Part shown: piece after piece, positions 1-49,549 of the stretch
How the letters are laid out: every line of letters begins with the position of its first letter
How positions within the stretch are numbered: the first letter of the stretch is position 1
Origin: Bacteroidota bacterium
GTDB taxonomy: Bacteria > Bacteroidota > Bacteroidia > Cytophagales > Microscillaceae
Direction of reading: 5' to 3'
NCBI GenBank assembly: GCA_004292795.1
Contig: RDXI01000026.1
Coordinates: forward strand, 1 to 49,549
Length of the DNA: 49,549 bases
Program-made: the position numbers and the translations under genes
Notes under the pieces: generated by a model
Databases searched by the model: none
What the model was told of the DNA's origin: nothing
What the model saw: only the letters and a program-made list of their open reading frames with translations

Positions 1-1
1 A

Positions 2-187
2 CATGGCGCGGTGGCTTTGTTGGGTAGCCTTGAAGCTGTTTCGGATAAAATGTTTTTGACGGGTACGATTTTCTTGGTGCAAGAAGTGTGGTTGTTTGGC
101 TTGGCTACAGTGGTGGGCGTGCTTGCCTCCCTCCTTCCTGCTTGGCGCGTGTACAAAATGGATATAGCGCGTACTTTGAGTGAATAA
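2..187 (+). CDS. ABC transporter permease, FtsX/MacB-like (C-terminal end only)
   Basis: Only the last 61 codons are in the window; the gene begins upstream. The reading frame starting at base 2 runs open to a TAA at 185-187. It gives a hydrophobic stretch (VWLFGLATVVGVLASLLPAW) followed by RVYKMDIARTLSE. A last membrane helix leading into LPAWRxxxxDxxxTL is the usual end of FtsX/MacB-type permease subunits of lipoprotein-release or macrolide-type ABC exporters in the inner membrane. The ABC ATPase at 12650-13315 belongs to the family that pairs with such permeases, but it is too far away to be assigned as the partner. The family call is fairly firm; the substrate cannot be told. Confidence 0.7.
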   Translation, partial: HGAVALLGSLEAVSDKMFLTGTIFLVQEVWLFGLATVVGVLASLLPAWRVYKMDIARTLSE

Positions 188-291
188 TATTTGTAAAAAA
201 ACATACAAAATACAGCTTGATAGGATAGGGTTTGAAACCCTATCCTATTGATTAACAAGGTTTTGCTTATTTGAAATTATCTTTTTGCGAT

Positions 292-1560
292 ATGCTTACT
301 ACCCAATACGAATCCGTTATTTTGATTGCAGACGACCAGCCCGAAAATTTGCAAGTGATTAGCAATATTTTGAAAACGGTGTCTTCGCAATACAATTTTA
401 TCCATGTACCGAATGGAAAAATTTTGGTAGAAGTTGCCCAAAATCGTATTCCTGACCTTATCATTACAGATTGGGATATGCCCGAAATGGGCGGTGTAGA
501 AGCTATCAAAATCTTGAAAGCCAACCCTGCCACAAGCCAAATACCCATTATCGTATGCACAGGCGTAATGAGTGGCTCGCAAGACCTAAAAACGGCTATG
601 GAAGCAGGCGCGGTAGATTTTATACGCAAACCCATTGATAAACTTGAGCTTACGGCTCGTGTGCAGTCCATGCTCAAACTTTCTATGGCATATCGAAAAT
701 TGGAAGAGTCGCACCAAACCATAGCACGACAGCATCACAACATTGTTTCTTCGGTAAGGTACGCCCACAAAATACAAACGGCACTCTTGCCTACTGCCAG
801 CACACTGAAACGCGCCTTGCCTGAGTTTTTTATCTTATACAAGCCCCGCGACATTGTTTCAGGCGATTTTTATTGGTTTACGGAAACCTCGCCTACCCCC
901 ATCTACACGCGCAAAATAGACGAAAAAGGGCAAGAAACTTCCGTGTTGAACGGATTTACAGAAAGCAGACGCATTTTTGCGGTCATTGACTGCACGGGGC
1001 ATGGCGTGCCGGGTGCTTTTATGACTATGATAGCCAACACTTTGCTCAATCAAATCGTGAATGAAAAAGACATACACGAACCTGTAGCAATTCTGTATGA
1101 ATTAGACAAAAGACTCTCGGAAACTCTGCGTACTGAAGACACCGAAGAAGGCAAGAAAATTTCTGATGGCATGGATTTGTCCATTATGTCCGTAGGCGAG
1201 GACGAAATCCTATGGGCAGGCGCAAAACATCACCTTTGGCGCGTGCAGGCAGGCGAGCTACACGAAATACGTGGTTCTAAATTTCCGATAGGTGGCACGC
1301 TCTACAAAACCAAAACTTTCGAGCAACATCAACTTGCCTACCAAAAAGGCGACATTTTTTATATGCACACAGACGGCTACATAGACCAAATGAACGCCGA
1401 AAGACAACGCTTCATGAGCAAACGCCTCAAAGAATTTTTGCAACAAATCCACACGCAAGACATGGAAACGCAAAAAACGCTCTTAGAGCAAAACCTACAG
1501 GCATGGCAAGGCAACGAAAACCAAATAGACGATATTTTGGTGGCAGGTGTACGGTTGTAG
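292..1560 (+). CDS. Response regulator with PP2C/SpoIIE-type serine phosphatase output
   Basis: This 422-residue cytoplasmic protein joins an N-terminal receiver domain (about residues 8-125) to a C-terminal SpoIIE/PP2C phosphatase domain (about 170-420). The receiver shows the acidic pair at DD14-15, phospho-acceptor D60 (in LIITDWDMPEMGG) and K113 in RKP. The phosphatase part shows metal-binding motifs SGDFYWF, DCTGHGVPGAF and HTDGYIDQM. Such proteins act in partner-switching circuits, dephosphorylating anti-sigma-factor antagonists when the receiver is phosphorylated. No histidine kinase or antagonist gene lies nearby, so its partners are unknown. A TTG at 271 is in frame, but ATG 292 is preferred because it leaves the normal distance to the first beta strand. 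The stop codon lies inside a copy of GTAGGCAAG. Confidence 0.9.
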   Translation: MLTTQYESVILIADDQPENLQVISNILKTVSSQYNFIHVPNGKILVEVAQNRIPDLIITDWDMPEMGGVEAIKILKANPATSQIPIIVCTGVMSGSQDLKTAMEAGAVDFIRKPIDKLELTARVQSMLKLSMAYRKLEESHQTIARQHHNIVSSVRYAHKIQTALLPTASTLKRALPEFFILYKPRDIVSGDFYWFTETSPTPIYTRKIDEKGQETSVLNGFTESRRIFAVIDCTGHGVPGAFMTMIANTLLNQIVNEKDIHEPVAILYELDKRLSETLRTEDTEEGKKISDGMDLSIMSVGEDEILWAGAKHHLWRVQAGELHEIRGSKFPIGGTLYKTKTFEQHQLAYQKGDIFYMHTDGYIDQMNAERQRFMSKRLKEFLQQIHTQDMETQKTLLEQNLQAWQGNENQIDDILVAGVRL

Positions 1561-1634
1561 GCAAGGTTTGTGTTGTTTTTTTTGGAAATATCAAAAAAAA
1601 GACAGATATTTAGGGACTTAGAAATAATCCTTTT

Positions 1635-3689
1635 ATGTCAGAAAATCCTTTGTTCCAACCCTTCGAAACGCCCTTCGATACGTTTCCATTCCAAAAAGTG
1701 CAAGATGCGCATTTCTTGCCTGCTATTCAACAAGCCATCGCGGAAGCCAAAACCGAGATTGCACAGCTCAAACAAAATCCTGCCTCGCCTACCTTTGCCA
1801 ACACGATAGAAGTATTGGAGCGGTCAGGCAAGCGTTTGGATATGATTTCTACCGCTTTTTTCAACCTCAATCATGCAGATACCAACGACACGCGCCAACA
1901 AATAGCGCAAGAGATTTCGCCCTTGCTTACCGAACATGGCAATGATATTTTGCTTGATGCCGAATTGTTTGCACGCATCAAGCACGTCTTCGAAGCAGAA
2001 AAAGAAACCCCTACCCTTGCCTCGCCTGAACAAAAACGTTTGCTCGAAAAGACCTACAAGGCGTTTGTGCGCAATGGCGCAAACCTTTCTCCCGAACAAA
2101 AAGACGCATTGCGCGAAATAGACAAGGAACTCGCGCAGGCAAGTTTGAAATTTGGGGAGAATGTATTGGCAGATACCAAAAACTATACGCTTGTGCTGGA
2201 GCAGGAAAGCGACCTTGCGGGCTTGCCTGCTGATGTGCGTGAAACTGCCGCCCACACCGCCAAAAATATGGGGCAGGAAGGCAAGTGGATTTTTACGCTT
2301 GCCTACCCAAGCTATCAGCCCTTTATGACCTACAGCACAAGGCGCGACCTTCGCCACCAAATATTTGTGGCATTTGGCTCGAAGGGCTTCAGGGGCAATG
2401 AGTTCGACAACCGCGAGCTTATCCAAAAAATAGCCTCCCTGCGCTACCAAAGAGCAAAATTGTTGGGTTATGCTTCTCATGCGGACTTTGTGCTGGAGGA
2501 AAGAATGGCAAACTCGCCTACCATTGTGCGCAATTTCTTAGATGAAATGCTACAACACGCACAACAGGCTTCCCTGCGTGATGTGCAGGAATTGGCAGAC
2601 TATGCCCGCCAAACTGACGGCATCGAGCAGTTGGAGCGTTGGGATATTTTGCACTACAGCGAAAGACTGAAAAAAGAACGTTTTGATATTGACGATGAAT
2701 TGTTGCGCCCCTATTTCAAGTTGGAAAACGTTACGCAAGGCGTTTTTGATATTGCTACGCGCCTTTTTGATTTGCAATTTGTGGAGCGAAACGACATTCC
2801 GAAATACAATGAAGAAGTGGTGACGTATGAGGTATTAGACAAAGCAGGCAAGCATTTGTCGGTTTTGTACCTTGACTTTTTCCCACGACCAGGGCATAAA
2901 AAAGATGGTGCGTGGATGACGCATTTTCGTGGACAATACCACAACGAAGCAGGCGAGAATGTGCGCCCTCACGTTTCGTTGGTCTGCAATTTTACGAAAC
3001 CCACCGAAACCAAACCTTCCCTACTGACGCATGACGAAGTGCTGACGCTCTTGCACGAGTTTGGACATGGACTGCACCTCATTTTGAGCCAATGCCAATA
3101 TGATAGCCTCGCAGGGACAAATGTGTCGTGGGATTTTGTGGAATTGCCCTCGCAACTGATGGAAAATTGGGGCTACGCGCAAGAGTCGCTCAACACCTTT
3201 GCGCGTCATTATGAAACAGGCGAGCCTATCCCTGCAGAAATTTTGGCGAAAATTCGTGAGTCGCGCATTTTCCAAGAAGGTTATTTCACGCTTCGCCAAT
3301 TAAGTTTTGGCTTGCTCGACATGGCGTGGCACGCGCAAAACCCCGAAAATATCACAGATGTAGTAGCCTTTGAGCGCAACGCCATTGCACCCACACAAGT
3401 AGGCTTGCCTGTAGTGGAAGGGACGCTCACAAGCACTGCCTTTTCGCATATTTTCCAAGGCGGTTACTCGGCGGGTTACTATAGCTACAAATGGGCGGAA
3501 GTTTTGGAGGCAGACGCTTTCGAGGTTTTCGAACAGAAGGGCGTTTTCGACAAAGCCACTGCCGAAAGTTTGTGCCAACACATTTTGAGCAAAGGCGGAA
3601 GCGAGCCTCCTATGGAGCTATACGAAAGGTTCAGAGGGCAAAAACCCTCGCCTAAAGCCCTGCTGAAAAAAGCGGGTTTGGTATCATAA
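1635..3689 (+). CDS. M3 family zinc metallopeptidase (oligopeptidase A / peptidyl-dipeptidase Dcp type)
   Basis: The 684-residue product has the length and layout of soluble M3 oligopeptidases, which finish the breakdown of short peptides in the cytoplasm or periplasm. The zinc site H474-E-F-G-H478 lies in LLHEFGHGLH, and the third ligand is the Glu of VELPSQ about 25 residues later. The N-terminus NPLFQPFETPFDTFPF is typical of the OpdA/Dcp branch. No signal peptide is visible, so a cytoplasmic location is likely. Sequence alone does not separate prlC-like from dcp-like specificity. The gene stands alone and is followed by a strong intrinsic terminator. Confidence 0.93.
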   Translation: MSENPLFQPFETPFDTFPFQKVQDAHFLPAIQQAIAEAKTEIAQLKQNPASPTFANTIEVLERSGKRLDMISTAFFNLNHADTNDTRQQIAQEISPLLTEHGNDILLDAELFARIKHVFEAEKETPTLASPEQKRLLEKTYKAFVRNGANLSPEQKDALREIDKELAQASLKFGENVLADTKNYTLVLEQESDLAGLPADVRETAAHTAKNMGQEGKWIFTLAYPSYQPFMTYSTRRDLRHQIFVAFGSKGFRGNEFDNRELIQKIASLRYQRAKLLGYASHADFVLEERMANSPTIVRNFLDEMLQHAQQASLRDVQELADYARQTDGIEQLERWDILHYSERLKKERFDIDDELLRPYFKLENVTQGVFDIATRLFDLQFVERNDIPKYNEEVVTYEVLDKAGKHLSVLYLDFFPRPGHKKDGAWMTHFRGQYHNEAGENVRPHVSLVCNFTKPTETKPSLLTHDEVLTLLHEFGHGLHLILSQCQYDSLAGTNVSWDFVELPSQLMENWGYAQESLNTFARHYETGEPIPAEILAKIRESRIFQEGYFTLRQLSFGLLDMAWHAQNPENITDVVAFERNAIAPTQVGLPVVEGTLTSTAFSHIFQGGYSAGYYSYKWAEVLEADAFEVFEQKGVFDKATAESLCQHILSKGGSEPPMELYERFRGQKPSPKALLKKAGLVS

Positions 3690-3697
3690 CACAAGTT

Positions 3698-3731
3698 CCC
3701 CAAGCCTACTCGATAGGCTTGGGGATTTTTT
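3698..3731 (+). terminator. Rho-independent terminator of the M3 peptidase gene
   Basis: A perfect 11-bp stem, CCCCAAGCCTA (3698-3708) with TAGGCTTGGGG (3714-3724), has a 5-base loop and is followed by ATTTTTTAT. It starts 8 bases after the stop codon. Confidence 0.92.
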
Positions 3732-3933
3732 ATACCCTTCGAAGGGTGTTTTTAAAAATTCTAAAAATAGTAAGATATTGATTTTCAAATGTTTTGAGTT
3801 TTATTTGTGGTGTGAGGACACTAAGCACGATAAAAACTATGTAGCGTAGGCTTTAGCCTGCGGTTATACGATATGAGGCTGTCCGAAAAAGGCAGTCTTT
3901 TTACAAGCGTGGTTTGTATCCCTACAAACGAAA
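3732..3933. other. Spacer with small palindromes, no gene seen
   Basis: No convincing coding sequence is visible. The stretch holds a perfect palindrome ACCCTTCGAAGGGT (3734-3747). At about 3841 it has a degenerate half-copy of the GTAGCGTAGGCTTTAGCCTG hairpin repeat that is complete at 31758-31785. Near 3873 there is a remnant of a GAGGCTGTCCGAA-type hairpin resembling the terminator at 18858. Confidence 0.6.
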
Positions 3934-4032
3934 CACGCACAGGGTAGGCAAGACAAGTCGCGGTAGTTCGCCTTTGGCGTAGCGGTCATAGACCGCAATG
4001 CCAAAGCATTGAAGTTGTAAACTTCAATGAAC
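3934..4032. repeat. 99-bp direct repeat, copy 1
   Basis: This copy matches 4831-4929 at an exact offset of 897 bases with about six mismatches. It contains GCGGTC-ATA-GACCGC and a hairpin CATTGAAGTT-GTA-AACTTCAATG, plus one copy of GTAGGCAAG. The pair flanks about 800 bp carrying two divergent small genes. Confidence 0.88.
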
Positions 4033-4082
4033 GGGCATTAGTAGGCAAGATTGTATGCTTTTTCAATGAAAAACAAAGCATA

Positions 4083-4310
4083 TCATGCTTCTACAGCGTG
4101 TTGTTGGGCTTGTTTTTCTGCCAAATGCTTTTCTACCTTCGCCTTGATTTCGTTCACTTTGGTTTCCAAAAAGGCGAGTTCAGCATCACGTTCCTCAAGC
4201 GTTTGGTTTTGAATACGTGCCAGAAATTTAGCTCTAAACGCTTCTTCGGCTTCGGGTGTAGTAGCCAAACTTAATTCTTTTTTAAGTTGATTGAAAAAAG
4301 CTTCGTTCAT
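4083..4310 (-). CDS. Small acidic coiled-coil protein, unknown function
   Basis: This 75-residue protein is rich in Glu, Ala and Lys and is probably one or two long helices that could form a coiled coil, especially residues 40-75 (EERDAELAFLETKVNEIKAK). There is no signal peptide and no membrane segment. It starts at ATG 4310 and ends at TGA 4083. An inverted repeat TATGCTTT/AAAGCATA (4054-4082) lies just beyond its 3' end. It diverges from the small gene at 4436, and both sit between two copies of a 99-bp direct repeat. Codon choice resembles the backbone genes, which supports a real gene. No family is recognised. Confidence 0.6.
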   Translation of the reverse strand: MNEAFFNQLKKELSLATTPEAEEAFRAKFLARIQNQTLEERDAELAFLETKVNEIKAKVEKHLAEKQAQQHAVEA

Positions 4311-4386
4311 AACAAATCAATTTAAGAGGTCTTTATTTCAAATTTTACGCAAATATAAACCTTGCCTACCACAGACCAAAAGTGCG

Positions 4387-4419
4387 TTTGGCATTTTTGC
4401 AATTTTATAGCTATCTTTG
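4387..4419 (+). promoter_or_regulatory. Bacteroidota-type promoter for the gene at 4436
   Basis: TTTG at 4387-4390 is followed after 21 bases by TATCTTTG at 4412-4419, matching the TTTG / TAnnTTTG consensus of the Bacteroidota housekeeping sigma factor. The ATG follows 16 bases later. Confidence 0.75.
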
Positions 4420-4435
4420 TGTTGTAAAAGATGTT

Positions 4436-4603
4436 ATGCCTCAACAATACCATAAAAATCTGTGTTTACCCTTATCTGCAAAACAGCAACTGCAAAAGGA
4501 AAAATTGAAAGCAGGTATCAAAGAAGCCTTTGCAGAAGTGCGTGCTATGCAAGCAGGTAAGCTCAAAGAAACTACTATGGAGGAGTTTTTGGAGAGTTTA
4601 TAA
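4436..4603 (+). CDS. Small antitoxin-like protein
   Basis: This 55-residue protein ends in EVRAMQAGKLKETTMEEFLESL. A charged helix with (Q/E)xGKxKxxTxEEFLxxL is common at the C-terminus of small type II antitoxin or addiction-module proteins that accompany RelE/ParE-type toxins. No toxin gene is adjacent, so it may be an orphan or a relic; the assignment is by resemblance only. The start at ATG 4436 is chosen because a good TTTG/TAnnTTTG promoter ends at 4419; upstream in-frame starts would lie inside the promoter. It is followed by CTTGCCTGC...GTAGGCAAG, which can fold as a hairpin. Confidence 0.6.
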   Translation: MPQQYHKNLCLPLSAKQQLQKEKLKAGIKEAFAEVRAMQAGKLKETTMEEFLESL

Positions 4604-4652
4604 CTTGCCTGCTGTTTTTCGCCCAAGTAGGCAAGAAAAAAACAAGTTATTT

Positions 4653-4753
4653 GTAGGGGCAAACCCTTGTGGTTGCCCTTTTGAATAACGCAAATGTTCT
4701 TTTTACCTAAAATGTGTGTACGAACAAGGGCAACCACAAGGGTTTGCCCCTAC
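4653..4753. repeat. 28-bp perfect inverted repeat (GTAGGGGCAAACCCTTGTGG arms)
   Basis: Arms at 4653-4680 and 4726-4753 are perfectly complementary and separated by 45 bases. In RNA this would be a very stable hairpin. The rest of the spacer 4604-4830 holds a CTTGCCTGC/GTAGGCAAG pair just after 4603 and a second hairpin at 4774. I see no gene in it. Confidence 0.92.
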
Positions 4754-4773
4754 CAAAACACCCAAAAAACAGC

Positions 4774-4798
4774 AGAAACGTTGCAGGGCAACGTTTCT
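4774..4798. repeat. Hairpin repeat AGAAACGTTGC-AGG-GCAACGTTTCT
   Basis: A perfect 11-bp stem with a 3-base loop lies 20 bases after the larger inverted repeat. There is no T-run on either side, so it does not look like a classical terminator. Confidence 0.88.
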
Positions 4799-4830
4799 AC
4801 GCGGTTGAAAGGGCTTGCCTGCTGCTTGTC

Positions 4831-4929
4831 CACACACAGGGTAGGCAAGACAAGTCGCGGTAGTTCGCCTTTGGCGTAGCGGTCATAGACCGCAATACCC
4901 AAGCATTGAAATTACAAACTTCAATGAAC
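4831..4929. repeat. 99-bp direct repeat, copy 2
   Basis: Partner of 3934-4032. The GCGGTC-ATA-GACCGC element is identical, while the second hairpin is decayed (CATTGAAATTACAAACTTCAATG keeps only seven pairs). The copy ends five bases before the stop codon of the gene at 4934-5485. Confidence 0.88.
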
Positions 4930-4933
4930 AAGG

Positions 4934-5485
4934 TTACTCTATATTAGGGTCGTAGTATTGCAAAATACGAATAAAACTGTCTATGTTATCGGATAGATGT
5001 TTCTTAGCATTTTTTAGAGAACTTTCTTTTATATGCGTTGATTCAGAACGTTTAACACTGCATAAGATATTTATCTCTTTATCAATAGTATAATTGATGC
5101 TACTTATCGCATCTTGTTTTTTTGGTTGAGTTACTATATCTGTTATATTTTTAGTTATAGGGACATCTTCTATGATTTTTCTTATATGTTCGGCTAATCT
5201 TCTTATTTCATATTTATCGTCAAAAGTAAGGTATTTAAGCTTGTCTTTGCATTTTGATAAATCCCTAAATTTTCCATATATCATATTTATTTCCTCTATC
5301 TTGCCCAGAACAGACCTTGGTACCTGAGAGTCCCAATCGATGAAACCATCACCTGTTTCATCTACTTGAATAATGATATCTTCACCCTGAAATGTAATTT
5401 TTTCAATTTTTTGGAGGTCATATTGGTACATCTTCTTTTTAGAAGCATCAGATACACCAACTTTTTTTATCTTAATTTTTCCCAT
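4934..5485 (-). CDS. Hypothetical protein with an EF-hand-like loop
   Basis: This 183-residue protein is of no family I recognise. Near residue 41 it carries VDETGDGFIDWDSQ, whose spacing (D-x-T-x-D-G-x-I-D) fits a calcium-binding EF-hand loop; no second loop is visible. The rest is charged and mostly helical, with no signal peptide and no membrane segment. It is clearly more AT-rich, and richer in Lys, Ile and Asn codons, than the flanking genes, which suggests acquisition by transfer. It starts at ATG 5485 and abuts one copy of the 99-bp repeat at its 3' end. Confidence 0.65.
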   Translation of the reverse strand: MGKIKIKKVGVSDASKKKMYQYDLQKIEKITFQGEDIIIQVDETGDGFIDWDSQVPRSVLGKIEEINMIYGKFRDLSKCKDKLKYLTFDDKYEIRRLAEHIRKIIEDVPITKNITDIVTQPKKQDAISSINYTIDKEINILCSVKRSESTHIKESSLKNAKKHLSDNIDSFIRILQYYDPNIE

Positions 5486-5522
5486 ATTTTAAATTTGTTA
5501 TTTTTTTATAAGTATTTTAGTA

Positions 5523-5540
5523 GTTCGTGTTTCCACGAAC
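5523..5540. repeat. Hairpin GTTCGTG-TTTC-CACGAAC
   Basis: This is a 7-bp stem with a 4-base loop, located between the minus-strand genes at 4934-5485 and 5571-5813. It is a shorter copy of the hairpin at 6042-6065, with similar flanks (TTTTAGT before, CACAA after). Confidence 0.8.
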
Positions 5541-5570
5541 CACAACAGAAAAGAAACAAGGCAATCCATT

Positions 5571-5813
5571 TCAAACGCTTGCCTTCTGCATCTCAAAAGC
5601 CACTTTATTAACCCTTTCTTCAGTTTGGGCTATGCGTTTAGAGATGTAGTAGTTAAATTCCGCATTGGCGCGTCTTTTTTCACTCTCGTTCAGAGAGGCG
5701 ATATACGCATTGAGGGCTTGCATAATAGGCTCTATTTCAGCCTCGCCTTCCGCATTGTCTAATTGGCGAAAGTATTTTTTCAGGGTTTCGAGTACGTTTT
5801 GCATACGATTCAT
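5571..5813 (-). CDS. Small helical protein, second gene of a coupled pair
   Basis: This 80-residue protein starts MNRMQNVLETLKKYFRQLDN and is predicted to be helical and charged, with no signal peptide or membrane segment. The start at ATG 5813 is chosen because it overlaps the stop of the upstream gene in the ATGA arrangement (TGA 5810-5812), a sign of translational coupling. An upstream in-frame start would read through the neighbouring gene. No family is recognised. The pair may form a small two-subunit complex, but that is inference from the overlap only. Confidence 0.65.
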   Translation of the reverse strand: MNRMQNVLETLKKYFRQLDNAEGEAEIEPIMQALNAYIASLNESEKRRANAEFNYYISKRIAQTEERVNKVAFEMQKASV

Positions 5814-5992
5814 TCGTTTTTTAAGTCTAATTTTAGTTCTTCTATGTGGTGCATCACGTGCCAAATTTTGTCAAGCAATGCGTCTATGTCCTCTTGCGAA
5901 GCGGTGCTTTCCTTCAAACGAAGTATAATTTTAAGGTTTTTGAGGTCAGTTTCTGCCAATAAAAGCAAGAGTTCCTTTTCTCTTTTAGTCAT
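5810..5992 (-). CDS. Small helical protein, first gene of a coupled pair
   Basis: This 60-residue protein is leucine-rich and charged (MTKREKELLLLLAETDLKNL...) and ends with a His-rich helix (HVMHHIEELKLDL). There is no signal peptide. It overlaps the next gene by four bases (ATGA) and lies downstream of nrdA on the same strand, separated from it by the hairpin at 6042-6065. No family is recognised. Confidence 0.62.
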   Translation of the reverse strand: MTKREKELLLLLAETDLKNLKIILRLKESTASQEDIDALLDKIWHVMHHIEELKLDLKNE

Positions 5993-6041
5993 AACTATTT
6001 TGGAAGCATTTTAGTATGAAAATTGGTTAATTTTTAGTTTC

Positions 6042-6065
6042 GTGGTTCGTGTCCCCACGAACCAC
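6042..6065. repeat. Hairpin GTGGTTCGTG-TCCC-CACGAACCAC
   Basis: A perfect 10-bp stem with a 4-base loop sits 16 bases beyond the nrdA stop on the minus strand. It may end or protect the nrdA transcript. A shorter copy lies at 5523-5540. Confidence 0.85.
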
Positions 6066-6081
6066 AAAAAGTTATCATATA

Positions 6082-8517
6082 TTACGCACTGCACGCCAAG
6101 CAATCGGGGTCATCAATCGAGCAAGTCTTGCCTTCGGCTATGTCGAGGGCGGAAATCTCGCCTACGTGAGCCATCATTTCTTGCGCTACGTGGGCTTGGC
6201 TGTTGATTTGGCGTTGTTTGGCTTCATTGGCGTTGTTTTGCAAAACCGTTTCCATGTCTATCGTGAACTTCGTAGCAGACGAAGCGGCACGGGTACGCAA
6301 GTAGTACAAGCCCGTTTTCAGTCCTTTGCGCCATGCGTAGAAGTGCATGGAGGTAAGTTTGGCGTAGTTCGCATCTTCCATGTGGATATTCATGCTTTGG
6401 CTTTGGCAAATGAACGCCCCACGGTCAGCCGCCATGTCTATGATAGCGCGTTGTTTGATTTCCCACACCGTTTTGTAAATGTCTTTGATGTGTTGGGGAA
6501 TTTCGGGGATATTTTGTATAGAGCCATCAGCTTGTATGAGGCGTTGCTTCATATTTTCGTTCCAAATACCCAACTCCACGAGGTCGTGCATGAGGTGTTT
6601 GTTCACGACTACGAACTCACCTGAAAGTACGCGCCTTGTGTAAATATTGGAAGTAAAAGGCTCAAAACATTCGTTGTTGCCCAAAATTTGCGAAGTAGAA
6701 GCCGTAGGCATAGGCGCGAGCAGGAGAGAATTTCGCACCCCATGCTGTAGCACCTGATAGCGCAATGCCTCCCAATCCCAACGACCAGAGTCAGGCTGTA
6801 CGCCCCAAAGGTCAAATTGGAACTTGCCTTGCGAGATAGGCGAGCCTGCAAACGTTTCGTAAGCCCCATCACGTTTTGCCAACTCCATCGAGGCAGTCAT
6901 AGCCCCGAAGTATATCGTTTCGAAAATATCCTTATTCAACTGTCTTGCCTCCTCCGAGTCGAAGGGGTAGCGCAACATAGCCAACGTATCCGCCAAACCT
7001 TGCACGCCTATGCCTATAGGTCTGTGGCGTTTGTTGGAGCGTTCCGCTTCAGGAATAGGGTAATAATTGAGGTCTATAATCTTGTTTAGGTTCTTGGTAG
7101 CTACTTGCGTAACTTCATACAATTTTTCATGGTCAAACTTTCCATCTATAATAAATCTTGGCAAGGCAATGCTCGCTAAATTACATACCGCCACCTCGTC
7201 TGCACTTGTATATTCCAAAATTTCTGTACAAAGGTTAGAACTTTTGATAGTGCCGAGGTTTTGTTGGTTCGATTTGGCATTGCACGCATCTTTGTAAAGC
7301 ATATACGGCGTGCCTGTTTCTATCTGTGATTCTATGATTTTGAACCAAAGTTCTTGCGCCTTGATGGTTTTGCGCTGTCTGCCCTCTTGTTCGTATCTCG
7401 TATAAAGTGCTTCGAATTGCTCTCCCCACACATCAGCCAAACCCGGACATTCGTTGGGGCAGAAAAGCGACCAATCGCCATCTTCTTCTACGCGCTTCAT
7501 GAACAAGTCCGAAATCCACATAGCATAAAACAAGTCCCTTGCTCTCAATTCCTCTTTGCCGTGGTTTTTCTTCAAATCCAAAAACTCGAAAATATCCGCA
7601 TGCCAAGGCTCAAGATAAATCGCAAATGCACCGGGGCGTTTGTTGCCACCTTGGTCGACATAGCGGGCAGTGTCATTGAATACTCTAAGCATCGGGATAA
7701 TGCCGTTTGAGTGTCCATTCGTGCCTTTGATGTACGAACCTGTAGCGCGTATGTTGTGGATAGATAGCCCTATTCCGCCTGCCGATTGCGAAATAAGAGC
7801 GCACTGTTTCAAGGTCTCATAAATTCCATCTATACTGTCCCCTTGCATGGTCAAAAGAAAGCAAGACGACATTTGCGGTTTCAGCGTACCCGCGTTAAAG
7901 AGCGTGGGCGTAGCGTGGGTAAACCATTTTTCGGACATCAAATTGTAGGTTTCGATGGCAGAGTCGATATCTTCGCCATGAATACCCAACGCCACACGCA
8001 TCAACATTTGTTGAGGGCGTTCTGCCACTTTGCCGTTTATTTTCAGTAGGTAAGACCTTTCGAGGGTTTTGAAGCCGAAAAAGTCATAATTAAAATCGCG
8101 TCCATATACTATAGCTGAATTGAGCGTATTGGCGTGCTTCTTCACTACTTCGTACACCTCATCAGACACCATGCCCGCTCTTTCCCCTGTTTTGGGATCC
8201 ACATATTCGTACAAGTTTTTCATCACCTTCGCAAAGTTCTTTTCAGTGTTCTTTTGAAGGTTCGAAATGGCTATGCGAGCCGCGAGAGCCGCATAATCGG
8301 GGTGAATGGTTGTCATCGTGGCGCAAATCTCAGCCGCAAGCGTGTCGAGCTGTGCAGTCGTAACGCCATCATACAAGCCATTGATAACTTTCATCGCCAC
8401 TTGGACAGGGTCCACATATTGGCGGTTCAGACTGTAGCATAGCTTTTCTATGCGGTCTGTGATTTTGTCAAACTTTACGGGTTCTTTGCGCCCGTCGCGC
8501 TTGATTACGTGCATCAT
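6082..8517 (-). CDS. nrdA: Ribonucleoside-diphosphate reductase class I, alpha subunit
   Basis: This 811-residue enzyme makes deoxyribonucleotides from ribonucleoside diphosphates together with an iron or manganese beta subunit. An ATP-cone occupies about residues 3-90. Substrate-site cysteines are C219 (in SSCFLL) and C445, and the thiyl-radical site is N428-L-C430-T-E432. The radical-transfer tyrosine pair lies in LYYLRTR near residue 725. The C-terminal thioredoxin-reactive pair is CLAC, three residues from the end. No nrdB lies in the window, so the subunits are unlinked here. The start is ATG 8517 (an ATG at 8514 is equally possible). A long, repeat-rich leader lies upstream. Confidence 0.96.
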
Positions 8518-8833
8518 ATTTTTGAGGGGGTGGGCAGGATTACAGGAGGGCGGGATTACAGGTTACTTGCCTGCTTACCCGTTGCCCGAAACCCTTTCCC
8601 AAAAGATTAGCAATAATGGGCTGATAAATGAAGAAGTGTCTTTGTCAAAAGGAGGCAAGATAGCCAAACGGAAACTTGTAAATCTATAAACCTGCTAACA
8701 CGTCAATACGTTCACTTGCAAACTCGCCTACCCGAAACCCGTTTATCCGAACCCCACAAACTCGCCTACCCGAAACCCGCAAAACCTGCTAACCCGTTAC
8801 CCAATTTACCTGCCTTTCCTCCCTTTTACCTTA
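8518..8833. other. Low-complexity leader upstream of nrdA
   Basis: No gene is seen. On the plus strand the left part is G-rich (two GGATTACAGG units) and the right part is A/C-rich. ACTCGCCTACCCGAAACCCG occurs twice (8722-8741 and 8760-8779), and AACCTGCTAAC twice (about 8690 and 8783). Several copies of CTYGCCTRC fall here. If the candidate promoter at 8834 is used, all this lies in the nrdA 5' leader. Confidence 0.6.
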
Positions 8834-8841
8834 CAAATTTA
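8834..8841 (-). promoter_or_regulatory. Candidate -7 box for nrdA
   Basis: On the minus strand this reads TAAATTTG, a match to TAnnTTTG. No good TTTG lies 20 bases upstream and the leader would be about 320 bases, so the call is weak. The A/T-rich remainder to 9033 contains an ATAACGCC/GGCGTTAT inverted repeat (about 8911 and 8973) and no gene. Confidence 0.35.
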
Positions 8842-9033
8842 ACGCAAATTTTTGGTAAAAAAAATGTATTTTTTCACGAAAAAACCTAAAATGCTGTTTT
8901 TTAATCATTTATAACGCCAAAAAAAATTAAAAAAAAATACGTTTGCGCAAAACAATAACATTTGATAAATGGCGTTATCGTTGCTATTTGCCTTGCCTAT
9001 TTAGTCCAAAAAATTCTAAAAAAGGTGCAATTT

Positions 9034-9570
9034 CTACAGCCCTTCATTGTACTTGTCTATGATGCGCATAAGCCTTGTTTGATAGGCTTTATCGCCACTG
9101 CTTGCCAACAATCCGCCAATAACAAGCATACTAACGCCCACAAAAATACCCAATAGCCAAAGTACAATGCTCCACCCTACAGAAACACCCGAAAACACAC
9201 CTGCGAGTGCTAATACAAGAAAAGTAACAGGCATCAACATAATTGCCCAACCCAACAACTTGCCTGCCTTGTACGATAGGCGAGCTTTCCTGATTTCCTT
9301 CCGCACAGCGCGAATACGTATGTCTTTTATCAAATTGCGGGCTGTAATATCTCTGTCGAGGGTATCGCCTTCGAAATAGTAATAAGTGCGTTGTCCGTAT
9401 TGGCGTATCCTGTTGCCCTCTGTAGTCGTTTCATAATAACTATATGCTACAGAAACGTATTCTATCCGTTTGCGCTTCGTGGTGTCGTGTGCGAGGGTAG
9501 GCGAGCTTGCCTGCACGACCATAGTAGGCAAGCAGGCAAGGCAGGCAAGCCAAAAAAAACGTATCAACAT
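9034..9570 (-). CDS. Membrane protein of unknown function with signal peptide
   Basis: This 178-residue protein has a signal peptide (MLIRFFWLACLACLPTMVVQ). A charged region with many Tyr and Arg (YSYYETTTEGNRIRQYGQRT) follows, and then two hydrophobic helices at about residues 105-130 and 133-158 before a short polar tail. It is probably an inner-membrane protein. The family is not recognised. A good -7 box lies 26 bases upstream of ATG 9570. Confidence 0.7.
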   Translation of the reverse strand: MLIRFFWLACLACLPTMVVQASSPTLAHDTTKRKRIEYVSVAYSYYETTTEGNRIRQYGQRTYYYFEGDTLDRDITARNLIKDIRIRAVRKEIRKARLSYKAGKLLGWAIMLMPVTFLVLALAGVFSGVSVGWSIVLWLLGIFVGVSMLVIGGLLASSGDKAYQTRLMRIIDKYNEGL

Positions 9571-9596
9571 AAAAGGCAGAAGTTTTGATTAGAACA

Positions 9597-9604
9597 CAAA
9601 TGTA
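9597..9604 (-). promoter_or_regulatory. -7 box for the gene at 9034-9570
   Basis: The minus strand reads TACATTTG, matching TAnnTTTG, 26 bases before the ATG. The -33 element is poor. Confidence 0.6.
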
Positions 9605-9705
9605 GCGCAATTTTTGTGCGAAAGGGGAATATTATTTTCTCCCAAATTTTTCTCCGTTTTTCAACCTAATTTTTCTAAAAAAAGTTATAGTTTTTAAAAA
9701 GTCGA

Positions 9706-9771
9706 TAGCTTTTTCTTACAAAAAAGCTATCTTTGACAAAAAATAGCTTTTTCTAGAAAAAGCTATCTTTG
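9706..9771 (+). promoter_or_regulatory. Tandemly duplicated palindromic promoter upstream of the SpmAB gene
   Basis: Two TATCTTTG boxes lie at 9728-9735 and 9764-9771, exactly 36 bases apart. Each is preceded by TAGCTTTTT...AAAAAGCTA. The downstream copy is a perfect 22-bp palindrome (9744-9765) centred on CTAG and overlapping the -7 box by two bases; the upstream copy is imperfect. The arrangement suggests two start sites, each with an operator-like palindrome. Confidence 0.7.
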
Positions 9772-9796
9772 GCAAAAATAACCCTGCGCTCACACA

Positions 9797-11035
9797 ATGG
9801 TACTCAACTACATTTGGATAATGTTTTTCTTGACCGCCTTTGTTATCGGTTCGGTTCGCTTGTTCTTTTTTGGCGACCAAGATATTTTCAAAGCGTTGGT
9901 AGATGCTTCGTTTACCTCGTCCAAAACAGCCTTCGAGCTTGCCTTAGGACTGACGGGTGCTATGGCTATGTGGTTGGGCTTTATGAAAATAGGCGAGAAG
10001 GCGGGCATCGTCAAGATTTTTACGTATCTTTTTGGACCTTTTTTTCAGCGTCTTTTCCCCGAAATTCCCAAAAATCACCCTGCTATTGCGCCTATTTTTA
10101 TGAAATTGTCTGCTAATTTATTAGGTTTAGACAATGCAGGCACACCGCTTGGCATCAAGGCAATGAAGGAAATGCAAACCCTCAACGAAACGCCTGACAC
10201 TGCCTCAAATGCGCAAATTATGTTTGCAGTTTTGAATACAACAGGTATGACGCTCATTCCCATTACCATTTTAGCGTACAGGGTGCAGTATCAAGCCCAC
10301 AATCCCGCAGATGTATTCATTCCTATTTTACTTTCCACTTCTATTGCTTTTTTCTCCGCGCTTGTGATGACCGCCCTCGTACAGCGCATCAATTTGCTTG
10401 ACAAAGTGTTGTTGGGCTATTTGGGTGCGTTATTATTGGGTATCAGTTGCACGATTTATTATTTTTCAAGCCTTCCCATTCAGCAGGTAAGCAAGGTGTC
10501 GGGTATGGTCAGCAATTTTCTGCTGTTTTCGGTCATTGTTTCTTTCATCATGCTCGCGCTTGTGCGCAAGGTGAATGTCTATGAGTCTTTCATAGAAGGC
10601 GCGAAAGAAGGTTTCGAAACGGCTGTGCGGATAATTCCTTTTTTGGTTGCTTTTTTGGTGGGTATTGCCGTTTTCAGGGCGGCGGGTGCATTAGACTTTC
10701 TGAAAAATGGTGTGGAAAGTATCACCGATTATTTTGGCGTTACGGGTGAGTACATTCACGCCTTGCCTGTAGCTTTCCTGAAGCCTTTGAGCGGTAGCGG
10801 GGCGGGCGCGGCAATGAATGATGTGATGAAGGTGTTTGGTCCCGACTCGCTTGCGGGGCAACTCGCCTGCGTATTTCAAGGCACTACCGACACCACGCTT
10901 TATATTTTGGCGGTGTATTTTGGGGCGGTAAACATCAAAAACACACGCTACACGGTTACGATAAGTTTGATAGCAAGCCTTATCGGAATGTCATCTGCTT
11001 TGTTTGTTACGTATGTTTTTTATTTTAGGGATTGA
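9797..11035 (+). CDS. SpmA-SpmB fusion, nucleoside-recognition (Gate) domain membrane protein
   Basis: This 412-residue polytopic membrane protein fuses the two halves known as spore maturation proteins A and B, each with a Gate (nucleoside recognition) domain. The SpmA half carries LGLDNAGTPLGIKAM (about residues 114-128) and the SpmB half carries LKPLSGSGAGAA (about 329-340). Members occur widely in non-spore-forming Bacteroidota, so the name does not imply sporulation; the likely role is transport or gating of a small molecule, unproven. It starts at ATG 9797, 25 bases after a strong -7 box, and ends 23 bases from the convergent nuclease gene. Confidence 0.9.
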   Translation: MVLNYIWIMFFLTAFVIGSVRLFFFGDQDIFKALVDASFTSSKTAFELALGLTGAMAMWLGFMKIGEKAGIVKIFTYLFGPFFQRLFPEIPKNHPAIAPIFMKLSANLLGLDNAGTPLGIKAMKEMQTLNETPDTASNAQIMFAVLNTTGMTLIPITILAYRVQYQAHNPADVFIPILLSTSIAFFSALVMTALVQRINLLDKVLLGYLGALLLGISCTIYYFSSLPIQQVSKVSGMVSNFLLFSVIVSFIMLALVRKVNVYESFIEGAKEGFETAVRIIPFLVAFLVGIAVFRAAGALDFLKNGVESITDYFGVTGEYIHALPVAFLKPLSGSGAGAAMNDVMKVFGPDSLAGQLACVFQGTTDTTLYILAVYFGAVNIKNTRYTVTISLIASLIGMSSALFVTYVFYFRD

Positions 11036-11058
11036 GTAAACTTGCCTACCAACTGTTT

Positions 11059-11877
11059 TTATTCATTTGCGTTGTTCTCATGGCGCAGTCGTTCTATCTG
11101 CTCCATAGTCAAGTTAGTTCCTTTGGCTATCGTGTCATTGTCTAAGCCAAGTGCTATAAAATTTCGGGCGATTTCTTCTCTTTCTTCTTCTCTTTCAAGC
11201 ATAATCACTTTGCGCTTCGAAGCCTCTATCTTGGCTTTTTCCCATTCTTCAGGTGTGATATTTTCGTAGCTTACAATTTCGGAGCATCGTTTTATGCCTT
11301 CATTTTTTATGTTAATTTGTGGGTTTTCAGGATTGTGTATGCTTTCATAAATCAGGTCTAACCAATCTCTATAATTGGGTGGCGTGTCTTGTCCTTTGTA
11401 GTTGGGATTTAGGTAAATCAACTCGTGGTTAAACAGTTTCCTTTCTATGCCTTTTAGGTTTTTGGGGTTTAAGGTTGAGATTAGCACCTCATCTTTGTAA
11501 ATTTCGTTGGTTTTAGTATGTAGCTTGTAGGGGGCTGTCATAACCACAATGGTATAAACCGTTTTCTCCACAGAGTAGTCTTCTGAACTGCGTTGTTGTT
11601 CGGTAATGGCTTGCAAATGATAGTGCAAAAATCTATCAAAATTATGGTCATATTCTACCTTTTGAATTTCTATCACAATTCTACGCTTCACATCTTCGGC
11701 AAAAATATCATACTTAAAGGCAATGTTGCCCAATTTGGGCTGAAAAGCCTTTTCTGTCTCTATTTTGGCAGGTTCTACTTCAATGCCTACAATATCTTTT
11801 ACGAAAGCCTTAAAAACTATTTCGTCTGTAAAGGCTTTTTTGAAAAAAACTTCATTGTCTAAACGCGCAAGTATCAT
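11059..11877 (-). CDS. Rpn family PD-(D/E)XK nuclease / putative transposase-like protein
   Basis: This 272-residue protein fits the Rpn family of recombination-promoting nucleases, often labelled PD-(D/E)XK nuclease family transposase. The nuclease core shows D57 in FKYDIFAED and E70-x-Q72 in RIVIEIQKVEY, where Gln replaces the usual Lys as in many family members. The C-terminus has the usual ARNFIALGLDNDTIAKGTNL helix-turn-helix-like tail. Family members cut DNA and raise recombination; there are no inverted ends here, so it is not a complete IS. Start at ATG 11877 has a TAACTTTG box just upstream. Confidence 0.88.
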   Translation of the reverse strand: MILARLDNEVFFKKAFTDEIVFKAFVKDIVGIEVEPAKIETEKAFQPKLGNIAFKYDIFAEDVKRRIVIEIQKVEYDHNFDRFLHYHLQAITEQQRSSEDYSVEKTVYTIVVMTAPYKLHTKTNEIYKDEVLISTLNPKNLKGIERKLFNHELIYLNPNYKGQDTPPNYRDWLDLIYESIHNPENPQINIKNEGIKRCSEIVSYENITPEEWEKAKIEASKRKVIMLEREEEREEIARNFIALGLDNDTIAKGTNLTMEQIERLRHENNANE

Positions 11878-11899
11878 ACGAATTAGGGGGTTACTTTTG

Positions 11900-11907
11900 C
11901 AAAGTTA
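11900..11907 (-). promoter_or_regulatory. -7 box for the Rpn-type nuclease gene
   Basis: The minus strand reads TAACTTTG at 11907-11900, 22 bases before the ATG at 11877. Confidence 0.6.
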
Positions 11908-11973
11908 TGAAAAAAAACAACATAGCTGGATTTTCAAAGTGAAATCTGATAGTTATGTATGCAAAAAAAGCCC

Positions 11974-11981
11974 TACTTTTG
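11974..11981 (+). promoter_or_regulatory. Candidate -7 box for the O-methyltransferase gene
   Basis: TACTTTTG matches TAnnTTTG and lies 31 bases before ATG 12013. No clear -33 element is seen. Confidence 0.45.
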
Positions 11982-12012
11982 TTTTTATTACTACATTTTT
12001 ACAGCTTTTGAT

Positions 12013-12639
12013 ATGGAATTAGACCAATATATAGCCCAGCACACCTCGCCTGAAGGCGAGCTTTTGGAAGCCCTACAGCGCGAAACGTATTTGAAGGTGT
12101 TGCAACCGCACATGATTTCAGGCAAGGCGCAGGGAAGGCTGTTGGCTATGATTTCTAAGCTCGTGCAACCGCAATATATCTTGGAAATAGGCACTTTTAC
12201 AGCATACGCTACGCTTTGTTTGGCAGAAGGATTGCGTCCTGAAGGAAAATTGCATACTATAGAAGTGAATGATGAGCTTCAAGAAATGATTACGCGCTAC
12301 ATCAAGCAAGCACAACGCGAGGCACAAATCACGCTACACATAGGGCAGGCGTTGGAGGTTATCCCTACGCTTGCTTGTACGTTTGACCTTGCCTTCATAG
12401 ACGCAGATAAGCTCGCCTACCCGCAATATTATGAACTCGTATTGGCAAAAACAAGGCAGGGAGGCTCTATTTTGATTGATAATGTGCTTTGGAAAGGAAA
12501 AGTTTTGGACTTGCAAGCGAACAAAGACAAAAAAACGCAAGCCTTACACGCTTTCAATGAAATGGTTACGAAAGACTCGCGGGTGGAGAATGTATTGCTC
12601 CCTTTGCGTGATGGTTTGATGTGGGTAATGAAAAAATAA
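12013..12639 (+). CDS. Class I SAM-dependent O-methyltransferase
   Basis: This 208-residue cytoplasmic protein belongs to the catechol/caffeoyl-CoA O-methyltransferase-like family (which also includes the TrmR-type tRNA enzymes). The SAM motif is I57-LEIGTFTAYAT at about residues 57-68, and the metal/catalytic region reads LAFIDADKLAYPQYY (about 133-147) followed by IDNVLWKG. ATG 12013 is chosen because the upstream in-frame codons are hydrophobic spacer DNA with a promoter-like box. The ABC ATPase gene starts 10 bases after the stop, so the two are probably co-transcribed. Small-molecule versus tRNA substrate cannot be settled from sequence alone. Confidence 0.9.
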   Translation: MELDQYIAQHTSPEGELLEALQRETYLKVLQPHMISGKAQGRLLAMISKLVQPQYILEIGTFTAYATLCLAEGLRPEGKLHTIEVNDELQEMITRYIKQAQREAQITLHIGQALEVIPTLACTFDLAFIDADKLAYPQYYELVLAKTRQGGSILIDNVLWKGKVLDLQANKDKKTQALHAFNEMVTKDSRVENVLLPLRDGLMWVMKK

Positions 12640-12649
12640 GTAGCGACTT

Positions 12650-13315
12650 ATGCATCTACGAACAGAACATATTACGCAAATCTACCCGCACCCTACCTCG
12701 CCTGTGGTGGCATTGCAGGAATTGAGTTTGCAGATACCACAAGGGCAATTTGTGGCAATCGTAGGCGCGTCTGGCAGTGGCAAAAGTACGTTGTTGAAGA
12801 TTTTAGGCGGGTTGCTCTTGCCTACAGCAGGCAAGGTTTGGGTAGGCAAGCAAGAAATAACGGGTTTGTCTGATACCGCGCTTACGCTCTTTCGGCGCAT
12901 GTCTATTGGTTTTGTGTTTCAAGACTTCAATCTCTTGCCTGTGCTAACGGCAGTGGAAAATATTGTATTTGGGCTTCGCCTCCAAAAAGTGCCTCACAAA
13001 GAAGCACAAGCGCGGGCTTTGCATTGGTTAGACAAGGTAGGACTTGCAGATAAGGCTCATGCACGCCCCGCACACCTTTCAGGCGGGCAACAACAACGGG
13101 TGGCTATTGCGCGGGCTTTGGCTATGCAACCGCAAGTGTTGATAGCAGACGAACCTACGTCGAGCCTTGACTCGGAAAATGCGTTGCAAATAGCAGAATT
13201 GTTGAAAAATTTGCAGGTATTGACGCAAACTACACTCGTCTTGGCTACGCATGATGCTCGCCTACTGCCTTTTGCAGACCGCCTGATAGAAATGAAAGAT
13301 GGCAAGATGTTGTAA
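12650..13315 (+). CDS. ABC transporter ATP-binding protein, LolD/MacB/FtsE type
   Basis: This 221-residue ATPase has Walker A G39ASGSGKST47, Q-loop (FVFQDFN), signature LSGGQQQR (143-150), Walker B VLIADEP (163-169) and switch H in ATHD. Single-domain ATPases of this size and signature work with FtsX-like permeases in lipoprotein release or export. No permease gene is adjacent; the permease fragment at the window's left edge is 12 kb away. It lies 10 bases after the methyltransferase gene and is closed by a strong hairpin. Confidence 0.92.
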   Translation: MHLRTEHITQIYPHPTSPVVALQELSLQIPQGQFVAIVGASGSGKSTLLKILGGLLLPTAGKVWVGKQEITGLSDTALTLFRRMSIGFVFQDFNLLPVLTAVENIVFGLRLQKVPHKEAQARALHWLDKVGLADKAHARPAHLSGGQQQRVAIARALAMQPQVLIADEPTSSLDSENALQIAELLKNLQVLTQTTLVLATHDARLLPFADRLIEMKDGKML

Positions 13316-13318
13316 AAG

Positions 13319-13355
13319 AATAAGCCGTTTTCTAGCTTGTAGAAAACGGCTTATT
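13319..13355. terminator. Bidirectional terminator between the ABC ATPase and hppA genes
   Basis: A perfect 16-bp stem (AATAAGCCGTTTTCTA, 13319-13334, with 13340-13355) has a 5-base loop and lies between two convergent genes. The sequence just after the stem on the plus strand is CGTATA rather than a T-run, so the arms themselves supply the A/T-rich ends. Confidence 0.85.
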
Positions 13356-13375
13356 CGTATATAGAGATTATGCGT

Positions 13376-15496
13376 TTATACAGCAATATGAGGCGCGATA
13401 ATCAAAGAAACAATAGACATCAATTTGATAAGAATGTTCATCGAAGGTCCTGATGTATCTTTGAAAGGGTCGCCTACTGTGTCGCCTGTTACGGCTGACT
13501 TGTGGGCGTTTGAGCCTTTGTATTCCATTTTGCCATCAATCATTACGCCTTTTTCGAATGATTTTTTAGCGTTGTCCCAAGCTCCACCCGCGTTTGATTG
13601 GAAAAGAGCCATCAACACGCCAGAAACAGTAACACCTGCCAATACACCGCCTAAGATTTCAGCCGAAGAGCTATCAGCAAACATACCTTTCAAACCAAAA
13701 CCTACCAAGAAAGGCACTACAATCGCAATCAAACCGGGCGCAATCATTTCACGGATAGAAGCGTTGGTCGAGATAGCCACGCATTTTTCGTATTCAGGAG
13801 TAGCTGTGCCTTCCATAATGCCTTTGATTTCGCGGAACTGACGGCGCACTTCATGCACCATCGCCATTGCCGCCTTGCCTACTGCATTGATAGCCAAAGA
13901 GGAGAATATGAACGGAATCATACCACCCAAGAACAAACCACTCAAAACGGGTGCTTTGTAAATATCGATAGATTTGATGCCTGCAATACCTGCAAACGCG
14001 GCGAAAAGTGCCAATGAAGTCAATGCAGCAGAAGCGATAGCAAAACCTTTACCAATAGCGGCTGTAGTGTTACCTACTGCGTCAAGGTTATCAGTGCGCT
14101 TGCGTACTTCTTCAGGCAAGTGACTCATTTCGGCAATACCACCTGCGTTATCGGCAATGGGACCGAAAGCATCAATCGCCAACTGCATAGCCGTTGTAGC
14201 CATCATACCTGCGGCAGCGATAGAAACGCCATACAAACCAGCCATTGAGTACGAGCTAACAATACCTACGCAAAGCACCAAAATAGGCAATACTGTAGAT
14301 TCCATACCCATTGCTAAACCTGCAATCACGTTGGTAGCATGTCCTGTGCCAGAGCGTTGCACGATAGTATTCACGGGGCGATAACCCATTGAGCAATAAT
14401 ATTCGGTAATGATAGACATAGCCGTACCCACCAACAAACCAATGATAACCGAAGCAATCACACCGTTAGGCGTAAAGGTAAACCCGCGCAAGTCTAAGTT
14501 GGCAGGCAAGAGCCATTTGATTAGGAAAATAGATACTATAGCTGTACCAATGATAGAAACCCAGTTGCCAATGTTCAACGCCATTTGCACACTTGACTTG
14601 TCGTCTTTGATTCTTACGAAAAGCGTGCCTACCATAGAGAAAATGATACCCACACCCGCGATAAGCATAGGAAGCAAAATAGGCGCGATTCCACCTACTG
14701 CATCATCAGATTTGATTTCTTGCCCAAGCACCATAGTAGCCAATACTGTAGCCACATACGAGCCAAAAAGGTCAGCACCCATACCTGCCACATCACCCAC
14801 GTTGTCACCTACGTTGTCGGCAATGGTTGCAGGGTTGCGAGGGTCATCTTCAGGGATACCCGCTTCTACCTTGCCTACAAGGTCAGCACCAACGTCTGCC
14901 GCTTTGGTATAAATACCACCGCCCACACGTGCAAAAAGTGCGATAGACTCAGCACCCAAAGAAAAGCCCGCTAAGATTTCGAGAGCTGTTTTCATTTCGT
15001 GACCATTGGCAGGCGCGCCTTTCACGAAAAATATATACAACAAAATGAAGATAGAACCAAGTCCAAGCACCGCCAAACCTGCTACGCCCATACCCATGAC
15101 AGCACCGCCTGTAAACGATACTTGCAAGGCTTTGGAAAGGCTTGTACGCGCCGCTTGTGCTGTGCGTACATTGGCTTTCGTGGCTATGCGCATACCGATA
15201 TAGCCCGCGAGTGCAGAAAATACTGCTCCAAAAAGGAAGGAAACAGCGATAATGGGGCTTGAGTGTTTTACCAATGTGCCTGACCACGCCAATAGGCAAG
15301 CCATTACAACGGCAAAAACAGCTAAAACTTGCCATTCGGCTCGTAGGAAAGCCATCGAACCGCGTGCAATATAGCCCGCGATTTCTTTCATGCGGTCATC
15401 TCCCGCATCTTGCTTTGATACCCAGCCCGATTGGACGAAGGTATAAATCAAAGCGATAATCCCGAATACGGGAACAGTGTAAAGCAAATATTCCAT
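13376..15496 (-). CDS. hppA: Membrane-bound pyrophosphatase, ion-pumping (K+-dependent type)
   Basis: This 706-residue polytopic inner-membrane enzyme couples pyrophosphate hydrolysis to H+ or Na+ pumping. The substrate site shows [18 protein letters not shown] and [19 protein letters not shown], and later [19 protein letters not shown]. In [19 protein letters not shown] the Ala after GNTTA is typical of the K+-dependent class; K+-independent enzymes have Lys there. Whether it pumps H+ or Na+ cannot be told securely. ATG 15496 is chosen because it begins the normal first helix ([12 protein letters not shown]); the longer open frame upstream is leader DNA behind a good promoter. Confidence 0.95.
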
Positions 15497-15605
15497 ACTA
15501 ACTCTGGAATGTGTTATTGGATAGTTGAAAATTGAGAAATAGTCTTTGGCACAAAAAAAACACTTATTGCCCAAATTTGCGAGGAATAAGCATTTTTTAA
15601 GGTTG

Positions 15606-15638
15606 CAAAAATACGGTTATTTTTGTAAAAAAGCCAAA
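15606..15638 (-). promoter_or_regulatory. Promoter of hppA
   Basis: On the minus strand TTTG (15638-15635) and TATTTTTG (15613-15606) are separated by 21 bases, a full match to the Bacteroidota consensus. The leader to ATG 15496 would be about 105 bases. Confidence 0.75.
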
Positions 15639-15740
15639 ATCGTTATTTTTTTTTGGCTTGCCTGCAAACAAAACACTTGTAAAAAAATACAAAGCATTGA
15701 AAATCAAGCATTTACAATTTGACAACAGCCAAACAAGGCA

Positions 15741-16226
15741 TCAAAGCGCGAGTTTTTGTTTGGGAATTTTCTTGTTGCGTATGTCTGTTTCGGCTATGAC
15801 AGCGTAATTTTCGGACTTAGGCATGGCGTGCAAAAGCCCTAATAGCTCGCCTGCAGGCACAAACAATTTGCGCGTACTAAGATTGAACCAGCCAAAAGTC
15901 AATTCGCTGTAGGCAACCATAACGCCCTCCGCATTGAAAAAACAATGGCTAAAACGCCAAATCTTGTTATCAGCCGTATTGCCCAAAAGCTCTACGTTCA
16001 CGTGGATAGTTTCGCCATGATGCAATTCGCGCAAGTAATAAAACTCTTCTGAAAAGACAACGGGGCCGAAGTTTTGGGTAGCCATTACATCTTGCGTCAA
16101 GCCTAAAGAAGCCAAGTACGAAACCCGCGTATCGTTGGTAAAATGCGAGTAACTCGTGTTGGCTACGTGCCTATTAGCGTCAAGGTCAGACCAACGCACT
16201 TGAAAGGTTTTGAGATTTTTATTCAT
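15741..16226 (-). CDS. Acyl-CoA thioesterase, 4HBT hot-dog family
   Basis: This 161-residue soluble protein has the hot-dog thioesterase start FQVRWSDLDANRHVANTSY, where D16 is the likely catalytic acid of the 4-hydroxybenzoyl-CoA thioesterase type. A typical LRELHHGETIHVNVEL strand pair follows. Members hydrolyse short- or medium-chain acyl-CoA or acyl-ACP; the substrate is unknown. Its ATG lies 8 bases inside the end of deoC, so the two are translated from one message. Confidence 0.88.
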   Translation of the reverse strand: MNKNLKTFQVRWSDLDANRHVANTSYSHFTNDTRVSYLASLGLTQDVMATQNFGPVVFSEEFYYLRELHHGETIHVNVELLGNTADNKIWRFSHCFFNAEGVMVAYSELTFGWFNLSTRKLFVPAGELLGLLHAMPKSENYAVIAETDIRNKKIPKQKLAL

Positions 16227-16893
16227 GTTGAGTAGATTTTTCTTGCTCTTTAACTATAGCTATGCCTGCTGAAGTTCCCAAACGGTCTGCGCCTGCTTCT
16301 ATCATAGCCAACGCTTGTTCGAGGTTGCGTATTCCTCCCGAAGCCTTGATGCCTACCGTGTCAGGCACAGAAGCACGCATAAGACGCACTTGCTCCACTT
16401 TCGCGCCTGCGGGAGCAAAGCCTGTAGATGTTTTGATGTAGTCCGCCCCTGCGTCAGCACAGACCTTTGAAGCGCGTACTATTTCCTCATCAGTCAAATA
16501 AGCCGTTTCGAGAATAACTTTCAAGATTTTCTCTTGTTCGTGAATGAGTTGCGCACAGCGCAATATTTCGGGCTTTATCCACTCGAAAGCATTGTGTTTG
16601 ATAGCCGAGATGTTGATAACAAGGTCGAGTTCGTCTGCGCCATCTGCTAATGCCAATTTTATCTCGTGCAGTTTGGTTTCGGTGCGTTGGTAGCCAAGCG
16701 GAAAGCCTATGACTGTAACGACTGCGGTAGGCGAGCTTTGCACATCACGTTTGGCTTTGCGCACCCAAAACGGAGGCACACAAACGCCTACAAATTGGTA
16801 GGCAAGGGCTTCATCGATTAACCTTTCTATGTCCTCGCCTGTCAAGGTAGGCGAGAGATTGGTATGTTCTATGTAGGAGGCGAGGTTGGGCAT
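16219..16893 (-). CDS. deoC: Deoxyribose-phosphate aldolase
   Basis: This 224-residue class I aldolase splits 2-deoxyribose-5-phosphate into glyceraldehyde-3-phosphate and acetaldehyde in deoxynucleoside catabolism. The Schiff-base lysine is K154 in YIKTSTGF. The second active-site lysine is K183 in GIKASGGIR, and the proton-relay Asp lies in DELDLVINI (D90). Length is normal for the bacterial family. It is the first gene of a two-gene unit with the thioesterase, which it overlaps by 8 bases. Upstream is a long low-complexity tract rather than a recognisable promoter. Confidence 0.95.
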   Translation of the reverse strand: MPNLASYIEHTNLSPTLTGEDIERLIDEALAYQFVGVCVPPFWVRKAKRDVQSSPTAVVTVIGFPLGYQRTETKLHEIKLALADGADELDLVINISAIKHNAFEWIKPEILRCAQLIHEQEKILKVILETAYLTDEEIVRASKVCADAGADYIKTSTGFAPAGAKVEQVRLMRASVPDTVGIKASGGIRNLEQALAMIEAGADRLGTSAGIAIVKEQEKSTQHE

Positions 16894-17060
16894 GGGTTGG
16901 GGGGTAGAGGTAGAAGGGTGGAAGGGTTGAGGGGTGGAAGGGTTGAGAGGTAGAAGGGTGGAAAGGTAGAAGGGTTAGCAGGTTTAGACAACCAACATCT
17001 AACATCTAACAACCAACAACTAACATCTAAAAACTAGCATCTAACATCTCATTTCCAAAG
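16894..17060. repeat. Strand-asymmetric low-complexity tract (G-rich then A/C-rich)
   Basis: The first 85 bases consist of repeated GGGTAGAAGGGTGGAAG-like units. The next 80 bases are repeated CCAACATCTAACATCTAAC-like units. Neither part codes for a plausible protein. Similar tracts occur at 24257-24412 and 34164-34283. It separates deoC from the divergent oxygenase gene. Confidence 0.75.
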
Positions 17061-17078
17061 AAAACGTAGGCAAAAGTA

Positions 17079-17110
17079 TTTGATTTTGTGGGAAATTTCA
17101 AATATTTTTG
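17079..17110 (+). promoter_or_regulatory. Promoter of the 2OG-Fe(II) oxygenase gene
   Basis: TTTG at 17079-17082 and TATTTTTG at 17103-17110 are separated by 20 bases. ATG 17131 follows. Confidence 0.7.
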
Positions 17111-17130
17111 CAACTTATCCTTTTACTATT

Positions 17131-17736
17131 ATGCAAGCTACTATAGACGCACTCCTCGACTCGATTGCCGAAAAGGATTGGGGCATTGTGGAAACTTGCC
17201 TACCCCACGAAGCCGTACAAGGACTGAAGCAAGACCTTTTGCACAAACAAGCACAAGGACTGTTCAAACAAGCAGGAGTAGGCAAGGCAGGCGAGGCGCA
17301 AGTCCTCACGCAAATACGTGGCGATGAAACGCTTTGGTGGGACGAAAAAGTCCTTACCTCCTCCGAACAACTGTATCACGACTATATCAATACGCTTCAA
17401 ACGGCTTTGAATCAAGCCTTTTTCTTGGGACTTCGTGAGTTCGAATGTCATTATGCTTGCTACCCCGCAGGGGCTTTTTATCAAAAACATTTGGACAGCT
17501 TCCGCAAAAGCAATAGCCGTTTGATTTCGTGCATCTTGTACCTGAACGAAGATTGGCAAGCCGAGCATGGCGGGCAGTTGCGCATCTACAAGCCTGATAA
17601 TGAAGCCTTTGAAGATGTTTTGCCCACAGCAGGCAAGCTCGTTTGTATGCGAAGCGATACCGTTTGGCACGAAGTCTTGCCTGCCACACGCACCCGCTAC
17701 AGCGTTACGGGCTGGTTGCGTAGGCAAGAAATATAG
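17131..17736 (+). CDS. 2OG-Fe(II) oxygenase, prolyl-hydroxylase-like
   Basis: This 201-residue cytoplasmic protein has the double-stranded beta-helix oxygenase core. Iron ligands are H120-x-D122 in FYQKHLDSF and H180 in TVWHEVLP. The 2-oxoglutarate-binding Arg is probably R189 in TRTRYSVTGWLR. The spacing fits the prolyl 4-hydroxylase/EGLN-like group that hydroxylates proteins. The substrate is unknown. ATG 17131 is chosen because a promoter ends at 17110 and the longer open frame would begin within it. The gene stands alone. Confidence 0.9.
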   Translation: MQATIDALLDSIAEKDWGIVETCLPHEAVQGLKQDLLHKQAQGLFKQAGVGKAGEAQVLTQIRGDETLWWDEKVLTSSEQLYHDYINTLQTALNQAFFLGLREFECHYACYPAGAFYQKHLDSFRKSNSRLISCILYLNEDWQAEHGGQLRIYKPDNEAFEDVLPTAGKLVCMRSDTVWHEVLPATRTRYSVTGWLRRQEI

Positions 17737-17889
17737 TGTTTAAACTCATTCTAAATATACGTTTCACGCCCCTTTTGCGTTTACATTTTGCTTGTATTCC
17801 GTATTTATATACAAAGCAAAAGCAAACCTTTTACGCAAATTTGCGTCTAAAAGAATAAAAACAAGTTCATAACTAAATATCCAAAAACA
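17737..17889. promoter_or_regulatory. Spacer with hairpin and perfect palindrome ACGCAAATTTGCGT
   Basis: An imperfect stem TTTTGCTTGTAT / ATACAAAGCAAAA (about 17786-17825) may end the upstream transcript. The perfect 14-bp palindrome at 17833-17846 lies 44 bases before ATG 17890 and could be an operator. No TAnnTTTG box was found here. Confidence 0.5.
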
Positions 17890-18840
17890 ATGTTATCTAC
17901 CTTTATTGTATCCCTTTTAATAGGATTGACAATCCCTTCTGCTCCCCAAGTAGAAGCGGAAGAATTGTATCACGTGCTTTTTGTGCAAGGGCAAATCTTG
18001 AACAAAACGAGTGGGGCAATGTTACAGCGTGGCGATAAGCTAAAAGCTACTGATAAAGTGATTTTCAAAAGCAAAGACGCGAAGGCAGTAGTGATGAGCA
18101 ACGTAAGAGGTCGCTTTGTGATGAGCGCGAACCCCTCTAAAGTGGGAAGTGAATTAGCCGAAGTCGTTAGCAATATAGTTTCTCCCCTTAAAACCAACTC
18201 TAAACTTAGTACACGTGGCGGTGAAGTGGCAGGTGAGTCATCCGTAAAAGATTTCAAAGCACACTTTGGCAAAGCCGAAAACGGTGCATTGCCTGTTTAT
18301 CTTATCATGGGCGACAAATATGAGTTCAAAGTAGATAGAGGTACACTTGCTTTAGGGGCTGACGATGCCATAGCGGTAAAGTACAAACTTGCTAACGGCA
18401 CCAAAGGCACAAAAGGCTTGGGCGACAAAGGCGAAACGGGCAAGATGGCAATAGGCAAAGAAACTTTTGGTGGCAAAGTAGATGTAGCACAAATCACAGA
18501 GTTCCAATTCCATAAATGGAATAAAACTACTAAAAAAGTTGATGAGAACGTATTGGCTTCTTTCCGCCCTGTATTCATCAATACCGAAGATGTGAAGGCT
18601 TCTTTCAAAGAATACCTTGCTACAAACCCTGTTGATGAAACTTTGAAAAAATACATGGCAGGCGAGAAGGACTCAGTAGAAAGATTGGCGGCAATGTCTG
18701 AAGAGAACAAAAAAGTGGAACTTTTATTCTATTTCTTGAGCGAATTGTACGCCTCAAACGAAAATGGCGAAGTGAATGTAAACACTGTGAAAGTAGATTA
18801 TGATGTTTTGACAAAATTTGTGAAAGATAATAATCTATAA
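17890..18840 (+). CDS. Secreted protein of unknown function, possible FecR-like N-terminal domain
   Basis: This 316-residue protein has a cleavable signal peptide (LSTFIVSLLIGLTIPSAPQVEA). Residues about 28-75 (LYHVLFVQGQILNK...GDKLKATDKVIFKSKDAKAVV) resemble the small beta domain of FecR-like proteins, where a GD-L-x-x-D-x-V-x-F pattern is common; this is tentative. A Gly/Lys-rich stretch (NGTKGTKGLGDKGETGK) and an acidic helical C-terminus follow. It probably lies in the periplasm. It is followed by an intrinsic terminator and stands alone. Confidence 0.7.
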   Translation: MLSTFIVSLLIGLTIPSAPQVEAEELYHVLFVQGQILNKTSGAMLQRGDKLKATDKVIFKSKDAKAVVMSNVRGRFVMSANPSKVGSELAEVVSNIVSPLKTNSKLSTRGGEVAGESSVKDFKAHFGKAENGALPVYLIMGDKYEFKVDRGTLALGADDAIAVKYKLANGTKGTKGLGDKGETGKMAIGKETFGGKVDVAQITEFQFHKWNKTTKKVDENVLASFRPVFINTEDVKASFKEYLATNPVDETLKKYMAGEKDSVERLAAMSEENKKVELLFYFLSELYASNENGEVNVNTVKVDYDVLTKFVKDNNL

Positions 18841-18857
18841 TCGCTCCTTCCATAATA

Positions 18858-18889
18858 AGAGGCTATCCGAACAGGGTAGCCTCTTTTTT
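18858..18889 (+). terminator. Rho-independent terminator after the gene at 17890-18840
   Basis: The stem AGAGGCTATCC / GGGTAGCCTCT (one wobble pair) with loop GAACA is followed by a run of six T. It lies 18 bases after the stop codon. Confidence 0.9.
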
Positions 18890-18906
18890 GTACCCAAACG
18901 CTGGTA

Positions 18907-19467
18907 CTATTTCTTGCTTTTTTTGGTATTCACTACGCCATTTCGAAGACGCAACAGTTCATAGTTGGCTTGTTCGTGTTCGAGTTGGGTGGCTTTTTCG
19001 AAGGCATACAAGGCTTTGTCGAAATCTTCTGCTTCGTAGAGCAAAAGCCCCTTGTGATAAAATGCCTCTGCGTGTTGCTCTCGGCTGTACCAAATGGTTT
19101 TGTTTAACTCCTCCATTGCCCCTGCTGTATTGCCCAAATGTAGGCAAGCCAAAGCCTTGTGGTAATAAGTTTCAGGCAAGTTATAATCGATGTTCAGGGC
19201 TTTGTCGGCATAGAGAATGGTTTGGTGATATTCGCGCAGTGCCAAATGACATTCGGCTTTCAATGCCCAACAAAAAGCAGATTGTGGATTTTGGGATAAA
19301 ATTCCTTCTAAATTTTGCAGAACTGTAGTATAATCTTTGTTTTTGAGTAAATCAATTAGTTTTTGGTAGCGTTTTTTGTCGCGCATGGTAGGAGTGCGGT
19401 GATGCCCCAGCATCAACCGAATGGCAATATAGCCCACAAAAATAAATATGACAGATACGCCTTCCAT
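18907..19467 (-). CDS. TPR-repeat protein with N-terminal membrane anchor
   Basis: This 186-residue protein begins with one hydrophobic helix (GVSVIFIFVGYIAIRLML) and then has about three to four tetratricopeptide units between residues 45 and 170 (for example FCWALKAECHLALREYHQTI and AEAFYHKGLLLYEAEDFDKA). Such proteins are membrane-anchored scaffolds for protein assemblies; the partner is unknown. The C-terminus is basic (NTKKSKK). It is convergent with the secreted protein gene and separated from it by that gene's terminator. Confidence 0.82.
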   Translation of the reverse strand: MEGVSVIFIFVGYIAIRLMLGHHRTPTMRDKKRYQKLIDLLKNKDYTTVLQNLEGILSQNPQSAFCWALKAECHLALREYHQTILYADKALNIDYNLPETYYHKALACLHLGNTAGAMEELNKTIWYSREQHAEAFYHKGLLLYEAEDFDKALYAFEKATQLEHEQANYELLRLRNGVVNTKKSKK

Positions 19468-19574
19468 GTTCGTATAACACGCTATAAGGTACTAAAGTTT
19501 AACTTTTTCATACAACGCTGTATTTTTATTTTTAGTCGCAGGCAAGGCATACTTTCCTACTTTCTTTTGCGCCA

Positions 19575-19883
19575 TCATGGTTGTGCTTGTGGCAAGATTA
19601 TTTCCTCGACCAAAAAAACAGGGCGTTTGCGCGAAGCGTCCAAAGTGCGCCAAAGATATTCGGCTATGATGGTCGTTTGCGCAAAACCCATTGTCAAGAT
19701 TTGCAAGAAAATAGACGAATTTGCCTCTATGTTTTCGTTTGTGCAACCATACAAATTGACGAATTTAAATATTTTCACGTCCTCGCCTACCTGCTCATTG
19801 TGGAACGATTGGCGGTCATTTTCTATGTCCAATGTTTTCACAACACGGTTTTTGGTTTTTTCTGTAGGTGTTTGATTTATCAA
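19575..19883 (-). pseudogene. Mosaic relic: acyltransferase N-terminus joined to two pieces of a GT2 glycosyltransferase
   Basis: The 102-codon open frame is a patchwork. Residues 19-47 (LDIENDRQSFHNEQVGEDVK...FVNLYGC) match the N-terminus of the hexapeptide acyltransferase at 37983. Residues 51-71 (NIEANSSIFLQILTMGFAQT) match the inside of the GT2 at 40314, and residues 73-95 (IAEYLWRTLDASRKRPVFL) match its C-terminus. Two deletions, about 2.7 kb and about 0.27 kb in the modern gene order, would produce it and have kept the frame. It is a scar of an earlier island like that at 36.6-47.2 kb. It lies just downstream of the DUF4266 gene on the same strand. Whether it is expressed is unknown. 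Confidence 0.85.
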
Positions 19884-19889
19884 ATACTG

Positions 19890-20099
19890 TTAATTACACC
19901 CGCAACCTCCGCTTGATTTGGGTGTTCCTGCGGGAGTCGCGCCTTGCCTGATGGAGTGAATGTATTGCGTGTATTGTTTGCCCGCATCTGCGCCCATTTG
20001 CATTTCGCTGTCGTTGATGTATTGGCGTTGATAGGGTTTTACGGCAGTGCAAGCCCCCAAACACGAGGCTATCAACACGCTATAGAGGCACTTTTTCAT
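19890..20099 (-). CDS. DUF4266 domain small lipoprotein
   Basis: This 69-residue protein starts MKKCLYSVLIASCLGACTAV, a lipoprotein signal with the lipobox Cys near residue 17. It ends in the Gly/Cys-rich GGCGCN. The central VKPYQRQYINDSEMQMG is the hallmark of the DUF4266 family. Relatives are usually encoded with a thioredoxin-like protein, an ApbE FMN transferase and a DUF3570 outer-membrane protein. Here the first two are present and overlap, but DUF3570 is absent and the mosaic relic follows instead. ATG 20099 overlaps the ApbE gene by 20 bases; the longer frame from 20138 has no sensible signal sequence. Confidence 0.88.
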   Translation of the reverse strand: MKKCLYSVLIASCLGACTAVKPYQRQYINDSEMQMGADAGKQYTQYIHSIRQGATPAGTPKSSGGCGCN

Positions 20100-21015
20100 A
20101 CTTGATTTTTTGGGAAAAATGGATTTGGTCGTTTTCATCTATAATAATGCAATGCGTTTGCGGTAATTGATTGACAAAGTGCATACCAAGTTGCACGCCT
20201 TTCACATATACAGCCGTAGCCAACGCATCGGATAGTTCTGCACTTGGCGAAAACACCGAAACGCTTTTGATGCCTGTAATAGGCAAGCCATTATGCGGGT
20301 TCAGGTTGTGCGAATATCGTTTTCCTTGCCAAACAAAATGCTGTTCATAATCGCCTGATGTTGCCACCGCGCTATTTTCCAATGGCACATACAACAAGGC
20401 TTCGGCAGGGTTTTGTGGGTTCGCAATGGCAACTTTCCACGCGGTTTCGTCTGCATTTTTGCCCCACACATTCAAATCTCCGCTTGCATTCACAAAACCC
20501 GCTTGCACGCCTAAGCGTTGCCAAACTTGCTTTACTTTGTCCGAAGCATAGCCCTTGCCTACCGCCGCCAAACTTATGCGAGTCTGTGGGTGGACAAATT
20601 GTATGGTTTGATGCGTAGCAGAAAGTTCTATTTTCTGAAAACCTACCGCTTGAAGTGTTGCTTTTAACCTTGCCTGCGAGGGCATAGCAAAAGCCTGATT
20701 TTTGAATTGATACAACGCCTTCAAGGGTTTGGTCGTGATGTCAAAATCGCCTTCGGTAAGTTCGGAAAGGTGCAAACAACGTTGCAACAATTCAAAACAC
20801 TCCTCTTGCAACGCTACAGGTTGTTCGTAAGCCTTTTGATTGATGAGCGAAAGGGCAGAAGTAGGCAAGAATTCCGAAAACAATGCCTCGATGCGTTGTA
20901 TTTCTGCTATGCCTATTTCGAGCAAATCTGCACCTTGCCTTTCCTGCTCGGCTACCACGCCCAACGTAAAAGCAGAACCCATTAACTTTTGTTGGGTTTG
21001 AAACAAGCGGTTCAT
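20080..21015 (-). CDS. apbE: FAD:protein FMN transferase (ApbE family)
   Basis: This 311-residue enzyme transfers FMN from FAD onto Thr/Ser of target flavoproteins. Characteristic stretches are ISLAAVGKGYASDKV, NASGDLNVWG, TSGDYEQHFVWQGKRYSHNLNPHNG and LSDALATAVYVKG, the last carrying metal-binding Asp and Thr. The usual HIIDPxTG loop reads HNLNPHNG, an unusual variant. No signal peptide is visible, although many relatives are periplasmic. It overlaps the thioredoxin gene by four bases (ATGA) and the DUF4266 gene by 20, so the three form one tightly coupled operon. No obvious FMN-accepting protein is nearby. Confidence 0.92.
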   Translation of the reverse strand: MNRLFQTQQKLMGSAFTLGVVAEQERQGADLLEIGIAEIQRIEALFSEFLPTSALSLINQKAYEQPVALQEECFELLQRCLHLSELTEGDFDITTKPLKALYQFKNQAFAMPSQARLKATLQAVGFQKIELSATHQTIQFVHPQTRISLAAVGKGYASDKVKQVWQRLGVQAGFVNASGDLNVWGKNADETAWKVAIANPQNPAEALLYVPLENSAVATSGDYEQHFVWQGKRYSHNLNPHNGLPITGIKSVSVFSPSAELSDALATAVYVKGVQLGMHFVNQLPQTHCIIIDENDQIHFSQKIKYEKVPL

Positions 21016-21410
21016 TTGAGTTGCGTCAAGGTGTTTTGAAGCATTTGGGTAAACTCGCCTACAGACTCGTTTTGGTAGGCAAGGCGCGTATAGGCAAGCC
21101 CTTCTATTTTTTCTAACACAAGGGTAGGATACACGCCCTCAAACGCAAATTTTTCCGCGATTTTCGCATTGATTTCGCGCTGTTCTTTCGATAGTTTTTT
21201 CCTTTGCGGAAAGTCCACCATGACCAATTCTATTTGTTGCGAAAGCAAAAAATCTTGAAAAGTGGGCTGAGTCAAAACATTTTTATCCAATCGTTTGCAG
21301 TTCGTACACCAATCTGAACCCTCAAACACATACAGTTTGTAGCGGGTAGGCAAGGCGGGTGTAGGCGCGTGCAACAGCACGACTAACAAAAGGCTTGCGA
21401 GTAGTTTCAT
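21012..21410 (-). CDS. Exported thioredoxin-fold protein
   Basis: This 132-residue protein has a signal peptide (MKLLASLLLVVLLHAPTPA) and a thioredoxin-like domain. Its redox motif is WC35TNC38KRL and its cis-proline lies in VYPTLVL. The GSDWCTNCKRLDKNV start is typical of the DUF899/thioredoxin_7-like periplasmic reductases found beside ApbE and DUF4266. It is the first gene of the operon and probably serves the other two in the periplasm, for example by reducing Cys residues; that role is inferred from context. Confidence 0.9.
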   Translation of the reverse strand: MKLLASLLLVVLLHAPTPALPTRYKLYVFEGSDWCTNCKRLDKNVLTQPTFQDFLLSQQIELVMVDFPQRKKLSKEQREINAKIAEKFAFEGVYPTLVLEKIEGLAYTRLAYQNESVGEFTQMLQNTLTQLK

Positions 21411-21554
21411 ACATCAATAAGCTGGTTTTTCATAGCAAAGGTATAAATTTTATGACGATTTGCAAAATGTGATGAAGACTTCGCCCAAACCAAAAACGTT
21501 TTTTTGGGAAATATACCTACACAAGCTAAAAAATCGTTTTATTTGCAAAACCTT

Positions 21555-22025
21555 ATGGAAACATTGGTTATTGAAAATACTTACGAAATAGAACCTCATA
21601 AGCCTATGCCAAGTAAAAAACACGCTTACGTGCAGACGCACATCATCATTGAGTTTGCCAAAAAATACGAACCTGACTACGTTCTTTTTTCAGGACTTAC
21701 CTTGCGTCTGCCCAATTCTTTTCAAGATTATGTGCCAAACCTTGCTGTTTATGAGGTAGGCAAGTTGTCCATGACAGAGGAAGAAGCACAAGTTACTGAA
21801 GTACCACTTGCTGTAGTAGAGATTGCCTCGCAAGGTTTAGAAGAAATGATAGCCAAGATAAATCAATATTTTGCGTTGGGTGTGCGTTCCGTTTGGTTAG
21901 TCTTGCCTACCTTCAAAAATATTTATGTTTACACTGCGCCACAAACGTATGAAGTGTACCGTGACACACAAATTTTGAAAGATACTGTTTTGAATGTAGA
22001 AATTGACTTGAGCAAGGTTTTTTAA
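21555..22025 (+). CDS. Uma2-family (DUF820) restriction-endonuclease-fold protein
   Basis: This 156-residue protein fits the Uma2/DUF820 family, with LRLPNSFQDYVPNLAVYE (about residues 50-67), VPLAVVEIASQGLEEMIAKI (83-102) and a YFALGVRSVWLVLP strand. The family's conserved Asp in PDl is Asn here (N62), and the ESxx part of the motif is reduced to EIAS, so it may be catalytically dead. Length is slightly under the usual 180-190. ATG 21555 is used because the longer frame extends into leader DNA. The family is common and often multicopy in Bacteroidota and cyanobacteria; its role is uncertain. Confidence 0.82.
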   Translation: METLVIENTYEIEPHKPMPSKKHAYVQTHIIIEFAKKYEPDYVLFSGLTLRLPNSFQDYVPNLAVYEVGKLSMTEEEAQVTEVPLAVVEIASQGLEEMIAKINQYFALGVRSVWLVLPTFKNIYVYTAPQTYEVYRDTQILKDTVLNVEIDLSKVF

Positions 22026-22059
22026 TTTTTAACCTAAGTTGTGTGTTACCCAAAACAGT

Positions 22060-22205
22060 AGCCCCAGCGGGGCGTAATCTTTGTAGAAATATATTATTCA
22101 GTAATCGAGAAAGCCCCAGCGGGGCGATATCTTGAAGATGTCGCCCCGCTGGGGCTTCTATGTTGGGCTATTGTTGGCTACAAAGATGTCGCCCCGCTGG
22201 GGCTA
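22060..22205. repeat. Cluster of four AGCCCCAGCGGGGC hairpin repeats
   Basis: Copies lie at 22060-22074 and 22112-22127 (forward) and at 22141-22157 and 22189-22205 (reverse). Each is a short palindrome (GCCCC-AGC-GGGGC), and opposite copies can also pair with each other. The outer pair extends through CTTTGTAG / CTACAAAG. The last copy provides the TAG stop codon of the peptidase gene at 22203-23003. Confidence 0.92.
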
Positions 22206-23003
22206 ATGCGTATAATAGGCGTGTTGCAAGTTGAAAATACCTTGCTCGTCGAGGGCATCTATGCGCACAGTGTCTAAGGCGTGTGCAATAGCTAATGTCT
22301 TGCCTGTAGGCAAGGACGTATCGAAGGCAAGAGCATCTTTTGCGTTCAAGACCATACCCACATGAATTACGCGCCCATCGCGTTGAAAAAAAGCCAAATC
22401 GCCTGTAGTTGCCTCTGCCAAAGGGCGAGCAATGCCTTGCATGGCTTGTTGATAAGCGTCCCTATCAAGGCGTATGCCTACAGCTTTGTAAAGATTTTGG
22501 GTAAAACCCGAACAATCAATGCCTAAAGGCGTTCTTCCGCCCCACAAGTAAGGCGCGTTCAGATACGCCACAATGCCTTGTAGCCACGTTGTTTTGGGAT
22601 TAGTAGGCTTGCCTACTTGGGCTTTCGTGAGGCAAACCGCATTTTGTTTGTCCAAATCAAGCAATTTTTTATCCCAAAAAGGCAAGGTAGCACTGTAGGG
22701 AATGAGCGTTGGGTGGCGTTGTGTTTGCAAAGTAGCCTTGCCTATAGGTTCAGTCATCACGGCATGAACGCCCAACCGATAGCGCACAAAATAGGCTTCG
22801 CTAATAGTATAATGCGACAAGGCACTTATCCAGCCTTTGTAGCCGTCCCATTCGCTTTCTATGTAGAGCCACTTGCCGTTTTCGTGCAGGCGCAACGCTG
22901 TATAAAGTTCGCCAAAAAGCAACTGATTGCAAAGCTCGCTTTTATCGCTTGGCTCGGTGCGCATACTTAGCGCGGACAGGGTACAAATACCAAAAGAGTG
23001 CAT
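22203..23003 (-). CDS. C40 family (NlpC/P60) peptidase with SH3-like N-terminal domains
   Basis: This 266-residue protein resembles gamma-D-glutamyl-L-diamino-acid endopeptidases of the YkfC / dipeptidyl-peptidase VI type, which trim peptidoglycan peptides. Two SH3-like modules fill residues 1-120 (SALSMRTEPSDKSEL..., WDGYKGWISAL). The catalytic domain has C164 in GIDCSGF, H214 in VIHVGMVL and a third polar residue H241 in IAHALDTVRID. No signal peptide is seen, which fits recycling of imported muropeptides in the cytoplasm. The stop codon lies inside a hairpin repeat. Confidence 0.9.
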   Translation of the reverse strand: MHSFGICTLSALSMRTEPSDKSELCNQLLFGELYTALRLHENGKWLYIESEWDGYKGWISALSHYTISEAYFVRYRLGVHAVMTEPIGKATLQTQRHPTLIPYSATLPFWDKKLLDLDKQNAVCLTKAQVGKPTNPKTTWLQGIVAYLNAPYLWGGRTPLGIDCSGFTQNLYKAVGIRLDRDAYQQAMQGIARPLAEATTGDLAFFQRDGRVIHVGMVLNAKDALAFDTSLPTGKTLAIAHALDTVRIDALDEQGIFNLQHAYYTH

Positions 23004-23054
23004 ATTTCAAAGTTTGGTGCAAATATCTGAAAAAAACGTATCTTGCACGCTGTT

Positions 23055-23453
23055 ATGATAATAGAACATATAGCCATTTGGACAAATCAATTAGAAGCGA
23101 TGCGCGATTATTATGTGCGTTTCTTTGGAGGCAAGCCCAACGAAAAATATACGAACCCGACTACAGGGTTTGAGAGTTTTTTTCTTACCTTCGAATCGGG
23201 AGCAAGGTTAGAACTTATGCGCAAGCCTCGCCTACCCGACAACCAAAACGACACCATAGAGGCGCAACATTTGGGCATTATTCACATAGCCTTTGCCCTA
23301 CAGACCAAAGCCGAAGTAGATGCCAAAGCAGGCGAGCTACAATCGGCAGGCTATCGCATCTTACGCGCCCCACGCACTACAGGCGATGGCTACTATGAGT
23401 TCGAAACCCTTGACCCCGACAACAATCGGTTAGAAGTTACGGCACTTTCCTAA
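23055..23453 (+). CDS. VOC family protein (glyoxalase/bleomycin-resistance fold)
   Basis: This 132-residue protein keeps the four metal ligands of glyoxalase I-like enzymes at the expected places: H5 (IEHIAIW), E53 (RLELM), H77 (GIIHIAF) and E127 (RLEVTA). It also has the paired beta-alpha-beta-beta-beta layout. Close relatives are annotated as glyoxalase or lactoylglutathione-lyase-like, but without a glutathione pathway in view the substrate is open. ATG 23055 is preferred over the TTG at 23043. It diverges from the C40 gene over a 51-base spacer. Confidence 0.88.
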   Translation: MIIEHIAIWTNQLEAMRDYYVRFFGGKPNEKYTNPTTGFESFFLTFESGARLELMRKPRLPDNQNDTIEAQHLGIIHIAFALQTKAEVDAKAGELQSAGYRILRAPRTTGDGYYEFETLDPDNNRLEVTALS

Positions 23454-23467
23454 AAAACTACAGGCAG

Positions 23468-23500
23468 TTTGTCGATAATTCAAAAAAAACAATACATTTG
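23468..23500 (+). promoter_or_regulatory. Promoter of the esterase gene
   Basis: TTTG at 23468-23471 and TACATTTG at 23493-23500 are separated by 21 bases. ATG 23525 follows 24 bases later. Confidence 0.75.
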
Positions 23501-23524
23501 CAACGACTAATCCCCCTATTTTTT

Positions 23525-24256
23525 ATGAACAGAGAAATACACAGCTGGTGGAGTCCTCGCCTGCACCGCGATATGGAGATTGTAGTGTACGGACACTATG
23601 GACAGGCTCTTTTGCTCTTGCCTACTGCGGCGGCTGACTACCTTGAGTATGAGCGTTTTCTATTGATTGATAAACTTCGCCCTCTTATCGAAGCAGGCAA
23701 GTTCAAGGTATTTTCTATCAACAGCATCAATTCTGAAAGCTGGTTGAACCGCAAAATGCACCCACGCGATAAGTCTATTCGCCATGTGATGTTCAATGAA
23801 TATGTGTATGAGGAGGTCGTGCCTTTCATTTTCAATCATTGTCAAAGCCGTGTGCCTATCATCACATCAGGGGCTTCGTTTGGGGCTTTGCACAGCGCGA
23901 ACTTGTTTTTCAAACGCCCCGACCTTATTCATGGCGTGGTGGCTATGAGTGGCGTGTATGACCTTGGGCAATACACTGATGGTTATTGGGACGATGACTG
24001 TTATTTCAACTCACCCGAAGCGTATCTATACAATATGCCCGAAGGAGCGCATTTGGACGCATTGCGTAGCTATCGCCCTATTCATATCTTGTCTGGTCAG
24101 GGCGATTATGAAGCTCCCGAAGCCTCTCGCCGTTTCTCCGCCCTCTTGAATTTGAAAGGTATTCCCCATGATTTGGACGTTTGGGGCTATGATATGCCTC
24201 ACGACTGGGATACTTGGCGCAAAATGTTGCCGTATGTCCTTTCGGCTAAGTTTTAA
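23525..24256 (+). CDS. Alpha/beta-hydrolase esterase (COG4947-like)
   Basis: This 243-residue soluble protein has a complete hydrolase triad: S118 in the nucleophile elbow TSGASFGALHS, D194 in GQGDYEAPEAS and H226 in DMPHDWDTW. The start MNREIHSWWSPRLHRDMEIVVYG is typical of the esterase family grouped as COG4947. The substrate is unknown. ATG 23525 is chosen because the promoter box ends at 23500. It is a single gene, followed by a low-complexity tract. Confidence 0.88.
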   Translation: MNREIHSWWSPRLHRDMEIVVYGHYGQALLLLPTAAADYLEYERFLLIDKLRPLIEAGKFKVFSINSINSESWLNRKMHPRDKSIRHVMFNEYVYEEVVPFIFNHCQSRVPIITSGASFGALHSANLFFKRPDLIHGVVAMSGVYDLGQYTDGYWDDDCYFNSPEAYLYNMPEGAHLDALRSYRPIHILSGQGDYEAPEASRRFSALLNLKGIPHDLDVWGYDMPHDWDTWRKMLPYVLSAKF

Positions 24257-24412
24257 TTGTTAGTTGTTGGTTGTTTGATGTTAGTTGTTAGTATTTTGGT
24301 ATTAGAGATTGGGATATAGCCACTCTCAAAAATAAATTCCACTGTTCCCTAAAATCCAACAACTAACATCTACCCTCCAACATCTAAAACCCAATTATCA
24401 ATTCCTTTCTTT
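24257..24412. repeat. Low-complexity spacer with complementary ends
   Basis: The left end (24257-24300) is made of TTAGTTGTTGG-like units and the right end (24355-24390) of CCAACAACTAACATC-like units, so the two can fold back on each other around a 55-base middle. No gene is seen. Confidence 0.75.
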
Positions 24413-25426
24413 ATGCAATCCACCCCTGCGATACGCGCCCTGCTTGCTTTGGGCAAAGAGCTTCAAGACCTCAATACAGAATATTGGCAAAATGTGATAC
24501 AGCTTGCCTACATCAAAAATAAATGGTTCACACCTCAAAATACACAATTTGCACTCACTCGTTGGGCTTTTACGCTTACCGAACTGAATTTTGAGCATTG
24601 GCTCGCCTCTTATAGCTTGCCTGCAGGCGAGCCTAAGAAGGTAGGCATCGTCATGGCGGGTAACATTCCGTTGGTTGGCTTCCACGATTTGGTTTGTACG
24701 ATTGTGGCGGGACATCTTGCCTACGCGAAGCCGAGCCAAGATGATGATGTGCTTATTCGTGCAGTAGGAGAGCGATTGATAGCTTATGAGCCTGCCTTAG
24801 CGGAGCAAATACACTTTGTAGAGCAACTGAAAAACCTCGATGCCTACATAGCCACAGGAAGCGATAACACGGCACGTTACTTTGACTACTATTTCCGCGA
24901 AAAACCGCACATCATTCGCCACAACCGCGTTTCGGTGGGGATTTTGAATGGAAAGGAAACCATCGAAGACATGGAAATGTTGATGGAGGACATCACGCAA
25001 TATTTTGGCTTAGGTTGCAGAAGTATTGCCAAATTGTTTGTGCCTGAAGGCTATGATTTTAAGCCTTATTGGGAAGCATTGTTTTTGTTTCAAGATGCTT
25101 TTTGGGGGCATACCAAATACGCCAACAATTACGAGTACCAACGTGCCGCGTATCTCATCAATTCTATCCAACATTTGGATAACAATTTTATGATTCTGCG
25201 CCAAACAGACGAACTCGCCTCGCCTACAGGGGTGATGTTCTATGAAACATACAAAGACCTCGCAGACCTTGAAGCGAAAATCACTTCTGTAGCAGGCAAG
25301 TTGCAAGTAATAGTATCAAAAGATGCGTGGTTCAAAAATAGTATTCACTTCGCCACTGCCCAACAGCCCGAACTTTGGGAATATGCTGATGGTGTGGACA
25401 CAATGGCGTTTTTGCAAAAGCTATAA
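24413..25426 (+). CDS. Acyl-CoA reductase (LuxC-like)
   Basis: This 337-residue protein belongs to the aldehyde-dehydrogenase superfamily branch that includes LuxC, which reduces acyl-CoA to aldehyde with NADPH. The cofactor region reads KKVGIVMAGNIPLVGFHDLV (about residues 75-94) and ATGSDNTARYF. The active-site Cys lies in YFGLGCRSIAKLFVPEG. There are no luciferase or fatty-acid-reductase partners nearby, so this is the common Bacteroidota housekeeping form, of uncertain substrate. It ends with a hairpin terminator. Confidence 0.9.
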   Translation: MQSTPAIRALLALGKELQDLNTEYWQNVIQLAYIKNKWFTPQNTQFALTRWAFTLTELNFEHWLASYSLPAGEPKKVGIVMAGNIPLVGFHDLVCTIVAGHLAYAKPSQDDDVLIRAVGERLIAYEPALAEQIHFVEQLKNLDAYIATGSDNTARYFDYYFREKPHIIRHNRVSVGILNGKETIEDMEMLMEDITQYFGLGCRSIAKLFVPEGYDFKPYWEALFLFQDAFWGHTKYANNYEYQRAAYLINSIQHLDNNFMILRQTDELASPTGVMFYETYKDLADLEAKITSVAGKLQVIVSKDAWFKNSIHFATAQQPELWEYADGVDTMAFLQKL

Positions 25427-25427
25427 C

Positions 25428-25468
25428 ACAACTTCCCGAAAGTTTCAAACTCTCGGGAAGTTGTTTGT
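25428..25468 (+). terminator. Terminator after the acyl-CoA reductase gene
   Basis: Arms ACAACTTCCCGA (25428-25439) and TCGGGAAGTTGT (25453-25464) form a perfect 12-bp stem around a 13-base loop, followed by TTGTTC. The T-run is weak. Confidence 0.8.
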
Positions 25469-25530
25469 TCTGAGTAACACACATTCAAATACAAGTTTTG
25501 GCATCTTTAATCCGCTTCAAAAAATAGTTG

Positions 25531-25562
25531 TTTGGCTCTACACATAAAAAGTTGTATCTTTG
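25531..25562 (+). promoter_or_regulatory. Promoter of the LptF/G-type permease gene
   Basis: TTTG at 25531-25534 and TATCTTTG at 25555-25562 are separated by 20 bases. The ATG follows only four bases later (25567), so the message would be leaderless or nearly so. Confidence 0.75.
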
Positions 25563-25566
25563 CGCT

Positions 25567-27072
25567 ATGCTCAAAAAATCGGATAGCCTCATTTTAGGGG
25601 CTTTTACGGGACCCTTTATTCTCACGACAACAGTGGTTGTATTTGTGTTGCTTATCAATACGATAACCGCACACTTAGACGACCTCATGGGCAAGGGCTT
25701 GTCGTGGATAGTATTTGCGAAGTTGATAGCCTTTTTTGCTATGAACTTATTGCCGCTGGCATTGCCGTTGGCGGTTTTGCTTGCCTCCCTCATCACGTTT
25801 GGCAACTTAGGCGAGCATAACGAACTCACTGCCCTCAAGAGTTCTGGCGTTTCGTTGTTGCGTGTGTTGCGTCCTATTTTCCTCTTTTCGCTTTTTTTAG
25901 CGGTTTTTTCTTTTTTTTTCAATGACAAAGTAGTGCCTTGGGCAAATTTGAAAGTATTTAGTTTGCTGTGGGACATCAAACAAAAAGCCCCAACTTTCAA
26001 TGTGAAAGAGGGTGTTTTTTATGGAGGCTTGCCTAACTATAGCATCAGGATAAACAAAAAAATGGGCGAAAATGGCGAATTTCTGAAAGGCGTTATGATA
26101 TACAATCACTCCACCCAACAAGGCAATACGGATTTGATAGTCGCGGACTCGGGGCGTATGTATATGATAAAAAACGACAAGTATTTGGTGTTGGAACTAT
26201 ACAAAGGCAAAAGTTATCACGACCAATCGGTGGGCAATGTGATGGCGGGCAATACAGCTTCGAATGAGCGTTTTGTGACAAATAAGTTTGAAAAAACGCA
26301 AATTGTGTTTAGCCTTGATGCCTTTGATATGAAAAAAACAGATGAGTCGCTCTTTTCGGGACACCGCTATATGCATGATGTGCAGAGGCTTTGGAAGGAC
26401 TTAGACTCTATCCGTACTTCGGCTAATCGCTACCAAAAAGAAGGGCTACAAGCTATGAAGGGCAGTTATCACTATCATTTGCGCATTGGGCAAGATACAC
26501 TTTTGAAACGAGATACTTCTACAATAAAGCCTACTTTCCAAGTCAAGCAAATAGAAACACCCAACCCGAAACAAGTGGCTACCAAAGCCTTGCAACAAGC
26601 AACCAATGTGCAGGCGGTACTGAAATCAAGGAAAGACCAACATCAATTTTATTTGCGGTCTTTGCGGGAGCATTATATAGAACTGAACAAAAAATTTGTG
26701 TTTGCTTATGCGTGTATCACGATGTTTTTGATAGGTGCGCCATTGGGGGCTATCATCAAAAAAGGCGGTTTGGGCTTGCCTGTTTTGGTGGCTATCATTT
26801 TCTTTGTGGCGTGGCACGTCTTAACCATCACAGGCGAGAAATGGGCGAAAGAGGGAGTCTTGCCTGTAGAAATAGGTATGTGGTTTCCCAACGCTACGCT
26901 TATGCTTATAGGGCTGTATTTCTTGCGACAAGCCAAAAACGACTCGCGCTTGTTCGAAAGTGATTTTTATTATGTGATGCGCGATAGATTTTTGGAGAAA
27001 TGGAGCAAAAAGAAGGTGCAAGAGGCAATAACCAAACCTACAATAACCAAACCTACAAATCAAGAAATTTAA
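25567..27072 (+). CDS. LptF/LptG-type permease of LPS export (YjgP/YjgQ family)
   Basis: This 501-residue inner-membrane protein has the YjgP/YjgQ layout: three helices in the first 120 residues, a large periplasmic jellyroll domain (about 130-380) and three helices near the C-terminus (about 385-470). Early motifs are LPLALPLAVLLASLITFGNLG and HNELTALKSSGVSLLRV, which are typical. With LptB it drives lipopolysaccharide from the inner membrane to the Lpt bridge. ATG 25567 is used because a strong promoter sits just in front. The C-terminus ends with a duplicated ITKPTITKPTNQ. The small gene at 27144 and the regulator at 27349 follow on the same strand. Confidence 0.92.
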   Translation: MLKKSDSLILGAFTGPFILTTTVVVFVLLINTITAHLDDLMGKGLSWIVFAKLIAFFAMNLLPLALPLAVLLASLITFGNLGEHNELTALKSSGVSLLRVLRPIFLFSLFLAVFSFFFNDKVVPWANLKVFSLLWDIKQKAPTFNVKEGVFYGGLPNYSIRINKKMGENGEFLKGVMIYNHSTQQGNTDLIVADSGRMYMIKNDKYLVLELYKGKSYHDQSVGNVMAGNTASNERFVTNKFEKTQIVFSLDAFDMKKTDESLFSGHRYMHDVQRLWKDLDSIRTSANRYQKEGLQAMKGSYHYHLRIGQDTLLKRDTSTIKPTFQVKQIETPNPKQVATKALQQATNVQAVLKSRKDQHQFYLRSLREHYIELNKKFVFAYACITMFLIGAPLGAIIKKGGLGLPVLVAIIFFVAWHVLTITGEKWAKEGVLPVEIGMWFPNATLMLIGLYFLRQAKNDSRLFESDFYYVMRDRFLEKWSKKKVQEAITKPTITKPTNQEI

Positions 27073-27143
27073 AAATAAACAAATCACTTGCGCACCAAGT
27101 TGTGTAAAAGTGGAAACAATCATTCAAAATCCGCAATAGCTTT

Positions 27144-27338
27144 ATGAGTCAGTTAAGAAGGTACTTTCAGTTTGGAGAATTTTTCCAATATTTTGTGCGT
27201 GTGTTTCGCAAACCAGACCCGCGCTATCCGCATAGCTTCAATTTGGGCTTGATGCACGGAATCAACCGCATTTCTATTGTTATGTTTGGGATTGCCCTCG
27301 TGGTGATGATAACACGGGCTATTTGGCGTTCTATGTAG
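27144..27338 (+). CDS. Small conserved membrane protein (DUF6728-like)
   Basis: This 64-residue protein has an aromatic N-terminus (YFQFGEFFQYFVRVF), then RKPDPRYPHSFNLGLMHGINRIS, then one membrane helix (VMFGIALVVMITRAIW). This pattern resembles a small Bacteroidota-specific family with one C-terminal membrane segment that I believe is labelled DUF6728. The function is unknown. It lies 71 bases after the permease gene and 10 bases before the LytTR regulator, so co-transcription is likely. Its TAG stop codon is inside a GTAGGCAAG motif. Confidence 0.75.
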   Translation: MSQLRRYFQFGEFFQYFVRVFRKPDPRYPHSFNLGLMHGINRISIVMFGIALVVMITRAIWRSM

Positions 27339-27348
27339 GCAAGGAAAT

Positions 27349-28119
27349 ATGCGTGTCATTATCATAGAGGACGAGGCACTGATAGCCAAAGACCTGCAAA
27401 AAAACATTGCTCGCCTACAGCCTACTTGGGAGATTGTGGCGGTATTGGACAGCGTGCAAAAGAGCGTGGCGTGGCTTCGACAAAACGAAGCCCCTGCCCT
27501 TGCCTTCATGGACATTCAGTTGGCAGACGGAGCGAGTTTCGAGATTTTTGAACGAGTAGATATCTCGTTTCCTGTTATTTTCGCTACAGCATATGACCAA
27601 TACGCTGTGCGTGCCTTTCAAGTGAATAGCATCGGATATTTGCTCAAACCCGTTGATGAGGCGGATTTGGCACAAGCGATAGAGAAATTTCAGAAACTGC
27701 AAACTGCCTTGCCTACCCAAGACGTACAAGCGCAGTTGCAGAATTTGCTCAAAGACCTTAGGCAAGACTCGCCTGCTGTGAAATACAAAGAGCGTTTTTT
27801 GGTCAATTTCAAAGGTGGATTAGTGCCTATTCCTGTAGAGGAAATAGCGTGTTTCGAGAAAGATGAAATTATTTTCTTGCATACCTTCGAAGGCAAGAAA
27901 TATGTGTGCGACTTGCCTACGATGGACGAAGTAGAGCATTTGCTCAATCCTGCCTTGTTTTACCGCGCCAACCGCCAATTTATTGTGAGCATTGAAGCCA
28001 TTGAAGCCCTGAAACCTACCTACAAAGGCATTGCTATCAAATTGAAACTATCTGCCATTCCTGAAATAGAAGTAAGCCGAGAAAAAGTAACGCACTTGAA
28101 GCAGTGGCTCAATCATTAG
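27349..28119 (+). CDS. LytTR-family response regulator
   Basis: This 256-residue DNA-binding regulator has a receiver domain (residues 1-120) with acidic residues E7/D8, phospho-acceptor D55 (FMDIQLADG), T80 and K100 (LLKPVDEAD). A LytTR DNA-binding domain follows at about residues 150-256 (LVNFKGGLVPIPVEEIACFEK, FYRANRQFIVSIEAIEAL). Such regulators usually work with a LytS/YehU-type sensor kinase; none is adjacent. It probably shares a message with the LptF/G-type permease. Confidence 0.93.
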   Translation: MRVIIIEDEALIAKDLQKNIARLQPTWEIVAVLDSVQKSVAWLRQNEAPALAFMDIQLADGASFEIFERVDISFPVIFATAYDQYAVRAFQVNSIGYLLKPVDEADLAQAIEKFQKLQTALPTQDVQAQLQNLLKDLRQDSPAVKYKERFLVNFKGGLVPIPVEEIACFEKDEIIFLHTFEGKKYVCDLPTMDEVEHLLNPALFYRANRQFIVSIEAIEALKPTYKGIAIKLKLSAIPEIEVSREKVTHLKQWLNH

Positions 28120-28122
28120 TCC

Positions 28123-28188
28123 AAGGTGCGAGCCAATAAAACCCGCACCTACCGTAACCAATACCTTGATTTTTTGTTGAATTTCCAT
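28123..28188 (-). pseudogene. Relic of a sugar-nucleotide epimerase N-terminus
   Basis: On the minus strand ATG 28188 opens MEIQQKIKVLVTVGAGFIGSHL, which matches the Rossmann-fold start of NAD-dependent sugar epimerases (compare MKILVTGGAGFIGSHL of the gene at 41628). The first Gly of GGxGxxG is Val here. Homology stops after about 22 codons, where the sequence runs into the 3' end of the convergent LytTR gene. The start lies one base after the ExbD stop, so an epimerase gene once followed exbD and was deleted. Confidence 0.8.
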
Positions 28189-28189
28189 T

Positions 28190-28705
28190 TTATTTTTTCT
28201 TGTCCATGAAGGCGAGGTCAGCAGGCGAGATGTCCGTTAGGGCGTATTTGTTGATGTCGCAAATATTGATTTCATCCAGCACATCAATCACGTTTTTGTA
28301 GGTTGCTTTGTCTTCGGCTTTGATAACCACGACCATTGCCTCCTCGTGCCTATTTGTGCGCGTGTTGAAGGCAGTGCCAATGCTTCGTTTGAGTTCCAAG
28401 AGGCGTTTTCGCAAACTATTCGAGTCGTAGGTAAGCAATTCTTTCGTGGGGTTGTCTGCCAAAGTGCCTCTGTAGAGATGCACCTGATTATTTTTGCCCA
28501 ATAACAAAGTTACAGTATTGGAGGCTTTGGTGGGCATTGTTTCACCGCCTTTGTGAGGCATAAATATCTCCATAACTTGCGGTTGCAGGAGCGTAGTCGT
28601 AAGCATAAAAAAGGTAATGAGCAAGAAGCCCAAATCTACCATAGGTGTCATATCCACGTGGGTACTAAGCCTGCGAGAGGAGGAGTTAGAAACGATTTCA
28701 GCCAT
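28190..28705 (-). CDS. ExbD/TolR family biopolymer transport protein
   Basis: This 171-residue protein has one N-terminal membrane helix containing the proton-path Asp (VDMTPMVDLGFLLITFFML) and a periplasmic domain, as in ExbD/TolR. These proteins work with ExbB/TolQ and TonB/TolA to energise the outer membrane. No exbB or tonB gene lies in the window, so this copy is an orphan here. An epimerase relic follows directly on the same strand. Confidence 0.9.
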   Translation of the reverse strand: MAEIVSNSSSRRLSTHVDMTPMVDLGFLLITFFMLTTTLLQPQVMEIFMPHKGGETMPTKASNTVTLLLGKNNQVHLYRGTLADNPTKELLTYDSNSLRKRLLELKRSIGTAFNTRTNRHEEAMVVVIKAEDKATYKNVIDVLDEINICDINKYALTDISPADLAFMDKKK

Positions 28706-28797
28706 GAGCGTACAAAGGAGTTTAGTTGAACAATGTCATGCTATACTTCGCACCTTTGTTTTTGTTACAAAACTTGCCTAAAACGTTCACAGCGTAC

Positions 28798-29550
28798 TTA
28801 CCTACCCAGACAAACATTATAGCGGTACACTATAGGCATCATGTCTGTGTGAAAGAACAAGAGTGAGTATTGCGTTTTGGCTTTGTCAGTTTTGGGAATA
28901 TGCACCAAACGCGCTTCTGTTTTCAGAAAAGTTATAATATGTTGAATACTTGCTTCGAAAAAGTCAGCTTTGCAACTATCAAGCTTGTAGTGTTTGTTGT
29001 CAAGTTCTTTGAAACAAGCCCTTAAAATTCTGATATTATCTATACTTTCAGGGTTGAAATCAGGCATTTCATCAAAAAAAAACTGTAAAGCTCGCTTGGC
29101 AGTGCCTATATGTTTTCGATACGCTTGTTCGTTCATACCCATGATAGCCCTTGTAATTACATCATCTTTTTCATAACGATTGAATTTGTCTTCCAAAGTA
29201 ACTCCATTTTTAGCATTGGCTATTTTTAGACTGTCTATTTTAGGCAATAACTCACTTATCAAATTTCCGAAAAGGACTTGATTGTCCAACAAAATCGTAA
29301 TAGAATCGCTTTTTTCTTCTATCTTTTGTACGCTTAGATGTATATTTTGGTAGTGTTTTTTGGCATCATCAACCTGTTCTTGTGAAACTTTTGATGCGCC
29401 ATCTACATACATCATACTCACTAAACGTATTTCTTTGTAAAAATTAACAAAATTATCGTTATTAGTTAAAATCTCTTGAGTAATTTGTTGAGATACAGCG
29501 TCTAAAACAAGGAACTGTAGTGCTATGACGAGAAACTGTAGTTTTTTCAT
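28798..29550 (-). CDS. Exported protein of unknown function
   Basis: This 250-residue protein has a signal peptide (MKKLQFLVIALQFLVLDAVSQQ) and then a largely helical, AT-rich-coded body with many Asn, Ile and Lys. There is no known domain, lipobox or second membrane segment. A Cys pair (C in RACFKEL and LDSCKADFF) and a Cys near the end (YNVCLGR) might form disulfides. ATG 29550 is chosen because the signal peptide starts there and a TATCTTTG box lies 25 bases upstream. The AT-rich composition hints at later acquisition. Confidence 0.68.
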   Translation of the reverse strand: MKKLQFLVIALQFLVLDAVSQQITQEILTNNDNFVNFYKEIRLVSMMYVDGASKVSQEQVDDAKKHYQNIHLSVQKIEEKSDSITILLDNQVLFGNLISELLPKIDSLKIANAKNGVTLEDKFNRYEKDDVITRAIMGMNEQAYRKHIGTAKRALQFFFDEMPDFNPESIDNIRILRACFKELDNKHYKLDSCKADFFEASIQHIITFLKTEARLVHIPKTDKAKTQYSLLFFHTDMMPIVYRYNVCLGR

Positions 29551-29575
29551 GTGGTTTATGTTCGTAAAGACTTTG

Positions 29576-29583
29576 CAAAGATA
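29576..29583 (-). promoter_or_regulatory. -7 box for the gene at 28798-29550
   Basis: The minus strand reads TATCTTTG, 25 bases before the ATG. Confidence 0.65.
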
Positions 29584-29686
29584 CACACAAGCCTTTATAT
29601 TACCAATAGCTTGCCTACAGGCGCGGGCTTTAGTGAGAAAAAGGCGTAAGTTGTGGCATAAGATAATTTTTTTCAGGGAAAAAAGT

Positions 29687-29694
29687 TATATTTG
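29687..29694 (+). promoter_or_regulatory. -7 box for the PorE-like lipoprotein gene
   Basis: TATATTTG matches TAnnTTTG, 33 bases before ATG 29728. The -33 region is a T-run without a clear TTTG. Confidence 0.6.
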
Positions 29695-29727
29695 CACCCT
29701 ATAGCCCTCAATTCTGTAATTTTGACT

Positions 29728-31740
29728 ATGAAACCATTTTTTTTGACCTTAGCTATGCTTGTCATGCTTGCGGGGTGTTCCACACCTTTTAAGCGTGCTA
29801 TGAAACATTTTGACCAAGCCGAATATGCCAAAGCTATTCCGCAATTCAAAAGTGTGTTGGAGAAAGGAGGCAACAAAGCCTCTGTAAATGCCTATTTAGG
29901 CGAGTCTTTCCGCCTCTCGAACCGCTTAGGCGAAGCCGAAAGCTATTATAAATCAGCCATTGACGCAGGAAGCAATGACGACAAAGTGCGCTTCTACTAT
30001 GCGCAAGCCATGAAAGTAAACGGCAAATATGACGAAGCCAAAGCCCAATTTGAACGCTACAGCAAAAGTGGCACAAATACCAATTTGGTAAAATTGGCGA
30101 AAACAGAGATAGAAAACACCGCAAAAATACAAGAAATAGCCACCAAAAAGACCTATTTCGAGGTGAAAAATGCGGAAACCATCAACTCCACAGCAGGCGA
30201 GTTTGCCCCTGTTTTGCAAGGCGACCAACTCCTCGTGAGTGCCACGCGCAAACAAGGCGTGTATGATGGCACAGGAGGCGGTTTTGCAGGCATTTATACC
30301 ACGCCCATCAACGAAGCCAAAGAAGTCAAAAGCGATTTGCAACTGTATTCGGACAAGATAAACAAAGAAGGCACTAACGAAGCGTGTATTACCTTCGCGC
30401 ATGATGGTGGTTTTATGATTTTTGCACGTAGTAGCAGTACAGAACAAAGAAAAGGAGGCGGAAATGAAGTAGATTTATACATCTGCCAACGTACCCCCAA
30501 CGGCTGGAGCGAACCCGAAATAATGCCTTATCCTATCAACATCAACAAAAAATTGTTCGAAGAAGGCAATGAAAATTTGCGTGGAAGCGGTGAAAATGCG
30601 TGGACTTCTTGCCCTGCTGTTTCGCCTGATGGCAAACGCTTGTACTTCGCCTCAAACCGTTCTGGCGGATATGGTGGCATCGATATTTGGGTGGCAGACA
30701 TCAGGGGAGGCAAGTTTACCAATGTGCGCAATGTAGGCAAGGACATCAACACGGCAGGCAATGATTTGTTTCCTTTCATATCCGAGTCAGGCAATCTCTA
30801 TTTTTCGTCTGATGGACACCCGAACTTAGGCGGTTTGGATATTTTCGAGGCGGTGCGCGTGCAAGGCAAAATAACCATCAAAAACATGGGCGTGCCTATC
30901 AATTCTACGGCTGACGATTTTGGCTTGGTGTGGGACAAAAAGAACGAAACGGGCTTTATGGCTTCGAATCGCACAGGAGGCAAGGGTGATGATGATGTGT
31001 ATATCGTGAAAGATGTTACGCCTGACAAGAAAATAGTGCGCTATTATTTAGCGATTGATGTGGTGGGCGTGAATCCAAGTGATAAAAACAAAACTGAAAC
31101 GCCTTTGGCAAATGCACAAATTGAATTTTACCAAGGCAATGAACTGAAAAAAGTAAAAAAACTGAATGACTTTACTACAGATGCACAAGGCAAAATCAAA
31201 CCTTTCTTAGTAGAAATGCCCGAAGATTATGTGATTATAGCGAGTGCAGGCGATAATTATTTGAAAAAAGAAGAAGAATATACTACAGCAGGCAAGGGGC
31301 TTGACCTCGAATTGCTGACCAAATACGAAACCGATACTACGCTCTACACCAAAGTCGTTTTGGACAAAATTGTGATAGATACAACCTTGGCGTATGAGAT
31401 AGAAATTAACTTTGACTTCAACAAGGCGAATATCCGCTATGACGCGGCGCGTGAATTGGACAAGTTTGTGATATTCCTCAAAGAAAACCCGCAAATCGAA
31501 ATCGAACTTGGCTCGCATACTGACGCGGTGGGCAGTGCCGAAAGAAACCTTACGCTATCGCAGGCAAGGGCAGACTCTACGGTGGCTTACCTCATCAAAC
31601 AAGGCATCGACCAAACGCGCATGAAAGCGGTAGGCTACGGAGAAACTCGCCTGAAGGTTAATACCACAGAAGCCGAAGAGCGCAACAGGCGCACCGAGTT
31701 CAAAATAACGGGTATCCGAAATCGCAAGAAAGAGGATTAA
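29728..31740 (+). CDS. OmpA-family lipoprotein with TPR and PD40 beta-propeller repeats (PorE-like)
   Basis: This 670-residue protein starts with a lipoprotein signal (LVMLAGC17). TPR-like helices follow at about 20-120 (FDQAEYAKAIPQFKSVLEKG). WD40-like PD40 repeats occupy about 150-420 (CPAVSPDGKRLYFASNRSGGYGG, LGGLDIFEA). A carboxypeptidase-regulatory-type beta domain follows at about 435-525, and an OmpA peptidoglycan-binding domain at the end (IEINFDFNKANIR, ELGSHTDAVGSAERNLTLSQ, NRRTEFKITG). This domain order is that of PorE, which ties the type IX secretion machine to peptidoglycan. Bacteroidota have several paralogues, so PorE function is likely but not certain. ATG 29728 begins the signal peptide. 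Confidence 0.9.
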   Translation: MKPFFLTLAMLVMLAGCSTPFKRAMKHFDQAEYAKAIPQFKSVLEKGGNKASVNAYLGESFRLSNRLGEAESYYKSAIDAGSNDDKVRFYYAQAMKVNGKYDEAKAQFERYSKSGTNTNLVKLAKTEIENTAKIQEIATKKTYFEVKNAETINSTAGEFAPVLQGDQLLVSATRKQGVYDGTGGGFAGIYTTPINEAKEVKSDLQLYSDKINKEGTNEACITFAHDGGFMIFARSSSTEQRKGGGNEVDLYICQRTPNGWSEPEIMPYPININKKLFEEGNENLRGSGENAWTSCPAVSPDGKRLYFASNRSGGYGGIDIWVADIRGGKFTNVRNVGKDINTAGNDLFPFISESGNLYFSSDGHPNLGGLDIFEAVRVQGKITIKNMGVPINSTADDFGLVWDKKNETGFMASNRTGGKGDDDVYIVKDVTPDKKIVRYYLAIDVVGVNPSDKNKTETPLANAQIEFYQGNELKKVKKLNDFTTDAQGKIKPFLVEMPEDYVIIASAGDNYLKKEEEYTTAGKGLDLELLTKYETDTTLYTKVVLDKIVIDTTLAYEIEINFDFNKANIRYDAARELDKFVIFLKENPQIEIELGSHTDAVGSAERNLTLSQARADSTVAYLIKQGIDQTRMKAVGYGETRLKVNTTEAEERNRRTEFKITGIRNRKKED

Positions 31741-31757
31741 CTTGCCTACCCCAAACC

Positions 31758-31785
31758 TGTAGCGTAGGCTTTAGCCTGCGCTACA
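31758..31785. repeat. Hairpin repeat TGTAGCGTAGGCT / AGCCTGCGCTACA
   Basis: A 13-bp stem with one wobble pair and a 2-base loop lies 17 bases after the PorE-like gene. A half-decayed copy is at about 3841. There is no T-run. Confidence 0.85.
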
Positions 31786-31838
31786 GCGTTAAAATATTGT
31801 TCTATTTAATTTTTTTCCCAAGACTATAAACGACATCA

Positions 31839-31846
31839 TATTTTTG
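31839..31846 (+). promoter_or_regulatory. Candidate -7 box touching the miaE start codon
   Basis: TATTTTTG ends one base before ATG 31848. If used, transcription would start at or inside the start codon, so the match is either leaderless or fortuitous. Confidence 0.35.
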
Positions 31847-31847
31847 T

Positions 31848-32429
31848 ATGCTTGGCTTAAAACTTCCTACAGACCCGCGTTGGGTGGATATTGCAGAGAA
31901 AAATATTGCGGATATTTTGATAGACCACGCCTATTGCGAGCAAAAAGCGGCTTCGAGTTGCATCTCGCTTATTGTGAATCACCCCGAAAAAGAGAAATTG
32001 GTCGAAGCCCTCACGCCCATTGTTTCCGAAGAATGGGCGCATTTCAGAATGGTATTGCGCGAACTGAAAAAACGCAATATTCCGCTTGGCAAACCGCGCA
32101 AAGACGCGTATGTAACGCGCCTCAACCAACTTGTGCGCAAAGGCAACCACCCCAAAGAGCAGTTTTTAGACCAGCTTTTGGTCAATGCCCTGATAGAAGC
32201 ACGTAGCTGTGAGCGGTTCAGGCTGTTGTCTATTCATATAGCAGATGACGAACTGAAAGAATTTTACCACGACCTTATGGCATCTGAAGCGGGGCATTAT
32301 GTCAATTTTGTGAACCTTGCAAAGGAATACTTGCCTGAAGAAACCGTCAAACAACGCCTCGAAGAACTGCTCGAAGCCGAAGCCGAGATAATGCAGACCT
32401 TAGAAGTGCGTGGCGATAGAATGCACTAA
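31848..32429 (+). CDS. miaE: tRNA-(ms2io6A37) hydroxylase
   Basis: This 193-residue ferritin-like diiron enzyme hydroxylates the isopentenyl group of ms2i6A at position 37 of tRNA. The N-terminus LKLPTDPRWVDIAEKNIADILIDHAYCEQ is characteristic. Likely diiron ligands are E31, E62 and H65 (EEWAHF), E117 (IEARSCERF), E147 and H150 (ASEAGHY). It is a single gene. The start is fixed by the conserved N-terminus, and the -7-like box lies directly against it. A GTAGGCAAG...CTTGCCTAC hairpin follows. Confidence 0.95.
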   Translation: MLGLKLPTDPRWVDIAEKNIADILIDHAYCEQKAASSCISLIVNHPEKEKLVEALTPIVSEEWAHFRMVLRELKKRNIPLGKPRKDAYVTRLNQLVRKGNHPKEQFLDQLLVNALIEARSCERFRLLSIHIADDELKEFYHDLMASEAGHYVNFVNLAKEYLPEETVKQRLEELLEAEAEIMQTLEVRGDRMH

Positions 32430-32467
32430 TGCCTTTTTTTACGCGCTTTCTGCCTTGACTGCGTCTT

Positions 32468-32492
32468 GTAGGCAAGGTTTTAACTTGCCTAC
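32468..32492. terminator. Hairpin built from two opposed 9-mer motifs after miaE
   Basis: GTAGGCAAG (32468-32476) and CTTGCCTAC (32484-32492) form a perfect 9-bp stem with loop GTTTTAA, 39 bases after the miaE stop. There is no long T-run. It resembles the use of paired uptake signals as terminators in other phyla. Confidence 0.6.
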
Positions 32493-32532
32493 GAAAATAT
32501 AGGACTCACGCGAAATCGGAATAAAAAGCGTC

Positions 32533-32634
32533 TGTAGCATAGGCATCTTGCCTGTAGTATCGTAGCATAAACTATTTCATGACTAAATTTGCTATTTCTT
32601 GCCTCTACGCTACAGGCAAGATGCCCGTGCTACA
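32533..32634. repeat. Imperfect 30-bp inverted repeat
   Basis: The left arm (32533-32565) and right arm (32605-32634) share GGCATCTTGCCTGTAG / CTACAGGCAAGATGCC with a few mismatches and a 39-base loop. The other parts of the 305-base spacer 32430-32734 hold the hairpin at 32468 and, from 32640, A/T-rich repeats of ATAGCTATT type upstream of the next gene. No gene is seen. Confidence 0.85.
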
Positions 32635-32706
32635 TTTTGATAGCTATTCTTATAAAAATAGCTATTCAAAAAAGTTATTTTCATAGCTTTTTTGGAGAGA
32701 AAAAAC

Positions 32707-32714
32707 TATCTTTG
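32707..32714 (+). promoter_or_regulatory. -7 box and operator-like repeats upstream of the gene at 32735
   Basis: TATCTTTG lies 20 bases before ATG 32735. Just upstream, ATAGCTTTTTTGGAGAGAAA followed by AAACTAT forms an imperfect palindrome similar to the one before the SpmAB gene (TAGCTTTTT...AAAAAGCTA). Two ATAGCTATT units lie at about 32640 and 32658. Confidence 0.65.
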
Positions 32715-32734
32715 CATCAAAAATCAGAAAAAAA

Positions 32735-33763
32735 ATGTTGAAACATATTGTATCTTGTTTGTTTGCTTGCTTGTTCGCTACGACCAGTATAGCGCAAACC
32801 CTCGAAACAGCGGTGCAGTACCTTGAAGTTATGGCTGCTAAGAAACGAGAAATTTCTGAAAGCTCTATGAGCTACTCCAGCGCAGTAGCCCACAACAAAT
32901 CAGGGCGCAAGATAGACAAACGCCGTAGAGAATTGATGCAAAGCGTGCAAAACGCTATCAGTACCATCAAAGCCTTGCCTGATTGGAAAGGAGATGTAGC
33001 CTTGCGTGACTCTACTGTTAGCTATCTAAACGCCAATTACCACGTTTTGAACGAAGACTACGCCAAAATTATAGACTTGGAAGAGGTAGCCGAGCAATCG
33101 TATGATGCTATGGAGGCATACATCAATGCGCAAGAACTTGCTAACGAAAAAATCAACCAAGCGCAGGACAGAGTCCAAGAACAACTGAAAGTATTTGCCA
33201 AGAACAACAAAATCAACCTCATAGAAGGAAAGGAAACAGAGTTGGACAAAAAGATAGCCCAAACAAACAAAGTCAATAAGTATTATCGTGAAATATTTTT
33301 GATACACTTCAAAGCCAACAACCAAGAGAAGTATTTGGTGGAAGCGGGTAACAAAAAAGACCTCAATGCCATAGAGCAAAACCGAAACGCATTGGAGAAA
33401 TACAGCGCGGAGGGCTTGGCAAAACTTACCAAAATCAAACCTTTCAATGGCGACAACAGTGTAGTAGATGCATGCAGAAAAGCCTTGCTCTTTTATCAAA
33501 AAGAAGCTAAAGATGGGGCTATCGCACAGGAATTTTATACCAAGCAAGAGAATTTCGAGAAATTGAAAAATGCGATGGAAGCCAAAGGTGAAAATCGCAC
33601 TAAAGCAGATGTAGATGCGTTCAATAAAAGTATGAATGAGTTTAACGCTGTGGTAACCAAATACAACGCTTCCATCAACAACACAAACAAACTGCGCAAC
33701 GAAGCCACTAATGGCTGGAACAGCGCGGTTGATAAATTTTTTGATAAACACATTCCCAAATAG
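32735..33763 (+). CDS. Secreted coiled-coil protein (possibly LIC11966-like surface protein)
   Basis: This 342-residue protein has a signal peptide (MLKHIVSCLFACLFATTSIAQ) and a long, charged, helical body with coiled-coil character. Examples are ELANEKINQAQDRVQEQLKV and the C-terminal NNTNKLRNEATNGWNSAVDK. No lipobox Cys fits the cleavage site, so it is probably free in the periplasm or at the surface. The size and repeated helical pairs recall the LIC11966-type surface family, a tentative match. It lies just upstream of the ftsL-like gene, 23 bases away. Confidence 0.7.
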   Translation: MLKHIVSCLFACLFATTSIAQTLETAVQYLEVMAAKKREISESSMSYSSAVAHNKSGRKIDKRRRELMQSVQNAISTIKALPDWKGDVALRDSTVSYLNANYHVLNEDYAKIIDLEEVAEQSYDAMEAYINAQELANEKINQAQDRVQEQLKVFAKNNKINLIEGKETELDKKIAQTNKVNKYYREIFLIHFKANNQEKYLVEAGNKKDLNAIEQNRNALEKYSAEGLAKLTKIKPFNGDNSVVDACRKALLFYQKEAKDGAIAQEFYTKQENFEKLKNAMEAKGENRTKADVDAFNKSMNEFNAVVTKYNASINNTNKLRNEATNGWNSAVDKFFDKHIPK

Positions 33764-33786
33764 GCAAACTTCCCTCTTTTTGTTTT

Positions 33787-34163
33787 ATGGCAGAAAATAC
33801 CTTCCGAAAAACCAATGGCAAAAGCAAATTTACGCTTTTTCAAGGATTAGAAAAAACTGTAAGCCTCAACCCCGAACAACGTTTTTGCCAGGGGGCGAGG
33901 TGGCGGTTCGATATTTGCCTCAATTCCTTTTTTTGGCGTTTTTGGCGGTGTTGTATATCGGTAACGTACACTACGGAGAGCGCATGATACGCGAAACCTC
34001 CAAAATGGAAAACGAAGTCGAAAATCTCCGCTCTGACTATGCCTCCCTCAAAGCCAAATACGACAGCTACACAGGCAAGCAAATCAACATTGCCGAAAGT
34101 GCCAAAAAATTAGGGCTTCAAGAAAGCAAAGGCAGAATACAAAAAATAACTATTAAAAAATAA
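33787..34163 (+). CDS. FtsL-like cell-division protein with an apparent -1 frameshift
   Basis: Two overlapping frames together give one protein. Frame 1 from ATG 33787 reads MAENTFRKTNGKSKFTLFQG...NPEQRF, and from about 33885 the frame one base back reads LPGGEVAVRYLPQFLFLAFL...IGNVHYGERMI and onward to TAA 34163. The join gives the expected Bacteroidota FtsL-like layout: a basic N-tail, one membrane helix (LPQFLFLAFLAVLYIGN), then a coiled coil (SKMENEVENLRSDYASLKAK). It falls at a T-run (33882-33886) near a G-run (33891-33895); one extra T would restore a single frame. It lies directly before ftsI, its usual neighbour. It may be a sequencing or assembly slip, a real mutation or slippage. 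Confidence 0.78.
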
Positions 34164-34283
34164 AATTGTAGGGTTTGTTAGTTGGTTGGTTTGTTAGTTA
34201 GAATAAGCTATCAACCCTACACCAACCAACCAACAAATTAACCCTATAACCAACCAACAAACCAACAAACCAACAAATCATAT
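34164..34283. repeat. Low-complexity foldback tract before ftsI
   Basis: The left part is TTAGTTGGTTGGTTTGTTAG-like and the right part has CCAACAAA three times in a row. The halves are complementary and could form a long imperfect hairpin in the ftsL-ftsI message. It is the same class as 16894-17060 and 24257-24412. Confidence 0.75.
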
Positions 34284-36419
34284 ATGAGCATCAAAAAAGC
34301 CATCTTGGCGCGTGTGCGTCTGACATTTCTTGTTTTGGTGGGCGTAGCCTTCCTCGTAGCCGTGCAGATTATGAATTTGCAATGGGTGCAAGGCTCGTTT
34401 TGGTATGAAAAAGCCAAAGAATCAGGCTTGAAATACAGAACACAAAAGGCAACAAGAGGCAATATTTATGCTGATGATGGTGTGTTGTTGGCAACTTCTA
34501 TCCCGCTGTACAAGGTTTCGATAGACCCTGTGATAGTTACAGAAGAAATTTATAAGACCAAACTCGACTCGCTTACCAAACTTTTAGCAGGCTTTTTTCA
34601 AGACAAGCCAGCCCGCGATTATGTCATCAAAATCAATGATGCCCGCAAAGCCCGCAAACGCTATGTAACGCTTGGCAACCGCCCTATCACTTTTTCAGAA
34701 AAACAAAAATTGGAGAAATGGCCTATCTTTCGTGATAAACAAAATGGCGTTTCGGTTATGTTCGAAAAGGTAGAGGAGCGCGTATATCCGTTTGAGGAAT
34801 TGGGCGCGAGGAGTATCGGCTATGTCAATGAATTGGGCGAAGGCGTGGGGCTTGAAATTAGTTTCCAAAAAGAATTGGGAGGCGAGGACGGCTTGATGTT
34901 GTATCAACGTTTGATGGGTGGCGAATGGAAGCCTGTTCGAAGCGGTGTGAAAGTGCGCACTACTGATGGCAAAGATGTATATTCTACGCTAAACGTGAAT
35001 ATTCAACACCTTACCCACGAAGCCCTGATGAAAGGCGTGAAAATGCACAAAGCCAAATATGGCTGTGCGATTGTGATGGACGTGGAAACAGGCGAGATAA
35101 AAGCTATTGCCAACTTGGGACGTGCTACAACGAATGATGTGGACACGTCAGGAAATGCTGTTTACAAGTTCATTGAGAACTACAACTATGCCTTAGGCGA
35201 CCAAGTGAGTGATGCGCCCGGCTCGACCTTCAAAACAGCCTCGATGCTTGCCCTTATGGAAGATACGCTTGTGAACTTGAAGGACACTATAGATATAGGC
35301 AATGGCACATACCAATACTATGACCGCCTGATGCAAGATGCCAAAGGGCTTCCGCAAAAAATAACGGTGCAACAAGCCTTCGAACAATCTTCTAACGTGG
35401 GTGTTTCGTTGTTGGTTTCGCGTCATTTTGGTAGGAAAGAAAGCAAGTACATTGATTATTTGCAGAAGTTCAAACTAAGCACGCCCCTCGAAAGTGTGCG
35501 CTTGGTGGGCTTGGCAAAACCTTATATCAAAACGCCCCAAGATGCCACATGGAGCGGGGTTACGTTGCCATGGATGTCGGTAGGCTATGAAAGTAAAATT
35601 TCGCCTTTGCAAGTCTTGGCTTTCCACAATGCTATAGCCAACAATGGTGTATTTGTTCACCCGCGTTTGGTGCGTGGAGTGCGTATGCAAGAAAAATATT
35701 TGATAAAATATCCTATCCTGCGCGAAGAAAAGCCCATTTGCTCGCCTCAAAACCTTGAAAAAATCAAGGCTATGCTTGAGGGCGTGGTGGAGCGTGGCAC
35801 TGCCAAAAACATCAAAACGGATAAGTACAAAATCGCAGGCAAGACAGGCACGTCTAAAAAATTGAATGAACGAGGAAAGTATGTGCAGAAATACCGCACT
35901 TCTTTCGTGGGTTACTTTCCTGCCAACAAGCCGAAATACAGTTGTATTGTGGTGATTGATGAGCCACAAGGCGCGGAACAATATGGCGGTGATGTGTGCG
36001 CTCCGATTTTCCGTGATATTGCCGATAGATTGTATGCACAAGATGCTGACGTACAGAGCAAGCCCGAACTAAAACGCGAAACGCCTGTGTATCAAACCAA
36101 CTTGCCTACCAATCATGCGGGCTACATTGACGACTTCAAAAGCATTTGTGCAGAGTTGAACATCAGTTCGCAACCTAAAAGTACCGAAGAAATCGTGTCG
36201 CCTGTAGGCGGTCGCTATACGGTGGATTGGCAGGCAAGGAAAGTAGGCGGAAACACTGTCCCCAATGTGAAAGGGCTTTCCCTGCGTGATGCTGTTTATT
36301 TGCTCGAAAACAAAGGGCTGAAAGTCTATGTCAAAGGGCAAGGGCGCGTCAAGACGCAATCTCTCGCAGTAGGTTCGCCTTTGCGGAAAGGAGAAAAAAT
36401 AGTCATCAATCTTGAATGA
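34284..36419 (+). CDS. ftsI: Penicillin-binding protein 2/FtsI-type transpeptidase with PASTA domain
   Basis: This 711-residue peptidoglycan transpeptidase for septal wall synthesis starts with one membrane helix (LTFLVLVGVAFLVAVQIMNL). A dimerisation domain follows. The transpeptidase domain contains S314-x-x-K317 (PGSTFK), S369-x-N371 (QSSNVG) and K520-T-G522 (AGKTGTS). A C-terminal PASTA domain spans about residues 648-710 (NTVPNVKGLSLRDAVYLLEN). Order with the ftsL-like gene is as in other Bacteroidota division clusters, but the rest of the mra cluster is not in the window to the right; instead the polysaccharide region begins. Confidence 0.95.
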   Translation: MSIKKAILARVRLTFLVLVGVAFLVAVQIMNLQWVQGSFWYEKAKESGLKYRTQKATRGNIYADDGVLLATSIPLYKVSIDPVIVTEEIYKTKLDSLTKLLAGFFQDKPARDYVIKINDARKARKRYVTLGNRPITFSEKQKLEKWPIFRDKQNGVSVMFEKVEERVYPFEELGARSIGYVNELGEGVGLEISFQKELGGEDGLMLYQRLMGGEWKPVRSGVKVRTTDGKDVYSTLNVNIQHLTHEALMKGVKMHKAKYGCAIVMDVETGEIKAIANLGRATTNDVDTSGNAVYKFIENYNYALGDQVSDAPGSTFKTASMLALMEDTLVNLKDTIDIGNGTYQYYDRLMQDAKGLPQKITVQQAFEQSSNVGVSLLVSRHFGRKESKYIDYLQKFKLSTPLESVRLVGLAKPYIKTPQDATWSGVTLPWMSVGYESKISPLQVLAFHNAIANNGVFVHPRLVRGVRMQEKYLIKYPILREEKPICSPQNLEKIKAMLEGVVERGTAKNIKTDKYKIAGKTGTSKKLNERGKYVQKYRTSFVGYFPANKPKYSCIVVIDEPQGAEQYGGDVCAPIFRDIADRLYAQDADVQSKPELKRETPVYQTNLPTNHAGYIDDFKSICAELNISSQPKSTEEIVSPVGGRYTVDWQARKVGGNTVPNVKGLSLRDAVYLLENKGLKVYVKGQGRVKTQSLAVGSPLRKGEKIVINLE

Positions 36420-36449
36420 CGTACAAAACATTCTTTGCGCAAATATTGT

Positions 36450-36626
36450 ATGAAAATTCCCGTTGCAAAACCTTACTTAGATGCGGAAGACGCGCAAAGT
36501 GCTTATGACGTAATCCTCACGGGTTGGGTTACACAAGGCGCGAAGGTGCAAGCCTTCGAAGAAAATTTTGCGCAATATGTGGGCGCAAAGTACGCTGTAG
36601 CGGTTTCGAGTTGTACGAAGTCCTAA
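36450..36626 (+). pseudogene. N-terminal remnant of a DegT/DnrJ aminotransferase
   Basis: The 58-codon frame reads MKIPVAKPYLDAEDAQSAYD...GAKYAVAVSSCTKS and is about 85 percent identical to residues 1-56 of the intact enzyme at 44574. Homology stops near 36618, just after SCT, and the frame closes eight bases later. The matching C-terminal part of a second such gene is found at 47210-47734, on the other side of the polysaccharide island. The codon use is that of the backbone rather than of the island. Confidence 0.9.
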
Positions 36627-36942
36627 CGGGAAAAAAGATAGCGTTTAAGAGCAGTACCATTGAAGCCACACATAGAACATTCAACAACGAATGACATTGA
36701 GCAGACAACAATGGTCAAGTGAGGAAACTAAGACCTAACCTTGCTCAAACTTAAGAGTTGCCATTAAAGGCAATAAAAAACACCTTGTAAAACATAAAAC
36801 ACTCATTATCAAACATTTAAAAAAAACGAAAATTTTTGAAACGCGCCCTATACTAGATTAGATTGATTTTTTTTTTATTTAGGCAAAGCAAATTCAAAAT
36901 CTTTGCTATCTTTGCACCTCATTGTTATAACCTTTCAAAAAT
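36627..36942. other. Left-junction spacer of the island, no gene seen
   Basis: The first 130 bases are of mixed composition and match nothing I recognise. On the minus strand a short frame ends in CSMCGFNGTALKRYLFSR, which might be a scrap of another gene. A small hairpin TTGCC-ATTAAA-GGCAA is at 36758-36773. The rest is A/T-rich leader of the next gene. Confidence 0.5.
36907..36914 (+). promoter_or_regulatory. -7 box of the island operon
   Basis: TATCTTTG lies 28 bases before ATG 36943 and may drive the whole ten-gene unit. No clear -33 TTTG is present. Confidence 0.65.
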
Positions 36943-37947
36943 ATGTTACAAATAGCAATCATTGGCTATGGCTATTGGGGAAAAAACTTGGTGCGGAACT
37001 TTTACAACTTGCCTGATAGCAAATTGGCTCTTGTCATAGACCAAGATGCTAATCGACTCAAGACAGTCCAACAGTTGTATCCTCATGTAGAGGTTAGTAC
37101 TTCTATTGATGACGCTTTCAAGAACCATAACATCGATGCTGTAGTAATAGCTACGCCTGTTTTTACACATTATGCTTTAGCTAAAGAAGCTCTTTTGAGT
37201 GGAAAACACGTTTTGGTTGAAAAACCTATGACCGCTTCAAGTGCAGAAGCGAAAGAATTGATTGATTTAGCTCTTTCAAGAGGGAAACTTATCATGCCCG
37301 ACCATACCTTTCTCTACACAGGCGCAGTCCAAAAAATGAAAGAATTGGTAACCAACGGCACTGTAGGCAATATTCAATACATAGACTCTACAAGAATCAA
37401 TTTAGGTCTTTTTCAGCCTGACATCAATGTTTTGTGGGATTTAGCTCCTCATGACCTTTCTATTTGTGATTACCTTATAGAACAAAAGCCATACAGCGTA
37501 CAAGCTACAGGCATCTCACATACCAACAATGGTATAGAGAACGTAGCTTATTTGACTGTAAATTATGAGAATAATCTAATTGCACATTTTAACTGTTCGT
37601 GGACTTCGCCTGTCAAGGTGCGTAGTATGCTCATAGGTGGAGATAAGAAAATGATTTCTTATAATGACCTTGAAGCTACCGAAAAAATCAAAGTCTATGA
37701 CACAGGCTACGACCTGAAAACAGAAGAGGAGAAAACTAAAATAATGGTAGATTATCGAGTAGGTGACATTTATGTACCTAAATTAGACGGTACAGAGGCA
37801 CTTTCTGCGTTAGCCAAAGATTTTGTTCAGTCTATTCTTCATAATCAGACACCACGCTCACATGCCGAACTTGGGCTAACTGTAGTGCAAGTACTGGAAG
37901 CGGCACAAAAATCTATCAAACAAAAAGGACAAGAAGTTATTTTATAA
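36943..37947 (+). CDS. Gfo/Idh/MocA oxidoreductase, WlbA/WbpB-like sugar 3-dehydrogenase
   Basis: This 334-residue NAD-dependent enzyme has the Rossmann motif IGYGYWGKN at residues 6-14 and the catalytic Lys in VLVEKPM. It also has the family's substrate-side stretch HTFLYTGAVQKMKELV, and IDSTRINLGLFQPDINVLWD with the following LAPHDLS. These features match the WlbA/WbpB group, which oxidises C3 of UDP-GlcNAc(A). The next genes are an acyltransferase and a DegT aminotransferase, giving the same A-B-C gene order as the wlbABC set for a 2,3-diacetamido sugar. The exact nucleotide sugar is inferred. Confidence 0.9.
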   Translation: MLQIAIIGYGYWGKNLVRNFYNLPDSKLALVIDQDANRLKTVQQLYPHVEVSTSIDDAFKNHNIDAVVIATPVFTHYALAKEALLSGKHVLVEKPMTASSAEAKELIDLALSRGKLIMPDHTFLYTGAVQKMKELVTNGTVGNIQYIDSTRINLGLFQPDINVLWDLAPHDLSICDYLIEQKPYSVQATGISHTNNGIENVAYLTVNYENNLIAHFNCSWTSPVKVRSMLIGGDKKMISYNDLEATEKIKVYDTGYDLKTEEEKTKIMVDYRVGDIYVPKLDGTEALSALAKDFVQSILHNQTPRSHAELGLTVVQVLEAAQKSIKQKGQEVIL

Positions 37948-37982
37948 TTTTAAACTTGAACCCTTTGCAAGAGGGGAATGAT

Positions 37983-38492
37983 ATGGAAATCTTAACTGTA
38001 GAAAACGAGCGTCAATCACTCAACAATGTACGTGTAGGCGATGGCGTAAAAATATTCAAATTTGTGAATGCCTATGGTTGTGAGATTGGCGATGGCTCTA
38101 AAATAGGATCTTTTGTCGAAATCCAAAAAGGTGTTACAATAGGTAAGAATTGTAAAATCTCCTCACATACGTTTGTCTGTGAAGGTGTTACGATAGAAGA
38201 TGGTGTTTTCGTAGGACACAATGTTTCGTTTATAAACGATATGTTCCCACGTGCCGTGAATGAAGATGGTAGTCTACAGACAGAAGCCGATTGGAAAATC
38301 GTAAATACTGTAGTAGAAGAACGCGCTTCTATAGGCACAGGTGCAACTATTTTGGGCGGTGTGCGTATAGGCAAGAACGCTATTGTGGGTGCTGGCTCAG
38401 TGGTTACTAAAGATGTTCCCACTAATGCTATAGTAGCAGGCAATCCCGCTAAAATTATTCGTTATATAGCCCCCAACCCCAAAGGGGAGTAA
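37983..38492 (+). CDS. Hexapeptide-repeat N-acetyltransferase, WlbB/WbpD-like
   Basis: This 169-residue left-handed beta-helix acyltransferase has many hexapeptide turns (IGDGSKIGSFVEIQKGVTIG, ILGGVRIGKNAIVGAGSVVT) and the NxxFxND-type loop HNVSFINDMFPRA. It would acetylate the 3-amino group made by the downstream aminotransferase. ATG 37983 is preferred over an in-frame TTG at 37956. The last residues APNPKGE are encoded by a hairpin repeat (38469-38487), which seems to have replaced or extended the natural C-terminus. A fragment of a homologue forms part of the relic at 19575-19883. Confidence 0.9.
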   Translation: MEILTVENERQSLNNVRVGDGVKIFKFVNAYGCEIGDGSKIGSFVEIQKGVTIGKNCKISSHTFVCEGVTIEDGVFVGHNVSFINDMFPRAVNEDGSLQTEADWKIVNTVVEERASIGTGATILGGVRIGKNAIVGAGSVVTKDVPTNAIVAGNPAKIIRYIAPNPKGE

Positions 38493-38530
38493 TTTTTATT
38501 AAAACTATGCCCCCCTTTGGGGTTGGGGGC
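38469..38530. repeat. Hairpin of GCCCCCAACCCCAAAGGGG arms across a gene end
   Basis: A perfect 19-bp stem (38469-38487 with 38512-38530) encloses 24 bases that include the stop codon of the acyltransferase. TTTT follows on the plus strand, so partial termination within the operon is possible. Confidence 0.9.
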
Positions 38531-38543
38531 TTTTCAAATCCTT

Positions 38544-39638
38544 ATGAACATTCCCTGTCTTGACCTTAAAAAACAATATACTCAAATAAAACAAGAAGTT
38601 TTAGCTCGATTTGAGCAGGTTTGCGAAGATACCGCCTTTTCAGGAGGCAAGTATGTAGAACAATTTGAGAAAAATTTTGCAACCTATTGTGATACAAAAT
38701 ATGCCATAGGGGTAGATAATGGTACATCTGCCTTGCATTTGGCTATGCTTGCGCTTGGCATCAAAGAAGGCGATGAAGTTATCTTGCCTGCCAATACCTT
38801 CATAGCTACAGCATGGGGTGTGAGCTATTGTAATGCTACTCCCGTTTTTGTTGATTGTACTTCAGACACTTGGGAAATAGATGCTTCAAAAATTGAAGCG
38901 AAAATTACGCCTAAGACTAAAGCTATAGCAGGAGTTCATTTATACGGACAGCCTTTTGATATTGACGCAGTAAGGGCTATTGCCCAAAAACATAACCTGT
39001 TTTTGATTGAAGATGCGGCGCAAGCGCATGGCGCACATTACAAAGGCAAACGTGTGGGTGGTTTTGGCGAAATGGCGTGCTTTAGTTTTTACCCAGGCAA
39101 GAACTTAGGTGCTTATGGAGAAGCGGGTGGACTTACTACCAATAACGAAAGTTATGTAAAACATATCCACAGTTTGCGTAGTCATGGCTCTACAGTGCGT
39201 TATTACCATGATGAAATAGGCTACAATATGCGTATGGGCGGACTCGAAGCGGTAAGCCTTGATGTAAAACTTGCCTACCTTGACGGCTGGAACAGTCGCA
39301 GGAAAGAAGTTGCAAAAATGTATCAAAAGGGCATTACTAACCCCAAAATAAAGATGCAGGCACAACCCGAATTCGCTGACTCGGTCTATCATTTGTTTGT
39401 GATTACTACAGAAGACCGCGATGGTTTGATGAAATACCTGAATGAAAATCAAATTTCTCCAGGCTTGCATTATCCTGTGCCTTGTCATTTGCAAAAGGCT
39501 TACTTACATTTGGGACACAAAGTAGGTGATTTCCCCAACGCCGAATATTTGGCTTCGCATTGCCTTTCCTTGCCTATGTTTGCCGAACTAAGCAATGAGG
39601 AAGTAGAGAAAGTAATAACGGTTTTGAATAGTTATTAG
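38544..39638 (+). CDS. DegT/DnrJ/EryC1 aminotransferase, WlbC/WbpE-like
   Basis: This 364-residue PLP enzyme has the Schiff-base lysine K186 in FSFYPGKNLGAYGEAG and the PLP-binding IEDAAQAHGA (D157). The start NIPCLDLKKQYTQIK and the ending HYPVPCHLQKAYLHLG are typical of sugar 3-aminotransferases such as WlbC, WbpE, FdtB and QdtB. With the oxidoreductase and acetyltransferase before it, it probably installs a 3-amino group on a UDP-sugar. ATG 38544 lies 14 bases after the hairpin; the in-frame TTG at 38517 lies within it and is rejected. Confidence 0.92.
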   Translation: MNIPCLDLKKQYTQIKQEVLARFEQVCEDTAFSGGKYVEQFEKNFATYCDTKYAIGVDNGTSALHLAMLALGIKEGDEVILPANTFIATAWGVSYCNATPVFVDCTSDTWEIDASKIEAKITPKTKAIAGVHLYGQPFDIDAVRAIAQKHNLFLIEDAAQAHGAHYKGKRVGGFGEMACFSFYPGKNLGAYGEAGGLTTNNESYVKHIHSLRSHGSTVRYYHDEIGYNMRMGGLEAVSLDVKLAYLDGWNSRRKEVAKMYQKGITNPKIKMQAQPEFADSVYHLFVITTEDRDGLMKYLNENQISPGLHYPVPCHLQKAYLHLGHKVGDFPNAEYLASHCLSLPMFAELSNEEVEKVITVLNSY

Positions 39639-39681
39639 GATTTGGTTTTTGGAGTTCATGTCTTCGTTTGCTACTACAATT

Positions 39682-40299
39682 ATGAAAAAAAAACTTATCA
39701 TTTTTCCCTTCAACGGCAATGGTTTAGAAGCCTTTGATTGTTTGACTGATGAATTTGATTTTATAGGATATGCAGATGACACACCCGAAAAACAAAAAAA
39801 ATACGAGCATTTTGAGGTTTTTTCACGCGAAATCATAACCCAATATCCTGAAGCAAAGATTTTAGCCGTCTTGGGTAGCCCTGCCAATCATCGATATCGC
39901 CATGAAATTATAGGTTCTTTACAAATACCTGAAAGCCGTTTTGCTACAATCGTTCACCCTAAAGCGTCTGTAGCAAAATTAGCCAAAATTGGCTATAACA
40001 CCTTGGTTATGGCAGGTGTAGTGATTACAAGCAATGCGACTATCGGCAATCACATTTGCATCTTGCCTAATACAGTGATACACCATGATGTTACAATAGG
40101 CGATTATAGCCTGTTAGGTAGCAACATCACTTTAGCAGGAAGCGTACAAATAGGCGAAAATTGTTATGTGGGAAGTGGCACAAGTATTATTCAAAATACA
40201 ACCATTGGCAAATTTTCTTTGATTGGTATGGGTTCAAATGTACTGAAAAATGTGCCTGAAAATAGCAAAGTAGTTGGCAATCCTGCCCGACTAATTTGA
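39682..40299 (+). CDS. Sugar O/N-acyltransferase, PglD/NeuD-like
   Basis: This 205-residue protein has an N-terminal PglD-type alpha/beta domain (KKLIIFPFNGNGLEAFDCL, FIGYADDTPEKQ) followed by left-handed beta-helix turns (TIGNHICILPNTVIHHDVTI, LLGSNITLAGSVQIGENCYV). The end is VPENSKVVGNPARLI. Such enzymes acetylate amino sugars or sialic-acid-like sugars. The start could also be ATG 39658, giving eight more residues; 39682 gives the normal first strand. It lies in the middle of the island operon. Confidence 0.9.
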   Translation: MKKKLIIFPFNGNGLEAFDCLTDEFDFIGYADDTPEKQKKYEHFEVFSREIITQYPEAKILAVLGSPANHRYRHEIIGSLQIPESRFATIVHPKASVAKLAKIGYNTLVMAGVVITSNATIGNHICILPNTVIHHDVTIGDYSLLGSNITLAGSVQIGENCYVGSGTSIIQNTTIGKFSLIGMGSNVLKNVPENSKVVGNPARLI

Positions 40300-40313
40300 C
40301 AAAACAAATATTT

Positions 40314-41246
40314 ATGTATAATTTATCTGTTATTATTCCTTTCTTAAACGAATCTGGTAATATAGAACGTCTTACTACTGAACTTGATACTTTTTTTTCC
40401 AAAAAAATGGATTTGAAAGTTGAAGTAATTTTTGTAGATGATGGCTCTACAGATAACTCCCTTGAGTTACTTCAGCAGGCAAGATACACCCATTATACAC
40501 CCAAAGTCATCAAGCTTTCGAAAAATTATGGTTCACACGCTGCCCTTCGCGCAGGTATTTTGCACGCAGAAGGGGCGTACATATCTTTTATGTATGCCGA
40601 TTTGCAGGATCCGCTTGAACTTATAACACAAATGTATGCACTTGCACAAGAAAGACACGAAATAGTATGGGCAGTACGCAAAACTACCCAATCGGGTTTC
40701 TCTGAAAGGCTGTTTTCGCAAACATACAGCTACTTGATGAAAAAATATGCTATCAAAAACTTCCCTGCAAAGGGCTTTGATATCGTGATGTTTGGGCAAA
40801 AGGTAAGGCGCGAATTGAACCAAAATATAGAACTAAACTCGTCCATCTTCCTGCAAATTTTGACAATGGGCTTTCAACAAACTACTATAGAGTATGATAA
40901 GCAGGCAAGACAAGCGGGTAAGTCAAAATGGACTTTTAGCAAAAAAGTAAAACTTTTTGTAGATTCTTTCATAGCTTTCTCCTTCGCGCCTATTCGTTTT
41001 GTTACGTTTGTAGGTATTTTATTATTTATTTTGGGTAGCTTATATGGGGCTTACATAGTAGGCAGAAAGTTGATTTACAATGACTTAGAACAAGGTTGGG
41101 CTTCATTGATAGCCATTTTGATGGTGGGTTTTGGTATTACTAATATTTCATTGGGTATTATAGCCGAATATTTGTGGCGTACTTTAGATGCTTCGCGCAA
41201 ACGACCTCTTTTTATTATTGATGACATTATAAGCCCCAAAAATTAA
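40314..41246 (+). CDS. Family 2 glycosyltransferase, polyprenyl-phosphate sugar synthase type (GtrB/DPM-like)
   Basis: This 310-residue membrane-bound enzyme has the GT2 nucleotide-binding VIFVDDGSTDNS, the donor-site Asp in MYADLQDPLEL, a QILTMGFQQTTIEY strand and two C-terminal membrane helices (about residues 225-290). Relatives move a sugar from a nucleotide to undecaprenyl phosphate for later use by GT-C enzymes, of which two candidates follow. The start ATG 40314 precedes the conserved YNLSVIIPFLNE. Internal and C-terminal pieces of a homologue are found in the relic at 19575-19883. Confidence 0.92.
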   Translation: MYNLSVIIPFLNESGNIERLTTELDTFFSKKMDLKVEVIFVDDGSTDNSLELLQQARYTHYTPKVIKLSKNYGSHAALRAGILHAEGAYISFMYADLQDPLELITQMYALAQERHEIVWAVRKTTQSGFSERLFSQTYSYLMKKYAIKNFPAKGFDIVMFGQKVRRELNQNIELNSSIFLQILTMGFQQTTIEYDKQARQAGKSKWTFSKKVKLFVDSFIAFSFAPIRFVTFVGILLFILGSLYGAYIVGRKLIYNDLEQGWASLIAILMVGFGITNISLGIIAEYLWRTLDASRKRPLFIIDDIISPKN

Positions 41247-41249
41247 ACA

Positions 41250-41618
41250 ATGGATAAATTTTTACAAATCTTACTTTTTTCAGGCTTATATGCTATTTTG
41301 AATACTACAGGCGCAGGCATTATCAAAACAGAACTAAAAAATCAAAGCCTTTCTAGTGTTGCTGATTTTGTTCTCTTTTTATTTCGCATCAAGGTAATAC
41401 TTGCCTTCGGCATTATCTTGGTGTCTGCTCTGATGATGTTCAAAGCCTTGTCTTTAGGCAAGTTTTCCCTCATTAGCCCTATAGCTACAGGCATCAATTT
41501 TTGCTTGACTATAGCTATAGGATACTTTTTTTTTCATGATAAATTAACTTTCTTGCATTTTGTAGGTTTGTTCTTTATCTTTGCGGGAATATTTTTGGTA
41601 AGTATAGCAGAAAAATAA
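41250..41618 (+). CDS. Small four-helix DMT/EamA-type transporter
   Basis: This 122-residue protein has four hydrophobic helices and resembles half-size drug/metabolite transporters (SMR/ArnE-like). It lies three bases after the polyprenyl-sugar synthase gene. By analogy with ArnE/F it may flip the sugar-lipid across the inner membrane; this role is inferred from position. Motifs such as SPIATGINFCLTIAIGYFFF and the final LFFIFAGIFLVS are typical of the family. Confidence 0.8.
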   Translation: MDKFLQILLFSGLYAILNTTGAGIIKTELKNQSLSSVADFVLFLFRIKVILAFGIILVSALMMFKALSLGKFSLISPIATGINFCLTIAIGYFFFHDKLTFLHFVGLFFIFAGIFLVSIAEK

Positions 41619-41627
41619 TTTTTAAAT

Positions 41628-42629
41628 ATGAAAATATTAGTTACAGGTGGCGCAGGCTTTATAGGCTCACACCTTACAGACGCACTCCTCGCGCAAGGCT
41701 ACCAAGTGCGTGTATTAGATAATCTTGCCAATGGCTCAAAAGATAACCTACAAAACCCCTTTCAAAACCCTAATTTTAGTTTTTTAGAAGGCGATATTTT
41801 AGATAAAAGTACGTGTGATAAAGCCCTCGAAGGCATAGATTATGTATTCCATTTGGCTTGTTTGGGTGTAAGGCACTCTATTCACAGCCCTTTTGAGAAT
41901 CATCGCGTCAATGCAGAAGGCACATTGAATATCTTAGAAAGCGCAAAAAAAGTAGGAATAAAACACTTTTTTTACATTTCTACTTCGGAAATATATGGAC
42001 GAACTGTACAGTTTCCCATCACAGAAGACGCACCTACAGCTCCGCTAACTGTATATGGGGCAAGCAAATTGGCAGGCGAGCATTATACCAATGCTTTCTA
42101 TGAGTGTTATCAAATGCCAACTACAGTGTTGCGTATTTTCAATAATTTCGGACCCCGCGCCCATTATGAAGGAGATGCAGGCGAGATAATCCCGCGTAGC
42201 ATTGTGCGGATTCTTTACAATGAACAACCCATGATTTTTGGTGATGGGTCTGTTACGAGAGATTTCTTTTTTGTAAAAGACACCGCTAAAATGCTTTGTC
42301 AATTTCTTGACATAGCCCAGAAAGAGGCAGGCAAGATTATCGCCCAAACCTTCAATGTAGGCACAGGAGTAGAATATACAATGAAATATTTGCTTACCAA
42401 TCTTTTAGAAGTCATGAAGCGTGAAGACTTAGGATTAGCTTACCTACCCGACCGCCCCGCAGATGTACCTCGCCTATGGGTAGATGCCCAAAAGTTTTAC
42501 GCACTGACGCATTTTCAGGCAAGCTATAGTTTTGCTAACGGTTTGGCAGAAACCGTAGCCTATTATCAAGACAAAATGAAAGAAAAAGACCTTTTATCAC
42601 AAGTTAAAATTCAAAATTGGGAAAAATAA
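41628..42629 (+). CDS. NAD-dependent sugar-nucleotide epimerase/dehydratase
   Basis: This 333-residue extended short-chain dehydrogenase has TGGAGFIGSH at residues 6-15, STSEIYG, the catalytic Y143-x-x-x-K147 (YGASKLAGE), and the substrate loops NNFGPRAHYEGDAGEIIPRS and FGDGSVTRDFFFVKDTA. It fits UDP-glucose 4-epimerase-like or dTDP-sugar dehydratase-like enzymes. The exact reaction cannot be read from sequence. A fragment of the same kind of gene survives at 28123-28188. Confidence 0.9.
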   Translation: MKILVTGGAGFIGSHLTDALLAQGYQVRVLDNLANGSKDNLQNPFQNPNFSFLEGDILDKSTCDKALEGIDYVFHLACLGVRHSIHSPFENHRVNAEGTLNILESAKKVGIKHFFYISTSEIYGRTVQFPITEDAPTAPLTVYGASKLAGEHYTNAFYECYQMPTTVLRIFNNFGPRAHYEGDAGEIIPRSIVRILYNEQPMIFGDGSVTRDFFFVKDTAKMLCQFLDIAQKEAGKIIAQTFNVGTGVEYTMKYLLTNLLEVMKREDLGLAYLPDRPADVPRLWVDAQKFYALTHFQASYSFANGLAETVAYYQDKMKEKDLLSQVKIQNWEK

Positions 42630-42632
42630 TAT

Positions 42633-44561
42633 ATGCCTGTCGCGATCTTTACCATTTTAGCCTATAATGCACTTGCTGTCTTGTTACTTGCAACAGTAGG
42701 TAAAAGCGCGCTATACATCTTACGTATTAAGATATTATTGCCTTTCAAACGCACATTCTTTGAGTTTTTAAGTGGAATGTTAGTGCTTGTTTTTTGTACT
42801 GCTTTATATCATACAACAGGCAAAACAGTCATGCTTTTTTTACTCTTACCTATAGGGGCTATGTGGTATCATTATAAGGAGGCAAATAAAGCACAAAAAC
42901 TTAAAATAGACAGTTTTAGCTCCCAAATAAAACCGTATAGTATTGTATTTTTGGTAAGCATAATATGGGCATATATTACTTTCTTTTTATTGCATACAGG
43001 TAACGGAAATATTAATACACCCCATGATGATTATGTATTTAACGCAAAAAATGCGGTTTATTTGGCTACATTTGGGATTGAGAATACAACACTAGAACAG
43101 TATTATAATCAAAATATAGGTATCGTACCTTATCATTATTTTGAGCTTTGGCTAAATGTTTTTTTCTTTCAAATTTTTCAAATACCTTCTCTTTTATCTT
43201 TAATTTTTATAGTCTTCCCTATAGGAATAACTTGTATAATGATGGGGTTTTGTGCTTTAGCTGAACATTTCAAATTGCTGAACAGCAAAATAATATTTTT
43301 CTCTTTCTTATTTTTGTTTTTTACAGGTGTGTATTTGCCTTTTTATAATAATATATTTTTGCTAAATACATCAAACGTATTTGTTCGAAATAGCATCAAT
43401 TATCCTAAACTTTTTTCTATTTATTTGTTCCTACAAGCCTTTGCTTTACTTTTTTTTGCCAAACGCTATTACATTGCATACAATTTACTGTTGATAATTC
43501 CCGTCTTATTTATTTCTACTGTTATAGGTGTTTTGGTAGGAATGTGTAGCTACTTTATTTTGTATTTTATTCTTGATAAAAAGAACAAAGCAATTTATAT
43601 GCACTCTTTTATTTTGTATGTAATATTTGCTTTTTTTGTTTTCGTATTTTATTTTATATTTCGTGATAAAACAAACATTGCCTTGTCAAAAGCAAGCGAA
43701 TTACCTACTATTAACATTGCCTACTTTCGCACTGTTTTTAATGTATTTGTAGGCGTATCTATTCAATATTTTGTTTTATACTTCCCTGTTTTATTTTTAT
43801 TTTTATGGGCTACGGTAGGCAAGAGAGATGTTTTTTGGAAATCTAATTTTAAATCGGTCTTATTGAAATATCGATATATCATTATTTTTTTACTTATCTA
43901 TTTTAGTACCCTGGCATCTTGGGCATTATTGCATAGTGTGCCTGATTCAGTCCAACTTTTTAGTAATATTACCATTCCACTTATAAGTATAAGCGTATTC
44001 CTATTTGTGCTTCATTGTGTTGCGCATAGAGTTATTAATCAAGTAGGCTTATTTTCTGTTTTAGGCGTGATACTATGCTTTAACATTTATACAACTCAAA
44101 AAGAAGTTTTGTATAACTATCCTATATATTCCACAAAATATGAACAAGCCATACAAGATAATATAGCAAATAAACAGCCACTTGGTGCTTTTTTATTGGA
44201 TAAAAAGGAATACAATTCTGTTTTTGCTTTTAATACTGATTTCAGAGTGTTAGGACAATATCTCAGCATTTTAGGGAGTCAATATCACATTATTTCCTTG
44301 TCAGTTTTCGAAATGCCTGACTTGCCTATAGCAGAAGCATATAAGCAAAAATCTACGTTCTACAAGTTTGTAGAATCGCAAAAGAAGGCAAATAATTTTG
44401 TTTCTATTCCACAAAGTCAAATAGATTTTGTGAAAAAATATAAAATAGATTACCTTATTATTTCTCCCAAAGTTACGCTTGCAGAGCATTGGAAGCCTTT
44501 AATTGACAAAGAAATAATTGATCAAAAATCAGGAGAACATTTTATTTTCCTCAAAAGATAA
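42633..44561 (+). CDS. Large polytopic membrane protein, probable polysaccharide-assembly enzyme (GT-C-like?)
   Basis: This 642-residue protein is very hydrophobic, with about twelve predicted membrane helices in the first 500 residues and a soluble C-terminal domain (about 500-642). An acidic stretch NTPHDDYVFNAKNAVYLATF near residue 130 lies in an early loop, the place where GT-C enzymes keep their catalytic Asp. The AT-rich coding is unlike the backbone. I do not recognise the family; a GT-C glycosyltransferase or an O-antigen polymerase are both possible. It is three bases downstream of the epimerase gene, so it is in the same operon. Confidence 0.7.
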   Translation: MPVAIFTILAYNALAVLLLATVGKSALYILRIKILLPFKRTFFEFLSGMLVLVFCTALYHTTGKTVMLFLLLPIGAMWYHYKEANKAQKLKIDSFSSQIKPYSIVFLVSIIWAYITFFLLHTGNGNINTPHDDYVFNAKNAVYLATFGIENTTLEQYYNQNIGIVPYHYFELWLNVFFFQIFQIPSLLSLIFIVFPIGITCIMMGFCALAEHFKLLNSKIIFFSFLFLFFTGVYLPFYNNIFLLNTSNVFVRNSINYPKLFSIYLFLQAFALLFFAKRYYIAYNLLLIIPVLFISTVIGVLVGMCSYFILYFILDKKNKAIYMHSFILYVIFAFFVFVFYFIFRDKTNIALSKASELPTINIAYFRTVFNVFVGVSIQYFVLYFPVLFLFLWATVGKRDVFWKSNFKSVLLKYRYIIIFLLIYFSTLASWALLHSVPDSVQLFSNITIPLISISVFLFVLHCVAHRVINQVGLFSVLGVILCFNIYTTQKEVLYNYPIYSTKYEQAIQDNIANKQPLGAFLLDKKEYNSVFAFNTDFRVLGQYLSILGSQYHIISLSVFEMPDLPIAEAYKQKSTFYKFVESQKKANNFVSIPQSQIDFVKKYKIDYLIISPKVTLAEHWKPLIDKEIIDQKSGEHFIFLKR

Positions 44562-44573
44562 AAATTATACGAT

Positions 44574-45722
44574 ATGAAAATTCCAGTTGCAAAACCCTAC
44601 TTAGACGCACAAGATGCGCAAAATGCCTACGATACCATTCTCACAGGCTGGGTAACACAAGGTCCCAAAGTGCAAGAGTTTGAGGAAAAATTTGCGCAAT
44701 ATACAGGCGCGAAATATGCTGTAGCTGTTTCAAACTGTACTACTGCCTTGCATTTGGCTATGATAGTCGCAGGGGTAGGCGAGGGCGATGAAGTTATCTG
44801 CCCTTCTATGTCTTATATTGCTACAGCGAATTGTATTCGCTATGTGGGTGCGAAAGTCGTATTGGCTGAAGTAAATCCTGAAACGTATAATATTGATTTA
44901 CAAGACGTTATAAAACGTATCACACCCAAAACAAAGGCAATTTTAATCGTACATCAAATAGGCTTGCCTGCCGACATTGACGCATTTGCTTCTTTGTGTA
45001 AAGAAAAAGGAATAACTTTGATAGAAGATGCAGCATGTGCCGCAGGTTCTGCCTACAAGGGAGGCAAGATTGGCTCACATTCCGATTTGGTTTGCTTTTC
45101 GTTTCACCCTCGCAAAGTCATTACTACAGGTGATGGAGGTATGATAACGACCTCGCGTCAAGAATATGCAGACCGCCTGAAACTTTTGCGCCAACATGGA
45201 ATGGCTATCAACGACCGAGTGCGCCACGAATCTACTACTGTAGTACTTACTGACCACTTGGAATTAGGCTACAATTACAGAATGACTGATATCCAAGCGG
45301 CTGTAGGCATCAAGCAATTAGAAAAATTGGATTGGATAATAGCGGAAAGGCGCAAAATTGCCTTGCAATATCATCAAGCTTTTGCCGATATAACCACTAT
45401 TCGCTTGCCTATAGAGCAGGAAGGCTATTTTTCCAATTACCAATCGTATTCAGTTTACCTAAAACCTGAATTTCCAATTAACCGAGATGAATTGATGCAG
45501 AAAATGCTTGACGAAGGCATTTCTACGCGTAGTGGTGTAATGACTACACACCGCGAAACTGCCTACAGAGCATATTGTGCGGGTATTATTTTGCCTGTTT
45601 CTGAAGATGCTTGTGATAGAAGTATTATTTTGCCACTTTATGTACCTATGACTCAAGAAGAAATAAATTTTGTCATTGAAACCTTCAAAAAAATATGCTT
45701 ACCAAAAAACGACATTTTATAG
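44574..45722 (+). CDS. DegT/DnrJ/EryC1 aminotransferase, perosamine-synthase/ArnB-like
   Basis: This 382-residue PLP enzyme has the Schiff-base lysine K181 in CFSFHPRKVITTGDGGM and the PLP-binding Asp in IEDAACAAGSAY (D152). The start MKIPVAKPYLDAQDAQNAYD and the HETAY-like end are typical of sugar 4-aminotransferases (RfbE/ArnB/PseC group). It is the intact homologue of the two flanking pseudogene fragments at 36450 and 47210. It overlaps the next gene by 28 bases. Confidence 0.92.
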   Translation: MKIPVAKPYLDAQDAQNAYDTILTGWVTQGPKVQEFEEKFAQYTGAKYAVAVSNCTTALHLAMIVAGVGEGDEVICPSMSYIATANCIRYVGAKVVLAEVNPETYNIDLQDVIKRITPKTKAILIVHQIGLPADIDAFASLCKEKGITLIEDAACAAGSAYKGGKIGSHSDLVCFSFHPRKVITTGDGGMITTSRQEYADRLKLLRQHGMAINDRVRHESTTVVLTDHLELGYNYRMTDIQAAVGIKQLEKLDWIIAERRKIALQYHQAFADITTIRLPIEQEGYFSNYQSYSVYLKPEFPINRDELMQKMLDEGISTRSGVMTTHRETAYRAYCAGIILPVSEDACDRSIILPLYVPMTQEEINFVIETFKKICLPKNDIL

Positions 45723-47137
45723 CATTATTGCTTATTACTTTCTTTTTCAAATTGCTTACTTACAGCTATTTGAGCTATTTAACCATTTGTGGGACTCCAG
45801 GCATACAATTAGGAAAAATTGCTATAGCTGGAGGTGATACTTTTTCTTATTTTGAACCTATTGAACAATACAAAAATACAGGAGATTATTATTTTATTAA
45901 TTTAGAAAAAAAGAAGGTATATGCGGGTAGAATGCCTTATTATGGAAGTATTTATTATTTTTTTAGTACCTTCTTGCCTAAAAGCACTGCTTATGATGCC
46001 GTAGCCCTCCTTCAAATCTTATTTGAAAGCCTTGCTATTGTATTGATGTCCTTGCTTGCTTATCGATATACACAAACTAAATTTGGTTTTTGGTTATGTT
46101 ATGCATTATTAATATTAAGTTTAAACGGTTGGGCGACTGCTTTACTTACTGAAAGTTTGTCCACAAGTTTTTTATGTTTATTTTTTTATTTTTATGCTTT
46201 ATATATTGGCAATAGTAATAAAAATGAGGTAAGTTTGTTTAAAGCAGGTGTTTGGTTGTCTTTAGCCTGCCTTCTAAAACCTGTAATGCTTGTTTTTTTT
46301 CTGCCTATTGGCTTAGAGTTTATCTATCAATATAAAGATAAATTGGGTAATTTTACCACTTATAAAAATATTATAAAAAAAACTATAATAGTAAGCATTA
46401 GTTTCATAGTGTTGATAATACCTTGGACATATCGAAATTATACTATTTATCAAAAATTTGTTCCACTTCAAATAAGTACAGACGCTGATTATGGACATCC
46501 TAAATCCTGGCACGCCATGAATAAATTCATACAGGCATGGGGAGGGAGTATAATTTTTTGGGATAGTAAATCTCCTGCCCATTATTTTACACACGAAAAA
46601 AGTGATTATAAATTTCCAAAACATGCGTTTGCTCCTACTTACAACCAAAAAGACTTAGAAGATATTAGAAAAAATTATACATTACTCCAAAAGAATCGTT
46701 CGGAAATACTAGACAAAAAAATCACTAAAGCTTTCGTAAAATTAACACATGAATATCAAGAAAATCAAAAAATACAATATTACTTGATTGCACCTTTGCG
46801 ATTAAGCCAAGAGTTCTTTTTGCATAGCGGTTCTATGTATTTGCCTATCCATAAAAATTTTCCTTGTTATAAGTCCTATCAACTACTGTTTAAAGTAGGA
46901 CAAACGATTTTATATTATTTTTCTCTTATTTTTGGGATAGCAGGATTACTTTATATGTTAATAAAGCATATAAGTTTTATAGAAGCCAGTATATTTATTT
47001 TGTATCTTTTTTTAATTTTAATAGTTATTCGAGCACCAGAATTTAGATATTATGCTATTCTTTATCCTCTTATGTTGCTTAGCACAACCGTTTTTATAGG
47101 TTTTCTAACCAAAACATTTGATAAAAAAAGCTCTTAG
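45695..47137 (+). CDS. Polytopic glycosyltransferase, GT-C (ArnT/PMT-like) candidate
   Basis: This 480-residue membrane protein has about eleven helices. The first periplasmic loop carries GGDTFSYFEPIEQYKNTGDY, an acidic motif where GT-C enzymes bind the lipid-linked donor. Near the C-terminus RAPEFRYYAILYPLMLL resembles the end of ArnT/PMT-type proteins. It would transfer a sugar from polyprenyl phosphate on the outer side of the inner membrane, matching the GtrB-like synthase upstream. It is strongly AT-rich. The ATG lies inside the end of the aminotransferase gene, so the two are translationally linked. Confidence 0.75.
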   Translation: MLTKKRHFIALLLITFFFKLLTYSYLSYLTICGTPGIQLGKIAIAGGDTFSYFEPIEQYKNTGDYYFINLEKKKVYAGRMPYYGSIYYFFSTFLPKSTAYDAVALLQILFESLAIVLMSLLAYRYTQTKFGFWLCYALLILSLNGWATALLTESLSTSFLCLFFYFYALYIGNSNKNEVSLFKAGVWLSLACLLKPVMLVFFLPIGLEFIYQYKDKLGNFTTYKNIIKKTIIVSISFIVLIIPWTYRNYTIYQKFVPLQISTDADYGHPKSWHAMNKFIQAWGGSIIFWDSKSPAHYFTHEKSDYKFPKHAFAPTYNQKDLEDIRKNYTLLQKNRSEILDKKITKAFVKLTHEYQENQKIQYYLIAPLRLSQEFFLHSGSMYLPIHKNFPCYKSYQLLFKVGQTILYYFSLIFGIAGLLYMLIKHISFIEASIFILYLFLILIVIRAPEFRYYAILYPLMLLSTTVFIGFLTKTFDKKSS

Positions 47138-47209
47138 AGGGTTATGTTTTATGTTTTTGAATAACCAAAATATTTACCTAACTCTGCCAAGAAAAATATC
47201 TTGTTGATA

Positions 47210-47734
47210 GAAATAACTACTTCGCGGAACGGCTGAAACTTTTGCGCCAACACGGAATGGCTATCAATGACCGAGTGCGACACGAGGCAAGCCAAGTGTT
47301 GATAACTGACCATGTGGAATTGGGCTACAATTATCGAATGACATACATTCAGGCATCTGTGGGCATCAAACAATTAGCCAAATTGGATTGGATAGTGCAG
47401 GCAAGGCGCGACATAGCCCAACAATATCACGAAGCCTTTGCCGATGTGCCTTTCCTACGCTTGCCTACCAAACCCGAAGGCTATCACACGAATTGGCAGT
47501 CGTACATGGTGTATATCTTGCCTACTTGCCCCATAAACCGCAACGACCTGATGCAAAAGTTGTTAGATGAAGGCGTATCAACGCGAAACGGCTTATAGGG
47601 AATATTGCGCGGAGGTGTCCTTGCCTACCTCCGAAGATGTGTGCGACAGAAGTATCATCTTGCCTTTGTACGCGCAAATGACACAAGTAGAAATAGATTT
47701 TATGATACAACGCCTCAAGGCTTGTTTTGCATAG
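47210..47734 (+). pseudogene. C-terminal remnant of a DegT/DnrJ aminotransferase, frameshifted
   Basis: From ITTSR at 47210 the sequence matches residues 191-382 of the enzyme at 44574 (RLKLLRQHGMAINDRVRH, GYNYRMTYIQASVGIKQLAK). Relative to that gene there are two small deletions, about 13 bases near 47224 and 26 bases near 47585. The second breaks the frame after VSTRNGL; the reading continues one frame over as ETAYREYCAEVSLPTSEDVC to TAG 47732-47734. Both deletions lie at short GCG/CGCG repeats. The fragment complements the N-terminal remnant at 36450, but residues 57-190 are missing from both. Confidence 0.9.
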
Positions 47735-47770
47735 TTTTCAGAAAAAAACAGGTTATTTTCAAAAAAAACA

Positions 47771-47778
47771 TACCTTTG
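47771..47778 (+). promoter_or_regulatory. -7 box close to the methyltransferase start
   Basis: TACCTTTG ends five bases before ATG 47784, so a leaderless message is suggested. Confidence 0.5.
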
Positions 47779-47783
47779 CAGGC

Positions 47784-48518
47784 ATGGAAAGGGACGAATT
47801 TATCCGAAGATATTTTACAGAGGTTGCCTTGAACCAAGAAACTATTAGCATCTATACAGTGCGTAGGCTCTTGTTTGAGGCTATTCAACGCGCCACGCCC
47901 AAACTTACAGGCAAGATTTTAGATGTAGGTTGTGGCATTATGCCTTATCGTGAGTACATTCTGCAAAACAACCCGCAAGCAACGCAATATATAGGCTGTG
48001 ATTTTGAGGACTCGTTGGCAGGCGAGTATGCTATGGGCAAACCCGACTTTTTTTGGGATGGAAAAACCTTGCCTGCCGAAGACAACAGTTATGACACAGT
48101 GATTGCTACCGAACTTTTGGAGCATTGTGCTTATCCTGAAGAGGTTTTGAAGGAAATACTTCGTGTGTTGAAGCCACAAGGCACGTTGTTTTTTACTGTT
48201 CCGTTTTTGTGGACGTTGCACTTGCTACCTTATGACGAATATCGCTACACGCCCTTTTCGCTCAAAAGGCATATAGAAAATGCTGGTTTCACAAACATAG
48301 CAATCGAAAGTTTGGGCAATGTTGATGCGAGTTTGGCGCAAATGATAGGCATTTGGTCGGGCTATCGACCTTTGGGCAAATGGGGAAAAAGGCTCGTGAA
48401 ATGGCTGTTTTTGCCTTTGTTGAGGCGTTTGTTGGAATGGGACAAGGAATGGAGCAAAAAGGAATTCAAGCAAGACACCATGCCCACAGGCTTTTGCGGT
48501 TTTGCCAAGAAAAACTAA
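47784..48518 (+). CDS. Class I SAM-dependent methyltransferase
   Basis: This 244-residue cytoplasmic enzyme has the SAM motif ILDVGCGIMPYREYIL (residues 45-60), the acidic motif GCDFEDS, and ATELLEHCAYPEEVLKEILR as in the Methyltransf_11 group. Members near polysaccharide genes often methylate sugars or cap chains. ATG 47784 is chosen over upstream in-frame codons because those overlap the end of the pseudogene and the promoter box. The glycosyltransferase gene follows after 12 bases. Confidence 0.88.
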   Translation: MERDEFIRRYFTEVALNQETISIYTVRRLLFEAIQRATPKLTGKILDVGCGIMPYREYILQNNPQATQYIGCDFEDSLAGEYAMGKPDFFWDGKTLPAEDNSYDTVIATELLEHCAYPEEVLKEILRVLKPQGTLFFTVPFLWTLHLLPYDEYRYTPFSLKRHIENAGFTNIAIESLGNVDASLAQMIGIWSGYRPLGKWGKRLVKWLFLPLLRRLLEWDKEWSKKEFKQDTMPTGFCGFAKKN

Positions 48519-48530
48519 ACAAATATTTTC

Positions 48531-49466
48531 ATGCATATAGGTTTTACCATTGTTACGAATAGTTTTTTGGCGCATGCAAGGTCTTTGCAGGAAAGTTTCT
48601 TGAAACACAATCCTGATTTTCGTTTTTATATCGGTTTGTTAGACGCGCCCTTGCCTGACGAAGACCTGACTGATGTAGTTTTGGCAACTGATTTGGCGTT
48701 GCCCTATTGGGAAGAAATGCACCAACGATATACGCCTTTCGAGCTTTCCTGTGCTATGAAGCCCTATTTTGCTTCTTATTTTGCTGAAAAGTTTGATTTT
48801 GAGTTGATAATATACCTCGACTCGGATATGCGTGTATATGCTTCGTTTGAATATTTGAAGGATTTGCGGGCGCAAAGTGCCATTTTTTTAACGCCTCACC
48901 TCACGGCACACGCGCAGGAAAACGGGGCGGTGGAAACGGGTTTGTTGCGCTCTGGTACATACAACGCGGGTTTTTTTGCTGTTAGCAACTTGCCTGAAAG
49001 CAAACTGTTTTTGGAGTGGTGGAAAACAAAATTGAGAACGCAATGCTACGCCAAAGTGGAGCAAGGGCTGTTTGTCGACCAATTATGGCTCAATTTAGTG
49101 CCTACTTTGTTCGAAAAATGTTGTGTCATCAAACATCAAGGCTACAACGTGGCGTATTGGAATTTTTGGGAAAGAGAGGCGGACAATGTAGTGTTTTTTC
49201 ATTTTAGCGGGTATGATGTGCGTGTGCCTGATGCGGTTTCCAAATATGCAGATTTGGCTATCACGTTTGAGAACTTTCCTGCGTTTAAGCCTTTTTTTGA
49301 GGATTATCGAGAAAGTGTAGAACGGTTTGGGTATGCTCGGTATCAAGGCATTAAAAGCACTGTAGGCGCAACAAACTTGCCTACCAATGCCCAACCCAAA
49401 AAAAGAAAATCTTACCTAAGCGTTCTTTGGAAGGCTATCAAAGGCGAGATTGTGATAGAAAAATAG
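48531..49466 (+). CDS. GT8-like glycosyltransferase
   Basis: This 311-residue protein has a GT-A type start (MHIGFTIVTNSFLAHARSLQ), the metal-binding D97-x-D99 in IIYLDSDMRVY, an acceptor loop SGTYNAGFFAVSN, and late HQGYNVAYWN and FFHFSGYD, which contribute to metal and donor binding. These features suit nucleotide-diphospho-sugar transferases of the GT8 kind. The substrate is unknown. It is probably co-transcribed with the methyltransferase and belongs to the older polysaccharide locus flanking the island. Confidence 0.82.
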   Translation: MHIGFTIVTNSFLAHARSLQESFLKHNPDFRFYIGLLDAPLPDEDLTDVVLATDLALPYWEEMHQRYTPFELSCAMKPYFASYFAEKFDFELIIYLDSDMRVYASFEYLKDLRAQSAIFLTPHLTAHAQENGAVETGLLRSGTYNAGFFAVSNLPESKLFLEWWKTKLRTQCYAKVEQGLFVDQLWLNLVPTLFEKCCVIKHQGYNVAYWNFWEREADNVVFFHFSGYDVRVPDAVSKYADLAITFENFPAFKPFFEDYRESVERFGYARYQGIKSTVGATNLPTNAQPKKRKSYLSVLWKAIKGEIVIEK

Positions 49467-49549
49467 ATTTATACCAAAATAAAATTTAAAATGCGCCAAA
49501 AACTTAACACGGAGATACAGAGAAGCACTAAGAAACACAGAGTTCTTTG
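49467..49549. repeat. End-of-window spacer with CACGGAGATACAGAG-like repeat
   Basis: The last 45 bases are an A/G-rich, loosely repeated element (ACACGGAGATACAGAGAAGC, then ACTAAGAAACACAGAG). No gene begins before the window ends. Confidence 0.5.

Follow-up and report, generated by a model that had tools for sequence, protein, structure and literature searches.

A 102-codon open frame of acyltransferase and glycosyltransferase pieces beside a flavinylation operon is most likely a deletion scar

The DNA analysed here, a stretch of 49,549 nucleotides from a Bacteroidota genome of the family Microscillaceae (Cytophagales) that we call the window, carries on its minus strand an operon of thioredoxin-like, ApbE and DUF4266 genes. 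Six bp past the DUF4266 stop (19890) begins a frame that is fully open for 102 codons, from TTG to TGA, with the translation LINQTPTEKTKNRVVKTLDIENDRQSFHNEQVGEDVKIFKFVNLYGCTNENIEANSSIFLQILTMGFAQTTIIAEYLWRTLDASRKRPVFLVEEIILPQAQP. In order, it consists of the N-terminus of a WlbB-type acyltransferase (~33 codons), an interior portion of a GT2 glycosyltransferase (24 codons) and a GT2 C-terminus (~24 codons), designated pieces A, B and C in Table 1. Codons 1-14 (19883-19842) are upstream DNA in which no homology was detected. Homology to WlbB is seen from 19841 onwards, where the frame has a GTG in the place of the ATG that opens intact WlbB genes; codon 48, a threonine, is assignable to neither flank of the first join, and piece C is followed by LPQAQP and the stop.

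Table 1. Features of the window that bear on the mosaic frame.
Feature	Position	Strand	Remarks
Mosaic frame	19575..19883	-	102 codons; probably a pseudogene scar
Piece A	19743..19841	-	first 33 codons, WlbB-type hexapeptide acyltransferase, GTG to ...NLYGC
Piece B	19668..19739	-	24 internal GT2 codons (NENIEANSSIFLQILTMGFAQTTI), equivalent to window GT2 40818-40889
Piece C	19596..19667	-	24 C-terminal GT2 codons (IAEYLWRTLDASRKRPVFLVEEII), equivalent to window GT2 from 41160
DUF4266 gene	19890..20138	-	directly upstream of the scar
Thioredoxin-like and ApbE genes	20080..21410	-	same operon as DUF4266
Second remnant (DegT residues 1-58)	36450..36623	+	83-86% identical to 44574-45722
Intact WlbB-type acyltransferase, present island	37956..38492	+	paralogue of piece A; Pfam score 88 bits (PF00132)
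Intact GT2, present island	40296..41246	+	paralogue of pieces B and C
Third remnant (DegT residues 194-373)	47209..47722	+	~65-70% identical; frameshift near 47580-47600

A preliminary description had read the frame as a mosaic that combines a WlbB-like N-terminus with two parts of a GT2, and searches of the genome against itself bore this out. Residues 14-49 matched the WlbB-like gene of the sugar island in the same window (37980-38087; E 8e-9, 56%), residues 48-79 matched the island GT2 (40815-40904; E 3e-7, 73%), and residues 52-99 matched the C-terminus of that GT2 (41085-41240; E 1.5e-10). These two genes were the sole own-genome matches besides the frame itself, and the present island is its closest relative in the genome. 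The alignment to both genes that had been proposed as a check placed all three pieces in the right frame and order, with DNA identities of 77% for A, 77% for B and 86% for C. Differences from the parents fall mostly at third codon positions (5, 6 and 16 at the first, second and third positions in A; 4, 2 and 11 in B; 4, 0 and 11 in C).

The window GT2 has a PF00535 match of 85 bits over residues 11-173; in NCBIfam its top scores were to PgfS- and ArnC-type models, every one below cut-off. Its orthologues in other Cytophagales are 55-67% identical, and in four of the islands that surround them (L117, L118, L120 and L121) the WlbB, DegT and GT2 genes have the same order and strand as in the window. 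NeuD stands between DegT and GT2 in L118, L120, L121 and the window, and an SDR gene and then a second DegT gene lie downstream of GT2 in these islands; at a further GT2 orthologue locus, L119, WlbB was not detected. In the L117 island, from a single-contig genome (G412), the first DegT gene (L117:7402-8486) appears to be frame-split near 7670, possibly a further sign of decay in such islands. In the congener's island (L059:7522-8658 and 9025-9972), a FAD-dependent monooxygenase-like gene stands between an EamA-like gene and the SDR gene, and the GT2 is only 37% identical to that of the window; what the island contains thus changes even inside the genus. We also considered whether the present island breaks up a conserved order of genes behind ftsI, and abandoned the idea because the genes after ftsI vary among the family members in which a frame downstream was readable.

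Although the present island supplies the nearest matches, the frame is not a copy of its genes. It reads NENIEANSS, as do both L117 and L118, where the window GT2 has NQNIELNSS; it reads NLYGC, as in L118, in place of the window's NAYGC; and it reads KRPVF, as in L117, where the window has KRPLF. Because the frame thus holds residues that are common to other genera and absent from the window genes, its source was a divergent version of the island. The preliminary suggestion that it records an older island copy at a distant site therefore stands in part: another version, with residues shared with orthologues, is represented away from the present island, but 'older' has to give way to 'divergent', since an older copy and a separate acquisition are indistinguishable as the source.

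The two deletions that had been postulated are likewise supported by what is seen in relatives, as the gene order that they require is present in the orthologous Cytophagales islands. Projected onto the window island, the first join removes 38082-40817 (2,736 bp) and the second 40890-41159 (270 bp). Both lengths are multiples of three, which is why the frame stayed open, and given the collinear WlbB-DegT-GT2 order in the four islands, two collinear deletions suffice. The pieces are collinear with a known gene order and the sequence that would lie between them is absent. We infer that the Trx-ApbE-DUF4266 operon was formerly followed, on the minus strand, by a second, divergent island with the order MocA-WlbB-DegT-NeuD-GT2-SDR-...-DegT, or by part of one. 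A first deletion of ~2.7 kb would have joined WlbB codon ~33 to GT2 codon ~175, and a second of ~270 bp would have cost the GT2 stretch between QTTI and IAEYLW. Short words were likely shared at the joins, ATC or CATC in the case of join 2; we infer this parental microhomology, and call it probable, because the true parents of the scar are not at hand. Among relatives, none was found in which the scar site holds an intact island. Taken together, we assign a probability of about 75% to the reading of the frame as a non-functional fossil of a divergent island version, produced by two deletions.

The surroundings of the frame bear on how the pieces came to lie there. In most of 25 other Cytophagales loci, the gene next after DUF4266 is one of ~400 codons that we class as DUF3570-type from a published cluster and from sequence similarity judged by eye; in such clusters, DUF3570 is a substrate of ApbE flavinylation (eLife 2021;10:e66878, PMC8238504). 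In the genome studied here, the only DUF3570 gene found sits on another contig, C28 (L086:6133-7398). Its separation from DUF4266, unlike the arrangement in most relatives, makes it probable that the scar lies at a rearranged point. DUF4266 was not found in the other genomes of the family that were searched, so the Trx-ApbE-DUF4266 operon was probably acquired. In the window, the scar lies between the DUF4266 gene and a TPR gene; the corresponding TPR locus of the congener has neither a scar nor an ApbE operon, and the TPR gene there is preceded by an ABC transporter gene instead. Most of the Cytophagales DUF3570-type proteins read here (L086:6133-7398, L060-L083) carry [S/T]SA[S/T] in place of the flavinylation motif as published, [S/T]GA[S/T] (eLife 2021;10:e66878, PMC8238504). 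A 12-base repeat on either side of the scar (19502-19513 and 20090-20101) was considered as the mark of a duplication or insertion and rejected, as equal alignments occur elsewhere in the window.

A rearranged point would also suit a piecemeal origin, likewise of a fossil, in which illegitimate recombination joined short fragments of a foreign island, either as DNA was taken up or at the DUF4266/DUF3570 break, without the site ever having held a larger island. The residues closest to those of the frame, being common to other genera, are what such an import would bring. Nonetheless, the pieces follow the gene order of the island and share one frame, for which two deletions are the simpler account, and we regard piecemeal import as unlikely.

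Whether the frame is instead a small chimeric protein, made and kept for use, had been raised in the preliminary description. In favour of such a protein, the frame is open over 102 codons, its start so close behind the DUF4266 stop makes co-transcription with the ApbE-DUF4266 operon probable, and the differences from the parents are biased to third positions. The open frame does not require selection, however: when we simulated random deletion pairs in the window island, shifting the four breakpoints randomly by up to 30 bases, 17% left a frame that ran without interruption as far as the GT2's own stop. The third-position divergence, for its part, may mostly be older than the deletions. The proposed search of relatives for the same chimera gave no second copy in the one congener, across the family (15 genomes, including the genome itself and the congener), in ~395 genomes drawn from the phylum, or in three collections of genome contigs, plasmids and viral contigs; among these, the fused product shows no conservation across species.

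The content of the frame also argues against a kept protein. It shares the first 33 codons of the acyltransferase without the hexapeptide repeats and the remainder of the enzyme, and 24 internal and ~24 C-terminal codons of GT2, but neither the catalytic domain nor any membrane helix of that enzyme. Pfam returned no domain match for the chimera, neither hexapeptide repeats (PF00132) nor Glycos_transf_2 (PF00535), and on these grounds it belongs with neither the acyltransferases nor the GT2 enzymes. In piece A, 3 of 17 otherwise invariant positions are changed (Met1 to Val, the ATG start having become GTG; Ile3 to Thr; Val16 to Glu), compared with 0-2 changes in intact proteins when each sequence was left out in turn; the corresponding counts are 0 of 12 in piece B and 1 of 16 in piece C, for a chimera known from a single copy. 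As the sample is small, this only hints that constraint has relaxed in a scar of recent date. It counts against the fossil reading that B and C retain nearly every conserved residue, so that decay would be slight or recent. An AlphaFold model from the single sequence had a mean pLDDT of 54.6, a low confidence that is uninformative either way; scans for promoters and terminators gave no signal above shuffled sequences; and a weak NCBIfam hit to FolD, which at 18.9 bits fell far short of the cut-off (486), was taken as chance. We consider a kept protein very unlikely, and likewise a newborn one, in which two unrelated genes of a sugar island, fused in frame, would be expressed from the ApbE flavinylation operon. 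Least probable is an assembly artefact: the genome is fragmented (430 contigs) and ~82% complete, but the pieces are internal to a 49.5 kb contig and differ by 14-23% in DNA from the sole other copies in the assembly, so that a misjoin of the present island cannot yield them.

Two divergent remnants of DegT aminotransferase genes sit on either side of the present island (Table 1). They show that pieces of a second version of an island gene are decaying here, which agrees with the fossil reading of the scar; remnants and scar may go back to one lost island or to separate ones. Perhaps the present island went into an older one that ended in DegT, or took its place.

Deletion-derived pseudogene scars occur in bacterial polysaccharide loci, and a literature search on chimeric or remnant genes returned nothing of use. 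The frame resembles such scars in that collinear gene pieces have been truncated and fused as parts of a dispensable sugar island were deleted; it differs from them in that both joins are in frame and the result reads as one open frame. Most likely, then, it is an ordinary genome fossil, the pseudogene of two deletions, rather than a new protein. As such, it is a clean example of a double deletion that leaves an open frame and that annotation pipelines risk calling wrongly as a gene, and it indicates that, in the lineage of this genome, one and the same surface-sugar island has existed in several divergent versions, two at the least.

Follow-up and report, generated by a model that had tools for sequence, protein, structure and literature searches.

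What does the flavin transferase of a compact three-gene operon modify when its usual substrate gene is not beside it? The operon is located in a 49,549-nucleotide stretch of DNA from a Bacteroidota genome (the window; Table 1) and encodes a thioredoxin-like protein, the FAD:protein FMN transferase ApbE and a small DUF4266 lipoprotein. A first-pass annotation had described it as lacking the DUF3570 gene that usually follows DUF4266, with a sugar-gene relic in its place, and had suggested that either a rearrangement had taken place or the three genes suffice. Based on our analysis, the operon is very probably the maturation half of a thioredoxin/ApbE/DUF4266/DUF3570 (DsbD-type) flavinylation system, whose substrate gene is found in trans on contig C28 of the same genome.

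Table 1. Features of the operon, of the sugar genes and of the DUF3570 gene (positions in the window, unless another stretch is named)
Feature	Position	Strand	Remarks
Sugar-gene scar (hexapeptide acyltransferase start and two GT2 glycosyltransferase pieces)	19597-19825	minus	where DUF3570 normally sits
DUF4266 small lipoprotein	19890-20099	minus	PF14086 55 bits
apbE, FAD:protein FMN transferase	20080-21015	minus	311 aa; PF02424 245.8 bits
Thioredoxin-like gene	21012-21410	minus	132 aa; PF13098 31.7 bits, PF13899 29.2 bits (cut-off 27)
Intact polysaccharide genes resembled by the scar	37956-41246	plus	reference for the scar; outside the flavin system
Hexapeptide acyltransferase	37956-38492	plus	window's sugar cluster
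DegT aminotransferase	38517-39638	plus	window's sugar cluster
Acyltransferase	39649-40299	plus	window's sugar cluster
GT2 glycosyltransferase	40296-41246	plus	window's sugar cluster
DUF3570 gene of contig C28	9132-10397 on fetched stretch L004		gene without Pfam match on one side, ThiF-family gene on the opposite strand on the other

The coordinates confirm that the three genes are tightly coupled. The thioredoxin and apbE genes overlap by 4 bases (ATGA), and apbE and DUF4266 by 20 bases when the second methionine of DUF4266, which opens a lipoprotein-like signal, is taken as its start. From the first ATG, at 20138, where the longest reading frame starts, the overlap is 59 bases. The thioredoxin-like protein has a hydrophobic Sec-type N-terminus and a WCTNC motif. 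ApbE is a full-length match to its Pfam family with a conserved core, and it matches ApbE chains among the PDB sequences (7esa, E 6.7e-39). The DUF4266 protein ends in GGCGCN, thus in a CXC motif.

DUF3570 is indeed the usual partner of DUF4266. Among 57 relatives, DUF4266 occurs in the window's own genome (G000) and in four others (G025, G026 twice, G042 and G043), and DUF3570 adjoins it in each of the four. In a phylum sample of 395 genomes drawn from a larger group, DUF4266 is found in 113 and DUF3570 in 118, and all 113 are among the 118. This sample contains 140 DUF4266 genes, 134 of which adjoin DUF3570: for 115 the DUF3570 gene lies within 3 kb among the matches listed, always on the same strand (115/115) and downstream in 113 cases, and for a further 19 it was detected next to DUF4266 in fetched DNA by a profile of our own. 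The six genes left are those of G080, G233 and G341, at or near contig ends, and those of G248, G354 and G000. In G248, one DUF4266 gene is followed by ApbE and DsbD in DUF3570's stead. G354 keeps thioredoxin, ApbE and DUF4266 together, with DUF3570 41 kb off on the opposite strand. A separation of the maturation genes from DUF3570 is therefore rare.

The same holds closer to the window. A contig scan with the aligned sequences of the window ApbE and one close relative as query yielded a subfamily of 30 loci, which we take to be all from Bacteroidota. ApbE, DUF4266 and DUF3570 occur in that order in every one of them, DUF4266 has the CXC end in 30/30, and thioredoxin is present in 25. All 25 thioredoxins have a WCxxC motif in which the last inner residue is never proline (for example WCVNC or WCKGC); among the other thioredoxins linked to DUF4266, many have WCGPC, WCAPC, WCIPC or WCKPC. 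Two genomes of the phylum sample, G248 and G377, have nine DUF3570 matches each, compared to two and three DUF4266 matches, respectively. If these matches are separate genes, one maturation set may serve several DUF3570 proteins in trans there.

We searched the genome of the window (4.56 Mb in 430 contigs, 82% complete) for the components of the system and for other candidate substrates. The profile search found one DUF3570 protein, on contig C28 (9486-10241; 56.1 bits, cut-off 25), a moderate family match that covers profile positions 116-380 of 427. The window genes are the single ApbE and the single DUF4266 match. The transmembrane protein DsbD is encoded outside the cluster, on contig C110 (86.5 bits, cut-off 27.1). 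The description of the operon as lacking DUF3570 thus stands for the window, where tblastn with DUF3570 proteins revealed neither gene nor remnant (best E 0.036), and fails for the genome. The first-pass annotation had named a DUF3570 elsewhere with an ApbE of its own as an outcome that would refute its reading; half of this holds, since DUF3570 lies elsewhere and no other ApbE was found. In the 20 kb around the C28 gene there is likewise no remnant of DUF4266, ApbE or thioredoxin (best E 0.011). Against PDB sequences, DUF3570 gave nothing up to E 1.

FMN_bind proteins such as NqrC and RnfG are classical ApbE substrates (PMC8238504, PMC12052999), and ApbE could serve one of these, another FMN_bind protein or a DUF2271 protein. 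We regard this as extremely unlikely. No FMN_bind match was found in this 82% complete genome by a search that was positive in 4 of 14 control genomes, and no DUF2271 match by one that was positive in 1 of 14. An Nqr or Rnf target, also raised at first annotation, is accordingly not favoured. Of the substrate classes that Meheust et al. name (FMN_bind, DUF2271 and DUF3570), DUF3570 is the only one found in the genome.

The operon and the C28 gene share their nearest relatives. The window ApbE is most similar to L188 (genome G073, Edaphocola flava), L160, L163, L161 and L162, at 56-58% identity. The C28 DUF3570 is closest to the copy of a genome of the same genus, G001 (54%), followed by L162 (51%) and by L163, L188 and L161 (46.5-48%). 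All of these last four, which are Taibaiella, Edaphocola and Saprospiraceae loci, rank within the top six for the window ApbE. The window DUF4266 and thioredoxin likewise find their best matches within the 30 subfamily loci. The parts therefore look like one lineage of the system, as far as sequence kinship can tell.

G001 itself counts against the in-trans reading. This genome is 96% complete and carries a DUF3570 with both putative flavin sites (described below), yet neither ApbE nor DUF4266 gave a match in it. Only 77 bases separate the start of its DUF3570 gene from a contig end, so the gap may come from the assembly; alternatively, DUF3570 may work without ApbE there.

The sugar-gene relic noted at first annotation is real. 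Blastn within the window matches it in three pieces to intact polysaccharide genes of the same window: 19744-19825 to 37999-38080 (63/82 bases), 19669-19739 to 40818-40888 (55/71 bases) and 19597-19670 to 41157-41230 (59/74 bases). The pieces have 77 to 80% identity and follow the order of the intact genes, and protein alignments agree. They are read through in one unbroken frame, a chimeric open reading frame of 102 aa (19575-19883). This scar has no Pfam match up to E 10 and one chance-level match to PDB sequences, a ribosomal protein (E 1.4). Searched by tblastn against plasmids it hit 12 records, several of them under glycosyltransferases. FolD, suggested by a weak NCBIfam match (18.9 bits, cut-off 486), was rejected: the same residues align with the acyltransferase of the window.

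The rearrangement that had been offered as one option probably took place. In the simplest history, a second, diverged set of sugar genes would have come to lie by DUF4266, at the former place of DUF3570, and would later have collapsed by deletion. The split thus probably arose when sugar genes settled after DUF4266 and then shrank to a scar of about 230 bases.

Could the operon-borne DUF3570 simply have been lost or misjoined during assembly? The assembly is fragmented and incomplete. Nevertheless, DUF4266 lies about 20 kb from the contig start, with 30 kb of window beyond, and it is followed by a scar traceable to the same window and then by ordinary genes. The identity of the C28 DUF3570 to the same-genus copy fits a native gene. 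On the window side, a gene located 0.8 kb away from the operon (22203-23003) has a counterpart in G001 with 72% identity, which fits a native contig; the G001 contig concerned is 6.2 kb long and has no other gene in common with the window. We consider an artefact very improbable.

The window also contains repeats. Between the Uma2 and NlpC/P60 genes, at 22061-22203, a 13-base GC-rich sequence is present four times (GCCCCAGCGGGGC twice and its reverse complement twice), and the four copies are possibly a hairpin element. Direct repeats are found at 3934-4032 and 4831-4929 (94% identity), 36449-36616 and 44573-44740 (79%), and 45168-45671 and 47224-47701 (68%).

Next, we consider where the flavin would be attached. 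The target had been called unknown, but the target class is known: the DUF3570 protein of Chlorobium luteolum is reported to be flavinylated by ApbE at two [S/T]GA[S/T] motifs, based on experiments (Meheust et al. 2021, eLife, PMC8238504). Compared with this strict published motif, the C28 DUF3570 has two sites at aligned places, both reading SSAS. They are found in DLISSASTDKIDFVVSSASSHD as tandem S-S-A-S sites 12 residues apart, and both align with the sites of operon-borne DUF3570 proteins from the order. In the DUF3570 of G026 and G043 the second site reads STPS or SSPS.

Among full-length DUF3570 proteins of the subfamily, S88-A89-S90 at site 1 and S99-S100-x-S102 at site 2 are invariant (28/28; numbering of the first sequence), and A101 is nearly so. 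This count covers 28 of the 30 loci, the truncated DUF3570 of L160 and L164 being left out. The change from glycine to serine is thus common to the subfamily. We infer that the SSAS sites of the C28 protein are modified with flavin. Among the publications consulted, we found no report of flavinylation at an SSAS variant, and the departure from the published motif counts against the in-trans reading, as does the completeness of the genome: a second ApbE or another substrate could be missing from the assembly.

These sites also bear on the proposal that the three genes suffice, with ApbE flavinylating DUF4266 or some other protein and the C28 DUF3570 being unrelated to the operon. The C28 gene and the operon are not neighbours, G001 keeps its DUF3570 without a detectable ApbE, and Meheust et al. 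(PMC8238504) report that apbE is left an orphan in 4% of genomes after DUF2271 and DUF3570 are counted. Furthermore, the window DUF4266 contains R-Q-G-A-T, which is near the [S/T]GA[S/T] motif. However, the strict motif is found in none of 72 DUF4266 proteins, and the last residue of R-[EQ]-G-A-x varies (S, T, V, L, I, M, A or N). DUF3570 accompanies DUF4266 in 113/113 genomes of the phylum sample, and the C28 copy keeps both sites. We find self-sufficiency of the three genes very unlikely and favour the DUF3570 on C28 as the substrate.

The absence of a signal peptide in the window ApbE, remarked on at first annotation, was confirmed when the open frame upstream was scanned for hydrophobicity (not with SignalP): there was no hydrophobic segment and no lipid box. 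It is a trait of the subfamily, not an oddity of this gene: at the scan threshold used, 0 of the 30 subfamily ApbEs have an export signal. Their partners do have a hydrophobic N-terminus, in 29/30 DUF3570, 28/30 DUF4266 and 25/25 thioredoxin proteins. In a set of 37 DUF4266-linked ApbEs that includes the window protein, the N-terminus is hydrophobic in 12 and not in 25; L153, for which the script detected no anchor motif, was assigned to the 12 by visual inspection. At least one locus (L188, the same as G073) belongs to both sets. The loop of the window ApbE, YSHNLNPHNG, had been called unusual and is ordinary in the subfamily, where relatives often read YSHN[IL][ND]P.

As the ApbE subfamily has no signal peptide, attachment of the flavin in the cytosol, before export, is the most likely course, though this step is less certain than the rest. 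Alternatively, ApbE could leave the cytosol by a route not recognised here, or fused to the exported thioredoxin through a frameshift, and act in the periplasm, which would be compatible with a DUF3570 target. According to a 2025 review, secretion seems to be the rule among ApbEs of bacteria and archaea, although cytosolic ones are described as well (PMC12052999). The 12 hydrophobic N-termini among the 37 and the tight overlap of the thioredoxin and apbE genes point the same way. Nonetheless, five of the 30 subfamily loci have no thioredoxin, and the frame relation is not conserved: offsets of 1, 2 and 0 occur in 16, 11 and 4 of 31 thioredoxin-ApbE pairs, which disfavours a programmed frameshift fusion. 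Action in the periplasm is in our judgement rather unlikely. Cytosolic modification of a barrel precursor would be feasible, because partners expressed without signal peptides in E. coli are reported to be still flavinylated, with DUF3570 mostly in the pellet (PMC8238504).

The predicted structure of DUF3570 is consistent with this order of events. We modelled the Edaphocola protein, not the C28 copy, from 28 sequences and obtained a beta barrel (mean pLDDT 82, pTM 0.78), almost the full length of which can be aligned with outer-membrane barrels. Among the best 50 matches listed, Z ranges from 14.9 to 20.4, and Foldseek TM-scores, normalised by query length, reach only about 0.32 to 0.47 among the best 50 listed. 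The matches include the polysaccharide secretin 4y25 (Z 19.1, rmsd 3.3, 255 aligned), BcsC (Z 18.9, rmsd 4.1, 298 aligned) and CymA (Z 18.4, rmsd 4.0, 268 aligned). Strands were counted from DSSP, with 56-62 joined to 65-72 and four strands of 3-4 residues passed over, and with an N-to-C alignment to known barrels. This count gives 16 strands with both ends periplasmic and places the sites where strand 3 ends on the outer side and in the loop after it, where residues 91-102 of the model have pLDDT below 50. By strand counting, the flavin loop thus looks to face outward, and in that case an ApbE on the periplasmic side could reach it only before the barrel is inserted. Among publications searched by title and start of abstract, we found none on a flavinylated outer-membrane barrel.

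Taken together, ApbE would take FMN from FAD and link it to two serines in the tandem SSAS sites of the C28 DUF3570, probably while the protein is still in the cytosol. DUF3570 would then be exported and become an outer-membrane beta barrel, as modelled on its relative. DsbD, encoded elsewhere, would feed the exported thioredoxin and the CXC-ending lipoprotein DUF4266, and these may pass electrons to the bound flavins or take electrons from them; electron transfer via thioredoxin, DUF4266 and DsbD to flavins has been proposed in Meheust et al. 2021 (PMC8238504). A bolder picture for the whole subfamily, which we put forward as doubtful, has FMN attached in the cytosol to the pre-export barrel protein. 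Sec would then secrete the protein, which would enter the outer membrane carrying two covalent flavins on an outward loop and form a haem-free electron path across that membrane, fed by DsbD, thioredoxin and DUF4266.

The system and its target class are already known, and the separation of the genes is in itself a modest finding. It shows that a conserved pair of sites can link an ApbE operon that looks orphaned to a substrate encoded in trans. A missing adjacent DUF3570 should consequently not be read as a new target. The point for specialists is the compartment puzzle, a signal-less ApbE subfamily set against an exported substrate. If attachment precedes export, an outer-membrane protein would receive a covalent cofactor in the cytosol, and DUF3570 would be a candidate for a haem-free conduit.

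Finally, we compared the operon with the closest known systems. Typical DsbD-type clusters combine ApbE and DUF3570 with a thioredoxin-like protein and DUF4266 (Meheust et al. 2021, PMC8238504). The system described here shares these four families, three of them in the common order, as well as the CXC end of DUF4266, the two tandem DUF3570 sites and a DsbD in the genome. It differs in that DUF3570 lies on another contig, the sites read SSAS and not [S/T]GA[S/T], ApbE has no signal peptide and DsbD is encoded outside the cluster; 316 clusters without DsbD were counted in the same study. Compared with the ApbE family (PF02424), the window protein has the full length and the conserved core but neither a lipoprotein nor a Sec signal. 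In this it resembles the cytosolic ApbE of Klebsiella pneumoniae, which flavinylates a soluble fumarate reductase (PMC12052999). The Klebsiella target is cytosolic, whereas the likely target here is an exported outer-membrane barrel.

The Edaphocola flava locus (L143/L188) differs from the window in that its DUF4266 adjoins DUF3570, it has no thioredoxin and an acyltransferase gene stands between apbE and DUF4266. This acyltransferase-3/SGNH gene (L143, 3417-5258) is a second case of a sugar-modification-type gene within this operon. The likeness extends to each of the parts in common: ApbE is 58% identical, DUF4266 50% and DUF3570 46.5%, the Edaphocola ApbE is also signal-less, and its DUF3570 carries the same SSAS/SSAS pair.
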